This document shows positions 1 to 64,000 of a stretch of DNA of 64,000 bases, piece after piece. The translations under genes and the position numbers were made by a program. Each line of letters opens with the position of its first letter. The first letter of the stretch is position 1. Under the pieces are notes generated by a model. It was not told the DNA's origin. It searched no databases and was given only the letters and a program-made list of their open reading frames with translations. Source of the stretch: Edaphobacter sp. (GTDB taxonomy: Bacteria > Acidobacteriota > Terriglobia > Terriglobales > Acidobacteriaceae); assembly GCA_025462755.1 (NCBI GenBank), contig JAOAPF010000172.1, forward strand, positions 1-64,000, in the 5' to 3' direction.

Positions 1-183
1 GTCTCTCACTCTAAATGCAGCCCCTTCTGTCGTTGCGACAGAAATCCACTCCGTGTAGCATCACAACCTGACAATGTCTTGACAGCTCCACGACATTGCA
101 GTGCTGGAATAAATCTATATTCAGCGGAGCAGCAGAGAAAGCGGGCCTGTAACTAACTAACTTCTGACAGTAAAGGACTAGAA

Positions 184-459
184 ATGCCGAAATTTCTCAT
201 CGAACGCAACATCCCCGACGCTGGCAAACTCACCCCGGAGCAGCTCACCGCCGCGTCCCAAACCTCCTGCTCCGTACTCAGAAACCTCGGCCCCGAGATC
301 CAGTGGGTTCAGTCTTACGTCACCGCCAACAAACTCTTCTGCGTCTACATCGCGCCCAGCGAAGAGTTAATCAGGCGCCACGCAACTGAATCCGGCTTCC
401 CCGCCAACACCATCACTCCCATCAAAACCATCATCGATCCCACCACAGCCGAAGCCTAA
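184..459 (+). CDS. DUF4242-like small protein (SCO4226-type fold suspected)
   Basis: 91-aa ORF starting MPKFLIERNIPDAGKLTPEQL, ending just before a convergent gene; sequence style matches the DUF4242 family. Confidence 0.75.
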   Translation: MPKFLIERNIPDAGKLTPEQLTAASQTSCSVLRNLGPEIQWVQSYVTANKLFCVYIAPSEELIRRHATESGFPANTITPIKTIIDPTTAEA

Positions 460-464
460 GGCCC

Positions 465-1499
465 CTACCGAGCATCGGCGTAATACCCAGCCCTGTAGCG
501 AAGGTCATACTTTCCCTGCAGGGCTTCATTCGTCAATCGAACCTTGATCGTCCGGTACGAATCATCCTTCCCTCGCCGCGGCGCATAGTACCCAAGCAAA
601 TACTGCGTCCGCAGGTCATCCGACACATGCCGGAACGCCGGCTCCAGATCCTTCGGGTCCACCACGTAGTAGTACTTACCGCCCGTATCCTGAGCCATCT
701 GAATCAGCGCATGCTCCCCCGCCGTGTTCCTCCCCGCATCCGCATAGATCGGCACAATGATGATCGAGTACACCATCGCCCCAGCTCTCTGTGCCTGCTC
801 CAGCGCACGCGTGTAGTTCTCTCCCTTCACCGTGTCGCCGCCATCAGTAATCAGCACCACCACCCGCCGCCGCCCATCCGCCGGCGACGTCTCCCCCAGC
901 CTCTGCGACGCCAGGTAAACCGCGTCATACAGCGCCGTCGCCTCTCCATGCTGAATCCCGTTCAGCCCAACCTCAATCCTCTTCTTCTGATTTGTAAACG
1001 GCACCAGTTCCCGCACCACATCGGAGAACTCCATCAGGTCCAGCTCATCCTGCTCCCGCAGCAGCGCATTCACAAAATGTTTCGCCGCCTCTTTTTCCAG
1101 CCGCTCACTGGTCAGCACGCTCTCGCTCGCATCCACCGCCAGCACAACCGACAGCGGCGTAGTCGCCTCCTTCTCAAACACCGCGATCTTCTGCGGCTTG
1201 CCGTCTTCAAAGATCGCGAAATCCTCACGCCCCAGCCCACCCACCGGCGAGCCCTTGTCATCCATCACATTCAACGCAACATTCACCAGCCGCGTCTCCA
1301 CTTTGATCGTAGGAAACCCGCCCTGCGGAGACTCGGAAGCCCCTCCCTGCTTGGGCTTCGCCACCGGCACATCCTGAACGCTATCTTGATCCTTCGGAGC
1401 CTGCGCCCCCGTCGGCGGAGGTGGCGGCCTACGCTCAATCGGCGCCTGCGCCCAGCCCACCTGCACCACCAGCGCCACAGCTAAAACACAACACTTCAC
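465..1499 (-). CDS. VWFA-related (acidobacterial type) secreted protein
   Basis: N-terminal signal, then VVLAVDASESV (MIDAS-like DxSxS) and VVVLITDGGDT; 344 aa. Confidence 0.85.
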   Translation of the reverse strand: MKCCVLAVALVVQVGWAQAPIERRPPPPPTGAQAPKDQDSVQDVPVAKPKQGGASESPQGGFPTIKVETRLVNVALNVMDDKGSPVGGLGREDFAIFEDGKPQKIAVFEKEATTPLSVVLAVDASESVLTSERLEKEAAKHFVNALLREQDELDLMEFSDVVRELVPFTNQKKRIEVGLNGIQHGEATALYDAVYLASQRLGETSPADGRRRVVVLITDGGDTVKGENYTRALEQAQRAGAMVYSIIIVPIYADAGRNTAGEHALIQMAQDTGGKYYYVVDPKDLEPAFRHVSDDLRTQYLLGYYAPRRGKDDSYRTIKVRLTNEALQGKYDLRYRAGYYADAR

Positions 1500-2209
1500 T
1501 CGCCCGCCTCCGACCTTTCCTTCCGCCCAAAACCGGCTACCGAAGCAGACTCAGAACCAACCACCGAACCGGATCCAGAACGAACCACAGAACCGGGTGC
1601 CCCATATCTCGATTCTGAGATGTGGGCATCGTCCGAAGGACGACCGTTTTCCGGAGCCCCAGAATCGGGTGCCCCATACATCGATTCTGATGTGTGGGCA
1701 TCGTCCGAAGGACGACCGCTCTCTTGGCCTAACCCACCCGCCAATCGCGCCTCAACGGCCGGCTTCCCCAGAACACCAAGGCCACCAGGAAACGGCTCCC
1801 CATCCGCCCAAATCGCCCCATCCACAAACTGTTCCTTCTTCCAGATCGGCACCGTCTTCTTCAGCGTATCGATCAACCACCGGCAAGCATCAAACGCCGC
1901 CCCGCGATGCGCCGAAGCCACCACCACCAACACACTCGTCTCCCCCACTCCCAGCCGTCCCAGCCGATGCACCAGCGCCACATCCCGCACACCAAACTTC
2001 ACCACCGCCTCGCCGGCAAGCGCCCGCATCTGCTCCAGCGCCATCTCCCGATACGCCTCGTAATCCAGATGCAGCGTCTTCCGCCCACGCGTATTGTCCC
2101 GCACGATGCCGTCGAAGACGCAGACCGCACCATCGGACCCAGCCTTGATGCCAGCCACAATCTCCGCCGCCGGAATCACCCCGTCTGTTATCTCAACCCG
2201 CATACCCAT
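1496..2209 (-). CDS. moaE: Molybdopterin synthase catalytic subunit MoaE with repeat-derived C-terminal extension
   Basis: MoaE core (GAVCVFDGIVRDNTRG..LDYEAYREMA..VALVHRLGRLGVGETSVLVVVASAHR..VPIWKKEQF); next to a MoaD-like ORF; C-terminal about 80 aa is low complexity and repeated. Confidence 0.88.
   Translation of the reverse strand: MGMRVEITDGVIPAAEIVAGIKAGSDGAVCVFDGIVRDNTRGRKTLHLDYEAYREMALEQMRALAGEAVVKFGVRDVALVHRLGRLGVGETSVLVVVASAHRGAAFDACRWLIDTLKKTVPIWKKEQFVDGAIWADGEPFPGGLGVLGKPAVEARLAGGLGQESGRPSDDAHTSESMYGAPDSGAPENGRPSDDAHISESRYGAPGSVVRSGSGSVVGSESASVAGFGRKERSEAGE
1593..1646. repeat. REP-like double-hairpin element, copy 1 (inside moaE)
   Basis: CCGGGTGCCCCATATCTCGATTCTGAGATGTGGGCATCGTCCGAAGGACGACCG: stem CCCATATCTC/GAGATGTGGG plus stem CGTCC-gaa-GGACG. 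Confidence 0.8.
1665..1718. repeat. REP-like double-hairpin element, copy 2 (inside moaE)
   Basis: TCGGGTGCCCCATACATCGATTCTGATGTGTGGGCATCGTCCGAAGGACGACCG; near-identical to copy 1. Confidence 0.8.
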
Positions 2210-2466
2210 TCCAATCCTTGAATTCCGCCGCTCACAGGAGGCAGCAAAGCAACCTCATCGCCATCCTTCAACACATCACCAGCCTTGGCGTACTCCTGAT
2301 TCACCGCCACAGCAATCGACTCCCAAAGCGACTCCCGCCCCTTCGCCAACCCGCGGTGAGCCTCCAGCAACTCCGCAACCGACGCTCCTTCCGCCAGATC
2401 CATCTCCGAGCGGACATGCCCAACCAGGTCCTTCAACACGCCAAAATAAAGCACGCAAACTCGCAT
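2188..2466 (-). CDS. moaD: Molybdopterin synthase sulfur carrier subunit MoaD
   Basis: MRVCVLYFGVLKDLVG...GDEVALLPPVSGG; PPVSGG is characteristic of MoaD; internal start used; overlaps the moaE start. Confidence 0.85.
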   Translation of the reverse strand: MRVCVLYFGVLKDLVGHVRSEMDLAEGASVAELLEAHRGLAKGRESLWESIAVAVNQEYAKAGDVLKDGDEVALLPPVSGGIQGLEWVCGLR

Positions 2467-2575
2467 CCAGACAGAATACCCGACCCTGACCCTTTGACTC
2501 CGGCCCCGCCAAAACCGGTAGTCAGTCTCCCCTCTACCCCTCAAAAAGCCTTGTGCAAGCAGCCTTTCCATCCCT

Positions 2576-4699
2576 TTGCGACATCCATATAGCAAAGACA
2601 TCAACATTGGCGTGGATCAGCCCTGGTGCCTAAGATGGACGCAACCGATCGCCGGGGTCGAAAGCCGTGTGCAGCAGGAGCCGTCAGTGACCGTGAAAGC
2701 CCGAGAAAAGAATGAGGAGCGGGCCGATTCCCCACCCTTCAGCCAAAACTCCATCCTCGGGACCGGCGAGATGGCCGATCTCACGCGCGCATTCGATTGG
2801 AGCCAGACCCCGATCGGCCCCATCGACCAGTGGCCCGAGACCTTGCTCATCACCGTCAACACCATGCTCGCCACCAGGCAACCGATGTTTCTCTGGTGGG
2901 GCAAAGACCTCATCCAGTTCTATAACGACGCCTACCGCCCCAGCCTCGGAGCAGACAAACATCCTCGAGCTCTGGGACAAAATGGCATCGAGTGCTGGCC
3001 CGAGATATGGCCCATCATCGGCCCTCAAATCGAAGCCGTCATGAGCAGCGGTCAGGCAACCTGGCACGAGGATCAACTCGTTCCCATCATCCGCGACGGA
3101 AAGATGGAAGATGTCTATTGGACCTACGGCTATAGTCCAGTCCGCGAACCCAGCGGATCCATCTGCGGCACTCTCGTCGTCTCCACAGAAACCACCGACA
3201 GATTTCTCGCCGAACAACGCCAGCTCACCAGCCAGGAGCAGTACCAGGCGCTCTTTGAACTCGCCTCCGACGCCATCTTCGTCGCCACCATCGATGGCTG
3301 CGTCAGCGAGGCAAATCACGCCGCCTGCAAGCTCCTCGGCTACACCCGCGACGAACTCCTCCAGCTCAACTACGCCGACATCGTAGCCCCCTCCGAAAGG
3401 CCAAGACTATGGAGCGCCCGCGACCTTCTCCTACACGGTGGCGTCAGCGTGGAAGAGTGGCATCTGGTCGCCAAAAACGGCTCTTCCCTCGCCACCGAAA
3501 TAAGCGCTGCCATCCTCCCCGACGGCCGCTGGCAGGCCTTCGTCCGGGACATCACCGACCGTAAACGCCTCGAGGAGGACCGCTTTCGCCTCATCAGGGA
3601 ACTCCAGCAGCAGCACGAACGGCTCGCCGACCTCTTCCAGCAGGCGCCCGCCTTCTTCGCCGTCCTTCGCGGCCCCGAATTCATCTTCGAGATGATCAAT
3701 CCGCTCTATCGGGAGCTCATGGGCCAGCGTGATCTCATCGGCAAATCCGTTCGCCAGGCCGTACCCGAGGCCGAAGGACAGGGCTTCATCGACCTGCTCG
3801 ACGAGGTCTACCGCACCGGCAAACCATTCGTCGGCCGCCGCACCCCCATCCACCTCGCCCGCACCGCCTCCCCCTCTCTCGAAGAGCGCTTCCTCGATTT
3901 CGTCTACCAACCCAGGCGCGAGCCCGATGGCACAATCTCTGGAATCATCGCCCTAGGCGTCGACGTCACCGAAAGCAAGCGCGCCGAGCTCGCCCTCATG
4001 CAGACCGAGAAACTAGCCGCCGTAGGCCGCCTCGCCAGCTCCATCGCCCACGAAATCAATAACCCGCTTGAGTCCGTCACCAACCTCCTCTACCTGGCGC
4101 GGGAGACCGCCTGGAATCCCGAGACCCGCGAGTATCTCGAAATCGCAGACCGCGAGCTGCGTCGCGTCTCCCTCATCGCAAACCAGACATTGCGCTTCCA
4201 CAAGCAATCCAGCAGACCGCAGTTGATTACCTGCGAAGAACTGATTGGCGGTGCGATCTCCGTCTATCAAGGACGCCTCGTGAACTCGAACGTGGAAGTG
4301 GAAAGGCGCAAGCGAGCAAAACAGCCCGTCCTCTGCTTCGAAGGAGAGATCCGCCAGGTCTTGAGCAACCTCATCGCCAACGCCATCGACGCCATGCACC
4401 CGAACGGAGGCCGCCTCCTCATGCGCAGCCGTGAAGGGACCGATTGGAAGACCGGCCGCAAAGGCCTGATCGTCACAGTTGCCGACACGGGATCGGGCAT
4501 GTCCTCCGACACCGCGGCCAAAATATTCGAGCCCTTCTTCACCACAAAGGAAGTCGGCGGGACCGGCCTCGGCCTGTGGGTCAGCCACCAGATCATCGAG
4601 CGCCACGGCGGAACTCTGACCGTCCGAAGCAGCCAGCGCAAAGGCAACTCCGGCGCCGTGTTCACCTTGTTCCTCCCCTTCGAAGCGGTGGTCCGCTAA
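2576..4699 (+). CDS. PAS-domain sensor histidine kinase
   Basis: PAS-like repeats, HisKA H-box SSIAHEINNPLESVTNLLYLA, HATPase motifs NLIANAIDA, DTGSGM, GGTGLGLWVSHQI; true start may be downstream of 2576. Confidence 0.93.
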   Translation: MRHPYSKDINIGVDQPWCLRWTQPIAGVESRVQQEPSVTVKAREKNEERADSPPFSQNSILGTGEMADLTRAFDWSQTPIGPIDQWPETLLITVNTMLATRQPMFLWWGKDLIQFYNDAYRPSLGADKHPRALGQNGIECWPEIWPIIGPQIEAVMSSGQATWHEDQLVPIIRDGKMEDVYWTYGYSPVREPSGSICGTLVVSTETTDRFLAEQRQLTSQEQYQALFELASDAIFVATIDGCVSEANHAACKLLGYTRDELLQLNYADIVAPSERPRLWSARDLLLHGGVSVEEWHLVAKNGSSLATEISAAILPDGRWQAFVRDITDRKRLEEDRFRLIRELQQQHERLADLFQQAPAFFAVLRGPEFIFEMINPLYRELMGQRDLIGKSVRQAVPEAEGQGFIDLLDEVYRTGKPFVGRRTPIHLARTASPSLEERFLDFVYQPRREPDGTISGIIALGVDVTESKRAELALMQTEKLAAVGRLASSIAHEINNPLESVTNLLYLARETAWNPETREYLEIADRELRRVSLIANQTLRFHKQSSRPQLITCEELIGGAISVYQGRLVNSNVEVERRKRAKQPVLCFEGEIRQVLSNLIANAIDAMHPNGGRLLMRSREGTDWKTGRKGLIVTVADTGSGMSSDTAAKIFEPFFTTKEVGGTGLGLWVSHQIIERHGGTLTVRSSQRKGNSGAVFTLFLPFEAVVR

Positions 4700-4854
4700 T
4701 GCCTTCAGTTCGGCTTAAGCCAATCAGGCCCACAATGAACTCAAGATTCCGGACTCGATTACTCGATCACTGAATGACGGAACGACTTAAGGACTGAAGA
4801 CTGAATGGCTCAACGACAATGACTCAACAACTCGATACCTCAAGGACGATCCCA

Positions 4855-5313
4855 ATGACCAACCCCACCCTCCTCCTTACAGCCACCCTCGCCCTAAGCT
4901 CCTGCGCCTACGCAGCCGAGCACTCCATCCCCTGCACCACTCTTCCCGACGCGGTTCAGCAACGCAGCAAGACCCTTCTCGAGCCCGGAACCACAGTTCA
5001 CGGATGCGTCAAAGACGTCTCCGACGGAAAGACCACCTACGAGGTCGAACTGATCACACCCAAAGGCAGCAAAGACGTCACCTTCAGCGCAGCCGGTGAT
5101 GTCCTTGAGGTAGAGGAGCAGGTCGACCCCTCCACCCTGCCCGCGACCGTCGCCGCGGCATTCGCCAAAGCCGCCACCGGCGGCAAGCTCGGCAAAGTCG
5201 AGTCGCTCACTCGCCAGGGCCAGCTCATCGCCTACGAATCCACCATCGAAAAAGGCGGCAAGCACCGCGAACTGGCATTCCGTCCAGACGGCTCGCCGAT
5301 GAAAGCAGATTAA
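4855..5313 (+). CDS. Secreted hypothetical protein (PepSY-like suspected)
   Basis: ORF 4819..5313; second ATG at 4855 gives a signal peptide MTNPTLLLTATLALSSCAYA. Confidence 0.65.
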   Translation: MTNPTLLLTATLALSSCAYAAEHSIPCTTLPDAVQQRSKTLLEPGTTVHGCVKDVSDGKTTYEVELITPKGSKDVTFSAAGDVLEVEEQVDPSTLPATVAAAFAKAATGGKLGKVESLTRQGQLIAYESTIEKGGKHRELAFRPDGSPMKAD

Positions 5314-6143
5314 TGCCGTCTCCTCTCCCGGTCCCGCAGCCTTGTAGTGCACCAAAGTGGGGGCGAGTCGTCATCGCCCTCGCTCTTCTCGCCCCCTCCG
5401 CATGGCCTCAGCAGCCCAGCCTGATCGAAAAGGTAGCAGCCAATGAAGTCGCCGCCCGCAAGACAAAACCGCACTACTTCTACGTCTCCGAAGAGCGCTC
5501 CGTCCGCTCCGGCGGTCACCTCTGGAAAGAGAACGTCGTCGAGACCACCGATGGCTCTCTCCGCCGGCTGATCGCAATCGACAACAAGCCCCTCACCCCA
5601 GACGAAGCCGCAGCCGAGCAGCGTCGCATCGACAACCTCGTCTCCCATCCCGACGAGTTCCGCAGAATAAACCAGGCCCACAAAGACGACGAGGAGCGCG
5701 CAACCCAGCTCCTGCAGATGCTTTCCAGCGACTTCGCTCTCGCCCCCGATGGCGAAGTCAACGGTTGCCTCCGCTTCAACTTCCAACCGAAACCCGAGTT
5801 TCGACCGTCCTCCTACCAGGAGCGCGTCGCTCACGAGATGGTAGGTACTGTGTCCCTGAAGAAACCCGACGACAGACTCTGCACTCTCGACGCCAAAATC
5901 ATCCGTCCCGTCGAGTTTGGCTTCGGCATGCTTGGACACATCGATCAGGGCGGCCATTTCAGTCTTGCGCGCAAACAGGTCGACGCCAAAAACTGGAAGA
6001 GTGACCACATCACCGTCCACATCAACGGCCGCATCCTCATGCTGAAAAGCCTCGCTCAGGATCAGGAGACCATTCGCAGCGAAATCCGCACAGTCCCGCA
6101 AAACCTAACCCTCGCGCAAGCCGCTCAAATGACTCGCCAGTGA
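5313..6143 (+). CDS. Secreted hypothetical protein, 276 aa
   Basis: Starts at the stop of the upstream gene; hydrophobic N-terminus; coding-like composition across 276 aa. Confidence 0.7.
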   Translation: MPSPLPVPQPCSAPKWGRVVIALALLAPSAWPQQPSLIEKVAANEVAARKTKPHYFYVSEERSVRSGGHLWKENVVETTDGSLRRLIAIDNKPLTPDEAAAEQRRIDNLVSHPDEFRRINQAHKDDEERATQLLQMLSSDFALAPDGEVNGCLRFNFQPKPEFRPSSYQERVAHEMVGTVSLKKPDDRLCTLDAKIIRPVEFGFGMLGHIDQGGHFSLARKQVDAKNWKSDHITVHINGRILMLKSLAQDQETIRSEIRTVPQNLTLAQAAQMTRQ

Positions 6144-6196
6144 TCCACCGCTTCGCTCTAAACCCTCTCCTAAAATCGTCATTTCCACCGGCACTC

Positions 6197-6340
6197 TCTC
6201 TGCCGTCATTTCGACCGAAGTGGAGAAATCTTCTTTTCTACCGGCATTCTCCCGCCCTGTCATTCTCCTCCTCCCCGATCTCTGCCGTCATTTCGACGGA
6301 AGCGAAGGCGAAGGAGAAATCCGCTTTTTACCTCCACTCT
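6197..6340. repeat. Two copies of a CTCTGCCGTCATTTCGAC-GAAG-AGAAATC intergenic repeat
   Basis: ctctgccgtcatttcgaccgaagtggagaaatc and ctctgccgtcatttcgacggaagcgaaggcgaaggagaaatcc. Confidence 0.65.
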
Positions 6341-6663
6341 CGCCGCCACAGCCAAGCCTTCTCAAGGCACGTCTGCGGCCAGGGCTCTACAGATTGTTGA
6401 AAATAAGGTCCATTTTTTGCAAGGGCGCCGCCTGGCCCCAAGCGCACGTCTCATGCCAGCGCGACCCAGAGCGCCAACGGCGCGTCTTATACCAGCCCAG
6501 GTCATCGTTCCTGAGTAAGATTCCAAAACCCTCCCAACGAGGGCTGAAGGCCCGATCTATCGCTTTTTAGCAGCCTTAGCTCGAATCTTGCACGGCAGCT
6601 CGACGAATTGAATGCGGCGCTTTGCAGACTCCGGAAAATGCGATGTTTGCTCTTGGATTAAGC

Positions 6664-6684
6664 GCAGGGCTTTTTAAGCCCTGC
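6664..6684. terminator. Perfect 9-bp inverted repeat, possible terminator (minus strand has a T-run)
   Basis: gcagggctt-ttt-aagccctgc followed on + by aaaaaa. Confidence 0.4.
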
Positions 6685-6887
6685 AAAAAACCCAGCAACT
6701 ACGAGGGGCTTTTTGCCTCAGGCCTTCTTGTCCTGTGGCCGCAATCATCATTTTTCCGTACCCCGCGTGCCCAAGCCGAAGCCCAATCTTTCGCCGACGC
6801 ATCCCCGAAGACAATTCCCGCCAAAGATAACCCTTCCCATCCGCGTCCCTGAGGCATAAGATTCGTCCGGAAATACTGGAGGCTCGT

Positions 6888-7286
6888 ATGCTGAGGCCTT
6901 TGTTCGTTCTTCTCGCCGTACTGCCCTTCGCGCCCTTGCAACAACCGGCAACACCCGCGGCCCCGTCGGCGATCCCCGCCGACGCCGCCCACATGGTCAA
7001 CCCGGTCAAATCCACGCCCGAATCCCAGGCGCATGCCAAAAAGATGTACGGCTACGACTGCGCGATGTGCCACGGAGCGAATGGCAACGGCAAGGGCGAC
7101 ATCGCCGACCTGAAGACGCCCCCCAGGGACTACACCGACCCCGCAGCCCTCAAAGACCTCTCCGACGGAGAGATCTTCTACATCATCAAGAACGGCAAAG
7201 GCCAGATGCCCCCCGACGGCGGCCGCACGAAACCGGAAGACATCTGGAACATGGTGATCCTGGTGCGCTCCTTCGCCAAAAAATAA
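6888..7286 (+). CDS. Secreted c-type cytochrome (monoheme)
   Basis: Signal peptide; YDCAMCHGANGNGKGD heme motif CxxCH; C-terminal GQMPPDGG...DIWNMVILVRSF. Confidence 0.9.
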   Translation: MLRPLFVLLAVLPFAPLQQPATPAAPSAIPADAAHMVNPVKSTPESQAHAKKMYGYDCAMCHGANGNGKGDIADLKTPPRDYTDPAALKDLSDGEIFYIIKNGKGQMPPDGGRTKPEDIWNMVILVRSFAKK

Positions 7287-7363
7287 CTGCAGGATTTACC
7301 CCCGATCGAAGCACGCCGAGCCAAAGGATTCTTTGCGCCGGAAGGCTCCTGGCCAATAAATAC

Positions 7364-7906
7364 CTACACAAACAGCGTCCTCTCTCCCGGATACCACACC
7401 TGCTCCCCCTCCACCCGCGCAAACTCCGTCATCTCATGAGGCCGCCGCGAACTCCTGCCACCCGCCTCGACAAAGATATCCTCGACCACCCCGCCCCGCG
7501 CCAGCACCGCATCCCCAATCAACGACCGATGGCACCTCCACGGCACAGCCTCCGCGCACATCACCACCGCAAAGTCAAAGTCCGCCAGCTTCATCAGCCA
7601 ATCCACCTCTCCCTCGAACGCCCGAGTCTGCATGTAGTCCGCATACCCCCGAAAGCTCTCGTTCTTCCACCCGGTATTGACGCTGTCCTGCTTCGCCTCT
7701 CGTCTCCCGCCCAGCCCCTCCCGCCACACCGCCCGAATCCCCGCCTCATGCAGCGCAGCAAACAGCCTGTCCTGCCCAAACTGAGGATGCCGCCTCGACC
7801 CCGGAAACCGCCTGACATCCACTAACGTCGTGCACCCGTTCTCGCGCAGCGCATCCAGGAAAGCCTCCAGCTCCAGAGTCGAGTGCCCGATCGTCATCAT
7901 TCCCAT
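7364..7906 (-). CDS. DUF488 domain-containing protein
   Basis: MMTIGHSTLELEAFLDALRENGCTTLVDVRRFPGSRRHPQF and CAEAVPWRCHRSLIGD typical of DUF488. Confidence 0.9.
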   Translation of the reverse strand: MGMMTIGHSTLELEAFLDALRENGCTTLVDVRRFPGSRRHPQFGQDRLFAALHEAGIRAVWREGLGGRREAKQDSVNTGWKNESFRGYADYMQTRAFEGEVDWLMKLADFDFAVVMCAEAVPWRCHRSLIGDAVLARGGVVEDIFVEAGGRSSRRPHEMTEFARVEGEQVWYPGERTLFV

Positions 7907-8134
7907 CGCCTCACGAAAATAAGCAAAATAAACTAAGAAAAAATAAACAAAATAAAGTAAAAAAAATAAGAAAAATAAAGTTTAGAAAAGTGGCATATCT
8001 TTAGACGCCAAAAAACGGCCATCAACGCACCACCATTTACCACGTGATCCACCACAACTTCACCACAAAAACACCACACCAAAAACACCCTTTTTCGCAA
8101 AACCCCCTGGAAAACCGCCCTCCCACCACACGCC

Positions 8135-8166
8135 AAAAAAAAGCGGCCCGGCAAAAGCCGAACCGC
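8135..8166 (-). terminator. Rho-independent terminator downstream of lon
   Basis: On minus: GCGGTTCGGCttttGCCGGGCCGCTTTTTTTT. Confidence 0.85.
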
Positions 8167-8191
8167 ATCCTTCACTTTGAATCAACCAACC

Positions 8192-10642
8192 TTACACGCC
8201 GGCGTGAATGACCTCTTCCCGCACGACCTCATCCTTCACCTTCTCCAGTTGAGTCGTCGGAAGCGCAACAGCCAACACCTCTTCGATCCGCGCGGCATAA
8301 TGAATCGTCACGCCCTCAATCTGATCCGGCGCTAAGTCCTCATCTACCTGCTGCTTGCAGTCCGTCGGCAGAATCACATCCCGCACGCCGGCTCGCTTCG
8401 CCGCCAGGAACTTCTCCTTGATCCCGCCAACCGGCAGCACATTGCCGCTCAGCGTAATCTCGCCCGTCATCGCCGTCAGCGGATGCACCGGAGTGTTCGT
8501 CAGCAGACTCACCAGCGCAGTCGCCATCGTCACGCCCGCCGAAGGCCCGTCCTTGGGAATCGCCCCTGCAGGCACATGAATGTGCAGGTCCGTCTCCTTG
8601 GTAAAGTCCTCATCAAGCCCTAACGACGCGGCATTCGAGCGCACCCAGGTCAACGCGGCCTGCATGCTCTCCTTCATCACATCGCCGATCTGCCCGGTGA
8701 TCGTGAACCCGCCCTTACCCTTCATCTTGTTCGCTTCGATGAACAACACATCGCCGCCCGCCGGCGTCCAGGCAAGACCCACAGCAACTCCGGCCCGCTT
8801 AGTCCGCTCTGCAATCTCGGTATCCACGCGCACCTTGATGCCGCCAAGGAACTCGTGCACGATCTCCGGAGTAATCACGATCTTCTCCGTATGTCCCTCG
8901 GCGATCTTACGCGCCACCTTGCGGCACACAGTCCCAATCTGCTGCTCCAGCTTACGAACACCCGCCTCGCGCGTGTAGTGCCGCGCGATCAGATGCACGC
9001 TCTCCGTCGGAAACTCGATCTTCTCCGAATCAATTCCGTTCTCCTTGATCTGCCGCGGAATAAGGTATCTGGCGGCAATATTCACCTTCTCCTCTTCCGT
9101 GTAACCGGTCAGCTCAATGATCTCCATACGATCCAGCAGAGGCCCAGGAATCGTGTCCAACTGGTTCGCCGTGCAGATAAACAACACCTTGCTCAGATCA
9201 AACGGCTGATCAAGATAGTTGTCGCGGAACGTATTGTTCTGCTCCGGGTCCAGCGTCTCGAGCAGCGCACTCGCAGGATCGCCCCTGAAGTCGCGCCCCA
9301 GCTTATCGATCTCATCCAGCATGAACACCGGGTCCTTCACTTCAACCCGCTTCAGGTGCTGAATGATCTGCCCCGGCAGCGCGCCAATGTACGTCCGCCG
9401 ATGTCCGCGGATCTCCGCCTCATCATGCATACCGCCGAGAGAGATTCGTGAAAACTTCCGATCCAGAGCCCGCGCAATCGACCGCCCCAGCGAAGTCTTA
9501 CCCACACCCGGAGGCCCAACGAAGCACAGAATCGGCCCCTTCATATCCGGCTTCAAACGCCGCACAGAAAGGTAGTCCAGAATGCGGTCCTTAACCTTCT
9601 TCAGGCCATAATGATCCGCATCAAGAATCTCCTTCGCCTTCAGAATGTCGACCTCGCCCGCAGAAGTCTTCGACCACGGCAGCACCGCCAGCCATTCCAC
9701 ATAGTTCCGTGTCAGCGAGTAGTCCGCCGCAGCAGGATTCATCCGGCTCAGACGCCCCAACTCCTTCAGAGCATCCTTCTTCACTTCCTCCGGCATCCCC
9801 GCAGTCTCGATCTTCTCTTTCAAATCGGCGATGTCCTTCTGGGTATCGTCCACATCGCCCAGTTCCTTCTGGATCGCCTTCAACTGCTCGCGCAGGTAGT
9901 AGTCTCGCTGCGACGACTGCACCGAATCCTGGACCTCGGTCTGGATCTTGTTCCGCAGCTGCTGCACCTCAAGCTCCTTCGCCAGGTGCTTGTTGATGCG
10001 CTCCAGCCGCGCCGAAACATCCGGCGTCTCCAGCAGCTCTTGCTTATCGGTCGTCGTTAAAAACGGCAGCGACGAAGCAATAAAGTCCACCAGCCGGCCC
10101 GGTTCCTCGATATTGATCGCAATCGTCTGCAGATCATCGCTCAACGTTGGAGACGAGGTCACAATCTGCTGGAACTGGCTCACCACGTTACGTTGCAGAG
10201 CCTCCGCCTCGGGCGACTTTTGCGGCTCGATATCCGCAATCGGCTCATACTCGGCCGTCATGAACGGCGTCAGCTGGGCAAACTCGCCCAGATGCACCCG
10301 CTCATTGCCCTCGGTAAACACAAAAAGGCTCTGGTTTGGCATCTTCACGACCTTATGAACCGTCGCCCGCGTGCCAACGGCGTAAAGATCAGCCGACTGG
10401 GGCGAATCCTGACGCGCATCCCGCTGCGCCACCACAAGAATCGTCTTCTCCTCGCCCAGCGATTGAATCAGCTGGATCGAACTATCGCGCCCCACCGTCA
10501 GGGGCAGCACCGCATGCGGAAACAACACAGTATCCCGCACCGGTAATACCGGAACTGGCCGTTTACCAGCAACTTCCGGGTCGGATCCCTCGGCAGTTTT
10601 AGCCGCCGTCGGTTGAATTACACTTACAAAATCATTTGGCAT
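8192..10642 (-). CDS. lon: ATP-dependent Lon protease
   Basis: [15 protein letters not shown] Walker [26 protein letters not shown], catalytic PKDGPSAG; internal start [10 protein letters not shown] at 10642 preferred. Confidence 0.97.
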
Positions 10643-10869
10643 TGAGTGTACCTCTATCAGATTATCAACTATTCGATGCAGCAAGTCTCCATCTGGTCGC
10701 AACTCAGACCCCTCTTTCCTCACAAACATAAGTGGACACCCCATGAGTCATCGGCCATAACTCCTTTTTCGTCATCTCAGGTCTTCGCCGGAACTCCTAA
10801 GCGGTAGTCCCCAAAAGGAACATACAAATATTTTTTGGGCCTGCCCCCGAAGGGCTAAACTGGCCCGCA

Positions 10870-11882
10870 ATGAAACGACCTATTGGACTCCTTCTCTCGG
10901 CAATCGTGCTCAGTCTGGCTGCGCTCTTTTTTGTTCTTATGGCCGTTTTTATGGTTTTTTCCGGCATATTTGCCGACCATCATCCCCCGATCGCCGCAAC
11001 GACCCCTGTCACACCGCACTTCTTTATTTATTTGATGCTTGCGGTGGCCGTGTTCTACGCCACGCTAGCCGTCTGGACTACCCTGACGGTAATCGGAATC
11101 CTACGCCTCCGTTCCTGGGCCCGCTACTCCACCTTGATCCTTGGCGGAGGAATTACCTTTTTCAGCCTCTTTGCCGGAGTGTGTACCCTCTTGATGCTCC
11201 CAAACATCTCAGCCCAACAGCCCAACGCCGACCCGCACATCCTCTCCATCGTCTTTTTCTTCATTACTGCCTGCTACGTAGTGGCCGCGCCGTCGTTGTC
11301 TGGTGGCTCGTCTACTTCAACCTCCAGCCCATCCGCGAACTCTTTTCGATCACCAGATTGCAAATCCCTTCTTCGGTTGCCGCCGTCGTAACCGCGGATC
11401 CCGTCCCCACGCCCATCAAAATCATCGCTGGTTTCCTTCTCTTCGGTGCGGTCTTCTTTCTGCTTTGCCTCTTTCTCCCCTTTCCCGCATTCTTGTTGGG
11501 ATTTATCATTCCTCCCGCCGCCCATATCCTCTACCTGCCCTTCGCCGCTCTCGCGTCCTTTGCTGGATACGGCCTTCTACGCCTCAAAGAACCCGCCCGT
11601 CTCCTGACCATGGCGTTCCTCATCCTCGGCGTCTGCCCCGCGGCCCTGGCCGTCTTGCCTTGGTATCAGTCCCAATTGCAAACCTACACCGCTCGAGTCA
11701 TCCGTTTGATACCGTCGATGCCAGGACAGACTCCTCCCCCGGTCACTTACAGCTCGCCCTTATTGTTTTTCTCCTGCATCATGGGCCTGATCCTTCACGG
11801 ATTCGTCTTCTGGCTCCTCCACCGCCATCGCGCCGCGTTCCAAGCCCCGGCACCAACCTCCGAACCGATACTCGAAGCCTAA
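10870..11882 (+). pseudogene. Multi-pass membrane protein gene split by an apparent frameshift
   Basis: ORF 10870..11391 (frame 1) and ORF 11181..11882 (frame 3) together encode one membrane protein; switch near 11270-11300. Confidence 0.6.
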
Positions 11883-12742
11883 GCCGCCCGGTACCGCCCC
11901 AACACCTTCACCATCCGGCAGTGCTCCCGCAGCGCTGCCAGAGCCGCCGCAGCCTCCTCCGTCGAATCGAACCGCACATCCACATAAAACACATACTCCC
12001 ACGGACTCCCCGGCACCGGCCTCGACTCGATCTTCGTCAGATTCACTCCCGCGCGCGCCAGCCGCGCCAGCGCAGCCACCAGCGTCCCCGGCCTATGCTC
12101 AACAGCGAACGCCAGGCTCATCTTGTCCGCACCATCAACCGCCTCCCCACCCGCCGCATCCTCCCGCCGCAACAGATGAAACCGGGTGTAGTTCTCCGCA
12201 TGGTCCTCCACCCCGGGCACCAGCACCTCCGCCCCATACTCCCTGGCCGCCAGCTCTGGAGCGATCCCCGCCACCTCCCGCAAACCCGCCTTCATCAGAT
12301 GTTTCACACTCCCCGCCGTGTCATAAAACGGCACAACCTCGATCTCAGGATGCGCTGCCAGAAACCGTCGGCACTGCGACAGCGCCACCGGATGCGACAT
12401 CACCTTCCGCACCTCCGCCAGCTTCACCCCCGGCATCGCAATTACGTTATGTCGGATCCTCATTAAGCTCTCGCTGGCGATCCGCACCGGCAGCTCCAGC
12501 AGCAGATCGTAGTGTTCCGCAACCGATCCATGCAGGCTGTTTTCAATCGGCAGCACAGCCCCGTCCACCTCACCCGCAACGACCTTCGCGAGCACCTGCG
12601 CCGACACCGTACACGCGATGATCTCAACGTCAGTCTGATTGCCTAGCATCGCAACCGTCGCCATATGACTGTTTGAGCCGAACTCCCCCTGAATCGCCAC
12701 CCTCAATCCAATACCTCGCTTCCGGCCATGCAATTGCTTCAT
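11879..12742 (-). CDS. pheA: Prephenate dehydratase with ACT domain
   Basis: VAIQGEFGSNSHMA, PIENSLHGSV, GVEDHAENYTRFHLL, ACT-domain ALARAGVNLTKIESRPVPGSPWEYVFYVD. Confidence 0.95.
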   Translation of the reverse strand: MKQLHGRKRGIGLRVAIQGEFGSNSHMATVAMLGNQTDVEIIACTVSAQVLAKVVAGEVDGAVLPIENSLHGSVAEHYDLLLELPVRIASESLMRIRHNVIAMPGVKLAEVRKVMSHPVALSQCRRFLAAHPEIEVVPFYDTAGSVKHLMKAGLREVAGIAPELAAREYGAEVLVPGVEDHAENYTRFHLLRREDAAGGEAVDGADKMSLAFAVEHRPGTLVAALARLARAGVNLTKIESRPVPGSPWEYVFYVDVRFDSTEEAAAALAALREHCRMVKVLGRYRAA

Positions 12743-12868
12743 ATTTTATTCTCACTGGCAACCTGCCCGGCGTATCCGGCAACTTATCACCTGTATGGGC
12801 CGCGCTGCGCTGCACATAACTGCGAACCGGGGAAGCTAAAGCCGGCTAATCGTCTAGGAGAGCAAAAA

Positions 12869-13018
12869 ATGCTTTGGACAATCACGATCGTTCTCTTCAT
12901 TCTCTGGGTCTTAGGACTCGTCAGTAGCTACACGCTGGGAGGATGGATTCATATCCTTCTGGTTCTCGCCATCATCGTGCTCATCTTCAATCTCATGTCC
13001 GGTAGACGAGCCGTCTGA
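12869..13018 (+). CDS. Lmo0937-family small membrane protein
   Basis: MLWTITIVLFILWVLGLVSSYTLGGWIHILLVLAIIVLIFNLMSGRRAV, 49 aa, with AGGAG upstream. Confidence 0.85.
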   Translation: MLWTITIVLFILWVLGLVSSYTLGGWIHILLVLAIIVLIFNLMSGRRAV

Positions 13019-13118
13019 ATCCGGCTCAGCAAGAAGATAAGCATCAACGGAGGGTAAGAGGACGAGCGAACAAGCACTTCAGTAGCCCTCCTCCTCCGCA
13101 GCACGAAGGAGTTCCGTT

Positions 13119-13454
13119 ATGAACACCCAAAAAATCGAAGGAAAGTTTGATCAGGTAGCAGGAAAAATCAAGCAGGGCGTCGGAGAAGCAGTCGGCAACG
13201 AGAAACTGGCCAATAAAGGCGCCGCCGAGCAGATTAAAGGCGCCGCCAAGGAAACCTGGGGCAATGCGAAAGACACCGCAAGCGTTGTCCGGGAAGACAG
13301 TAGCTTACGAGCGGCCGCAGAGCGGGATGATATGAAATATCGTGCCGAAGACTCAGCGCACAACGTTCGTGAAAAAGCCACAAACACCGCGCAGAGCATG
13401 AAGGATAAAGTCAACGAAAAGCTGGACAACGTTAAACGTGAGCACCGCAGCTAA
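13119..13454 (+). CDS. CsbD-family stress protein
   Basis: KIEGKFDQVAGKIKQGVGEAVGNEKLANKGAAEQIKG. Confidence 0.92.
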   Translation: MNTQKIEGKFDQVAGKIKQGVGEAVGNEKLANKGAAEQIKGAAKETWGNAKDTASVVREDSSLRAAAERDDMKYRAEDSAHNVREKATNTAQSMKDKVNEKLDNVKREHRS

Positions 13455-13480
13455 CCCGGAAATAGATATGCCCTGCCCTG

Positions 13481-13504
13481 AAGGCCCGCCACTCGGCGGG
13501 CCTT
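13481..13504 (+). terminator. Terminator hairpin
   Basis: AAGGCCCGCCactcgGCGGGCCTT between the csbD-like gene and a convergent prenyltransferase. Confidence 0.65.
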
Positions 13505-14422
13505 CTATCGTTTCGTCAAAACATCCAGCGCAATAAAGACAAAGAACACAACCGAGATAACTCCGTTCAACGTAAAGAACGCCGCATTCATCCGCCGAAG
13601 ATCCTTCGGCGAAACAATCAAGTGCTCATACAGCAGCAGAATCGCCACCACCGCGACCCCCAGCATCGCCACCTTCCCCAATCCAAACAGAATCACCAGC
13701 CAGCACAGCATCAGCAACATCCCCACATGCATCGCCCGTGCGATCCAAAAAGCAGGCACCAGCCCGAACGCCTGAGGCATACTGTTCAACCCCACAGCGC
13801 GGTCGTGCTCAAAGTCCTGGCACGCATACAGCACATCGAATCCGCCAACCCAAAGCAGCACGGCCACCGTCAGCACCACAATCCGCCAGTCCAGCGATCC
13901 CCTCACCGCAATCCACGCGGCGGAAGGCGCAATCCCCAACGCTAGCCCCAGCACCACGTGCGACCACCGCGTCACCCGCTTCATATAGCTGTAAACCAAC
14001 ACCACCCCCAGCGCCAGCGGAGCCAGTTCCAGCGTAAGCCGGTTCAGCATCGCCGCACCCAACACAAACACCATCACCGACACCGCAACAAATCCACCGA
14101 CAAACCCGCTGCTCAACGCTCCCGCCGGCAGAGCCCGCATCGCCGTTCGCGGATTCGCCGCATCCAGCCGCGCATCCACCAGCCTGTTGAACGCCATCGC
14201 CGCCGACCGCGCAGTTACCATGCAAACCACGATCCAGCCCAGCACCCGCAGCGTCGGCCAGCCGCGCGCGGCCAGCACCGCTCCTGTCAACGCAAACGGC
14301 AGCGCAAACACCGAGTGCTCCCACTTGATCATCTCAAGCGTTACAACCGTACTTCTCCACAATGATGTCATCTCTCTATCGTAAAAGACTTGAGCCGCGC
14401 CGACATCAGCGGCGGGGCCCAA
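13505..14422 (-). CDS. UbiA-family polyprenyltransferase (MqnP/UbiA-like)
   Basis: KWEHSVFALPFALTGAVLAARG, MAFNRLVDARLDAANPRT; polytopic. Confidence 0.9.
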   Translation of the reverse strand: MGPAADVGAAQVFYDREMTSLWRSTVVTLEMIKWEHSVFALPFALTGAVLAARGWPTLRVLGWIVVCMVTARSAAMAFNRLVDARLDAANPRTAMRALPAGALSSGFVGGFVAVSVMVFVLGAAMLNRLTLELAPLALGVVLVYSYMKRVTRWSHVVLGLALGIAPSAAWIAVRGSLDWRIVVLTVAVLLWVGGFDVLYACQDFEHDRAVGLNSMPQAFGLVPAFWIARAMHVGMLLMLCWLVILFGLGKVAMLGVAVVAILLLYEHLIVSPKDLRRMNAAFFTLNGVISVVFFVFIALDVLTKR

Positions 14423-14447
14423 TCAGACCCATGCGAGAAAACCCCAG

Positions 14448-15263
14448 CTATTTCTCAGCCTTTTCCTTCTCCGGCTTCTCCCCTTCCCCGACCACTTCCA
14501 GATTGTTCACCACCTTGAACACACCGGGAACGCCATTCGCCCGCAGATTCGCCACGTCCTTGTCCGCCTGCGTATCCACCACGCCGGAAAGCGTCACATT
14601 GCCATTCACCACCGTAATCCGGATCGGTTTCGCAGGATCGATCGCATACTTATTCAGCTGCGGATACCCATAGATTGCCCGCGCTTCCGCCAGCCGGATC
14701 CGATCATCCATAGGAGACACCGGAGCCACCTCTATATTGTCGACCACGTCCTTCACCCCCGGATAGTTCTCCACCATACTCACCGCAGAGTCCTTGTCCG
14801 AAGGTCCATACGCCGTTCCCCCCAGCGTCACCGCTCCATTCTGCACACCGATCGTAAACGCATTGAACGCCGTCGTTCCGTAGCCCACCCGATCATAAGC
14901 CAGCTTCTCCGCAAGCTTATTTCGAAGCGTCGTATCATCGATCGTCGGCCCCGCAACGTCAATCTCATTCTCCACACCCTTTACATTCTTGCGATGATGC
15001 GCCCTGTTATCTGCATCCAGTTTCGCGCTGTAGACATCCACCGTACCCGTCAGCCTCACCACCCCGTTCTTCACCGAAGCCTTCACGTCTTTGAATCGTT
15101 TGTTCTCGAGCGACTTCATCACATCGGCCTGAATCTGCGCATCGTTCTGCGATGCATTCGCCCCACCCTGCGCCATCGCCTTTGCTGGCCCGGAAAACAG
15201 CAGCACTCCAGCCAGCAGTACCCACGTCATCCCCAACGAACCCGCGCGTTTTAGAATCATCAT
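14448..15263 (-). CDS. BON-domain secreted protein (multiple BON repeats)
   Basis: VKNGVVRLTGTVDVYSAKLDA, VQNGAVTLGGTAYGPSDKD, VNGNVTLSGVVDTQADKD. Confidence 0.92.
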   Translation of the reverse strand: MMILKRAGSLGMTWVLLAGVLLFSGPAKAMAQGGANASQNDAQIQADVMKSLENKRFKDVKASVKNGVVRLTGTVDVYSAKLDADNRAHHRKNVKGVENEIDVAGPTIDDTTLRNKLAEKLAYDRVGYGTTAFNAFTIGVQNGAVTLGGTAYGPSDKDSAVSMVENYPGVKDVVDNIEVAPVSPMDDRIRLAEARAIYGYPQLNKYAIDPAKPIRITVVNGNVTLSGVVDTQADKDVANLRANGVPGVFKVVNNLEVVGEGEKPEKEKAEK

Positions 15264-15344
15264 CCCCTCAAATCCTGGTTACTGAGCAGCTGGCTCGCCG
15301 AGAAAACCCACACCATAGGATGCAGCTTTCCAATCCTCAGCGGT

Positions 15345-18300
15345 CTACCGGTAGCGCCTCCGCAGTTTGTACACAACGCTGAAAACGCCCGACTCATCGC
15401 GCGTCACAACAATCGAATTATCGTGATTCAAGTCATACTGCACCTGGATCAACTGCTGCGCCGATGTATTGACGTTCGTCGCGAACGTCGCCGTAACCTG
15501 CCGCGAAATCTGCTGCTGCACCGTGATCCTCGCCGACGAGTTTCCCAGCGTGCCCACAAACGCCGGATCGATCTTCACGCTACCGACGCCAAACAGCTTC
15601 TGCACGCGATTGCTTACCGTAGCATTCAGCGCCCCGCCCAGCAGCGCGCTCGTCGTCGGATCGGTACCCTGCTGGATCTGCCGCTCCTGGTAAAGCTGCG
15701 CCTCCTCTTGCGTCCGGCCCAGCGCCAGCAGTGCAAACACGTCCGTCTCACTCAGCGGCGGCTCCGACCGGTACGTCGGCTTCAGATTCGTCGCCGTCCC
15801 ATGCAACCCTATCGTGATGTCGTAGTTCTCCACCTGAGCCGTCGCATCCAGGTCGATGATCGGATCGATCCGCACCGGGTTCGTAAAATAAATCTCTCCC
15901 CGCTGCAGTTGATACTTCGTCCCCGCAAACGTCGCGCTGCCCTCATTGATCTCGATCCGCCCCAGAACTGACGGCACCGCCGCCGTCCCTCGAATCGTCA
16001 GATCCACCGTCCCGGCAAGCTTCGCATACGAGTTCTGAAAGTCCAGTTGCGGCGCGCTCGTCACGTGCACATCCAAACGAATCTTGTTTGCCGGTGAGTT
16101 CGGATCAGGCGGCGCGCTTACCCCACCCGGCGACCCGAACGCCGCAAAATCCACGTCCGGCCCAATCCCAAACCGCGTTATCAAAATCGATCCGCTCAAC
16201 AACGCGCTCTCCAGTCCGCCCTGGAGCTTCAGATTCGCATTCGCCGTCGTGCTCAACCCATACAACCGCACCCGCACCACATCGCCCGTCGCAGTGAGGT
16301 CTGCATACACCCCGTTCCGGTAACGAATCGAGCCGCCAAGCTTCAGCCTGCCGCCCCCTGTCGTCGCCGTGAGGTTCTCGACCTGCAGCCGGTCCCCATT
16401 GAACACCAGCGTCCCATTCAGATTGGTCAACCCATTCGGAACCCCATCCACCGCCACGTTCACGTTGTCGAATTGCACCCTGCCCGTCAGGTCAGGATTC
16501 TTCACCAACCCACCGGCGCCCACCGTAAACTCCATCTTGCCACCGGAGATGATGTCATTATCAAACGTGTGCAGCAACGCCATGCTTATACTCCCGGTTG
16601 CCTTCACATCCATCTTGCCGCCCTTCGGGTCCGCCGCCCCGAACAACTGCGCCATCCCGCCTACCCGCAGATCCGTATCCTGCCCGGTGATATGCACCTG
16701 TTCCAGCGTGGCGATTCCGTCGCGCAGCGAAATCCGAATAGGCTCAGACTCTTTCAGCTCGATTCCCTGCACCTTCACATCCGATTGGCTGAAATGCACG
16801 TCAACCTGGCTGAACGACGCCTCTCCGCTCAACTCCTTCGGCCTCTTCAGCGGCCCGTTCACCGTCGCCGTCGCATCGATCGTGGATCGCACCTTCATCG
16901 TTCCCGGCCCAAACATCCCCAGCGGCTTGCCGATATCGAACCCAGTGAGCGTCAGCTTCGCCTGCGCCGGATAATTGCCGGTAAGCCGCGCCTGCCCGGT
17001 CAAATCCACCTTCGCACCCACCAGCGTCGAGTTCACCGTCACGTACACCGTCTCGGCTTTACTGTGTGCCTCAACCGCCGCCTCGCCAATGCCTTGTCCC
17101 CGGTACTTCATCGCGGCGACCTTCACATTGGCCTTGAGTTCCGGGTCCGTCATCGTTCCATTCGCATCGGCCACTACGCTGACCACGCCATCCATATCCG
17201 TCGCCGCATGCTGTACCGTCACAAACTTCGACAGCAAAATATCGTGGCCCTCTATGTGCGCATGCAGATGCTCGCTCCCCATGTCATATCCGCCGGTGCC
17301 TGCGATCTGCATCCCATGCATCCGCACCACAACATTGGTCGCCTCAATTGCCTTTCCCTGCACCGTTAGGTCCGTCACCGCAGACTCGTACGGCTCGCCA
17401 TAAGCCACGCCGTTCGTCAACGCGACATGCCCGCCTCCCCCGAGGCTCTTCAGCGTCCCCGACGCATGGCCATTCAACGCCATCGTTCCCGTTAGCGGAA
17501 CCTTCCCCTGCTGTCCCGCAATCTGCAGCACATCCACCACCTGCGCATTGGCCAGTTGCGCCTGCGCATCCAAAGCCATGCCGTCATCCCACACATACGT
17601 CGCTACCCCCTGCCGCCCTACCACCTTTCGAGGCACAATCTTGCCGGCAACATTCAACACCGCCGTCCCCCGCTTGATCGTCGAACTGGCCACCACCACG
17701 CCCGAGTTCGGCGAATACTCCGCATCCGTCACCAGCGAATCGAGCAGCACGTCCGTCGTTCCCAGCGCAAACTCCATATTCGTGGCCTGCATGTGTCCCT
17801 TCACATCCAGGTCTGCAATCTTTCCTCTCGCCGTGCCGTTAAACTGCAGCGCGCCATGCAGCACCACAGGAATCGCAGCCGTACCCTTCTTTCCATTGCC
17901 TTGCAGGTCCAACGTCGTCAGCAGCTGGTTATACTCGGACAAATCCCGCATCGTCAGGTCAACCCGCAGATCCGTCAGCCGGTCGCCCGCGCTCACCCCC
18001 AGTACACCCGACGCTTCAAAATTCGTCTGCGGCATCTGCAGCGTGATCTTCTGAATCACAACCGTCTCGTTCTTCCCCGAATAGTGCGCCAGCGTCTGCC
18101 CCGTCACCGGAACATCGTTCAGCGCGCGCGGCCGCTTCACACCCGTCGGCGCAAACGTCAGATTCCCGTCCACCTCCACCGTATCGGCGATATTCGTCGC
18201 TGGCCCGCCCCACTCCACCTTCACTGGTCCGCTCACCGCCGTATCGAACCCCAGATCGCCATAATGCTCCGGCGCGGTCACATCCATAATCGTTCGCAGC

Positions 18301-19760
18301 GGAATCTTCGCCAGTGTCGCAGTCAGATACGCACGCGCCGTCGCCACCGGCGGCACCTTTGTGGTCGTAATCGGAGGCTTCGCCCCAACCGCCTTCGCCG
18401 TCGTATTGCTCGTCGTCACCGCGGCCTTCGTCGTAGGCGAGGTCGCAGCAACATCCTTCGGCGGCACCTCGCCCAGCCAGTTCGCAATCCGCAATTCTCC
18501 CGACGCGCTCCCTCCGCCCGGCAGATAACCCGTCAGCGCCGTCAGCAAAAGCTCTGTCGGCGTCACATGCAGCGTGGCGCTGCCGTCCACATCGTGCAGC
18601 CGCACATATTGATTCCGATACGCCGCTTTGTAGATCTTCGCCGTCCCGACCAGCAGATACCCCGCCACGCAGTCCGGATCCGGCGGCAACGGACGCGGCG
18701 GCTTCGCCGTCTCGTTCGGATGGCTTCGCTGCCAGAACGGCGGATGCTTCTGCGCCACGGCCGGCGGCGTCACGCAGTTATGGCTCTTCAAATCCAGAGC
18801 GACCGTTCCCGCATTCAACCCATCAACATCGGCCAGCACTGAAATCTGCTTCAACTCGAGCGAACCCTTTACTGTCGCCTGCCACTCCGGCTGTGCAAAG
18901 TGCTTTAGACTCGCAGTCGCCTCCAGCTTCGAGCTCTTCCCGGTCGTAAACTCAAAGCGCTGCAACTCCGCTAGGTCCCGTCCCAACTCCCCCGCCACAT
19001 GCAGAGCCGACTGCGCCTCCGCCTGCTTCGAAATCTTCGTCCGCAGATCCTTCAAGTCGACCGACATCCCATACCGATCCGTTGAGACGATATAGTGCAC
19101 TTCCGCGCTCAAATCACGCGCCGCCATATCAAACGGAATCGCGCGATTATTCAACAGCGCAACACCGTCCGTCACCACCACCTGCTGCGCCTTCAAATCC
19201 AGCAGCGTATCCGTCAGCGGCGTCTTGCTCGTGCTCGGATGCTTCGGCACCGGCTGATTCGTCTTCCCATCCTTATCCACGATCAAATGAAACTGCGGAT
19301 GAACAACGCCCAGATAACTCAGCCGGACATGCGAGCCCACGCCCGCTCCCGCCGAGTACGAAAGAAGATTCAGGAGCTTCAGTCGAAGATCAATCTTGTC
19401 CACCGCCAAATACGGAGCCTCGCCCGGCCCCTCCAGCCCATGAATCACCAGTCCATCCGCCTCGATCGCCAGGTGCCGCAGATCGAAGCGTATCCTCCCC
19501 AGGTCCACGCGCCCGCCCGTCGCATCCTCGAGAACAGCAACCACCTTCCTCCCCACCCGGCGATTGAAATCATCTGTCGTCGAATACCAAGAGAACGCCA
19601 CAAACAAAACCAGCAGCAGCACCACAAGCCCAATCACCGTCCAAGCCACTCCGCGCCCCATCCGAGTCGCCAACGAGCGCTTGACCTTGGCGATCTTCCC
19701 GGCGACGTGCGTCCCCAGCCGCTCCTTCCGCTCCCGTAGCTCCTGTTCCAGATTGCTCAC
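15345..19760 (-). CDS. TamB-like translocation/assembly module (DUF490)
   Basis: 1471 aa, N-terminal TM, repetitive beta-rich sequence, C-terminal SETDVFALLALGRTQEE... Confidence 0.9.
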   Translation of the reverse strand: MSNLEQELRERKERLGTHVAGKIAKVKRSLATRMGRGVAWTVIGLVVLLLVLFVAFSWYSTTDDFNRRVGRKVVAVLEDATGGRVDLGRIRFDLRHLAIEADGLVIHGLEGPGEAPYLAVDKIDLRLKLLNLLSYSAGAGVGSHVRLSYLGVVHPQFHLIVDKDGKTNQPVPKHPSTSKTPLTDTLLDLKAQQVVVTDGVALLNNRAIPFDMAARDLSAEVHYIVSTDRYGMSVDLKDLRTKISKQAEAQSALHVAGELGRDLAELQRFEFTTGKSSKLEATASLKHFAQPEWQATVKGSLELKQISVLADVDGLNAGTVALDLKSHNCVTPPAVAQKHPPFWQRSHPNETAKPPRPLPPDPDCVAGYLLVGTAKIYKAAYRNQYVRLHDVDGSATLHVTPTELLLTALTGYLPGGGSASGELRIANWLGEVPPKDVAATSPTTKAAVTTSNTTAKAVGAKPPITTTKVPPVATARAYLTATLAKIPLRTIMDVTAPEHYGDLGFDTAVSGPVKVEWGGPATNIADTVEVDGNLTFAPTGVKRPRALNDVPVTGQTLAHYSGKNETVVIQKITLQMPQTNFEASGVLGVSAGDRLTDLRVDLTMRDLSEYNQLLTTLDLQGNGKKGTAAIPVVLHGALQFNGTARGKIADLDVKGHMQATNMEFALGTTDVLLDSLVTDAEYSPNSGVVVASSTIKRGTAVLNVAGKIVPRKVVGRQGVATYVWDDGMALDAQAQLANAQVVDVLQIAGQQGKVPLTGTMALNGHASGTLKSLGGGGHVALTNGVAYGEPYESAVTDLTVQGKAIEATNVVVRMHGMQIAGTGGYDMGSEHLHAHIEGHDILLSKFVTVQHAATDMDGVVSVVADANGTMTDPELKANVKVAAMKYRGQGIGEAAVEAHSKAETVYVTVNSTLVGAKVDLTGQARLTGNYPAQAKLTLTGFDIGKPLGMFGPGTMKVRSTIDATATVNGPLKRPKELSGEASFSQVDVHFSQSDVKVQGIELKESEPIRISLRDGIATLEQVHITGQDTDLRVGGMAQLFGAADPKGGKMDVKATGSISMALLHTFDNDIISGGKMEFTVGAGGLVKNPDLTGRVQFDNVNVAVDGVPNGLTNLNGTLVFNGDRLQVENLTATTGGGRLKLGGSIRYRNGVYADLTATGDVVRVRLYGLSTTANANLKLQGGLESALLSGSILITRFGIGPDVDFAAFGSPGGVSAPPDPNSPANKIRLDVHVTSAPQLDFQNSYAKLAGTVDLTIRGTAAVPSVLGRIEINEGSATFAGTKYQLQRGEIYFTNPVRIDPIIDLDATAQVENYDITIGLHGTATNLKPTYRSEPPLSETDVFALLALGRTQEEAQLYQERQIQQGTDPTTSALLGGALNATVSNRVQKLFGVGSVKIDPAFVGTLGNSSARITVQQQISRQVTATFATNVNTSAQQLIQVQYDLNHDNSIVVTRDESGVFSVVYKLRRRYR

Positions 19761-20593
19761 GGAGCCACCTCACCCGGCGTGATCATCTTTACGCTTCCCT
19801 GCGCCCGCAGCGACTTCAACCAATCCCGCAGCAGCGCCCCCACCTCCTGCTGCAACAACACCTCTTCAATCCGCGGGCGAATTGTGTCCAGCTTCGGCGG
19901 CTTCACATTCCGCTTCGCATACTCCGGCAGCATGTTCTTCTCGTAGTACGCCTTGACCTCGGCATCGTTAATGGCGATCCCATTCCGAAAACGCACCTCG
20001 ATAAACTTCAACAGTTCCATTCGCTGCTTCCACCGCGCACTGAACTCCTGTTCGGTAAAGCCATGATCGCCCAGATATTTCTTCCACCCGTCCACTGTCC
20101 CGCAGTGATACTGCTGGCACGCCGGTATATCCTTCCGCAGCGTCGCTATCTGAGCGTCCAGATTCTTATCCGTGACATCTTCCTCAGGCTCCAGCGCCTC
20201 CTGCTGCAAAATCAGCATCCGGTCTATCAGCCTTTCGATGATCCTGTCCCGCGTCAACGTAGGCGCCGAGCGATAGGGCTGAACCTCCTCGAACCGCCGC
20301 TCCTCGTCCACATCGCTCTCCAGAATCACCTCCCCGTTCACCACCGCCACTAGCCGGTCGAGCACCTCGCCCAGTTCCGAGGCGGCCGGGGCAACCGCAG
20401 CATTTGCCGGAGGAGGCGTCTTAGCCTGCGGAGCCGCAGCCTCTGGCCCGTGTTCAGTTGGAGCCAGTGGAGCCGCAGCCTGCCCAGCCCACAGCCGTTC
20501 CACCATCAGCACAGAAATCGCGGCCCCTGCCAAGAGGCACGCAGCCGCGCCCTTCAGCCTCCGCCTCATCGTCGCCTGTGCCATCGATCTCAT
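19757..20593 (-). CDS. SurA-like periplasmic chaperone lacking an evident parvulin domain
   Basis: LDRLVAVVNGEVILESDVDEERRF is the SurA N-domain signature; 278 aa; 4-bp overlap with the tamB-like gene. Confidence 0.8.
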   Translation of the reverse strand: MRSMAQATMRRRLKGAAACLLAGAAISVLMVERLWAGQAAAPLAPTEHGPEAAAPQAKTPPPANAAVAPAASELGEVLDRLVAVVNGEVILESDVDEERRFEEVQPYRSAPTLTRDRIIERLIDRMLILQQEALEPEEDVTDKNLDAQIATLRKDIPACQQYHCGTVDGWKKYLGDHGFTEQEFSARWKQRMELLKFIEVRFRNGIAINDAEVKAYYEKNMLPEYAKRNVKPPKLDTIRPRIEEVLLQQEVGALLRDWLKSLRAQGSVKMITPGEVAP

Positions 20594-23500
20594 CTAGAAG
20601 CTCTCCCCAATACTGAAGAAGAAGTTGAAATGCCCCGCCTGTCCCTCATGCGGAGGGTTATTGTTGAAGTCATAAATTATCGGATACACCGGCGGATTCA
20701 AGTTATAGCTGAAGTCCACGCGAATTGGCCCCACCGGCGTCTTGTATCGCGCGCCCAAACCCACATCATGGGAAAAATAATTGAAGTTACACATCCCAAT
20801 GCTTCCCGACACATTCGCGCACGTCTCCTTGTTCGGCTGGCGGAAGCGCAGAAAACTCGGAAACATCTGCGACGCCAGCTGAAACACATTCCCCATATCG
20901 TGAAACAGAACGAAGTTCACGCTGTTTCCCACGAGAGGCAGCGTAGGGGGCGGCATCCGGAGCTCAAATGTATTCACAAACGCAGCCGTCCCTCCCACCG
21001 GATACCCCGTCTGCAAGTCCCTCGGCCCCGCTCCATTGATCGGAAACCCGCGAAGCGAATTCGCCCCGCCCGCATACAACCGCTCCGGCAGCGGAACCGC
21101 AATGCAACTCGGGTTCGTCGTCAATAAAACGCCGAGACAAGCAGTATTGCCCACATTCGGATTCGCCCCCGACGACTGCTCGTACCCAATCCGCGTGCTC
21201 CGCGCAATCACATACTTCAGCTTGCCGAACTGATAGTACGTGGCATTCGTTCCATCGATCTTCCAGAAGTCCGTCTGCGAACCGAACTTCGAAGAAGCCA
21301 AAAACGTCTGCAGCGTCGTGTACTGTCCCTTCGACGCATCCAGCGGCCCCGGCGACCGCGTATCGTGAAACCACGTCACACTCGGGCCGCCCACGCGCAC
21401 CGGCTGCGAAAGCAGCGGAATCAGATCCGCCGAAACCTGCAGGCTGTTCGGATCGACCGCAACGCGCCGATAGAGAAAGTCGTAGATAAACGTATCTCGC
21501 CGTCTCCACTTCTGCGTAACCCGAAAATCTCCCTGCAGCGTTGACGACTTGAAGGTCGTAATATCCTGAATGTTCGAGTACCCTCCCGAAACCGCCGCCG
21601 AAAAATTTTTGCTCCCATACAAGTGCGGATTTTGCAGCGTCAGCAGCGCCACCTGCTCCAGCAATCCATACGACGAATGCAGCGTCAACGAGTCCTGCGT
21701 CCCCCACAGGTTGATCCGCGACACATCCAGCGAGATCCGCGGGCTCACTCCCGCCTTGCCTTCCTGCGAGAGCTTATTGCACGGGTTAATCATCAACTGG
21801 ATGCACGATGCCTCCGAGATCGTGCCCGTCTGCGGCGTTCCCGTCTGCGCCTCGAAGCCGAACCCATAGGTCACGTTCCAACGCTTCGCCTCCGTCAACT
21901 GCAGCAGCACATTCTTCTCCGGAGCGTCCCCCTGCGGGTTCTGCACCGCCGCGTTCACCTGGTTGAACAGCGCAATGTTGTACAGGTTCCGCTGCGTCTG
22001 CAACAGCGCCGTCTGGTCCAGCGGATCGCCCGGATGCACCAGCACCTGTGCCTGCACCACCTTCGGCTTGGTCTTCTCCACGCCAGACAGCAGCACCCGG
22101 TCAATGAACACCTGCTGCCCCTCCGTTACGTTCAACGCCACATTCGTCCGATCCGTCCCAGGCTGTGGCTTATCCTGCCGGATATCGACCTTCACCTGGT
22201 CGAAGCCATGGCTCAGGTAGTACTGCAGCACTGTATCCCGATCGCCCACCAGCGTCACCAGCGAAAACGGCTGCCCCGGCTGGGTGTTCATCAATGCCCT
22301 TATATCCTTCTCCCGGTTTGGATCCACTCCATTCAACGCCACCGCGCCGAACTTCTTCTGCGGCCCTTCGACAATCAGGTAGGTCACCGCAATCTCCGCC
22401 ACCTTCAACGGCTTTCCCTCCGGCGACGTGGAGATATCCTTCACATCCGTCGTCACCGTTGCCTGATCGAATCCGTTGGCGCGATACAGCGCCTTGATCG
22501 ACGCCACATCGCCCGACACCAGCGAAGGGCTATAACGTCCGCTCCTCTGATACAGGTTCGCCTTCTGCACCCGCATCCGCTCCAGCAGCAGATCATCGGA
22601 AAAGTATTTATTGCTCTTCAAGTTCACCGCGATCACCTTGTGCTTCACCCCGCGGTCGACCGTAAACACCACCCTCTCCGCAGGCGTATCCTCCCCAATC
22701 ACATGCACATCGACCTTCGCGTCGAAGTACCCCTGTTGCTGCACGAAGTCCCGGATATTGAAGACTCCCTCGTTCAACAGATCGTTATCGATCGTCCCCT
22801 CTTCGAAGATGGGAACCAGCAGGTGCAGCCGGCTCGTCGATATCTTCGCCCCCTCCACCACCACCTTCACCTCCGGCCCCTGGTTCGCCTGAAACTGCAT
22901 ATCCAACTGCTTGCGCGGCTTCTCGTACGTCTCTTTCTTCAGCGTAACCGTCGCCTCCAGACGATCCTTTTTCTGGTACAGCTTTCGCAGCCTTTCCAGC
23001 GCATTGCTCGTCGTGTCCCGCGATACCTTGGCGCCCTGCTTCAGCTTTGCCTTCTTGCGGAACTCCTCGAGCGTAATGCCAGCATCCGACCCCTCTAGCG
23101 TTATCTGCCCTACTCGCGCCTGCGGCCCAATTGCAACCGTATAGGTTACATTCACTTGATTGCCCGCAGTGTCCACTTGCGAATCGGCCGACATCACCGA
23201 CTCGTAGTATCCCTGCTGCTGCAGCATCTCCTTGATCCCCTCCGCCCCGGCAGCAATCTGCGCTTCGTTGAACGCCGTCCCCGGCTGAAGCTTCGTCGCA
23301 AATTGCAGCAGCGCCGCCAGCCGGTCGTTCTTCACCCCATCGATCGTCACCCGTCCCACGTAATACCGCGGCACCCCGCTAAAGATCAGTGTGACCGAAT
23401 CCCCCTGCCGTACTCCGCGAACCGAAAGGTCCCGGTACCGTCCGCTGACAAACAACCGCCGCACGCTCGCCCGAACCTTCTCCGGATCGAGCGGCTGCCC

Positions 23501-23959
23501 CTCCTTCTGCGGTAACTGCTTCGGCAGCGTGTCCGACAGGTCGAACGTCACCCCCTGAAACAGAATCTTGTCGACACGCAGTCCCTCCCACTCCCAGACC
23601 GAAGTGCTCAGTCCCGCATCCGCCGTGGTCTGCGTCTGCCCAGGCTTAGCCGCCGTCGGAATCGGTTGCGCCTCCGTGGGAATCACCGCGCTCGCTCCGC
23701 TCCCCACCACCGGCAGAGTACGCGCAGGCGTAGAAGGCGCCGGCACCTGCTGCGCCACCGCCATCCCAGCCAACGTCAACAATCCGGCCCACAATAATCC
23801 AGCCCACACCACCACCGCGGCACGCCCACACCTTGCCCTTCGTAAGCCTCGCGCGCGACCTCGTTGCACCTGACCCAAATGACCACCCGTCATCCTGTTC
23901 TGATTGAGAAACCCTGCATTCCTAACGATAATTAGACGCGCGCGAAAACCCGCATCCAC
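20594..23959 (-). CDS. BamA/TamA-family outer-membrane protein with extended POTRA region
   Basis: 1121 aa; repeated POTRA-like segments; barrel with RLYAGGANSLRGF motif; C-terminal ...FNFFFSIGESF. Confidence 0.92.
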   Translation of the reverse strand: MDAGFRARLIIVRNAGFLNQNRMTGGHLGQVQRGRARGLRRARCGRAAVVVWAGLLWAGLLTLAGMAVAQQVPAPSTPARTLPVVGSGASAVIPTEAQPIPTAAKPGQTQTTADAGLSTSVWEWEGLRVDKILFQGVTFDLSDTLPKQLPQKEGQPLDPEKVRASVRRLFVSGRYRDLSVRGVRQGDSVTLIFSGVPRYYVGRVTIDGVKNDRLAALLQFATKLQPGTAFNEAQIAAGAEGIKEMLQQQGYYESVMSADSQVDTAGNQVNVTYTVAIGPQARVGQITLEGSDAGITLEEFRKKAKLKQGAKVSRDTTSNALERLRKLYQKKDRLEATVTLKKETYEKPRKQLDMQFQANQGPEVKVVVEGAKISTSRLHLLVPIFEEGTIDNDLLNEGVFNIRDFVQQQGYFDAKVDVHVIGEDTPAERVVFTVDRGVKHKVIAVNLKSNKYFSDDLLLERMRVQKANLYQRSGRYSPSLVSGDVASIKALYRANGFDQATVTTDVKDISTSPEGKPLKVAEIAVTYLIVEGPQKKFGAVALNGVDPNREKDIRALMNTQPGQPFSLVTLVGDRDTVLQYYLSHGFDQVKVDIRQDKPQPGTDRTNVALNVTEGQQVFIDRVLLSGVEKTKPKVVQAQVLVHPGDPLDQTALLQTQRNLYNIALFNQVNAAVQNPQGDAPEKNVLLQLTEAKRWNVTYGFGFEAQTGTPQTGTISEASCIQLMINPCNKLSQEGKAGVSPRISLDVSRINLWGTQDSLTLHSSYGLLEQVALLTLQNPHLYGSKNFSAAVSGGYSNIQDITTFKSSTLQGDFRVTQKWRRRDTFIYDFLYRRVAVDPNSLQVSADLIPLLSQPVRVGGPSVTWFHDTRSPGPLDASKGQYTTLQTFLASSKFGSQTDFWKIDGTNATYYQFGKLKYVIARSTRIGYEQSSGANPNVGNTACLGVLLTTNPSCIAVPLPERLYAGGANSLRGFPINGAGPRDLQTGYPVGGTAAFVNTFELRMPPPTLPLVGNSVNFVLFHDMGNVFQLASQMFPSFLRFRQPNKETCANVSGSIGMCNFNYFSHDVGLGARYKTPVGPIRVDFSYNLNPPVYPIIYDFNNNPPHEGQAGHFNFFFSIGESF

Positions 23960-24090
23960 AGCCTGCCGCCTGCCTCAGGCTCTTTGTGTCCCGTTGGATG
24001 CGGAAAGCCTCTGGCGTGTCGGCCGTTCCCTGTGCGTGCATCCTTCCCTATACTACGAAAGAGCGGCCTCTTGTGGCCGCGATGTGCCTC

Positions 24091-25377
24091 ATGTCAAACC
24101 ACCCCACCACACCCCTCCCCGAATCTGTCACCCTATCACTGCAGGAGCCGCCGGCCGGCATCCAGATCAGCAACCCCACAGTCCCTGACCCCACCGCGCC
24201 ATCCTCCTCCACCATCACCGGCGCTATCACCGACAACGACCGCTACTCCCGCCAGATTCTCTTCCCCGGCATAGGAGCCACCGGCCAGCATCTCCTTCGC
24301 TCCGCCCACGTCGCCATCATCGGAGTAGGAGCCACCGGAGCCGCCACCGCCTCCCTCCTCGCCCGCGCCGGCGTAGGCACCCTCACCCTGATCGACCGCG
24401 ACTTCGTCGAACCCTCCAATCTCCAGCGCCAGGTCCTCTTCGACGAGGCCGACGCCCGCGACTCCCTTCCCAAAGCCGAAGCCGCCCGCCGCAAAATCGC
24501 CCTCTTCAACTCCGCCATCACCGTCCACGCCCAAATCGCCGACCTCGTCCCCGCCAACGTCCACGAGCTCCTGAGCCCCACCCAACTCATACTCGACGCC
24601 ACCGACAACTTCGAAACCCGCTACCTCATCAACGACTACGCCGTCCAGCAATCCAAACCCTGGATCTACGCCGCAGCCATAGGCGCCTACGCCGCCACCC
24701 TGAACATCCTCCCTCGAAACTCAACACCTGCACAAAAGGATTGTCATTCTGACCCTGAGCTTGTCGAAGCGGAAGAACCCCCGCATTTGCTTTTCCGAGG
24801 GTACCCTGAGCCTGCCGAAGGGGACGTACCAATCCCCTACAACCCCACCGCCTGCCTCGCCTGCATCTTCCCCAAGCCCCCAACCGGCCCCGTGGAAACC
24901 TGCGATACCGCCGGCATCCTCTCCACCGCCGTCAACCTCGCCGCCTCCATCCAAACCACCGAAGCCCTCAAGTTCCTAACCCACCAGCCCCATCTCCTCC
25001 GCCGAACCCTCCTCTCCCACGACCTCTGGACCAACCAGCGCAGCGAGATCAACACCAGCACGCCCAACCCCGCTTGCACTGTCTGCGGCCAGCGCATCTT
25101 CTCCCACCTCTCAGGCGAAGGCCGCCCTCACATCACCCTCTGCGGCCGCAACTCCGTCCAGATCCACGAGCATCACCGCCCCGTAGACTTCGCCGCCATG
25201 CGCGACCGCCTCCTCCCTCACGCCGACATCCAGGACCTCCGCTTCAACAACCTCCTGCTCCGCTTCAAGCGCGGCATCCACACCTTCACCCTCTTCCCCG
25301 ACGGCCGCTGTCTCATCCAGGGCACCACCGACATCACCCTCGCCCGCACCCTCTACGCCCGCTTCATTGGCTCCTGA
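24091..25377 (+). CDS. ThiF/MoeB-family adenylyltransferase carrying an in-frame repeat insertion
   Basis: RYSRQILFPGIGATGQ, VGATGAATASLLARAGVGTLTLIDRDFVEPSNLQRQ, CLACIFPKPP, CDTAGIL; 24741-24823 is repeat-derived. Confidence 0.88.
   Translation: MSNHPTTPLPESVTLSLQEPPAGIQISNPTVPDPTAPSSSTITGAITDNDRYSRQILFPGIGATGQHLLRSAHVAIIGVGATGAATASLLARAGVGTLTLIDRDFVEPSNLQRQVLFDEADARDSLPKAEAARRKIALFNSAITVHAQIADLVPANVHELLSPTQLILDATDNFETRYLINDYAVQQSKPWIYAAAIGAYAATLNILPRNSTPAQKDCHSDPELVEAEEPPHLLFRGYPEPAEGDVPIPYNPTACLACIFPKPPTGPVETCDTAGILSTAVNLAASIQTTEALKFLTHQPHLLRRTLLSHDLWTNQRSEINTSTPNPACTVCGQRIFSHLSGEGRPHITLCGRNSVQIHEHHRPVDFAAMRDRLLPHADIQDLRFNNLLLRFKRGIHTFTLFPDGRCLIQGTTDITLARTLYARFIGS
24741..24823. repeat. 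Dispersed repeat pair inserted in frame inside the ThiF-family gene
   Basis: ttgtcattctgaccctgagcttgtcgaagcggaagaaccc and gtaccctgagcctgccgaagggg; translate as HSDPELVEAEEPP...YPEPAEGD. Confidence 0.75.
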
Positions 25378-25560
25378 CCCGCCCTCCGCCTATCCTCCTG
25401 AAAACCCAAGGGCCTCCCACTCCCACCCGACACAACCTTTCCCGCAAATTCCCACTCCAACGGAGAGTGTCAATTTCCGGCAATCTCCCAGAACCGTTTG
25501 CGGTAGGCTTAAATCAGGCGAACCCTACAGCAAACGATAGACTTTTTCCGGAGTCTAGCT

Positions 25561-26223
25561 ATGAACGTTGAAGGCCTACAGATGACCCAGAACAATGCAG
25601 CTCCCGGCGTATACAAGCGCAACCCGCCCATCGCCGGCGAAGCCGAAGCAATCGATGCAGCCAAAAACGGGGATGCCGAAGCATTCTCCAAACTCTATGC
25701 CCTCCACAAACGCCGCGTTTACACCCTCTGCCTCCGCATGCTCGGCAACGTCTCAGAAGCCGAAGACATGACCCAGGAGGCCTTCCTGCACCTCTTCCGC
25801 AAAATCGGCAGCTTCCGTGGAGAATCCGCATTTTCCACGTGGCTGCATCGACTTACGGTAAATTTGGTGCTCATGCATCTGCGCAAGAAGGGCCTCAGCC
25901 TCGTCTCCCTCGAAGAGACCATCAACCCCTCGGAAGACGACGCACCCAAGCGCGACTTCGGCGGCCGCGACCTCCAACTCACCGGCTCGGTCGATCGTGT
26001 CGCCCTCGAGCGCGCCGTAGCCTCTCTTCCACCCGGCTACCGCATGGTCTTCGTCCTCCACGACGTCGAGGGCTTTGAACACAACGAGATCGCCACCATG
26101 CTAGAGTGCTCTACAGGCAACAGCAAATCGCAGCTTCACAAGGCCCGCCTCAAGCTCCGCGAACTCCTCCGTCAACCGGAACAGTCTGCCCAGCCAGCCG
26201 GCATCGACGAGGTGGCAGTATGA
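25561..26223 (+). CDS. ECF-type RNA polymerase sigma factor
   Basis: [42 protein letters not shown] and [26 protein letters not shown]. Confidence 0.95.
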
Positions 26224-26519
26224 ACAATTCCGGGCTCCCGAACTTCGACACCATGACCCCTGCGGACTTCGAACAATACCTGCCCGAAATCTTCGCCAAC
26301 GGCGACGGCCGCGTCAGCACCGACCCGCGCCTCCAGAAGTTTCTCAAGAACAATCCAGACTGCGCCGCCCTCGTCCGCGACCTCGAAGCTATCGCCGACC
26401 AGGCCCGCAGCCTCTTCGCACCCTCCGACCCCGGTGACGCCGTCTGGACCGGCATCCAGAGCAAGTTGAAGATGCAAGGTCCCGAGGACGACGATCTGCC
26501 CATCGCCCAAACCGTCTAG
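26220..26519 (+). CDS. Small soluble protein coupled to sigma factor (candidate anti-sigma)
   Basis: ATGA overlap with the sigma stop; [25 protein letters not shown]..., 99 aa. Confidence 0.7.
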
Positions 26520-26639
26520 CAAACAGCACGAACCAGCGCCCCCCGCATCCATCTTCCGCAATCTCCGCGCCGGGTACTTTATCCACCAAATCAAATCACA
26601 CTCGCGCGGCCATGAAGGTATCTCAATTTTCCTTGGAGT

Positions 26640-26843
26640 TTAGTTAACACATTGAGGCTGGTCTAATCGAACGAGAATCATCGTGACGTTTTCGAGATGT
26701 TCTAATTCTCGCTCCGCGTCCGTCATATTGTTCTGCACTTTTGACTTGTCGTCCGCGTCCAGTTTTGCGAGATAGATGATATTGCTGAGCCTCTGAATTG
26801 TTTGAAATAGCTCAATGTAGGTGGAAGTGGATTTTTCAAACAA
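26640..26843 (-). CDS. HisKA/DHp-like mini-protein, 67 aa
   Basis: LFQTIQRLSNIIYLAKLDADDKSKVQNNMTDAERELEHLENVTMILVRL resembles the C-terminal half of a HisKA domain; no H-box. Confidence 0.6.
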   Translation of the reverse strand: MFEKSTSTYIELFQTIQRLSNIIYLAKLDADDKSKVQNNMTDAERELEHLENVTMILVRLDQPQCVN

Positions 26844-26896
26844 ACGGGCCTGTCCGATTAAGTTTCCATTTAATCATCCCTGACCAGATGAGTTGT

Positions 26897-27061
26897 CTAA
26901 TCGCCTGGCCATTCGGTTTGTTTCAATTCGTCGGCCTGCGGAAATATAGCATGCAGGAGAGATGCTGAGTAGAGAGCGGACTTACCATCGTCGAACGTGA
27001 TGACCACGCCTCTGGCAAATTTTTCCGCAGAGACGACGATGGGATTAGTTTGCGTTTCCAT
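26897..27061 (-). CDS. Small conserved-looking hypothetical protein, 54 aa
   Basis: METQTNPIVVSAEKFARGVVITFDDGKSALYSASLLHAIFPQADELKQTEWPGD; internal ATG of ORF 26897..27187. Confidence 0.55.
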   Translation of the reverse strand: METQTNPIVVSAEKFARGVVITFDDGKSALYSASLLHAIFPQADELKQTEWPGD

Positions 27062-27120
27062 ATTAAAATGGTCGCCCACATGATGCCTGTCGTCTGTCTC
27101 CTGAAAGACAATGCACTTGA

Positions 27121-27468
27121 TTAATGATCGTGAAGGATTCGATCCATCGTTTTCACAAGTGTGGCGGGTCCGCCCAGGATCTCGCAAGCCACGCCGCCGT
27201 CTAACACGATTTTGCCGCCATCAAACCCAAACACAGCACATTTGATTTGCGGGGAGATGGCTTGGGCCTTTGCTAAGATCCCGCGTCGTTGTCCCTCGCT
27301 CAAGCTCTGGCAAAGAAGCAACACGTCGATTCGTTGATTCATCAACACGAACACGGCGCCGTCGAATTTAGTAGCGGAGAATGCTTGATAGCCTGCCTTT
27401 TCAAGGATGAGACGGCGTGTCGTCACCAAAATTTCTTCATTGCCGGAGACCAGGATCGTGCCGTTCAA
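27121..27468 (-). CDS. Degenerate response-regulator receiver-like protein
   Basis: ILVSGNEEILVTTRRLILEKAGYQAFSA...IDVLLLCQSL; receiver-like topology but no phospho-acceptor Asp at the expected strand end. Confidence 0.6.
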   Translation of the reverse strand: MNGTILVSGNEEILVTTRRLILEKAGYQAFSATKFDGAVFVLMNQRIDVLLLCQSLSEGQRRGILAKAQAISPQIKCAVFGFDGGKIVLDGGVACEILGGPATLVKTMDRILHDH

Positions 27469-27688
27469 TGGTGTCTCCCCTGGGGAGGGTGTGGCTTTCT
27501 CGGTCCCGGAAGATTACACAATACTCCCGCCAGAATTCTGTCTGTTACCCGACACTAACATCTGGGGAGACAAACTAAGGAAGAATTGTGGTCGGAATCG
27601 AGAGAACTCGGAAGAGTCCCAACCGCTGGCCCCGGACTCTTACCGAGCCTGCCAGCTTCACTGTAAACCAGACGCAATCCTCGATATA

Positions 27689-27761
27689 CATCCAGAGCAA
27701 GCTGAAGATGCAAGGCCCAAGGACGACGACCTGCCATCGCCCAACCGTTCTAGCAAGCAGC
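27689..27761 (+). pseudogene. Duplicated 3' end of the candidate anti-sigma gene
   Basis: catccagagcaagctgaagatgcaaggcccaaggacgacgacctgccatcgcccaaccgttctagcaagcagc matches 26453-26527 with a few substitutions/indels. Confidence 0.8.
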
Positions 27762-27898
27762 TTCAACTACCAATGGCTCATCTTCGGACAGTCTCCCGCC
27801 AAAATGGCCCATTCGTGTCAGCGAGTTGTCAGTTCCAACCTGCCGATACGAGTTGATCGGAGCCTTCATCGCTTCTTATTCCTGTTCATCGCCCTGAT

Positions 27899-28576
27899 CT
27901 ATTTGACCGAATATCCGCGCGCATCCATACAAGCCGAGAACCCTCGCTTGAAAGTGTTCATCTGCTGGTTGTACGCGGCCTTGGCCTGGTTCGATTGCTG
28001 TTGCACCTGTGCCCCTGCCGACTGGGCCGCCTGTTCCTGGGACTGTTCGTTAGCCGCGCGCTGCCTTCGTCCGCCCCGCACCGTACCGGCTACCGATCCG
28101 ATCGCAGCGCCCCTGCCCGCATTGCCGCTGATCGCGCCGATGGCCGCCCCTCCAGCGGCGCCTCTCGCCGCTCCCCGCAGTCGTCCTCCCTGCGCTTGTG
28201 GAGCGTTAGCCGCAGCCTGCTGTTCGGCAGCCTGCACCTGTGCTGCAGACGCACCTCTCGGCGCCGCAGCGTCCGGGTTGATTCCCGTCTGCTGCTGAAC
28301 CTGGCCGTAGCAGTCATACTCGTCCCGGACTTGCTGATCGCTGCTCTGATTGTTCTTGCCGTACGCGAACATCCCAAGCTTCTGCGCCGCAGAAAAGGGC
28401 GGGGGCGGCGTAGTCGCGGCCGCTGGAACCGCCGGGACAACCGGGGCAGCCGCGGGCACCGGGGTTGCAGCCGGAACGGCCGGGCCCGGATCCGATTTCT
28501 TGCAGGCGCTGGCGGGCAATAGAAGCGACAAAAGGCATAGTGCTCGAACTTTTGTGTGCGTCATTTTGTTCCTCAT
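27899..28576 (-). CDS. Glycine-zipper lipoprotein-like protein
   Basis: SLLLPASACKKSD lipobox-like; GAARGAAGGAAIGAISGNAGRGAAIGSVAG glycine zipper. Confidence 0.75.
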   Translation of the reverse strand: MRNKMTHTKVRALCLLSLLLPASACKKSDPGPAVPAATPVPAAAPVVPAVPAAATTPPPPFSAAQKLGMFAYGKNNQSSDQQVRDEYDCYGQVQQQTGINPDAAAPRGASAAQVQAAEQQAAANAPQAQGGRLRGAARGAAGGAAIGAISGNAGRGAAIGSVAGTVRGGRRQRAANEQSQEQAAQSAGAQVQQQSNQAKAAYNQQMNTFKRGFSACMDARGYSVK

Positions 28577-28803
28577 TTCAGTACATCCAATTGCCCCCGA
28601 TGCGACGAGGGACGCGTTACTCAGCTGGTACAATTTTCACGGCCCACATCGTTCCATCAGGCATACACGCGGAGACAGATCAGTCTATGTGAGCCGCGCC
28701 CGCACTGATAACTAGCAAAACTCACAGAAGCGAGGCGATAGCCGTCGTCAGGCGCAAATTCTGATATAGTCTCGCCCTCAGTTCCAACCAATGGAGGTGT
28801 GCT

Positions 28804-28948
28804 ATGAAAAAGATCGTCTTGCTTGTAGCGTTCGCGGCCCGTTGTTGCCTATGCCGGTGACGGCACAAAGCGCCTGCCAGGATACCTAAAAGCCGGATGT
28901 GTCTCTCCTGCAGAACGGCATGTACACCTGCAAGACATGCAGGCATCG
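28804..28948 (+). pseudogene. Decayed small secreted protein
   Basis: MKKIVLLVAFA... then, in another frame, AQSACQDT*KPDVSLLQNGMYTCKTC; frameshift plus stop. Confidence 0.5.
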
Positions 28949-28951
28949 TTG

Positions 28952-28997
28952 AAACTCCGAGACTCGCCCCAGCCAACTAGGCCGCGTCTCGGAGTTT
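28952..28997. terminator. 12-bp stem inverted repeat
   Basis: aaactccgagac ... gtctcggagttt followed by gtgt. Confidence 0.5.
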
Positions 28998-29015
28998 GTG
29001 TCTACAAGCAACAAG

Positions 29016-29044
29016 AGCGCTGCCGGCTCCCGACCGGCAGCGCT
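29016..29044. repeat. Perfect 11-bp stem hairpin
   Basis: AGCGCTGCCGG-ctcccga-CCGGCAGCGCT. Confidence 0.7.
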
Positions 29045-29490
29045 CCTGTCATGCGAAAAAATCTACTGCTAGCTCGCTTCAATCAGCTATTTGCCAGGCC
29101 CACCAGCCCCATTTTGGATCGCCTCGAGGAACTGGCCGGAGTGAGTTATTCGTCAGGAATAAGGAGCGATCTCTCTCCTACCTCCGGACACCAGAGCAGT
29201 CGAAGGTCAATCGGGGCATCGAGGGCTCTGTTTTTATCTCGGAAAACAAACATATCCCGATCGCTGAACAATTACATTTAGCAAAAGTACTAGCGCACCA
29301 GCATCTTTGGATCAGTAAGCCCCGAGAGCGTGCTTTGGGCTGGGTGGCCCATATGAAACCGAGCGGAACAGCGGAGTGACCTGCTTGTCTACCCAGAGCG
29401 CTCTATGAGGATCCCAGCTCCCAAGTCGTCGAAAAATCATCAGGTACTCCATGACAACTCTCGCTTGACATACAGCATCAAACGCCTTTA

Positions 29491-29715
29491 ATGTCTTTTC
29501 GGACCAGAAGCAAAATCCTCGCTCTGCGCGCACTCCTCGCTGTTGTCAACGAAGAAGAGCAGAGACTCCTTGCAATCATCAATTCGGACCAGACCCCCGC
29601 CGAAGAAGTATCGAAGGCGTTTAACGACCTTTATAAGCTCTGGAGTACAACGGCGTTAAACGCAGCGGATCTTGAGGACGCAACGGTAAGAAGCGTTATT
29701 CATCTATTCACCTGA
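29491..29715 (+). CDS. Small hypothetical protein, 74 aa
   Basis: ORF only; plausible helical protein. Confidence 0.35.
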   Translation: MSFRTRSKILALRALLAVVNEEEQRLLAIINSDQTPAEEVSKAFNDLYKLWSTTALNAADLEDATVRSVIHLFT

Positions 29716-30031
29716 AAATTGCAATCCTAAGCCGATTGCTGAATTCGATGATCGCCGGTGGCTCGAACGGATCCAGACCAACTCCCTTGGCGAATAGAGC
29801 GGGCACCTGCAGGACTGAGGGCGCCTTCGCACCCTTCCTGGTGCGTGAGCAGGCCACCGCGCGGTGCCCAATCCATTTCAAAGCCGCACGCGAGACGATT
29901 CCATTCTAAGAGCGCGATTGACACTTGATGGACATTAATATATATACCTACTAGTACGTACTCTATCTAGGAGACTCCTGAAATTCATATCCGGCGCTCC
30001 ACTCGTCCTTATCCTTCACGCATCTCTTTGC

Positions 30032-30907
30032 GTGCCAATCCACCTCTCGGCTCCAAGCACCTCGGTTGTTGCCCAGGACCAGGCCATTCCGGCCGCAGTC
30101 GTCTGGAAGTCCACAAGGGCGGAGCATGTGTACGGATTTCCTGACATGAAGTCCAACAAGAAAGGCGCACTGACGTTGAGCGCTGATGCTCTTACGTTTT
30201 CAGGAAACTCCGGCAATACATCGATTCCACGAAGCTCGTTAACCGCAGTAAGTGCCGGCAACCAGAGAGTCGAGCTGTGGGGGATGAGTGGAAGGATCTT
30301 GAGAATGACGGTCCCCGACGGTGGCGGCCTTGCAGCTGCAGCCGTCATGCAGCACCGGGTGGACATGCTTACCGTTGAGTTCAACGATCTCCGCGGCGGC
30401 AATCACGCTGCTGTCTTCTTCCTCCCCGCCAATGAAGCAGATCGTGCTCTTCAGAACTTCGCGCTAACCCCTGTCCCGCCTCGCAAAGTTTCAGGAGCTG
30501 TCTGCCAGAACGCCCCTGTCAAACCGAATAGCGTGCTCGTCTCCGCTCCTGACTGGGATCACGCGGAGGTGCCGGCAGCCTATCGAGCACTCGTATACGG
30601 GCACGTAGTCGAGAGCCTTCAGCATACGAAAGATGTCATGCAGGTATACCGCGACGGAGAGGGAGAAACCCACGGTGGGTGTCCGCAGTACATCGTCCAT
30701 ATCTCTATCGCGACGTTCAAGCAAGGAAGCTCGGTACAGCGTGCCTATCTGGGGCCGGTTGGAATGTTCGTTGGGACCACCCAGATGAAGTTCGATGTCA
30801 CCTTCACCGATGCATCAGGGAAGCTGAACAGCAGCGAACAGATCACGGCCACGATGCGGGGCGAGTCCGAGAGCACCAATGTTGCCGACCACTCGCCAAA
30901 AGTCTAG
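30032..30907 (+). CDS. Hypothetical protein, 291 aa
   Basis: Long ORF with coding-like composition; AT-rich promoter-like tract upstream at 29930-29990; start uncertain. Confidence 0.65.
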   Translation: MPIHLSAPSTSVVAQDQAIPAAVVWKSTRAEHVYGFPDMKSNKKGALTLSADALTFSGNSGNTSIPRSSLTAVSAGNQRVELWGMSGRILRMTVPDGGGLAAAAVMQHRVDMLTVEFNDLRGGNHAAVFFLPANEADRALQNFALTPVPPRKVSGAVCQNAPVKPNSVLVSAPDWDHAEVPAAYRALVYGHVVESLQHTKDVMQVYRDGEGETHGGCPQYIVHISIATFKQGSSVQRAYLGPVGMFVGTTQMKFDVTFTDASGKLNSSEQITATMRGESESTNVADHSPKV

Positions 30908-31114
30908 CCAAGCACTACGTTGCCCTGCTGAAGAACGCCGACAAGAACAACGCAGCGAAGAACGCAGCCAACCCTGCTTCGTAAACCCAAAAAGAAGCGT
31001 CGCCTCGCCTATCGCGGAGGCTGCGTGACGACGCTCCTAGCAGGCTCCTCGCTCCTTTCGACCGTGTTCGCAAGAACTTCACTGTCGGGACTGCGAGCAA
31101 TAGCGGAGAGAAAT

Positions 31115-31297
31115 ATGGACAGCGGCAAGGTACCGCACGCGACTAGCGATCGTTGGAGGATCAAATCCTTCCTCGAAATGGAACACAGGCTCAATTCCCT
31201 ACGCTCGCTCGTGTGTGATCTTCTCAAGACCAATCAGGAACTGCGCGAGGCTCTTCTCAAGACGAAGTCAGGGGTGCCGAACAACCAGGGCCCGTAA
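31115..31297 (+). CDS. Small hypothetical protein
   Basis: Internal ATG of ORF 31025..31297: MDSGKVPHATSDRWRIKSFLEMEHRLNSLRSLVCDLLKTNQELREALLKTK. Confidence 0.35.
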   Translation: MDSGKVPHATSDRWRIKSFLEMEHRLNSLRSLVCDLLKTNQELREALLKTKSGVPNNQGP

Positions 31298-31387
31298 TCG
31301 TCGGACGCTCCGAACAATTTCGGCATTGTCGGAGCATGTTTCTACCGCCAGTAGAGACCTGCCTTCACTAAGATGATAAGAATAGAG

Positions 31388-32014
31388 ATGACCGTCAAAA
31401 CAGCCAACAAACACGAACTCAGGACAAGAGAGACCCGGGCGCTTTTGCTCCAGGCTGCTGAAATGATCTTCGTACGAGACGGATACGAAGGGGCAGAACT
31501 TGGAGAGATTGCCGCCCTTGCCAGCCGCACGAAGGGCGCGATCTACGCGCAGTTCAAGAGCAAGGAGGACATCTTTCTCGCGCTCATTGAAGAGCGTGCG
31601 CTTTGTTACCGGGCTAGGATGGAAAAGCTTCTCGCTGAATCGACAAGCGTTGCCGGCAATCTGGAAGCTCTTCGAACGTTCTACCTTCAACTCGCCGGGG
31701 ATCAGGCATGGTCTCTTCTCTTGTTGGAGTTTAAACTTTTTGCGATCCGGCATCCCGAATCGAGGAAGCGGCTACAGACGTTATATTCCGCCATGCTCTC
31801 CCAGAGTGATGAAAAGAGGCTTGCTGACATATTAGGGGCAGCAAGTAAGGGAAAGGATGCGATCAGTCGAGTGATCGCTATCCAATCGTTGCAGCCTATG
31901 ATTTCCGCTCTGGTTCTCGAAGCACAAATGGAAAACAATCTTTCGGACAGGAACGTCATCAAGAAAGTTGTTAATCGAATATTTGACGCGCTAATGGAAG
32001 TTCCGACACAGTGA
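31388..32014 (+). CDS. TetR-family transcriptional regulator
   Basis: RETRALLLQAAEMIFVRDGYEGAELGEIAALASRTKGAIYAQFKSKEDIFLALIEE. Confidence 0.93.
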   Translation: MTVKTANKHELRTRETRALLLQAAEMIFVRDGYEGAELGEIAALASRTKGAIYAQFKSKEDIFLALIEERALCYRARMEKLLAESTSVAGNLEALRTFYLQLAGDQAWSLLLLEFKLFAIRHPESRKRLQTLYSAMLSQSDEKRLADILGAASKGKDAISRVIAIQSLQPMISALVLEAQMENNLSDRNVIKKVVNRIFDALMEVPTQ

Positions 32015-32052
32015 AAGCTCCACGCTGCAGTCGAAAGGAAATCTCCGCGCCC

Positions 32053-33270
32053 ATGCCGAACTCACCCAATCAAAACCTCGTCCGCCAACCCACAAGCCGC
32101 CAGCCCCTAAGCCGCCGAACCCTCCTGAGCAATCTTGCCATCACCGCCGCCGCGGCCACCATCAGCCCCGCGCTCGAAGCCCTGGCCCAACCCCAATCCA
32201 CCGCCCCCACCCCCCAGCAGCGCGCCGAAATGGCCCGCATCGCCGCCGACTTCCGCAAGCAATTCTCCGTCCCCGCCACCTCCATCGCCATCTCCCGCAA
32301 CGGCCAGTTCGTCTACGACCAGGCAGCAGGCATCGCCGACGCGGCAAACCTCACGCAAGCCCGGCAAGACTCCCTCTTTCGCATCGCCTCCGTCACCAAG
32401 CCGATTACCTCCGTCGCCATCTTCTCCCTCATCGAGCAGGGCAAGCTCAACCTCAACGACAAAGTCCTCGGCCCCTCCGGCGTCCTCGGCACAAAATATG
32501 GCAAGCTCCCCTACAAGCCCTTCATCACCGACATCACCGTCGACCACCTCCTCACCCACACCTCCGGCGGCTGGCCCAACGACTCCACCGACCCCATGTT
32601 CCGCAATCCCTCCTGGGACCAGACCAAGCTCATCAACTGGACCCTCGCCAACCTCCCCCTCACCCGCCCGCCCGGCACCCATTGGGCCTACTCCAACTTT
32701 GGCTACTGCCTCCTCGGCCGCGTCATCGAGCAGGTCACCGCCGAACCCTACCACTCCTGGGTCCGCACCAACATCCTCGGCCCCTGCGGCATCTCCACCA
32801 TGCAAATCGCCCGCAACAAAGAGAGCGACAGCGCCAACAACGAAGTCGTCTACTACGGCCAGTACTCCGAAGAACCCTACAAGCTCAACATCACCCGAAT
32901 GGACTCCCACGGCGGATGGATTGCCTCCTCCACCGAGCTCGTCCAGTTCCTCAACCGCGTCGCCGGAGCCCCCGGCATCCCCGCGCTCCTCAAACCCGAC
33001 ACCATAAAAATAATGACCACCCCCGCCCCCGCCTACCCCGCAGACGACGCACGCTACGCCCGCGGCTGGATGGTCCGCAACAACGGAGCCGGCAACTGGT
33101 GGCACATCGGCAGCTTCCCCGGCACCACCACCATCATGGTCCGCACCCCCACCGGCATCTGCTGGGCCGCCCTATGCAACAGCCGCACCCAACCCAAAGA
33201 CCAGATCGACACCGCCCTCGACCAAATGATGCGGAAGATAGTCCGCACCGTCCCAGCCTGGAGCGTATGA
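32053..33270 (+). CDS. Serine hydrolase, class C beta-lactamase-like (Tat-type signal)
   Basis: SRRTLLSNLAITAAAA signal; SVTK (SxxK), YSNFGYCLLG (YxN), HIGSFPGTTTIM. Confidence 0.92.
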   Translation: MPNSPNQNLVRQPTSRQPLSRRTLLSNLAITAAAATISPALEALAQPQSTAPTPQQRAEMARIAADFRKQFSVPATSIAISRNGQFVYDQAAGIADAANLTQARQDSLFRIASVTKPITSVAIFSLIEQGKLNLNDKVLGPSGVLGTKYGKLPYKPFITDITVDHLLTHTSGGWPNDSTDPMFRNPSWDQTKLINWTLANLPLTRPPGTHWAYSNFGYCLLGRVIEQVTAEPYHSWVRTNILGPCGISTMQIARNKESDSANNEVVYYGQYSEEPYKLNITRMDSHGGWIASSTELVQFLNRVAGAPGIPALLKPDTIKIMTTPAPAYPADDARYARGWMVRNNGAGNWWHIGSFPGTTTIMVRTPTGICWAALCNSRTQPKDQIDTALDQMMRKIVRTVPAWSV

Positions 33271-33381
33271 CGACCACGATCCATCAAACGACTTATTGCC
33301 GATCAGCCGGATTTGCAAGCTCGTTTGTCGGTACCGATCAATTAGCCTACTGGAGACCGCCGCGCCGTATTCGGAGGTCAT

Positions 33382-34317
33382 TTGACAGAGAAGCGAGACG
33401 ATCGAGCGGTTGAAATGACGAGCCTCTTGGAAGCAATGCGGCCAGAGGTAGAGGAGAAAGCGATATGCCGGCCTCTTAGGGAGGGACTCTTTCACGCCGT
33501 GCTCGAGGCTTACTTTGCTCGTGTTTTTGAATACATGGAGTTCACCCGTTTAATGCTCTCCAGCGAACATTTAGACAGCTTTTTCGCTTCCGCACCTCTT
33601 CGCCAGTGTTGCGAAGACCTAATTGCATTGAAGTTTCTCGCACAGCTAAATCGTAAGGACCGGGACGCTGTAGACCAGGCGCTAATGATAATCAGCACCG
33701 GAACACCTTCTGAGAAGCAGAGCGTTTTTTTCAAGCTCAATCATCCATACCAGCCCATCCTCACTTCGACTTTCCCTGCCGACAGGATTGAGAAGGCGAA
33801 GCTACACTTGAATGAGATAGGAACTCGCACGCAAATTTGGCATACGCAGAAAAAGCTGCCTCCAATCGAGCAGATGGCGAAGAAAGTCGGTCTCTCCGAC
33901 TTATATGAGTTTTTGTATGCCGCGACTTCTGAAGTCGTTCACTTCAATGTGCGTATCGCATTGCGGAGTGGATGGGGTGGCCAAAAAGACGAATTTAGTT
34001 TCTCTCCGTCGAACTTCTCTATGTATTATCAGCACTTCGCAAGGACTTACAGTGCCTACCTCCTGCTCAGGTTTTGCCGGACTTTCCGTTCCGCTCTAAC
34101 TCTGTCGTCGGTTTTCATGAATGCAATCGATTCAGTTGAGGTCGTTCTAGAGAGTGAAATTCGATGGCCTGAAATTGTGACGTTCGAGGAGATGAACGTT
34201 CCGCAGAACGACAACATCATCCTCCGGGCGTTGCTGGTGGTGAAACAGGATGAGGGAGTTAAAAAGCTTCGAAGCAAACACAAGAGGAAACGGCTGAAAC
34301 GCCGAGCGACCTCGTAG
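33382..34317 (+). CDS. DUF5677-like hypothetical protein
   Basis: 311 aa, lower GC than the neighbouring genes; LYEFLYAATSEVVHFNVRIAL resembles DUF5677-type sequences. Confidence 0.55.
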   Translation: MTEKRDDRAVEMTSLLEAMRPEVEEKAICRPLREGLFHAVLEAYFARVFEYMEFTRLMLSSEHLDSFFASAPLRQCCEDLIALKFLAQLNRKDRDAVDQALMIISTGTPSEKQSVFFKLNHPYQPILTSTFPADRIEKAKLHLNEIGTRTQIWHTQKKLPPIEQMAKKVGLSDLYEFLYAATSEVVHFNVRIALRSGWGGQKDEFSFSPSNFSMYYQHFARTYSAYLLLRFCRTFRSALTLSSVFMNAIDSVEVVLESEIRWPEIVTFEEMNVPQNDNIILRALLVVKQDEGVKKLRSKHKRKRLKRRATS

Positions 34318-34353
34318 TAGCTGAACTTGGCTGGGTGGAACTTGGCTGGATGG

Positions 34354-34412
34354 CCGGGTGCCCATTTCATACGGTCTCATCGCATGAGTGGGCCATCGTG
34401 CGAAGCGCGATC
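34354..34412. repeat. REP-like double-hairpin element, copy 3
   Basis: CCGGGTGCCCATTTCATACGGTCTCATCGCATGAGTGGGCCATCGTGCGAAGCGCGATCC; same architecture as copies 1, 2, 4. Confidence 0.7.
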
Positions 34413-34527
34413 CACCTTCCTGAACAGACGTCAAGTATCCCCTCAAGACAAGTCAGACCTTTTATTGTGACCAAATGATCTATTCCCGGGGAGTCTACGG
34501 CGTTACCCTCACAGCCGGAGGGAAAAC

Positions 34528-34998
34528 ATGAAAATTCCGGTCGTAGCGATAGCTTTACTCGTTAGTCTTCCAGCTTTTGGCCAGCATGGTCACACAGCGC
34601 AAGTAGACGCGCGGGGTGCTAAAGTCATGGGCTTCTCACAGGACAAGACTACCCACCACTTCGTTCTTACGTTCGATGGCGGCCTGATCGACGTTCGCGT
34701 GAACGACGTAAAAGACACCGAGAGCCGCGACCAGATTCGCATGCACTTCCAGCACATCTCCCGCATGTTCGCGGACGGTGACTTCACCGACCCGATGCTT
34801 GTCCATGCAACGAACGTCCCCGGCACAGCAGCCATGAAGCAACTAAAGGATGCCTTGCATTGGGATGTAGTGGAGACACCGCGCGGAGCCAGGATGGTCG
34901 TCTCGGCAGACAACAAACCAGCGTTGGACGCCTTGCATGAATTCCTAAAGTTCCAGATCGAAGACCATCAGACCGGAGACTGCGAAATCCCTCATTGA
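34528..34998 (+). CDS. Secreted hypothetical protein
   Basis: MKIPVVAIALLVSLPAFGQHGH signal peptide; 156 aa. Confidence 0.75.
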   Translation: MKIPVVAIALLVSLPAFGQHGHTAQVDARGAKVMGFSQDKTTHHFVLTFDGGLIDVRVNDVKDTESRDQIRMHFQHISRMFADGDFTDPMLVHATNVPGTAAMKQLKDALHWDVVETPRGARMVVSADNKPALDALHEFLKFQIEDHQTGDCEIPH

Positions 34999-35025
34999 GT
35001 CTATTGAGGGGATATTTACCTTTGG

Positions 35026-35085
35026 CCGGGTGCCCCACTCATGCGGCCTCATCGCATGAGTGGGCCATCGCGCAAAAGCGCGATC
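35026..35085. repeat. REP-like double-hairpin element, copy 4
   Basis: CCGGGTGCCCCACTCATGCGGCCTCATCGCATGAGTGGGCCATCGCGCAAAAGCGCGATC. Confidence 0.75.
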
Positions 35086-35189
35086 TGTCTTGCTTAGGGG
35101 CGCCTTCAGAGCCTGTCCTGAGCGCAGTCGAATGGATGCCCGAAAACAGCCGCCGCGAAGCGGCCACCGCTCTGCCGAAGGCCGGACCG

Positions 35190-35270
35190 AAGTCCGAAGG
35201 TCGAAGCGACTCACTTCTTCTTCGCCGCAGGCTTAGGCTTCAGCGCCCCCGCATACGCATAACTCGCTTT
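35190..35270 (-). pseudogene. 3'-end fragment of a ...SYAYAGALKPKPAAKKK* gene plus its downstream flank
   Basis: tcacttcttcttcgccgcaggcttaggcttcagcgcccccgcatacgca shared with 38560-38640 and 39053-39105. Confidence 0.7.
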
Positions 35271-35404
35271 ATCACACCTGCTACGGAACGTGTCGGGGCT
35301 GCTTGGCGTATGAGACAGGTGCCGAAGCTCTTCCCCTATCAGAGAAGATATGGCCCTAACAGACCAGACCTGCGATGAAGCTAGTCGGCCCGATTGCTTC
35401 TCGC

Positions 35405-35845
35405 TCACCGTGATTTCGGCTTGCTCTTGCCGTCGAGGTTGAGCGCCACTGCAGCGCGGATGAGATCCTTCAAGGCCGCCTCATCGACCTTGTCGCCTTC
35501 GTGGATGTCGATGGCGCGCCTGACATTCCCGTCGAGGCTGGAGTTGAATAGACCGGAAGGATCCTTCAACGCAGCTCCCTTGGCAAAGGTCATCTTGACG
35601 GCGTTCTTGTACGTCTCTCCCGTGCAGACGATGCCACCGTGGGAGAAGACGGGAGTCCCCGGCGATGTCGGCTTGACCCACTTCCACTCTTCAACGATCT
35701 CAGGGTCTGCCTTGTGAATGATCTCGCGAACCTTCGCGAGCATCTTCCCGCGCCAGTCCCCAAGTTCCTTGATCTTCTCGTCGATGAATGCAGAGGCAGA
35801 TTCCACCGAGACCCTCCTTTTCATGTACAGCTCCAACTCTCGCAC
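35405..35845 (-). CDS. DUF1801 domain-containing protein
   Basis: LGDWRGKMLAKVREIIHKADPEIVEEWKWVKP...GGIVCTGETYKNAVKMTFAKGAAL. Confidence 0.9.
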   Translation of the reverse strand: MRELELYMKRRVSVESASAFIDEKIKELGDWRGKMLAKVREIIHKADPEIVEEWKWVKPTSPGTPVFSHGGIVCTGETYKNAVKMTFAKGAALKDPSGLFNSSLDGNVRRAIDIHEGDKVDEAALKDLIRAAVALNLDGKSKPKSR

Positions 35846-35891
35846 TTAATTTAGCCTGCGCTCAGCGTAACCTGCAACCTCCGCCAACGTC

Positions 35892-37136
35892 GGGTAGTGG
35901 GTCAGTTTGGAGTGAATGACTGAAGTTTCCGAAAACCCGACCTCTCGGACATATCGATGGACATCAGCTTAGCGGTGGGACTTATGTCTTCTCACACGCT
36001 TTTACCCCCCGTCTCCAGGGAACTTGTACTGCAGCCTACAGCGAATCTCATCGAACATGATGATTATGGGCGTATCACCACCCGAGCTACATGCGTTCCT
36101 TTGGCGGGATCGGCGGGCGTGACGGGCGAGGCGAGTTGTCCGTCAGCGGAAGAGGCCGGAGTGCCGTTGGGTGCGGATCTACTACAAAAATGGTATGGCG
36201 TGGATTGCCTCGCAACCCTACGCTCCGAGAGTGCAGCGGAAGATTGGTCTGGTCGATGCGGGGCAAGACCCATATGATTCCCACAGAGGTTCAACCTACG
36301 GATGCCTGAAATGGAAATACCTGACTACTACGAACTTCTCGAGGTTAGCCCTCAGGCTACTGATGAGACAATTCATCGTGTCTACCGCTATATGGCGGCT
36401 CGGTATCATCCTGACAATTTGGGAACGGGGAATCTGGAAAAGTTCACCCAACTAACGTCGGCCTACAAAGTTCTCTCGGATCCTAATAGAAGATCTGAAT
36501 ACGATGCTCAGCGAGCGACGCGTCAACCTACGATTCGAAATCCGATGTCGAGCACGGTTGATTTCATGGACCAGGGGGAGGGTGACCTGAACCGCCGACT
36601 CGCGGTACTTGCGATCCTCTATTACCGTCGACGTATATATCCCAATAGCCCGGAAGTGTCTCTCGCCGAAATTGAACAGCGAATGGGGTTCCCACGCGAT
36701 TATCTTGACTTCACGACTTGGTATCTGGCGAAAAAGAGGTATATCACCCGGGCGGATAACTCGGATTTTACCCTGACGGTTGAAGGCGTGGACTTCATCG
36801 AAACGCAGCGTGCAACCATACCACTGTTGGACAAGTTGCTTACAAACGGAAGTCACACCGATGATAACGAAGTACGCAGCCGTCTGCTTGCTTCTGAGCC
36901 GCCACCTCCGGATAGTCCAAGCTATTAGGAGTTTCCGGTCGTGGTTTTAGCAACTGAGATGATCTCGCAGTTGTAGAAACAGTTCTTGGCAGCCGGAAAC
37001 CAGTCGAGCCAGCGCCGCACGTCTCGCTTTCCGAGGCGTGGATAGCCGCTGGACCCAGAATTCGCCGTCCAAGTGGACCAGTAACGGGGTTATAGGTAAC
37101 TTTGGTTGCCCCGGAGTCAAAACTGGCCCACTACCC
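35892..37136. mobile_element. Putative non-autonomous mobile element with TIRs and 6-bp TSD carrying a J-domain gene
   Basis: Left TIR GGGTAGTGGGTCAGTTTGGAGTG; right TIR (reverse complement) GGGTAGTGGGCCAGTTTTGACTC; flanked by AACGTC at 35886-35891 and 37137-37142. Confidence 0.8.
36302..36928 (+). CDS. J-domain protein with C-terminal winged-helix-like region
   Basis: DYYELLEVSPQATDETIHRVYRYMAARYHPDN (HPD motif)...FTQLTSAYKVLSDPNRRSEYD; C-terminal YLAKKRYITRADNSDFTLTVEGVDFIE is wHTH-like. Confidence 0.9.
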   Translation: MPEMEIPDYYELLEVSPQATDETIHRVYRYMAARYHPDNLGTGNLEKFTQLTSAYKVLSDPNRRSEYDAQRATRQPTIRNPMSSTVDFMDQGEGDLNRRLAVLAILYYRRRIYPNSPEVSLAEIEQRMGFPRDYLDFTTWYLAKKRYITRADNSDFTLTVEGVDFIETQRATIPLLDKLLTNGSHTDDNEVRSRLLASEPPPPDSPSY

Positions 37137-37172
37137 AACGTCGCCGCCTCCTCGCACTCCTACGACTTGCGG

Positions 37173-37634
37173 TCAGGCGCTCGCCAGCGTGGCCTGCAGC
37201 CGGCGCCAGAAGAAGTACGAGAGCCCCCAGAGCACGCTGGTGGTCGCCGACGGGGCCAACGCTGCCGGGCGATCGCCGATCGAGAGGTGGGCGATGAGCG
37301 CCGAGACGAGGTTGATGGCGAAGCCGGCGTAGGCCCAATCCTTGATTACGTAGATGACGCCCCGCGCGGGGACCATGGGGACGAGCAGTGCGGCCACGCC
37401 TGCCACCTTGGCCCACGAGAGCTCCACACGGAACCAGACGGCGGGGAAGCCGAGGCGGGTGAACGCCTGCGCCGCCTCCGGCAGGCGCAGTAGCTCGTAG
37501 TAGGCGGTGAAGCTCATCTCCAGGCAGAAGAGCGTCGTGAAGATCCAGAAGCCGGCGACCAGCCCCCTGGAGGCCTTCATCTTGCCGGAGACCTTCATCC
37601 TGTAAGAGTCCATCATGCTATCCGACGCGATCAT
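37173..37634 (-). CDS. DoxX-like small integral membrane protein
   Basis: Polytopic: YYELLRLPEAAQAFTRLGFPAVWFRVELSWAKVAGVAALLVPMVPARGVIYVIKDWAYAGFAINL; internal ATG at 37634. Confidence 0.85.
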   Translation of the reverse strand: MIASDSMMDSYRMKVSGKMKASRGLVAGFWIFTTLFCLEMSFTAYYELLRLPEAAQAFTRLGFPAVWFRVELSWAKVAGVAALLVPMVPARGVIYVIKDWAYAGFAINLVSALIAHLSIGDRPAALAPSATTSVLWGLSYFFWRRLQATLASA

Positions 37635-38089
37635 GCCGCACCCCCGGCGAGCACCCGCTCCAGGGCGCCGAAGAATTTCTGCCAGCCGTAGTTTGCACCC
37701 TGATACGCTGCCTGCTGATCGGGACGGAAGCCGGACTGCTCCATGCGAACGTGGGTGCCGCCCTCCGCTGGAGTCAATGTCCAGAGCACCACCCATTGAA
37801 GCCCGGATTCGCTTCCTCCAACACCCCAGTTATAGGACAGGCGTTGGAGTGGGTCGACGATCAGCACCTCGCAGTCGACAACACCATTCCAGTTCGGTAC
37901 CGGATCGGCCCGGAATTGGAACTTCCGCCCGACCACCGGCTCGAAGTCGTTGTTCATCATCCATTGCGCGAGCAGCGGGCTCTCGGTGAGCGCCCGCCAA
38001 AGCTTCTCTGGCGGGTGTGGGAATATCCTCTCGACTACAAGTGTGCGGGGACTCTCTGCTGGATTGCTCCTGTCTGCTGCGTTGCTCAT
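37631..38089 (-). CDS. SRPBCC/AHSA1-family protein
   Basis: LVVERIFPHPPEKLWRALTESPLLAQWMMNNDFEPVVGRKFQFRADP. Confidence 0.93.
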   Translation of the reverse strand: MSNAADRSNPAESPRTLVVERIFPHPPEKLWRALTESPLLAQWMMNNDFEPVVGRKFQFRADPVPNWNGVVDCEVLIVDPLQRLSYNWGVGGSESGLQWVVLWTLTPAEGGTHVRMEQSGFRPDQQAAYQGANYGWQKFFGALERVLAGGAA

Positions 38090-38418
38090 GGCTCCATCCT
38101 TTCCAAAAGAGCTTCAAGCTGGTCAAACCGGTCACGCCAGAAGGCGCCGTAGAGATTGAGCCAGTCCACCATCGGAGCCAGCGCATCGGGCTGCGCGCGA
38201 TAGTGGGTTTCGCGTCCCGCACGGCGATGCCGCACCAACTTTGCCCGCTTCAGCACTGTCAGGTGCTTGGAGACAGCAGGCTGCGATACGCCCGCAAAGC
38301 GAGTCAATGCGTGAACGGTCTGTTCGCCCTGCCGGCTCAACTCCTCGAAAATAGCCCTGCGAGTCGGGTCGGCAAGAGCCCGGAACACGTGATTGGCAGT
38401 GGCCGGCTTCACAGACAA
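38086..38418 (-). CDS. ArsR-family HTH regulator
   Basis: VFRALADPTRRAIFEELSRQGEQTVHALTRFAGVSQPAVSKHLTVLKRAKLVRHRRAGRE. Confidence 0.95.
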   Translation of the reverse strand: MSVKPATANHVFRALADPTRRAIFEELSRQGEQTVHALTRFAGVSQPAVSKHLTVLKRAKLVRHRRAGRETHYRAQPDALAPMVDWLNLYGAFWRDRFDQLEALLERMEP

Positions 38419-38544
38419 ACCATAGCCAAATGGTTATGGTTTGTCAAGCGAAACATGAAGCAATTGCCACTTTCGTGGCGGGCCTACGGAGAAACAACTC
38501 CTTCGATTGCGCAGCAGGAGGTGAGCTGAGGACTACGGTCTGAC

Positions 38545-38650
38545 TGCCGAGGGCCGAGCGAAGTCCGAAGGACGAAGCGACTCACTTCTTCTTCGCCGTA
38601 GGCTCAGGCTTCAGCGCCCCTGCGACGCAAAATTTCAATCCATATACTGC
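38545..38650 (-). pseudogene. Second 3'-end fragment (...FCVAGALKPEPTAKKK*) with shared downstream flank
   Basis: gggccgagcgaagtccgaaggacgaagcgactcacttcttcttcgccgtaggctcaggcttcagcgcccc matches 35190-35260. Confidence 0.7.
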
Positions 38651-38810
38651 GCCCTAAAGTGCCAACGTACATTGCTGTGAGAATATGTGTCCAGCGGCGG
38701 AGCCTGCACCAGCAGCTGCTCCAGCCGATCGAACTAACGCTCCCCGCTCTCCAGTACCAGATCCACTCCACAGAGTCACACCGGGCCCAAACCGAACCTA
38801 AGGAGAGATC

Positions 38811-39004
38811 ATGCGCATACAACCCGTCCTCGCCGCCGCCATCCTCGCCACCAGCCTGATCGCCCAACGCTGACACCCTGTTTCGTCGAAGCAGGCACCT
38901 TGACTCTCGCCTCCTCCGCTCCGACCCCCGCGCCCGCATCCATAGCCCTCCTGGCCACCGGCCTGCTCGGAGCCGTCCACCTCACCGGTCGCCGACGCTC
39001 CTGA
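38811..39004 (+). pseudogene. Remnant of a PEP-CTERM sorted secreted protein
   Basis: Signal-like MRIQPVLAAAILATSLIAQR* followed in another frame by APTPAPASIALLATGLLGAVHLTGRRRS*. Confidence 0.7.
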
Positions 39005-39052
39005 AAGCCGCACAAATCTTCCAGCTAACCGGCAACCCACCTGGCCGAACCT

Positions 39053-39529
39053 CACTTCTTCTTCGCCGTAGGCCTAGGCTTCAGAACCCCGCATACGCAA
39101 AACTCAAATCCAGATACCTAGCCAGTTCCTTCGTCTTCCCCAGCAACCCATCCGGCACCACAACATATTCCTTCATCACCGCGCCATAAGCCTCCAGCAG
39201 CGTCGTCCCATACTTTTCAGAAACTTCGCGCGCTCCTCCTCCGACATCCGAATCCCCTGCCTCTCCGATCCCAACAGAATCGTGAACATATTCCTATTCA
39301 CCGCCGTGTACGGATTCGCATCGCCCTTCCGCTCAATCTCAGGCCGCGTCGCAATCAGCTTGTCATACAACGCCACCTTATCCGTCGCTCCCGCCGTCTT
39401 CGCAGCCGCCTTCTTATCCGTAGCCGGCTTCTCGTTCGTTTTTTTCTTCGTGGTCATCATCTGCCGCCTCCGCTGCGGTGTTCCTGACATCGCTAAAGAT
39501 TCAGAAACCTCAGCAAACTCGGATGTCAA
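39053..39529 (-). pseudogene. Frameshifted small protein gene (TfoX/Sxy-like suspected)
   Basis: MTTKKKTNEKPATDKKA...NRNMFTILLGSERQGIRMSEEERAKFLK then -1 frame KYGTTLLEAYGAVMKEYVVVPDGLLGKTKELARYLDLSFAYAGF. Confidence 0.7.
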
Positions 39530-39694
39530 GTTCCGAATCCCTCAAAACCCAGCCCGCAAAATCCCTAAACCACCCAAATGGAGCAACCTGCAAGCCAAAA
39601 TATATCCGCCCAATCTGGCATTTTAGTTACACCCAATGCGTTAAAATAGAAAGAGAAAAAAGCAAAGAGATCGCATCAACGAAGTCGAAAAACA

Positions 39695-39728
39695 GCGGCC
39701 CGGCCAAAAGCCGGGCCTTCGCTTTTTA
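39695..39728 (+). terminator. Rho-independent-type terminator
   Basis: GCGGCCCGGCcaaaaGCCGGGCCTTCGCTTTTT. Confidence 0.7.
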
Positions 39729-39962
39729 ACTGAGAAAGGAAGCGGACACGCAAATTCACTTGAGCGCAGCGCTCGGCCCCCGTTCGTCGTGGCGGGAGTC
39801 GTGCTTGCCGGCGGCGCCCCGTGCAGCTTGCATGCAGTCTGGTCCGCTTCCCGCCGGTTGAAGGGGATTCCAGTGCCTCCACTCTGGAGAGCGTATTCGG
39901 GTGGCGGTCTATTCGGAGATCTCAGGCCCAACGGTGTTTGTCGTAGCGGTTAAACTGTTGGG

Positions 39963-42455
39963 ATGCCGTTGTTTTGCGATGTCGCCCTGCCTGTGCCTCT
40001 GGACCAGACATTTACCTATGCGGTGAATGGGGTTGTTCCAGTGGTTGGGGCGCGGGTGCTGGTGCCGTTCAGCGGGCAGAAGCTGATGGGCGTGGTGGTG
40101 CGGGTGCACGAGGATCGGCCGGCGGAGGAGTTTGAGATCAAGCCGGTGCAGCAGGTGCTCGATGAGGCGGCGTTGCTGCCGGACGAGTTGATGAACCTGG
40201 CTGAGTGGATCGCTCAGTATTACGTTGCGCCGCTGGGTGAGGTGCTGCGGGGAATGTTGCCGCTGGCGGCGGAGGTGAAGCGGCATTTTTCTTATCGCAT
40301 CGCAGAGGCTGGGCGGAAGGTTCTGTATGAAGGTGCCGCGAAGGGCTCGTCGCGCCGGTCGAAGCTGACGGCTGAGGAACAGAACCGAGAGTATGCAGTG
40401 CTGAATTATCTCGAGGGTGGGGAGCAGGCAAAGATGTCGGCGCTGCGATCGGCTACAGGCGCGAATAAAGGTTTGCTCGAGGGGATGGTCAGGAAGAAGT
40501 GGCTGATGCGTGAGGCGTTGGCGGAGGAGCGCGATGCGAGACGGCTGGAGAAAGTGGCAGTGCTGGTGCCGGAGGCTCGACTGCCGAAGCTGAATGACAA
40601 CCAGACCGCGATTCTTGCGGAGTTAGCGGCTGTGGGTGGGCGAATGCGAGTGACTGATCTGCATATCGCGTCGACGGGGGCGGGGGTGCCGATGTCGACT
40701 CTCGGGACGCTGGTGAAGCGCGGGCTGGTGGCGATTGAAGAAGTGGCGGAGGAGTTTCATCTCGGTGGTGTTTCGGCGCAGGGGAAGAAGCATGCGCATG
40801 AGCACGCTCTGAATGAGGCGCAGATGGGCGCGTTGGGTACGATCGCGGCGGCGATGGATAAAGGCGGTTTCCGGCCGCATCTGCTGTATGGAATCACTGG
40901 GTCGGGCAAGACTACGGTTTATTTTGCGGCCATGCGCCGGGCTTTAGATGCTGGGAAGTCGGCGCTGCTGCTGGTTCCGGAGATTGGGCTGACGCCGGCG
41001 ATGGCAGCGCAGATGTACGCGGCGTTTGAAGGTGAAGTTGCGATGCTGCATTCGCAGTTGACCCCGGATGAGCGCGCGGAGCAGTGGCACAGAATTCGGC
41101 GGGGCGAGGCCAGGATTGTGGTCGGGACACGGTCGGCCGTATTTGCGCCGATGGTGAATCTGGGATTGATCATCGTCGATGAGGAGCACGATTCGAGTTA
41201 CAAGCAGGAAGAGACGCCGCGATATCACGGGCGTGATGTTGCAGTGGTGCGGGCGAAATTAAATGAGGCGGTCGTTGTGCTCGGGTCGGCGACGCCTTCG
41301 CTCGAGAGTTGGGCAAATGCAGACAAGGGACGGTATGTGCGTGTGGAGATGCGCGAACGCGTGATGGAGCGGCCGCTGCCAGCGGTGGAACTGGTGGATA
41401 TGCGTGCAGAGTTTCGCGAAACGGGGCAGGAACATATCTTTTCGAGGAAGCTGACTGAGGAGACCCAGCTTACGCTCGATCGCGGAGAGCAGGTGATTTT
41501 GCTGCTGAACCGGCGGGGGTATTCGACCGTAGTGATGTGCCGCAGCTGCGGAGAAAAGATCGAGTGCGAGAACTGCGCGATCTCAATGACGTATCACAAG
41601 AAGGTGAGCGACAACGATGCGATAGCGCAGCCAGGCCAGAGACTGGAGTGTCACTACTGCGGATTTCGACGCGCGGTGCCGAAGGTCTGTCCGAAGTGCG
41701 AGAGCGAGCATCTTTATTTCCTTGGGGCCGGGTCGCAGCAGGGCGAGGAGCGGCTGCAGGAGTTGTTTCCGGCGGCGCGGATTGGAAGGATGGATCGCGA
41801 TACTGTGCGCGGGCGCAGCGACATGGAGCGGCTCTTGGCCCGCTTGCACAGCGGAGAGATCAATCTGCTCGTCGGTACGCAGATGATTGCAAAGGGACAC
41901 GATATTCATGGCGTAACGCTTGTGGGCGTGGTGGGAGCGGACTTTCAACTCGGGCTGCCGGACTTTCGCGCGGCGGAGCGGGTGTTTCAGCTGCTGACGC
42001 AGGTGTCGGGCCGGGCAGGACGAGGGGATTTGCCAGGGAAGGTGCTGGTGCAGACCTATCATCCCGATCATTATGCGATTCAGCTTGCGGCGGCCCATGA
42101 CTATCCGGGGTTTGTGGCTAAGGAAATGAACTATCGGCGGTGGATGCACTATCCGCCGTTTGCCGTTCTGGCGAACGTGGTGATTCAAAGCGAGAAGTTG
42201 GAGGAAGCTACGGCTTGGGCGGGCACTTTAGGGGGATGGTTTCAACAGGCAAGGCCGGACAAGGTACGAGTGCTCGGGCCAGCGGCTGCTCCCATCGTGC
42301 GGCTCAAGCGAATTTATCGTTTCCACTTTGTGTTGAAGGCGGAGCGGCGGCAGGCGCTGGGGTCCACCCTGCGAGCCATGCTTGCCTACGCAGACACACA
42401 GGGTATCGCCCGCCGGAACCTGGTGGTCGACGTAGACGCTGTTCACTTAATGTGA
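39963..42455 (+). CDS. priA: Primosomal protein N' (replication restart helicase)
   Basis: GITGSGKTTVYF Walker A, DEEHDSSYKQEETPRYHGRD, zinc-binding CRSCGEKIECENC...CHYCGFRRAVPKVCPKC. Confidence 0.97.
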   Translation: MPLFCDVALPVPLDQTFTYAVNGVVPVVGARVLVPFSGQKLMGVVVRVHEDRPAEEFEIKPVQQVLDEAALLPDELMNLAEWIAQYYVAPLGEVLRGMLPLAAEVKRHFSYRIAEAGRKVLYEGAAKGSSRRSKLTAEEQNREYAVLNYLEGGEQAKMSALRSATGANKGLLEGMVRKKWLMREALAEERDARRLEKVAVLVPEARLPKLNDNQTAILAELAAVGGRMRVTDLHIASTGAGVPMSTLGTLVKRGLVAIEEVAEEFHLGGVSAQGKKHAHEHALNEAQMGALGTIAAAMDKGGFRPHLLYGITGSGKTTVYFAAMRRALDAGKSALLLVPEIGLTPAMAAQMYAAFEGEVAMLHSQLTPDERAEQWHRIRRGEARIVVGTRSAVFAPMVNLGLIIVDEEHDSSYKQEETPRYHGRDVAVVRAKLNEAVVVLGSATPSLESWANADKGRYVRVEMRERVMERPLPAVELVDMRAEFRETGQEHIFSRKLTEETQLTLDRGEQVILLLNRRGYSTVVMCRSCGEKIECENCAISMTYHKKVSDNDAIAQPGQRLECHYCGFRRAVPKVCPKCESEHLYFLGAGSQQGEERLQELFPAARIGRMDRDTVRGRSDMERLLARLHSGEINLLVGTQMIAKGHDIHGVTLVGVVGADFQLGLPDFRAAERVFQLLTQVSGRAGRGDLPGKVLVQTYHPDHYAIQLAAAHDYPGFVAKEMNYRRWMHYPPFAVLANVVIQSEKLEEATAWAGTLGGWFQQARPDKVRVLGPAAAPIVRLKRIYRFHFVLKAERRQALGSTLRAMLAYADTQGIARRNLVVDVDAVHLM

Positions 42456-42471
42456 GTGGCGCAGTAAGGAG

Positions 42472-42741
42472 CTAGTCGAGTAGATGGAGCTCTTTGCCGG
42501 GCTTGAAGCGGACTGCTTTGCCTGGAGCGATGGTGACTTCGGCACCTGTCCTGGGATTGCGGCCGATGCCCGTTTTACGCGGCTTGACGGTGAAGACACC
42601 GAAGCCGCGCAGTTCGATGCGGTCGCCCGCGATGAGGGTCTGCTTCATGCTGTCGAAGATCGCGTCTACCGCAGACTCTGCTTTGGTTCGTGGCAGTCCG
42701 GTACGCTCAACAACCCTTTGTATAAGATCCTGCTTAATCAT
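42472..42741 (-). CDS. HU/IHF-family DNA-binding protein
   Basis: RIELRGFGVFTVKPRKTGIGRNPRTGAEVTIAPGKAVRFKPGKEL. Confidence 0.95.
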   Translation of the reverse strand: MIKQDLIQRVVERTGLPRTKAESAVDAIFDSMKQTLIAGDRIELRGFGVFTVKPRKTGIGRNPRTGAEVTIAPGKAVRFKPGKELHLLD

Positions 42742-42967
42742 CTGGGCCGCCGTCCTTGGGCTGTAATTTTAGATTAATGTGGTACTGACCGGGTTTTAGT
42801 AACGTGATGTTAGAAAGTCAATGCAAGATTGTCAATGAAAGAACACTACCGTAAGATGAAGAATCTAATGAGGCAAGGATGCAGGGTTCCGAATCGCCCT
42901 TAAATCTACACCCTTCTGCCAGAATTAGAGACTGAATTGTTAATTACGAAGGGAAAAACAAACTTCT

Positions 42968-43522
42968 GTGGCTATTAAGAGCGACCGTTGGATTCGCCGG
43001 CAGGCGATGAACCACGGCATGATTTCACCGTTCAGCGAAAAACAGGTCCGGGAGGGCGTAATCTCCTATGGGCTTTCCTCCTATGGTTATGACCTCCGGG
43101 TCTCCGACGAGTTCAAGATCTTTACTAACGTCAACAGCGCCATCATCGACCCTAAAGCGTTCGATGAGCGATCGTTCGTAACGGTTGTGGCGGATAGCGT
43201 TATTGTGCCTCCCAACTCGTTTGCCCTGGCCCGATCTATCGAATACTTCAAAATTCCGCGAGACGTACTGACAATTTGCGTCGGGAAGTCGACATATGCG
43301 CGATGCGGCATCATTGTCAACGTGACGCCGTTTGAACCGGAGTGGGAGGGCTTCGTGACGCTCGAGATTTCGAACACGACGCCGCTGCCTGCCAAGGTCT
43401 ATGCCAATGAAGGGCTGTGTCAGATACTTTTCTTCCAGTCCGACGAAATGTGCGAGACCAGTTACGCCGATCGTAAGGGCAAGTACCAGAATCAGCAGGG
43501 AATTGTTCTGCCGAAGCTCTAG
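42968..43522 (+). CDS. dcd: dCTP deaminase (GTG start)
   Basis: [22 protein letters not shown]...[48 protein letters not shown]. Confidence 0.95.
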
Positions 43523-43581
43523 TACTGGCACGGGCGATGTTCTCCGGAAGGCGCTAAAGTCGACCTGTTGAATGCAGGAAG

Positions 43582-44274
43582 GTGAGTAGAGAGGCTGCGC
43601 AGGCGATGATAGACAAGCCAGACAAGAAGTCTCAGGGAGCGGTGAAGCTGGGCCTGGTTGCTACGGACCCGTTGCGGATCCTTGGCTTGCAGACGATCTT
43701 TTTCGAGCAGGGGATACAAGGCGCGACGGTGGAGATTATTCCTCTGTCGGTGCCGGGGGCGCTGGACGCCTCAGGGGTTTCGCTGATCCTGATCGATAGC
43801 GCGTGCACCGACCACATCTTTGAGCTGCTGGCTACGTTTCGCCGCACGCGACCGCACCTGCGTCTGATCGTGCTTGGCCTGGAAGAGGACCACGAATACA
43901 TTCAGCGCATCATTGGAGCCGGAGCTAAGGGCTATCTGGCGCATACAGCAAGACCCAGCGAGGTTCGGCTAGCGATCGAAATCGTCCAGGACGGTTCGGC
44001 GTGGGCTCCGCGGAAGGTGCTGGCCAATCTGCTGGATGTCTCTTCAGCCGAGGAGAGGCGAGCTACGGTCGAGGAACCGAAGTTCACCGAGCGTGAGTCC
44101 GAAGTGCTGAGGCTGCTGGTCGACGGACATCCGAACCGGGTGATAGCCGGGGAACTCGGAATCGATCTCGCGACTGTGAAGAAGCATGTCGGTGCGCTGA
44201 TGCGGAAAGTTGGGGTGAAAAACCGCATCGCACTCTCGGTACAGGTGGTAAATCGAAAGCTGCTTCCGACCTAA
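43582..44274 (+). CDS. NarL/LuxR-type response regulator-like transcription factor
   Basis: C-terminal LuxR HTH: FTERESEVLRLLVDGHPNRVIAGELGIDLATVKKHVGALMRKVGVKNRIAL; N-terminal receiver-like. Confidence 0.9.
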   Translation: MSREAAQAMIDKPDKKSQGAVKLGLVATDPLRILGLQTIFFEQGIQGATVEIIPLSVPGALDASGVSLILIDSACTDHIFELLATFRRTRPHLRLIVLGLEEDHEYIQRIIGAGAKGYLAHTARPSEVRLAIEIVQDGSAWAPRKVLANLLDVSSAEERRATVEEPKFTERESEVLRLLVDGHPNRVIAGELGIDLATVKKHVGALMRKVGVKNRIALSVQVVNRKLLPT

Positions 44275-44421
44275 TTTCGATCGGGATTCAGGGCGAGATG
44301 GCGGTTTTTTTCTGTTTACCTTTTGGTTAACATAAAACACTCAAAGGTCTACCTACCTTCGTACCGTTGTGAGGCGGATTGATCTGAGGCAAAGTGAACT
44401 CAGCAACACAGACCTGGGAGA

Positions 44422-44480
44422 GGGGTTGTAGAGAGAGCGTCGGGTGACCCCGGCACTATCTCTACAACCCCCATTTTTTT
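44422..44480 (+). terminator. Strong terminator with 13-bp perfect outer stem and nested hairpin
   Basis: GGGGTTGTAGAGA...TCTCTACAACCCC then cATTTTTTT; inner CGGG-tga-CCCCG. Confidence 0.8.
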
Positions 44481-44629
44481 CCCCACGGAATTCCTACGGG
44501 TGATGTACGCTCATCACCGTAGTGGACAACCTCGCGTGCCGGTTCTCCATCACATATATTGTTGGAAATAGGCAGCTTTTTGAGCCCACTCCAAGAACTC
44601 GACTGTGGACGCGAAAGGTATAACGAAAA

Positions 44630-45340
44630 ATGATTAAGAGATTATCAGTGATTTTATGTGGTTTAGCCATGGCGGCCTCGTCCCTCTCTGCACATGCGGA
44701 TGACGACAAGGCCAAGATTGCGGAGCGGATGACGGCCGCAAGCGAGGTGATTGAGCAGATCATGGCGACCCCGGACAAGGCGATTCCGGGCAGCATTCTT
44801 GCTGGCGCCCACTGTGTCGTTGTGATTCCGAGCTACAAGAAGGGTGCCTTTGTAGTGGGCGCTCAGTACGGTCAGGGCGTCGCAACCTGCCGCACACCAA
44901 GCGGCAAATGGAGCGCACCGGTATGCGTCCAGCTCGCAGGTGGAAGCGTTGGATTTCAGATTGGCGGACAGGCGACCGATCTCGTGCTGATCGCCATGAA
45001 CCAGAAAGGACTTCAGGACATGCTGAAGAACAAGGTCAAGCTCGGTGCGGACGCAGCTGCCGCAGCCGGTCCGGTTGGGCGTAACGCACAGGCAGGAACG
45101 GACTGGAAGCTGAATGCGGAGTTTCTGAGCTATTCTCGGTCTAAGGGCCTGTTTGCCGGTATCGACCTGGATGGAACGGTTCTATCTCAAAACCAGGAAT
45201 GCACTCGAACACTCTATAGTGCGGATATTTCTTACAAGGCCATCCTCGACGGAAACACGCCGACCCCAACGGAGGCGCGTCCCTTTGTACGTACGGTTGC
45301 GAAGTACTTCGTCGCCGCAAAGGATGCAAAGGATAAGTAA
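44630..45340 (+). CDS. SYLF/Ysc84-domain lipid-binding secreted protein
   Basis: Signal peptide; IPGSILAGAHCVVVIPSYKKGAFVVGAQYGQGVATCRTPSGKWSAPVCVQLAGGSVGFQIGGQATDLVLI. Confidence 0.93.
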   Translation: MIKRLSVILCGLAMAASSLSAHADDDKAKIAERMTAASEVIEQIMATPDKAIPGSILAGAHCVVVIPSYKKGAFVVGAQYGQGVATCRTPSGKWSAPVCVQLAGGSVGFQIGGQATDLVLIAMNQKGLQDMLKNKVKLGADAAAAAGPVGRNAQAGTDWKLNAEFLSYSRSKGLFAGIDLDGTVLSQNQECTRTLYSADISYKAILDGNTPTPTEARPFVRTVAKYFVAAKDAKDK

Positions 45341-45360
45341 GGGCTGACGGATTCGACTGG

Positions 45361-45395
45361 AAGGGCGGCTACTTCAGCCGCCCTTTCTGTTTTTG
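45361..45395 (+). terminator. Rho-independent terminator after SYLF gene
   Basis: AAGGGCGGCTacttcAGCCGCCCTTTCTGTTTTT. Confidence 0.8.
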
Positions 45396-45428
45396 GGCGT
45401 GCTGGTTGGGAATCGGTAGACTAGAGGC

Positions 45429-46373
45429 TTGAGCGAAGTTGAACAGAAGACGTCGCCGCCGGAGAAGGTCAGCGCGCGCGAAGCCGTGGAGTTTGCGGTG
45501 GTCTGGCTGTTTGTTCATGGCGTTCGGCTGCTTCCCCGCAGCGTGGCGCGCGCAGTTGGGGCTGCGATTGGTGCGATCGCGTTTGGTGCATTGGGGCGGC
45601 TGCGGCGGGTGGGCATGCGCAATCTGGAGCTTGCGTTTCCGGAGATGACGGCCGCGGACCGCAAAGCGATTCTCCTGTCGGAGTATCGGAATCTGGGGTT
45701 CCTCCTAGCGGAGTTCTGCAAGATGCCCGGCTACACTCGGGCAGCGGCAAGCCGCTTTGTTCGATATGAGGGATTGGAAAATTACCTGGCGGCGCGCGAT
45801 CGGGGAAAGGGCGTTCTGGTTTTGACCGGCCATCTTGGGGCGTGGGAGCTCTCGAGCTTCTACCACTCGCTGGTGGGGATGCCGATGGGCATGGTGATAC
45901 GACGGCTCGACAATCCTCTGGTCGACGCGTTTGTGAACCGGATTCGCTGCCTGCATGGAAACCGCGTGATTCATAAGGATGATTTTGCGCGCGGGCTGAT
46001 TGCGTCGATGCGGGCGGGAGAGACAGTCGGGATTCTGATGGACACGAATATGACTCCGCCCCAAGGTGTGTTTGTTCCCTTTTTTGGAGTGCTCGCGTGT
46101 ACCGCATCTGGAATGGCCCGGATTGCGGCGAAGACCGGAGCAGCGGTGGTACCGGGGTTTCTGCTGTGGGAGGAAAGCGAGGGGAAGTATGTTCTGCACT
46201 TTGGTAAGGAGATTGACGTGATCCGAACCGGTGATACAGAACAGGATGCACTCGCAAACACTGCTTCGTTTACAGCGGCGATTGAACGATATATCCGGCA
46301 GTATCCTGAGCAATGGCTTTGGCTGCACAGGCGATGGAAGACGCGGCCTCCGGGCGAAGAGGGGATCTACTGA
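45429..46373 (+). CDS. Lysophospholipid acyltransferase (LpxL/HtrB family)
   Basis: [41 protein letters not shown]; ends ATGA with lpxD. Confidence 0.92.
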
Positions 46374-47299
46374 TGGTGAAGATAGGCAAGGTTGCCGACT
46401 GGCTTGGGGTAAGCGCGCCGTTGCTGGATGAAGAGATCACGGAGGTGGCGAGCATCGAAAACGCAGGGCCGGGTTCCGTTGTGTTTGCCGTGGACAAAGA
46501 GGCGATGACGCGTGCGCTCAGGTCGAGGGCCGCGGCGATCCTCGCGAACACGAGCCTGGAGGATGGGGAGTTTCCGCTTGATCCGCGCGTGTTGTGGGTG
46601 GCGGATGCGCGCTATGCGTTCGCGGTGGTCGGGCAGCGGCTGCGAGGCCGAGGATTCAAGGCGGGCATCCACTCTTCCGCGGTGGTGGGCGAGAACATCA
46701 GGATTGGACAGGGGACCAGGATCGGCCCCGGCGTGGTGCTCGAGGATGGAGTAGTCGTCGGGAGCGACTGCAACCTTATGGCTCGGGTGGTGGTACATGC
46801 CCAGACGGTGCTGGGGAACCGCGTGGTGGTACAGGCGGGGGCGGTGCTTGGGTCTACCGGGTTCGGGTACGCGCGGAGTAAAGAGACCGGAGAGTATTTG
46901 ATCTTTCCGCAGCAGGGCCGACTGGTTGTGGAGGACGACGTTGAGATCGGGGCGAATACGACGATCGATCGCGGAGCTCTGGGCGAGACGAGGATCGGGC
47001 GGGGAACAAAGATCGACAATCTAGTCCATATTGGGCATAACTGCGTGATCGGAAAGAACGTGGTGATTGCCGCGCAGACGGGAATCTCCGGTTCGAGTGT
47101 AGTTGAGGACGGAGCGATTCTCGGCGGACAGGTGGGGATCGGCGAGCACGCGACGGTGGGCGCTGGAGTGATCCTTGGAGGCGGGGCCGGAGTGTTGAGC
47201 GGCAAGAAGATGCGCGGGCCTGGCGAGGTCTTCTGGGGTCGCCCTGCGAGACCTCTGAAGGAGTATTTGCGCGACCTGGCCCGGTTGAAGCAGCGCTGA
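46373..47299 (+). CDS. lpxD: UDP-3-O-acylglucosamine N-acyltransferase
   Basis: Left-handed beta-helix hexapeptide repeats; [34 protein letters not shown]. Confidence 0.95.
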
Positions 47300-47365
47300 T
47301 CCGCTAAAATTGATCATGGATACTTCGGTCGATCTCCAGCTTTTGTGTGAATTGCGTGGCGGACG

Positions 47366-47992
47366 ATGGCGATTGTAGTGGTTGGCGGACACACGAGAAA
47401 TATCGGTAAGACCAGTGTCGTAGCCGGGCTCATCGCGGCGATGCCGGAGATGCGCTGGACGGCGTTCAAGGTGACGCAGTTTGGCCACGGAATGTGCTCG
47501 GCCAATGGCGAGCCATGTGACTGCGAGACCGCGGAGCATACCATCGCCGTTAGCGAGGAGCGTGCCGGAGGGGACAGCACGACCGATTCGGGACGGTATC
47601 TGGCGGCGGGGGCGGTGCGCTCGTTCTGGGTGAGGACGCGGCAAGGAGATCTTTCCCAGGCGATGCCACGAATTCGCAAGGAGATTGCGCGGGCGGAGAA
47701 TGTGGTGATTGAGTCAAACAGTATTCTGCGATTCCTGCGACCGGATTTATACCTGAGCGTGCTCGACCCGGAGACGGCGGATTTTAAGGAATCGGCAAAA
47801 TACTTTCTTGACCGCGCCGATGCAGTGCTGGTGGCTGAAGGGGAGCTGGGTCGTCCGGGGTGGAAGGGCGTTTCATTGAAGCTGGTCGAGGGAACGCCGG
47901 TTCTGGCGATGCGGCCTCCGGTGTACGTCACGGACGAAGTGATGGAGTTTGTTAGATCGCGACTGCGGGCTGGATCAGTTGTGCCAGCCTAG
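47366..47992 (+). CDS. P-loop protein of unknown function (MobB-like nucleotide-binding fold suspected)
   Basis: VVGGHTRNIGKTSVVAGLI (Walker A-like), internal CSANGEPCDCE, VVIESNSILRFLRPD. Confidence 0.7.
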   Translation: MAIVVVGGHTRNIGKTSVVAGLIAAMPEMRWTAFKVTQFGHGMCSANGEPCDCETAEHTIAVSEERAGGDSTTDSGRYLAAGAVRSFWVRTRQGDLSQAMPRIRKEIARAENVVIESNSILRFLRPDLYLSVLDPETADFKESAKYFLDRADAVLVAEGELGRPGWKGVSLKLVEGTPVLAMRPPVYVTDEVMEFVRSRLRAGSVVPA

Positions 47993-48753
47993 ATGGATTG
48001 CACAGGGAGAAGCACGAGGTCATCCACCAGGCCGACCTCTTTTTGAACAAAAGGTTCAGCGTAACGCACGCCTGCTAGAAGGCCATAGTGGCGCGCTTCG
48101 GCGAAGGTGCGTTCGCGGATATCTTCCTCCGGCACGAAGAGGGCTCCACCTTGAGGCTGAGAGGCATATTGCGAGCGATAGGCGAGAAGCGACTGCAGCC
48201 GCTGTTCTACGTATGGCGTGATGTCAACGACGAAGGTTGGACGAACGTCGGCGTAGAGGCTGGCGTAGAGAATCTTGAAGGGGCGATGCGGGCCATAGGG
48301 CTCGCCGGGAGTGTCTACCTTGGCAAGACCGCTGACGAAGCAGGCTTCGTAGCCAAGGGTGGCGCTGGTGTAGTGATCGGGGTGGCGGCCCTGCCAGTAG
48401 GGCAGGATGACGACACGAGGACGCAGCCGGCGGAGCACAGCGGCTATCTTGAGGCGGTTCTCGTAGGTGTTCTGCACGTTGCCGTCGGGAAGATCGAGCG
48501 CTTCGCGGTGGGCAACGTTGAGGATGCGCGCAGCAGCGGCAGCCTCCGCGGCACGGTCAGCAGCGGTGCCCCGAGTGCCTGATTCGCCCTGAGTAAGGTC
48601 AAGGATGCCGGTACGCCAGCCGTGGGAGTGCATGGTCAGAAGCGTGCCACCGCAGGTCTGCTCCACGTCATCGCGGTGCGCAGCGATAGCAAGGATGTCG
48701 ACAAGGCAGGGAGTAGGGTGTAGGGAGTAGGGGGTAGAAGGCTCGGTCGCCAT
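47989..48753 (-). CDS. bshB1: Bacillithiol biosynthesis deacetylase BshB1 with atypical N-terminus
   Basis: VDILAIAAHRDDVEQTCGGTLLTMHSHGWRTGILDLTQGESGTRGT; PYWQGRHPDHYTSATL. Confidence 0.92.
   Translation of the reverse strand: MATEPSTPYSLHPTPCLVDILAIAAHRDDVEQTCGGTLLTMHSHGWRTGILDLTQGESGTRGTAADRAAEAAAAARILNVAHREALDLPDGNVQNTYENRLKIAAVLRRLRPRVVILPYWQGRHPDHYTSATLGYEACFVSGLAKVDTPGEPYGPHRPFKILYASLYADVRPTFVVDITPYVEQRLQSLLAYRSQYASQPQGGALFVPEEDIRERTFAEARHYGLLAGVRYAEPFVQKEVGLVDDLVLLPVQSI
48708..48743. repeat. Left inverted repeat of heptad (CTACTCC-like) units flanking the four-helix-bundle gene
   Basis: agggagtagggtgtagggagtagggggtagaaggct. Confidence 0.8.
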
Positions 48754-49103
48754 TAGAGTTTTGCCAGCATGGAGTTCAGCATTTTGCTGACCTCGTTTGA
48801 GAGGTCGTCGGCTGTTTTCAGTTGAGCGGAGTTGCCGTAACCCAATTTAGTTGCGATGAACAGCTGTGTTTGGACTTCGAGATTTGAACCACGGGCCATT
48901 GCAAGAAACTGCTTATACTCGCCTTTGGATCCGCGACCATATCCCTCAGCAAGGTTACTCGCAACGGACACTCCTGCCCGGCGAATCTGACCCGTCAGGC
49001 CAAATACCTCCTCTTTGGGAAAGCCCGTCGTAACCCGATAAATCACGAGAGTCATTTCGATCGCCCGCTGCCAGACCTTGAGATCACTATAGGATTCAAC
49101 CAA
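48753..49103 (-). CDS. Four-helix-bundle protein (S23 / intervening-sequence-protein family)
   Basis: YSDLKVWQRAIEMTLVIYRVTTGFPKEEVFGLTGQIRRAGVSVASNLAEGYGRGSKGEYKQFLAMARGSNLEVQTQL. Confidence 0.95.
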   Translation of the reverse strand: MVESYSDLKVWQRAIEMTLVIYRVTTGFPKEEVFGLTGQIRRAGVSVASNLAEGYGRGSKGEYKQFLAMARGSNLEVQTQLFIATKLGYGNSAQLKTADDLSNEVSKMLNSMLAKL

Positions 49104-49104
49104 G

Positions 49105-49140
49105 AGCCTTCTACTCCCTGTACCCTATTCCCTACTCCCC
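49105..49140. repeat. Right inverted repeat flanking the four-helix-bundle gene
   Basis: agccttctactccctgtaccctattccctactcccc, reverse complement-like to 48708-48743. Confidence 0.8.
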
Positions 49141-49144
49141 GTGT

Positions 49145-50665
49145 TTAGTTGTCTGCGTCGGTAATGGCATCCATGTAGGCGACGTCGAGGGCAGTGCCTT
49201 GTACAGTGACGTTCTTGTTGTCGATCTCAGAGCCGTCGACGGTGCTGAAGACGTGCACCTGGCCGCCGTATGCGGTGTAGACCTTGTTGAAGCCTTGTAC
49301 CCAGCACAGGCCGGTGAGATCGCCATAGTAATACTGGTTCTGGTTCGTGTTGGGAAACTGAACGACTGCCGTGGCGGAGCCTTGCGTGACGACGGGTACT
49401 ATCTGTACGGTCAGAGCGCCGAGGTCGAAGCGGGTGAGGCAGTTGTAATTGGCCGCCTGAGTCGTGACGCCGAGGGACGCCTGGTGTGCGCGTTCGCCGG
49501 TGGCGCAGAACTGCGAACCGATCCAGAGAGTGTTGTTGTCGGCGAAGAGCATCTTGGAGTGGGTGCCATCGGAGATGGAGTACTTGCCGCTGACCGTGTT
49601 CGTTGCGAGGTTGATGATCGAAAGGTTCCCGGCGAACAGGCCATCCGGTTGCAGTTGCTGACCCGAGACATAGAGCGTCGTTCCGTTAGCCACGGCTGCG
49701 GTAACGCCGCCGGGGACGAGAACTTGGTTCGTGAACGCAGAGGCATCGGGCACGGTCTTAGGAATGTTGTTGTACTGCAGTGCGCCCTGCTGCAGGTAGG
49801 TGACGCTCGAGGTCGTTCCGCCACACTCCGCACCGCAGTTCAATATGTAAGCCGTGGATCCATCGAGCGAAAAGTAAGCTCCCGTGGGGCGATCAAAGGC
49901 ATTGCCATGAGTTCCTGTGTTGACCGGGACAGCGCAGTAGACAGGAAGATTGAAGGGCTCGCAGTCCGCCGCACCGATCGCGGCGATGGCCGCAGTCGAG
50001 GTGGGAAACTGGTTGTCGTTCAGCTTGACTACGCGGTACACCGTGTTGGAGTTGCGTACCATTGCCAGAGCGACGGAATCGCCGGTGTTGACGACGACTT
50101 GAAAGACGTTAGGAAGAACGAGTCCGAAGGTGCGCCCGGTGGCGTTGTCGATGATGCCAAGCTGTCCGATGGTCTCCTGGGCAGAGTAGATATGGCCGCC
50201 GTTGGGGGGGATGGCAAGACCGGTGGATTTGGCCGGGAAGGTGCCTGCAGCCCCGGTGACGGACTCCTTGCCGTAGTTGACGATCTGGATGTCGCCCTGG
50301 GCATCGGAGTAGACGAAGCCTGTGATCTCAGCCGGGAAGTTGAGGATGCGGTTGGGGAAACCCGAGGCATAACCGCTGATCGAGAAGGAAGTTACCGTGT
50401 TCTGAATGTTGCTGCGTAGGTCCCGCTTGGCGTCGACGATCTGCAGGCTGCCGGTAGATATGCCATTGGCAGTGACCGATATCATGACGCGGTTGGCGAG
50501 CAGGCTCGGAGGGACGGGGCGGTTGGCGAAGGTGAACGTGGGAAACTTGTACGCCAGGTAATTTGAGCTATGGCAGGAGGTAAGACCGACAGTCGCAAGG
50601 GCGATCAGGAGACCGCAGACGATCTGGGCGCGGAGGGACTGGGCAAACAAACTTCGATTCGTCAA
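49145..50665 (-). CDS. Beta-propeller/YVTN-like lipoprotein (start uncertain)
   Basis: IVCGLLIALATVGLTSCHSS lipobox; repeated NLATNTVSGKYSISDGTHSKMLFADNNTLWIGS-type blades; the annotated ATG at 50854 would overlap the divergent gene. Confidence 0.7.
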   Translation of the reverse strand: MTNRSLFAQSLRAQIVCGLLIALATVGLTSCHSSNYLAYKFPTFTFANRPVPPSLLANRVMISVTANGISTGSLQIVDAKRDLRSNIQNTVTSFSISGYASGFPNRILNFPAEITGFVYSDAQGDIQIVNYGKESVTGAAGTFPAKSTGLAIPPNGGHIYSAQETIGQLGIIDNATGRTFGLVLPNVFQVVVNTGDSVALAMVRNSNTVYRVVKLNDNQFPTSTAAIAAIGAADCEPFNLPVYCAVPVNTGTHGNAFDRPTGAYFSLDGSTAYILNCGAECGGTTSSVTYLQQGALQYNNIPKTVPDASAFTNQVLVPGGVTAAVANGTTLYVSGQQLQPDGLFAGNLSIINLATNTVSGKYSISDGTHSKMLFADNNTLWIGSQFCATGERAHQASLGVTTQAANYNCLTRFDLGALTVQIVPVVTQGSATAVVQFPNTNQNQYYYGDLTGLCWVQGFNKVYTAYGGQVHVFSTVDGSEIDNKNVTVQGTALDVAYMDAITDADN

Positions 50666-50856
50666 CGGTAACAAACTCCAACCTGAGCGCTGCGGCGTGT
50701 TTTGGCGGGCCACTACTCTAACGCCGAGTATAACAAACGACGCATCGTGGCGAGGGCCGGAAGCTGTTGAATCGAGCGGTGCCGGAGATTGGTTTCGCGC
50801 GTTTGGAGAGGGTCCGTTCAGTGGCTTAGGATGAATAGAAGCAGTTGGAGACAATC

Positions 50857-52821
50857 ATGGCCAATGGGTTAAACGATACGAAGGGGAGTTCCGTCGCGGG
50901 AGATGCCGCGGTCAGCAGGCTGTTTGCCGGAGGCACCGTGCTGTGCGACGGCGCGATGGGCACCATGCTGTATGCGCGGGGCATCTTCATCAACCGCTGC
51001 TACGACGAGTTGAACCTGTCGCAGCCGGAGCTGGTGCGTGAAATCCATGCGGAGTACCTGCAGGCGGGCGCGGAGGTCATCGAAACCAATACGTTTGGCG
51101 GGAACGCGTTTCGTCTCGAGATGCATGGTCTGAAGGATAAGGTTCGTGAGATCAATGTGGCCGGCGTCAAGCTGGCGCGGGAGTGCGTGAATCAAATTCG
51201 CGAAAAGCAGGCCAGCGAAGCCTTTGTTGCTGCAGCGATCGGGCCGTTGGGCGTAAGGCTGGAGCCGCTCGGCAAAGTGGGACTCGATGAGGCGCGGGCC
51301 GCGTTTGCGCAGCAGATTCGGGCCCTGGTGGAAGGCGGGCCGGGAGTTGGAGCCGATCTGCTGGTGATCGAGACGATGACGTCGCTGGCAGAGGCGGAGC
51401 AGGCGATTCTGGCGGCCAGAAGCGTCGCCCCCGAGGTGCCTGTGGTGGTCATGATGACCGTCGATGAGGAGGGGAACTGCCTGGATGGGTCCTCGGCGGA
51501 GACTGCCGCGATCAAGCTGACGGACTGGGGCGCGGACGCTCTGGGATGCAACTGCAGCGCGGGACCGGCGACAGTGTTGAGCGTGATTGAACGGATGCGT
51601 CCGGTGACGGACAAACCGTTGGCTGCCATGCCGAATGCAGGGATTCCACGAGCAGTCGAGGGACGGACGATTTATCTCACCTCGCCGGAGTACATGGCCA
51701 GCTTCACGCGCAAGCTGGTCAAGGCGGGAGCGAGCATTGTGGGCGGGTGCTGCGGGACCACACCCAGCTACACGCGGGCGATGAAGAGTTCGCTGCGGGC
51801 GCTCGAAGCGATGGAGGGCGGCGTTCAGGTAATGGAGCTTGGGCGCGCGGATTCGAGTAAGGCGGCGATCAAGGCCGCGAGCAAAGTAGATCCGCCTGCG
51901 CTGTCGCAGCGATCGAAGATTGGGGCAATGGTGGCGGCCGGAGAGTTCGTCACGATGGTGGAGATTGTACCGCCCAAGGGCATCGACTGCAGCAAGGAGC
52001 TGGACGGCGCGGAGATGTTGCACCGCCTGGGAGTGGATGCGATCAATGTGCCGGATTCGCCGCGTGCCAGCGCAAGGATGAGCGCGCAAAGCCTGTGCGT
52101 GCAGATCCAGCAGCACGTCGGGATCGAGACGATTCTGCACTACACCTGCCGCGATCGGAATGTGTTGAGCATTCAAAGTGATTTGCTGGGAGCATCGTCG
52201 ATCGGGCTCAAGAACATTCTCTGCCTCACCGGAGACCCGCCGAAGCTGGGCAACTATCCCAATGCCACAGCGGTCTTCGACGTCGACGCGATCGGGCTGG
52301 TGAATGTTGTCCACAATCTGAACTATGGGCTCGATATTGGCAAGAACTCGATCGGCGAATCGACGGGTTTTACCATTTCGGTTGCGGCAAACCCGGGCGT
52401 GCAGGACATGGACCAGGAGGTGCGGCGGTTCGCGTTCAAGGTAGAGGCAGGCGCGGAGTTCGCCATTACCCAGCCTGTCTTCGACCTGCGTGTGCTGGAG
52501 GAGTTTCTGCGGCGGATTGAAGGCTTCCGCATTCCTGTGATTGCAGGAATCTGGCCGTTGACCAGTCTGCGCAACGCGGAGTTCATGAAGAACGATCTGC
52601 GCGTCAGCATGCCGGAGGGGATTATTGCCCGGATGGCGGCTGTCGCGACGCCTGAGGCGGCGCGCGCTGAAGGCGTGAAAATCGCGCAGGAGATGCTCGC
52701 CGAGGCACGACCCATGGTGCAAGGAGTGCAGGTGAGCGCTCCGTTCGGACGATATAGTGTGGCGGCGGATGTGCTCGGCCTGAGCGGCAACGACGAAGAA
52801 GGACTGGTCGAGGTTGCGTAA
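50857..52821 (+). CDS. Bifunctional homocysteine S-methyltransferase / 5,10-methylenetetrahydrofolate reductase
   Basis: LCDGAMGTMLYARGIFINRCYDELNLS...GGCCGTTPSY (zinc site) then MVEIVPPKGIDCS...LCLTGDPPKLGNYPNATAVFDVDAIGL. Confidence 0.93.
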   Translation: MANGLNDTKGSSVAGDAAVSRLFAGGTVLCDGAMGTMLYARGIFINRCYDELNLSQPELVREIHAEYLQAGAEVIETNTFGGNAFRLEMHGLKDKVREINVAGVKLARECVNQIREKQASEAFVAAAIGPLGVRLEPLGKVGLDEARAAFAQQIRALVEGGPGVGADLLVIETMTSLAEAEQAILAARSVAPEVPVVVMMTVDEEGNCLDGSSAETAAIKLTDWGADALGCNCSAGPATVLSVIERMRPVTDKPLAAMPNAGIPRAVEGRTIYLTSPEYMASFTRKLVKAGASIVGGCCGTTPSYTRAMKSSLRALEAMEGGVQVMELGRADSSKAAIKAASKVDPPALSQRSKIGAMVAAGEFVTMVEIVPPKGIDCSKELDGAEMLHRLGVDAINVPDSPRASARMSAQSLCVQIQQHVGIETILHYTCRDRNVLSIQSDLLGASSIGLKNILCLTGDPPKLGNYPNATAVFDVDAIGLVNVVHNLNYGLDIGKNSIGESTGFTISVAANPGVQDMDQEVRRFAFKVEAGAEFAITQPVFDLRVLEEFLRRIEGFRIPVIAGIWPLTSLRNAEFMKNDLRVSMPEGIIARMAAVATPEAARAEGVKIAQEMLAEARPMVQGVQVSAPFGRYSVAADVLGLSGNDEEGLVEVA

Positions 52822-53069
52822 TGGCTGACTTTGAGAAGCAGTTGACGGCGCTGGAGTCGGTGGTCGAGCGGCTGGAGCAAGGAGACCTTTCGCTCGAGGA
52901 GTCGGTGCGGCTCTTCGAAGAGGGGATAAAGCTCTCAGATGCCTGCAAGAAGGAGCTGGAGGCGGCGGAGGGAAAGATTCAGCTGCTGGTGGATCGGGGA
53001 AAGACTGGGATGAAGGTCGTGGACCTGGACGTGAAAGAGGATGTCTCGTTCGGCGAAGACGAAGAGTAG
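52821..53069 (+). CDS. xseB: Exodeoxyribonuclease VII small subunit
   Basis: FEKQLTALESVVERLEQGDLSLEESVRLFEEGIKLSDACKKELEAAEGKIQLL. Confidence 0.95.
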   Translation: MADFEKQLTALESVVERLEQGDLSLEESVRLFEEGIKLSDACKKELEAAEGKIQLLVDRGKTGMKVVDLDVKEDVSFGEDEE

Positions 53070-54074
53070 CTAGCGATCTCGCGTGGTAACGAACCCCGGA
53101 ACCCACAGCAGCGCGCGCTTGGCTTCGGAGTCGGGCAGTTCGGCGATGGTCAGGCGGGCGGCTTCGGCGTAAGCGCAGGCCGTGTCCATGGCGTAGTCGA
53201 TAGAGCCGTGGCGGTGCAGAATCTCAAGAATCTGCGGATGCGAGATGCGATCGAAGCTGCGATCAGCCAGCACGGTGCGGATCGCTTCTCTGTCGGCGCC
53301 AGTCCCGCGCTCGAGCGCATGGATCACCGCCAGCGTGGCCTTGCCTTCGCGCAGATCGCTGGCCACAGGCTTACCCAGGACATCTTCGGCGGCCGTGAGA
53401 TCGAGCACGTCATCCACAATCTGAAACGCGAGCCCAAGATTGCGTCCATATTCGCCGAGCTGCGCCTCGATCTCTTCCGGATCGCCGAAGTTATGTGCCG
53501 GCGTAATCGCGGCACCAAGCTGCATCGACACTTTGAAGAGACACGCGGTTTTGCGGAAGATAAGGTCGAAGTACTCCTCTTCGTTAATCAAGTGGCCGAG
53601 CTTCTGCATCTGCAGCAGTTCGCCTTCGACCATCTGTTGTGTAAGCGAGATCAGCAGTTCGAGCACACGGAAGTTGCGCTCTTCCAGCGCTGTCGAGAAG
53701 GACTGCATGTAAAGCCAGTCGCCTGCGAGCACGCACTTCGCATTCCCCCAGGTCGTATTCGATGACGGACGCCCGCGCCGCGTGTCTGCCTCATCAATGA
53801 TGTCGTCGTGCACGAGGGTCGCCGTGTGGAGCATCTCGACCACGGCACCTAGCCGGATGCGGCTTTGACTGGTGCAGCCCAGCGCCTTGGCCGAGAGCAG
53901 TAGCAGCAGCGGGCGGATCCGCTTGCCTCCGCCTGCGATGAGGTACTGAGCGATATCGGTGATCACCGCTACGTCGGATGTGGATTGGCTGGCGAACGCC
54001 TGCTCGATAGCGGCCAAGTCGTCGCGCAGGAGATCGAAGACCTCGGCTGCCGTCGCTATGGAGAGGGTGCTCAC
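53070..54074 (-). CDS. Polyprenyl (octaprenyl-type) diphosphate synthase
   Basis: GGGKRIRPLLLLLSAKAL, LVHDDIIDEADTRRGRPS, AFQIVDDVLDLTA. Confidence 0.95.
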   Translation of the reverse strand: MSTLSIATAAEVFDLLRDDLAAIEQAFASQSTSDVAVITDIAQYLIAGGGKRIRPLLLLLSAKALGCTSQSRIRLGAVVEMLHTATLVHDDIIDEADTRRGRPSSNTTWGNAKCVLAGDWLYMQSFSTALEERNFRVLELLISLTQQMVEGELLQMQKLGHLINEEEYFDLIFRKTACLFKVSMQLGAAITPAHNFGDPEEIEAQLGEYGRNLGLAFQIVDDVLDLTAAEDVLGKPVASDLREGKATLAVIHALERGTGADREAIRTVLADRSFDRISHPQILEILHRHGSIDYAMDTACAYAEAARLTIAELPDSEAKRALLWVPGFVTTRDR

Positions 54075-54200
54075 TCGTGGTTAAGAGTATCAGGAGGTGC
54101 AGGTGTCTTCAGAAACCGGCCGAAATTGGAAACAAATTGTTGATAGCGGCAAATGGCCCCGGGCATCGTAACTGCTCGATCGCGGGCCGCCAGCATACCC

Positions 54201-54701
54201 TCAGTTGGAACGGAAGTTCGTGAACTGCAGGTCGACGCCGATATCCTTGCCCTTCAGCAGCGCCATAATCTCCTGCAGCGTATCGCGGTCCTTGCTGACC
54301 ACGCGGACGGTGTCGCCCTGAATGCTCGCCTGGGCCTTCTTCTTCGAGTCCTTGATTGCGGCGACGATGATCTTCGCCTTCTCCGATGGAATACCCTGGA
54401 CGAGTTTGATCTTCTGACGCACGCTGGAGTTGGCGGCAGGCTCAAGCTTCTCGTACTCGAGGTTCTTCAGCGAGACGCCGCGCTTGACCAGCTTCTGCGA
54501 GAGGATCTCGATGACCGCTTTCAACTTGTACTCATCCTGTGACGCGAGCTGGATCGCATCGTTGCCTTCAAGCTCGATCTTGGACTTCGAATCCTTCAGG
54601 TCAAAGCGTGCGTGAACTTCTTTGCTGGCCTGGTCAATCGCGTTTTTCACTTCCTGAAGCTCTACTTTGCTGACTACGTCGAAGCTGTTGTCGGATGCCA
54701 T
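54201..54701 (-). CDS. yajQ: YajQ-family nucleotide-binding protein
   Basis: SFDVVSKVELQEVKNAIDQASKEVHARFDLKDSKSKIEL. Confidence 0.95.
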   Translation of the reverse strand: MASDNSFDVVSKVELQEVKNAIDQASKEVHARFDLKDSKSKIELEGNDAIQLASQDEYKLKAVIEILSQKLVKRGVSLKNLEYEKLEPAANSSVRQKIKLVQGIPSEKAKIIVAAIKDSKKKAQASIQGDTVRVVSKDRDTLQEIMALLKGKDIGVDLQFTNFRSN

Positions 54702-54771
54702 GGTGTCTTCCTCGTATGTGCCTGGTTTCTTTATCTTTGCCGCTCTCTATTATGGCAGCGGATGGGTTCGG

Positions 54772-55623
54772 TCAACGAGTGCTGGGGAATAGATTTTGGA
54801 AATTGGCCGTGGTAAGCGCCGCCAGTTCTTCTGGTGAGATGCCGCGTAGCTCAGCCAGGGCTGCCGCCGTATGGGTCATCAGTGCAGGCTCGTTGCGCTG
54901 GCCGCGCAGCGGGATCGGGGTGAGGAAAGGAGCATCCGTCTCCACCAGGATCCGGTGGGTAGGGGCGAGCACCGCGGCATCGCGGATTGCCTGGGACTTC
55001 GGATAGGTCAGGTTTCCGGCAAACGAGAGGTGAAAACCGGCGGCAAGCGACCGCTCAGCCTGCTCGACCGTTCCGGAAAAGCAGTGCATGATGCCTCCGA
55101 AACCGGTCGATGTCCACTCCTCGTCAATTAGGGCCAGCAGGTCCTCCCAGGCATCCGCCGCGCCGAACTTCTGCTTTGCCTGGGGGGTAGCAAGCTCGCT
55201 CGTGCGGCAGTGGATCAGGATGGGTTTTCGAAGTTCGGCGGCCAGCCGCATCTGGGCGACAAAGGCCTGCTGCTGCGTGGGAATCTCGGGATTATCGAAG
55301 TGGTAGTAGTCCAGGCCGATCTCGCCAATCGCGATGCATCGCTCGTTGACCGCAAGACTTGCAAGCCTGCTCAGAGCTTCGCTGGTTGCGCTGGCGGCCT
55401 CCTGGGGATGAATTCCGACACTTGCATAGACGGTTGGCAAGTCCGGGCCGCTGGTCGTGTTAGCAATTTCCAGCGCCTGGTGCATCGTCGCAGGCCCCTC
55501 GCCGATCCCAATCGCGAGGATCGTCTCGACACCGGCAGCATAGGCGCGGCGCAGAACCTCCTCGCGATCGGTCGGGGTCTCGCTATAAAAATCGAGGTGG
55601 GCGTGGGTATCGGTCAGCGGCAT
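54772..55623 (-). CDS. tatD: TatD-family metal-dependent hydrolase
   Basis: DTHAHLDF, AIGEIGLDYY, ILIHCR, GIMHCFSGT, LVETDAPFLTP. Confidence 0.93.
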   Translation of the reverse strand: MPLTDTHAHLDFYSETPTDREEVLRRAYAAGVETILAIGIGEGPATMHQALEIANTTSGPDLPTVYASVGIHPQEAASATSEALSRLASLAVNERCIAIGEIGLDYYHFDNPEIPTQQQAFVAQMRLAAELRKPILIHCRTSELATPQAKQKFGAADAWEDLLALIDEEWTSTGFGGIMHCFSGTVEQAERSLAAGFHLSFAGNLTYPKSQAIRDAAVLAPTHRILVETDAPFLTPIPLRGQRNEPALMTHTAAALAELRGISPEELAALTTANFQNLFPSTR

Positions 55624-55684
55624 CGCGTCATCTTCAGATTACTGCATCGCGAATCCACCCTGCCCAGACGGGCGGTTGCGAAGG

Positions 55685-56152
55685 TCACGCCTTGGTATCC
55701 CCGCCCATTTGCACCACGCAATACTTCGCCGGTCCGTCTCCTATATTTCGGACCGTGTGCAGCGTTCCGGAGGCCACAAAGATGATGCCCCCCGGACCCA
55801 CTTTCTCTAATTTGCCGTCATGCTCGAAAGCCAGCGTCCCCTCGACCACCACCATCAATTCCGTGTGCTGAATGGTATGTGGCGTATTCGGCGTCATCCC
55901 CGCCGGCTGCTGGGACTCATGTATTGCGATCACCTCGCCAGTGGTCAGGGTTCCTCGCAAGACATCGCGGCTCTCCCCGCCGTTCGCCATCTTCCGCACC
56001 GGCATCTGGTCAACCGGATACACTCTCGAGTGCGACAGCACTCCCGCGGCGTCCGGCGGCACCGAGGTCTGTGCCTTCACTTTCACAACTCCACCCATCG
56101 CCGCTACAGCCGACAGACCTACGCACATCTCGCGCCGCGTAATTGGTTTCAT
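55685..56152 (-). CDS. Secreted cupin-domain protein
   Basis: TRREMCVGLSAVAAMGG twin-Arg-like signal; HTIQHTELMVVVEGTLAFEHDGK...GGIIFVASGTLHTVRNIGD. Confidence 0.88.
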   Translation of the reverse strand: MKPITRREMCVGLSAVAAMGGVVKVKAQTSVPPDAAGVLSHSRVYPVDQMPVRKMANGGESRDVLRGTLTTGEVIAIHESQQPAGMTPNTPHTIQHTELMVVVEGTLAFEHDGKLEKVGPGGIIFVASGTLHTVRNIGDGPAKYCVVQMGGDTKA

Positions 56153-56254
56153 TACCATTATCTTAACGCGATCCCGCTGGCGACAGAGATTCCCACAAGA
56201 AGCGAACATATCACTGCATCATGGCATCATCGCCCTGGCTCCAACCGGGGAGTG

Positions 56255-56506
56255 TCACTCCGACTTCAGCTGTCGCTGAATGCCGACGATCCGCTCTTTG
56301 ATGAGCGCGATCGACTCTCCCCATGTCTTGAAAGTCTCGGTCGTGTAGCCGGAATCGAAGTTGCGGGGATGAGGCTCTTTGGCGGACGAACGGCGCGTGG
56401 CTTCTTCGAGTCTTCCCTCGAAGTACGCAAGCCTGCTCTTGAGATTTGTATGGCTCACAGCACTAAGGCTACCACCCGCAGAATGCCAGTTTGTTCCCAC
56501 GGTCAT
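56255..56506 (-). CDS. Small helical hypothetical protein, 83 aa
   Basis: ATGA overlap with the stop of the upstream HisKA-like mini-protein gene. Confidence 0.55.
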   Translation of the reverse strand: MTVGTNWHSAGGSLSAVSHTNLKSRLAYFEGRLEEATRRSSAKEPHPRNFDSGYTTETFKTWGESIALIKERIVGIQRQLKSE

Positions 56507-56685
56507 TCTCCGCGAACCAGCACCTGATTTATTGCGCGCAGCCGCTCTTTCGAAAGCGAAAGGTATTTCCTCACCTTTTCAGGATCATCCGCCTCCATCT
56601 CCGCGAGATAAAGAAGATTGGAGAGCGCCTCCAGAATGTTGCAACTTCGTCGGAGAATCGGAACAGGAATTTTCCCGGAAGTCAT
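56503..56685 (-). CDS. HisKA/DHp-like mini-protein, 60 aa
   Basis: NILEALSNLLYLAEMEADDPEKVRKYLSLSKERLRAINQVL aligns with NPLESVTNLLYLARETAWNPETREYLEIADRELRRVSLI of the kinase at 2576-4699. Confidence 0.6.
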   Translation of the reverse strand: MTSGKIPVPILRRSCNILEALSNLLYLAEMEADDPEKVRKYLSLSKERLRAINQVLVRGE

Positions 56686-56876
56686 ACAGTGGACCCCGAA
56701 GTGGTATATCTTGCTTCGTACGCACAAATGTGCAAGTTCCTATAGATGATCAGATGGCGGGTCTAAGATGCCTGAAATCCGCGGCGGGATCATAAATGCG
56801 GATCACTCACTCGTAAATCAATTTGATCACGCGAAAATAACCGCTTGCGATAAGGGTGAGGTAGCCCTCGAATCCG

Positions 56877-57452
56877 CTATCGGGCAGTCGTCAGCCGGTC
56901 GAGATCCAGGTTCAAGAGCAATACGTTGACGCTCGGCTCGCCCAGAAACCCTAGCTGCCGCCCCTGGGTGTGGCTAGAGACCAGCCTGCGAACAGTGTCT
57001 TCCGGCAGATGCCGTTCCCTGGCGACCCGCGCTATCTGGAACTCGGCGGCCGCGGGAGTGATATCAGGATCGAGCCCTGAGGCAGACGCCGTCACCAGGT
57101 CGATCGGCACCTTGGTGCCAGGATGTTCCGGCTGGTAGGCTGCAACGTCCGCAGCGACACGGTCGATCAGCTTCTTGTTCGTCGGAGCATAGTTTGAACC
57201 GCCGGAGTTCGCAGCATCATACCCGTTGCCCGCAGCCGATGGCCGCGAGTGAAAGTACTGCGGAGCCGTAAACGGCTGTCCGATAATCCGCGAGCCGACA
57301 AGCTGCCCGTCCCTATTGTAGAGAAGTTGCCCGTTCGCCTTGTCGTGAAACAGCAACTGCGCCAGCCCGGTGACAACGAACGGATAGATGACGCCGAACA
57401 GAACAGTGGTCACGATGATGTAGAGCACGGCGGTGATGAGGTTGCGACGCAT
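56877..57452 (-). CDS. kdpC: Potassium-transporting ATPase subunit C
   Basis: FTAPQYFHSRPSAAGNGYDAANSGGSNYAPTNKKLIDRV; SGLDPDITPAAAEFQIARVA. Confidence 0.97.
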   Translation of the reverse strand: MRRNLITAVLYIIVTTVLFGVIYPFVVTGLAQLLFHDKANGQLLYNRDGQLVGSRIIGQPFTAPQYFHSRPSAAGNGYDAANSGGSNYAPTNKKLIDRVAADVAAYQPEHPGTKVPIDLVTASASGLDPDITPAAAEFQIARVARERHLPEDTVRRLVSSHTQGRQLGFLGEPSVNVLLLNLDLDRLTTAR

Positions 57453-57477
57453 GGAACGGTCCTTTTAGCTGGATGAA

Positions 57478-59517
<2,040 letters not shown>

Positions 59518-59539
59518 GTGTTTGTCTGTCTTTTCTGAA

Positions 59540-61315
59540 CTAGAAGCTCTTGCCAGCGTGCATCAGTAGGTGCTCAAGGACCGGGCCCAGCGAGAGCGCC
59601 GGAAAGAAGGTAAGCGCGCCGACGATGAGGATCACGCCGACCAACAGTACCGTGAATAACGGGGTATGGACGGGAAAGGTCCCCGGCGATGGCGGAACCA
59701 GCTTCTTCCCGGCTAAACTGCCGGCAATCGCCAGCATCGGAACGATCATCAGGAACCGGCCGATCAACATCGCCGCGGCCAGGGACAAGTTGTACCAGTG
59801 CGTATTCGCGCTCAGTCCGGCAAACGCCGATCCGTTGTTTCCAGTCGCCGAGGTGTAGGCGTACAGAATCTCCGAGAGCCCATGCGGCCCCGTGTTTGCC
59901 AGCGCAGAGAGGCCAAGATTCGGCATCATCAGCGCCACAGCTGAGAAGCCTAGTATCGACAGAGGGAAGATGAGCACATAAAGCATCGCCATCTTTACGT
60001 CATACGACTCGATCTTTTTGCCGAGATACTCCGGTGTGCGTCCAACCATCAGCCCGGCGATGAAGACCGCCAGAACGACGAAGATCAACATCCCGTAGAG
60101 TCCCGCCCCCACGCCCCCGAAAATTACCTCGCCCAGCATGATGTTCACCAATGGCACGAGACCGCCGAGAGGCATGAACGAATCGTGCATCGAGTTGACG
60201 GCGCCACAGCTGGCATCGGTCGTCACGGTGGCGAACAGTGCTGAGTTGGCGATCCCGAAGCGGACCTCCTTGCCCTCCATATTGCCGCCGGCCTGGGTTG
60301 TCGTCACGTGCTGGTTGACCGAGTGCAGCAGAGGGTTCGGCTGCGCCTCCGCGTAGTAAGCCACACACACGCCAACGAAGAACAGCGTAGCCATTGCGGC
60401 GAACACCGCCCATCCATGTTTTGGAGTCCGCGTCATTCGTCCCAGCGTGACGGTAAGCGCAGCAGGAATCAGAAAGATCGAGAACATCTGCATCAGGTTG
60501 GAGAGCGGCGTTGGATTCTCGAAGGGATGGGAGCTGTTCGCATTGAAGAAGCCGCCGCCGTTCGTGCCGAGCATCTTGATGGCCTCCTGCGAGGCTGCAG
60601 GCCCCTGCGCGATGCTCTGGGCAGTGACAATCTGCGTGGTCGCCTTCCCATCTGTGCCTGTCGTGGTTACAGTCTGAGGTTGCACCAGCTTTGCCTGGTC
60701 GTAGGGGCGGAAGTTTTGTACGACTCCCTGAGAGACCAGCAGCAGCGCATAGATCAGGCAGCACGGCAGAAGCACCCACAACGAAGCGCGCGTCGTGTCC
60801 ACCCAGAAGTTGCCAAGTGTCTTCGATTCCCGTCGAGCGATGCCACGGACCAGCGCAACGGCCAACGCGATCCCGACCGCAGCCGAAAAAAAGTTGTGAT
60901 AAGCCAACGTGACCATCTGCGTCAGGTAGCTCATCGTTGTCTCGGGCACGTACGCTTGCCAGTTTGTATTCGTGGTAAAAGACGCCGCGGTGTTAAAAGC
61001 AAGATCGGGTGCAACACCAGCCAGGTGCTGGGGGTTTAAAGGAAGCGCATGCTGCAACCGCTCAACTGCATACGTCACCAGCATCGTGACCAAGCTGAAT
61101 AGCAGCATCACCACTGCATACTCGGTCCACCTCATCTCATGGGTTTCATCGATTCCCGTCAAGCGATAGATGAGCCGTTCAAGCGGACGAAAGAGACGAT
61201 CGGCAAAGGTGCGTTCCCGCTCAAAAACACGGGCCATATAAAGACCCAAAGGCTTTGCGCAAAGCAGGACCAATGCAAAGAAAAAAGAAATTTGAAACCA
61301 GCCGTTCGCGGTCAT
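59540..61315 (-). CDS. kdpA: Potassium-transporting ATPase subunit A
   Basis: [38 protein letters not shown]; internal start [12 protein letters not shown] at 61315. Confidence 0.97.
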
Positions 61316-61331
61316 GATAGAAAACTTCCTC

Positions 61332-61418
61332 TTAAAACTTCTCGGGGCGCAGCAGCGCGTACACCAGATAAACAAGCAGAGCCACTGTTACAAGACCAAG
61401 CGCCAGCATTTCGATCAT
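61332..61418 (-). CDS. kdpF: Potassium-transporting ATPase subunit F
   Basis: MIEMLALGLVTVALLVYLVYALLRPEKF, 28 aa, canonical KdpF-type peptide immediately upstream of kdpA. Confidence 0.9.
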   Translation of the reverse strand: MIEMLALGLVTVALLVYLVYALLRPEKF

Positions 61419-61519
61419 CGCTTCGCCTCCTTCGCCCCTAACCGGTCGCATCCCATTGCGTACCCGATCCCAATGGCGAAAAACAGCATGCTTGCAACGA
61501 CACAGCCGATATCCCACAT
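61415..61519 (-). CDS. 34-aa membrane micro-protein upstream of kdpF
   Basis: MWDIGCVVASMLFFAIGIGYAMGCDRLGAKEAKR*; ATGA overlap with kdpF; not present in the supplied ORF track. Confidence 0.75.
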   Translation of the reverse strand: MWDIGCVVASMLFFAIGIGYAMGCDRLGAKEAKR

Positions 61520-61809
61520 TGTCTTGCCTCCCGCCAAACGACTCGATCGCGAAATCCGCGACGTATCTTGATCGAATCGTCGAAACCAAGTCTTCGGCCA
61601 TTTTTGGCGTTCGGACGCGATCTTTCCAATTCAAACAGCCGATGCATAAAGAAAGCGTAGAAAGCGCGTAAAGAAGTCGTATACACCGCGTTCGTAGGCT
61701 CGCTCCTGATGGCCTCGATCAGAGGGCTTGCAGTAGTGGCCTGGATGCGGTGGAGCTTTCACGGGATGGGTTGAAAGAAGGGTCCGCGAGCCGGGATTCG
61801 CGTGCAGAC

Positions 61810-61843
61810 AAAAAAAGCGCGCTGACCCGTGAAGGTCAGCGCG
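61810..61843 (-). terminator. Rho-independent terminator downstream of GH3 gene
   Basis: Minus: CGCGCTGACCttcacGGGTCAGCGCGCTTTTTTT. Confidence 0.85.
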
Positions 61844-61909
61844 GAGGTGAGTGATACCCCGGACGAAACGCTTAAACGTCCGAGTCTTGGAGATCCCTGG
61901 GCCGAAGCC

Positions 61910-64000
61910 CTAGGGAACGACAGCGAAGGCGACGTGCTCTGCGGCCGTCGAATCCTCCCCCATCCATAAATCGAAAAGTCCGGGCTCTACCGCCCATTGA
62001 TGCGTCTGCGGACTCCAGAAGCCGAGGTCCCTTGCATGCAGTGTCAGTTTCACTGTTCGCTTTTCACCGGCCGCAATATGAACTCGCGCAAAACCCTTCA
62101 ACTCCCGTCGCGGCCGCGAGGCGCTACCGGCACGTTGGTGCGTGTAGAGTTGCACGACCTCATCGCCGGCAACGGCGGATGTGTTCTGTACGTCAATGGC
62201 TGCGGTCAACGATTCATCGCGACGTATCGAAGAGGCATCGATCTTGAGATTTGAAAGTTGGAAGGTGGCGTAGCTGAGCCCGTAACCGAATGGGTACAGA
62301 GGAGCACTCGAGCCGTCCCAGTAGCGAGTGTCCGTTTCATTGGGAATCTGGGTCAGATTTTGCGAATAGTAAATGGGAATTTGCCCGACGCTGCGGGGCC
62401 ACGTGACCGGCAGCTTCCCTCCGGGAGTAGCGTCGCCGGTAAGTAGGTTCGCAATCGCATTGCCTCCCTCGGTGCCGGGGTACCAGGTGTCGAGGATGGC
62501 AGGAACATGTTGAGACGCCCACGTGATATCGAGTGGACGGCCGTTCAGCAACACTAGGACAACCGGCTTTCCGGTTGCAACAGCGGCTTCAAGCAACTCC
62601 TGCTGCCTACCCGGGAGCGCGAGAGTCGATCGCGAAGCCCTTTCGCCGCTCATACTCTGCGCCTCGCCGAGAATGAGGATAGCTACCTCCGACTTTTTGA
62701 TCTGGTCAACGGCATGCCGGAACTCCGCATCACGCTCCTGTTGGGTCTTAAGCACCGGCTTCGGACTGGTGAAGAGGTCATCGAAGATCGACGGCTGGAC
62801 TCGATCGATCTCCACGCCTTTGGCGTAATTGATAGTCACCGCTGATCCCAGCTTTTTGCGCAGGCCCTCAAGCACGGTGACAGCGTCATCCGGATGGCCG
62901 GCGAGGCTCCACGATCCCATGATGTCCGGCTTGGAGTCTGCGAGCGGGCCGATAACAGCGATGGATGCAACGGATTTTTTCAGCGGGAGTACGCTGCCCT
63001 GATTGCGCAGAAGCACCGCGCTGCGTTCGGCGGCCGCTCGGGCCGCGTCTCGTTGTGCTGTTGAGCCCAGCTCTGCCCTGGCGTGGTCGAGCGAGATATA
63101 CGGATTGGTGAAGAGGCCAAGCTTGTACTTCATCAACAGGATGTCGCGAACGGAGTCGTCAATGGTGGACTCTTTGACGGACCCATTTTTCACAGCCGCG
63201 GCCAGATTGTCGCGGAACGTAGTGCTGGTCATCTCCATGTTGACTCCCGCATTGACAGCGCGGACTGCGGCGTCGTCAGGTCCTGCGGCAAAGCCGTGTG
63301 TTTTCAGACTTGCGATCGACTCCCAGTCGCTGACGACGAAGCCCTGAAATCCCCACTTCTCTCGCAGCACATCATGCAAAAGAAACCTGTTGCCGGTCGC
63401 CGGGACGCCGTTCAGGTCCATATACGCGCTCATCAGAGATCCGCTGCCGGCCTGCACAGCCGCATGAAAGGGAGGCAGATAGACATTCCACAACTGCTCA
63501 TCCGAAACGTTTGCAGAGTCATAGTCGCGGCCACCCTCGGCTGCGCCATAGCCGGCAAAATGTTTTACACACGCGAGCATGTGGTCCGGGCTGCCGATCG
63601 TATCGCCCTGGAAGCCCCGCACCTGGGCCTCAGCCATGCGCGAACCGAGGTAGGGATCTTCCCCGGCGCCTTCCATGATGCGTCCCCAGCGGGGATCTCT
63701 TGCGATGTCCACCATCGGCGCAAAGGTCCATCTAATGCCGACCGCACTGGCTTCTCTGGCGGCCATGCTCTGCACGTGCTGCGCTTCGGCTGGATCCCAC
63801 GAGGCAGCGAGCGCGAGAGGAACGGGGTAGATGGTGCGGAAGCCGTGAATTACGTCGTAGCCGAAGATGAGTGGAATGTGCAGCGGCGCCTGCTCGACCG
63901 CAATATGCTGCAGGCGATTGATCTCAGCCGGATCGGTAAGGAAGAGAAACGAGCCCGTCTGTCCTTTGAGGATGCGCTCCTCGTGCGAGACCGAGTGGGG
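61910..64000 (-). CDS. bglX: Glycoside hydrolase family 3 beta-glucosidase (5' end beyond window)
   Basis: RWTFAPMVDIARDPRWGRIMEGAGEDPYLGSRMA, FVVSDWESI; reading frame stays open to the window end (IFGYDVIHGFRTIYPVPLALAASWDP). Confidence 0.93.
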   Translation of the reverse strand, partial: PHSVSHEERILKGQTGSFLFLTDPAEINRLQHIAVEQAPLHIPLIFGYDVIHGFRTIYPVPLALAASWDPAEAQHVQSMAAREASAVGIRWTFAPMVDIARDPRWGRIMEGAGEDPYLGSRMAEAQVRGFQGDTIGSPDHMLACVKHFAGYGAAEGGRDYDSANVSDEQLWNVYLPPFHAAVQAGSGSLMSAYMDLNGVPATGNRFLLHDVLREKWGFQGFVVSDWESIASLKTHGFAAGPDDAAVRAVNAGVNMEMTSTTFRDNLAAAVKNGSVKESTIDDSVRDILLMKYKLGLFTNPYISLDHARAELGSTAQRDAARAAAERSAVLLRNQGSVLPLKKSVASIAVIGPLADSKPDIMGSWSLAGHPDDAVTVLEGLRKKLGSAVTINYAKGVEIDRVQPSIFDDLFTSPKPVLKTQQERDAEFRHAVDQIKKSEVAILILGEAQSMSGERASRSTLALPGRQQELLEAAVATGKPVVLVLLNGRPLDITWASQHVPAILDTWYPGTEGGNAIANLLTGDATPGGKLPVTWPRSVGQIPIYYSQNLTQIPNETDTRYWDGSSAPLYPFGYGLSYATFQLSNLKIDASSIRRDESLTAAIDVQNTSAVAGDEVVQLYTHQRAGSASRPRRELKGFARVHIAAGEKRTVKLTLHARDLGFWSPQTHQWAVEPGLFDLWMGEDSTAAEHVAFAVVP

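Follow-up and report, generated by a model that had tools for sequence, protein, structure and literature searches.

The window analysed here, a 64,000-nucleotide stretch of DNA from Edaphobacter sp., contains a small element that is probably a one-gene cassette lodged in a transposon-derived, IS1-type landing pad of this genus. The ends of the pad are fixed and the gene between them depends on the species, a pattern suggestive of a mechanism, not described so far, by which single genes are swapped between sites. The window belongs to a draft genome of 553 contigs with 6% contamination, and the same structures were also identified in cultured strains with complete or near-complete genomes.

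Alignment to relatives placed the window element at positions 35893 to 37135 (1,243 bp, about 1.24 kb), from the start at GGTAG to the end at CTACC (Table 1). The ends are inverted repeats, GGTAGTGGGYCAGTTT, and 15 of the first 16 bp of the right end, GGTAGTGGGCCAGTTTTGA, are identical to the left end. A previous interpretation, here called the sequence-only reading, had described inverted ends bounded by a 6-bp direct repeat. Both the ends and a repeat are present, but with the boundary set by the GGTAG that is common to all relatives the target duplication is 8 bp, CAACGTCG. The window was scanned for 16-bp inverted ends with at most 2 mismatches, located 300-3000 bp apart and flanked by a perfect 8-bp repeat. 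Exactly one such structure was found in the 64 kb and none in 100 first-order Markov shuffles of the window. The GC content is also lower inside the element (about 0.53) than directly outside (0.58-0.67), as noted previously.

Table 1. Features of the element and of its flanks in the window
Feature	Position	Strand	Basis or remark
Flanking host gene, DUF1801	35405..35845	-	Pfam PF08818
Left target duplication copy, CAACGTCG	35885..35892	.	Scan and sequence
Left outer terminal repeat, GGTAGTGGGTCAGTTTGGA, IS1-type end	35893..35911	+	
Left inner motif (L-inner), GAAGTTTCCGAAAACCCGACCTCT	35922..35945	+	Last bases degenerate
Putative exchangeable cassette between the two inner cores	35946..37085	.	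Same-site and shared-cassette comparisons in relatives
Cargo gene, J-domain (HPD) and winged-helix-like C-terminus, 208 aa	36302..36928	+	Pfam, AlphaFold, Foldseek
Right inner motif (R-inner), CAAAGTTACCTATAACCCCGTTACTGGTC	37076..37104	-	
Right outer terminal repeat, GGTAGTGGGCCAGTTTTGA	37117..37135	-	
Right target duplication copy, CAACGTCG	37136..37143	.	Scan
Flanking host gene, DoxX-like	37173..37796	-	Pfam PF13564

The cargo gene is the sole convincing open reading frame within the element, and the domain order previously proposed for its product was borne out by a Pfam match to the J-domain (PF00226, DnaJ, E 2e-18) and by an AlphaFold model with a mean pLDDT of 78, in which the J-domain is followed by a winged-helix-like C-terminus. 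The firm matches in Foldseek were J-domains, with weaker matches to MarR/PcaR. No transposase domain was detected with Pfam in the open reading frames scanned in the window element and its relatives, which agrees with the description of a bounded unit without a transposase. The closest homologues of the J-domain gene (87% in genome G053) are located outside any such element and have no flanking sites, and the homology to them ends before any site is reached. Since the cargo of other elements with these ends is unrelated and the J-domain homologues occur outside elements, a role for this protein in replication or transposition, as once suggested, is unsupported, and the gene would simply be the current passenger of this pad.

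A pattern search with the outer 19 bp retrieved three larger elements, L175 to L177, which have the same ends on both sides (GGTAGTGGGYCAGTTTGAA) and outer 19 bp identical in consensus to those of the window family. Their target duplications are 7-8 bp (CGCTTTGG in L175 and AGAGCCGT in L176, both of 8 bp). Each of them encodes an IS1-type transposase (Pfam PF03400 over the cut-off, E 9e-9 to 1e-10), for which the best NCBIfam family was NF033558 (E 3e-19 to 6e-16, 59-70 bits, with a cut-off of 100). The three elements are 2.2-3.7 kb in size and contain at least one passenger open reading frame besides the transposase. The sequence-only reading had proposed a search for precisely such full-length relatives with a transposase. 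Because they combine the same ends with an IS1-type transposase, the window element is best read as a non-autonomous IS1-type relative that would be movable in trans. Among the two options considered before, a trans-mobilised element is therefore better than an insertion sequence that lost its transposase to cargo. The loose resemblance of the ends to IS21-type ends found no support: the full partners retrieved with these outer 19 bp encode IS1-type transposases, and an IS21 assignment was dropped on that ground.

In a search of 150 related genomes, paired ends were found in about 20 genomes, all from the same genus (Edaphobacter, including GTDB-placed Granulicella), and in no other among 69 genera. 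A right-end motif was also seen in a contig labelled as a Chitinophaga pinensis MAG (L229), which is possibly a mis-binned acidobacterial contig. With models of both ends we delimited at least 46 paired-end elements in the genus, 0.6-4.8 kb in size, which have the same asymmetric ends of about 60 bp, varied cargo and no transposase in the open reading frames scanned. The left ends read GGTAGTGGGTCAGTTTGGAGTGAATGACTGAAGTTTCCGAAAACCCGACTTT and the right ends, when reverse-complemented, GGTAGTGGGCCAGTTTGAACTCCGGGGCAACCAAAGTTACCTATAACCCCGTTTT. In 26 of the 46 elements, the 8-mers on the two sides are identical at 7 or 8 positions, as compared to 2.8% of mismatched left/right pairs, which indicates that these elements are transposition products. 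No report of such elements in Edaphobacter was found in the literature searched, of which the coverage was partial.

Genes for an HMA-domain protein and an epoxide hydrolase are among the cargo of the family, as is a GntR-ABC operon. As judged by reading the sequences alone, the cargo further comprises a CPBP-type protease, an SDR enzyme, a signal peptidase and numerous small proteins of unknown kind. In element L120 of genome G054, an open reading frame resembling a C-terminal piece of elongation factor G is located beside a signal-peptidase-like cassette that is shared with G002 (95.6%). A pad with different cargo in G056 (L110, contig C42) lies between flanks that are homologous to positions 13908-15834 of the window, where the window itself has no end motif and an unrelated region of open reading frames. 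An intergenic repeat of the GTCATTCCGCAGCGCAGCGGAGGAATC type, seen in the left flank of L084, recurs in a very large number of copies throughout the genomes of Edaphobacter.

Besides the outer repeats, the ends contain inverted inner motifs, located about 25-50 bp inside each outer end (L-inner, AGTTKCCGAAAACCCGACTTT; R-inner, AAAACGGGGTTNTNGGNAACT), which are absent from L175 to L177. In the window these motifs have partly decayed, which may have left this copy inactive, and we infer that the left boundary of its cassette lies at about 35945.

An all-against-all comparison of the elements revealed groups with homologous flanks on both sides and unrelated interiors. This set comprises 27 same-site pairs from different genomes at 8 loci, and none of the 27 pairs shared cargo by blastn or tblastx. 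The near-identical strain pairs G014/G060 and G041/G061, with one site each, were left out; in both of them site and cargo have been inherited together. The outer ends were more alike within a locus than between loci (0.78 versus 0.71 for the left end, 0.81 versus 0.68 for the right end), and none of 2,000 label permutations reached the observed difference, the group labels being taken from flank similarity and the sequences being related, with no phylogenetic correction. The window's own site was located in relatives with the help of the flanking DUF1801 gene. In Edaphobacter modestus (L145), it is flanked by CAACGTCG and contains two unrelated genes that are separated by an inner junction, while G060 (L143) and G014 (L141) contain a third content and G029 (L140) a right-end remnant only. 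The same-site comparisons place the left limit of exchange at CCCGACTTT. Both the species-dependent cargo and the second, inner site had been missed in the sequence-only reading because other genomes are needed to see them. A clean empty site, for which that reading had proposed to look, was found at neither of two loci examined: in relatives, the window's own site was filled, reduced to a remnant or unalignable, and a search with joined flanks at one multi-species pad returned filled sites and unalignable left flanks.

Every pair of elements that shares cargo, by blastn or tblastx, lies at different loci. In the three cleanest shared cassettes, the three pairs to which the precise breakpoints refer, the homology ends at the same place in the inner motif, give or take a few bases: at AAAACGGG on the right side in L105/L120 (95.6% identity over about 1 kb), at AAACGC in L108/L128 and at CCCCGTTTT in L114/L116. 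The genes shared by L166/L171 and L160/L172 lose homology before reaching a site. The CPBP-protease-like cassette common to L108 and L128 points, relative to the pad ends, one way in the first element and the other way in the second, an outcome to be expected if inverted inner sites recombine. Together with the left limit at CCCGACTTT, the breakpoints at the inner core suggest that exchange affects the DNA between the inner cores and that the outer repeats stay with the locus.

These patterns bear on two explanations that involve no dedicated exchange. The concept of passenger genes mobilised between transposon ends, as in mobile insertion cassettes (MICs) and transporter insertion sequences (tISs), already exists (PMC9330008), and the elements could accordingly be non-autonomous IS1-type units with captured passengers that were inserted independently at the same hot spots, with no inner exchange. 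The IS1-type ends and 8-bp target duplications fit this explanation, as do the extra open reading frames in the full IS1-type elements of the genus. Independent insertions would, however, bring unrelated ends, whereas the outer ends cluster by locus, with locus-specific variants common to species that have different cargo, and the shared cassettes lose homology in the inner core and not at the outer end. We consider this explanation distinctly unlikely. Somewhat less so, although still unlikely, is RecA-type homologous recombination or gene conversion via the ends of about 60 bp and the flanks, with no dedicated recombinase. The ends do provide about 60 bp of imperfect homology, and the flanks are homologous between species, so that the entire locus could be substituted by DNA coming in from a relative. 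Yet such replacement explains only the spread of an existing combination of site and cargo; it leaves unexplained the presence of one cassette at two unrelated sites, where its breakpoints fall within the same few bases, the inversion of a cassette relative to the ends and the junction arrays of one orientation described below. An exchange of cassettes between fixed ends accounts both for different genes at the same site in different species and for the same gene at different sites.

Inner motifs that are not accompanied by outer ends were also found, in 30-32 of the 62 genomes of the genus, and a control with reversed patterns gave no matches in the same 62 genomes. In G053 and others, an R-inner and an L-inner motif separated by 8-40 nt are paired between successive genes, in clusters that span up to about 35 kb. 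We collected 40 such junctions, in which the back-to-back inner motifs form palindromes. Within contiguous arrays, all sites were located on the same strand (8/8, 6/6, 4/4, 4/4 and 3/3); the exception, L169, is of mixed orientation and its sites are 6 kb apart. Identical junctions, including the spacer, were found beside different genes in G053, where L160, L161, L164 and L168 have identical 25-nt spacers (CGATCTGCCCTCCAACTCGA and others). A multi-gene block resembling an RND efflux operon is located between two array sites in L161 (977-6545), which indicates that cassettes are not limited to one small gene.

An alignment of the junctions gave no structure in RNAalifold and a search of Rfam gave no match. 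When a named structure was placed on the alignment, 78.6% of the cells paired, as compared to at most 58% when it was slid, while the number of paired cells was barely above that of shuffles (59 of 500) and covariation was modestly above (4 to 10 of 500). Because the excess over shuffles is weak, we claim an inverted repeat and not a proven folded site. Single junctions, which are inverted pairs of about 70-95 bp between genes, recall the REP/REPIN palindromes that are moved by RAYT (Y1) transposases, and the four tested folded better than most shuffles (z -2.9 to -5.9), with a conserved unpaired asymmetry, ACG against GAC; the arrays would then be genes with REPINs between them. However, a Y1 transposase is missing at E 1e-5 from G014, a genome with 10 L-inner sites, there was no inner or outer motif near the Y1 loci examined in five other genomes, and REPINs alone do not explain a swapping of cargo between fixed ends. 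We regard this as very unlikely, and RAYT was rejected as a candidate enzyme.

A true integron or CALIN, with attC sites as the junctions and an IntI acting on the pad as an attI-like locus, is about as improbable. In common with integrons as described (PMC8352920), the arrays consist of small genes, most of them unknown, and the imperfect palindromes have a variable loop and, within an array, a single orientation. Against this, none of the 62 genomes encodes an IntI over the TIGR02249 cut-off, RYYYAAC...GTTRRRY pairs were present in 1 of the 40 junctions (shuffled mean 0.16, maximum 2) and, in contrast to attI/attC, a pad is bounded on either side by sites that are inverted with respect to each other. 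The tyrosine recombinases of about 300-305 aa that were found in the search for IntI belong to IS91-like elements, which encode a tyrosine recombinase together with an HUH transposase (L201, L203, L204, L205 and L207). One of these, L205 (G049, contig C1, 137500-145000), has its start precisely at the L-inner core of a complete junction, with the boundary between CCGAAAACCCGACTTG and AACGAAG, while other copies start after shorter look-alikes and several have no inner motif at up to 4 mismatches. The genomes G014, G060 and G053, all of which contain arrays, have only weaker, Xer-level tyrosine-recombinase matches. Since other copies lack the motif and the array genomes show Xer-level matches only, the link to the sites is inconsistent and we do not claim the IS91-like recombinase as the cassette enzyme.

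The preferred explanation, a cassette in a landing pad, thus has two layers. In the outer layer, a unit with IS1-type ends appears to have been inserted once at the window's site and to have made the 8-bp target duplication; as the unit has no transposase, its movement as a whole would need an IS1-type transposase in trans. In the inner layer, the DNA between the inner cores would be exchanged as a cassette while the ends stay, a pattern seen in the comparisons, and most likely by a putative site-specific recombinase acting on the inner motifs, with L-inner and R-inner as the presumptive recombination sites. Cassettes in tandem would form palindromic junctions of R-inner, spacer and L-inner, in arrays of one orientation. 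More tentatively, this may be a third bacterial cassette system besides integrons and dif modules, with palindromic sites (AAAACGGGG...CCCGACTTT), a putative recombinase, chromosomal arrays and swaps at IS1-type pads.

If true, cassette exchange without a linked canonical integrase would extend the short list of bacterial routes for the shuffling of single genes, and would explain the diversification of small operons at fixed chromosomal spots in soil Acidobacteria. Islands with insertion sequence ends and no transposase would be read as receptacles rather than as dead transposons. This raises the question of which enzyme cuts at AAAACGGG and CCCGACTTT. As the pads are natural before-and-after experiments across species, cassette exchange is directly testable.

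The elements have the same outer 19-bp terminal repeat consensus, as in L175 to L177, and an 8-bp target duplication like that of the IS1 family (about 8-9 bp), which has a single open reading frame for an IS1-type DDE transposase, whereas the Edaphobacter units contain none. They differ from non-autonomous IS1 derivatives by a much larger and more varied cargo and by the extra inner motif in the ends. MICs and transporter insertion sequences, such as the TnXax1-bounded cassettes of Xanthomonas, likewise consist of one or more passenger genes between transposon ends without a transposase, but in Edaphobacter the cargo changes while the ends stay and the homology ends at the inner motif, not at the end of the transposon. 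Integron cassettes and CALINs, the latter by definition without IntI, are also arrays of small genes with imperfect palindromic sites of one orientation and a variable loop. The consensus of the Edaphobacter sites is however not attC, no IntI exceeds the cut-off, and the single cassettes found in IS1-type pads have inverted sites on their two sides. In the dif (pdif) modules of Acinetobacter plasmids, short inverted sites likewise flank genes that are shuffled with no integrase in the module, whereas the Edaphobacter units are chromosomal and located inside IS1-type ends. As judged by eye, the inner motif of about 30 bp does not resemble Xer dif sites, as it lacks an arm of the TTATGTTAA type present in the dif consensus. 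The Edaphobacter units would thus be analogous in operation to integron arrays or dif modules set inside an IS1-type pad, a likeness that does not establish membership in either group.
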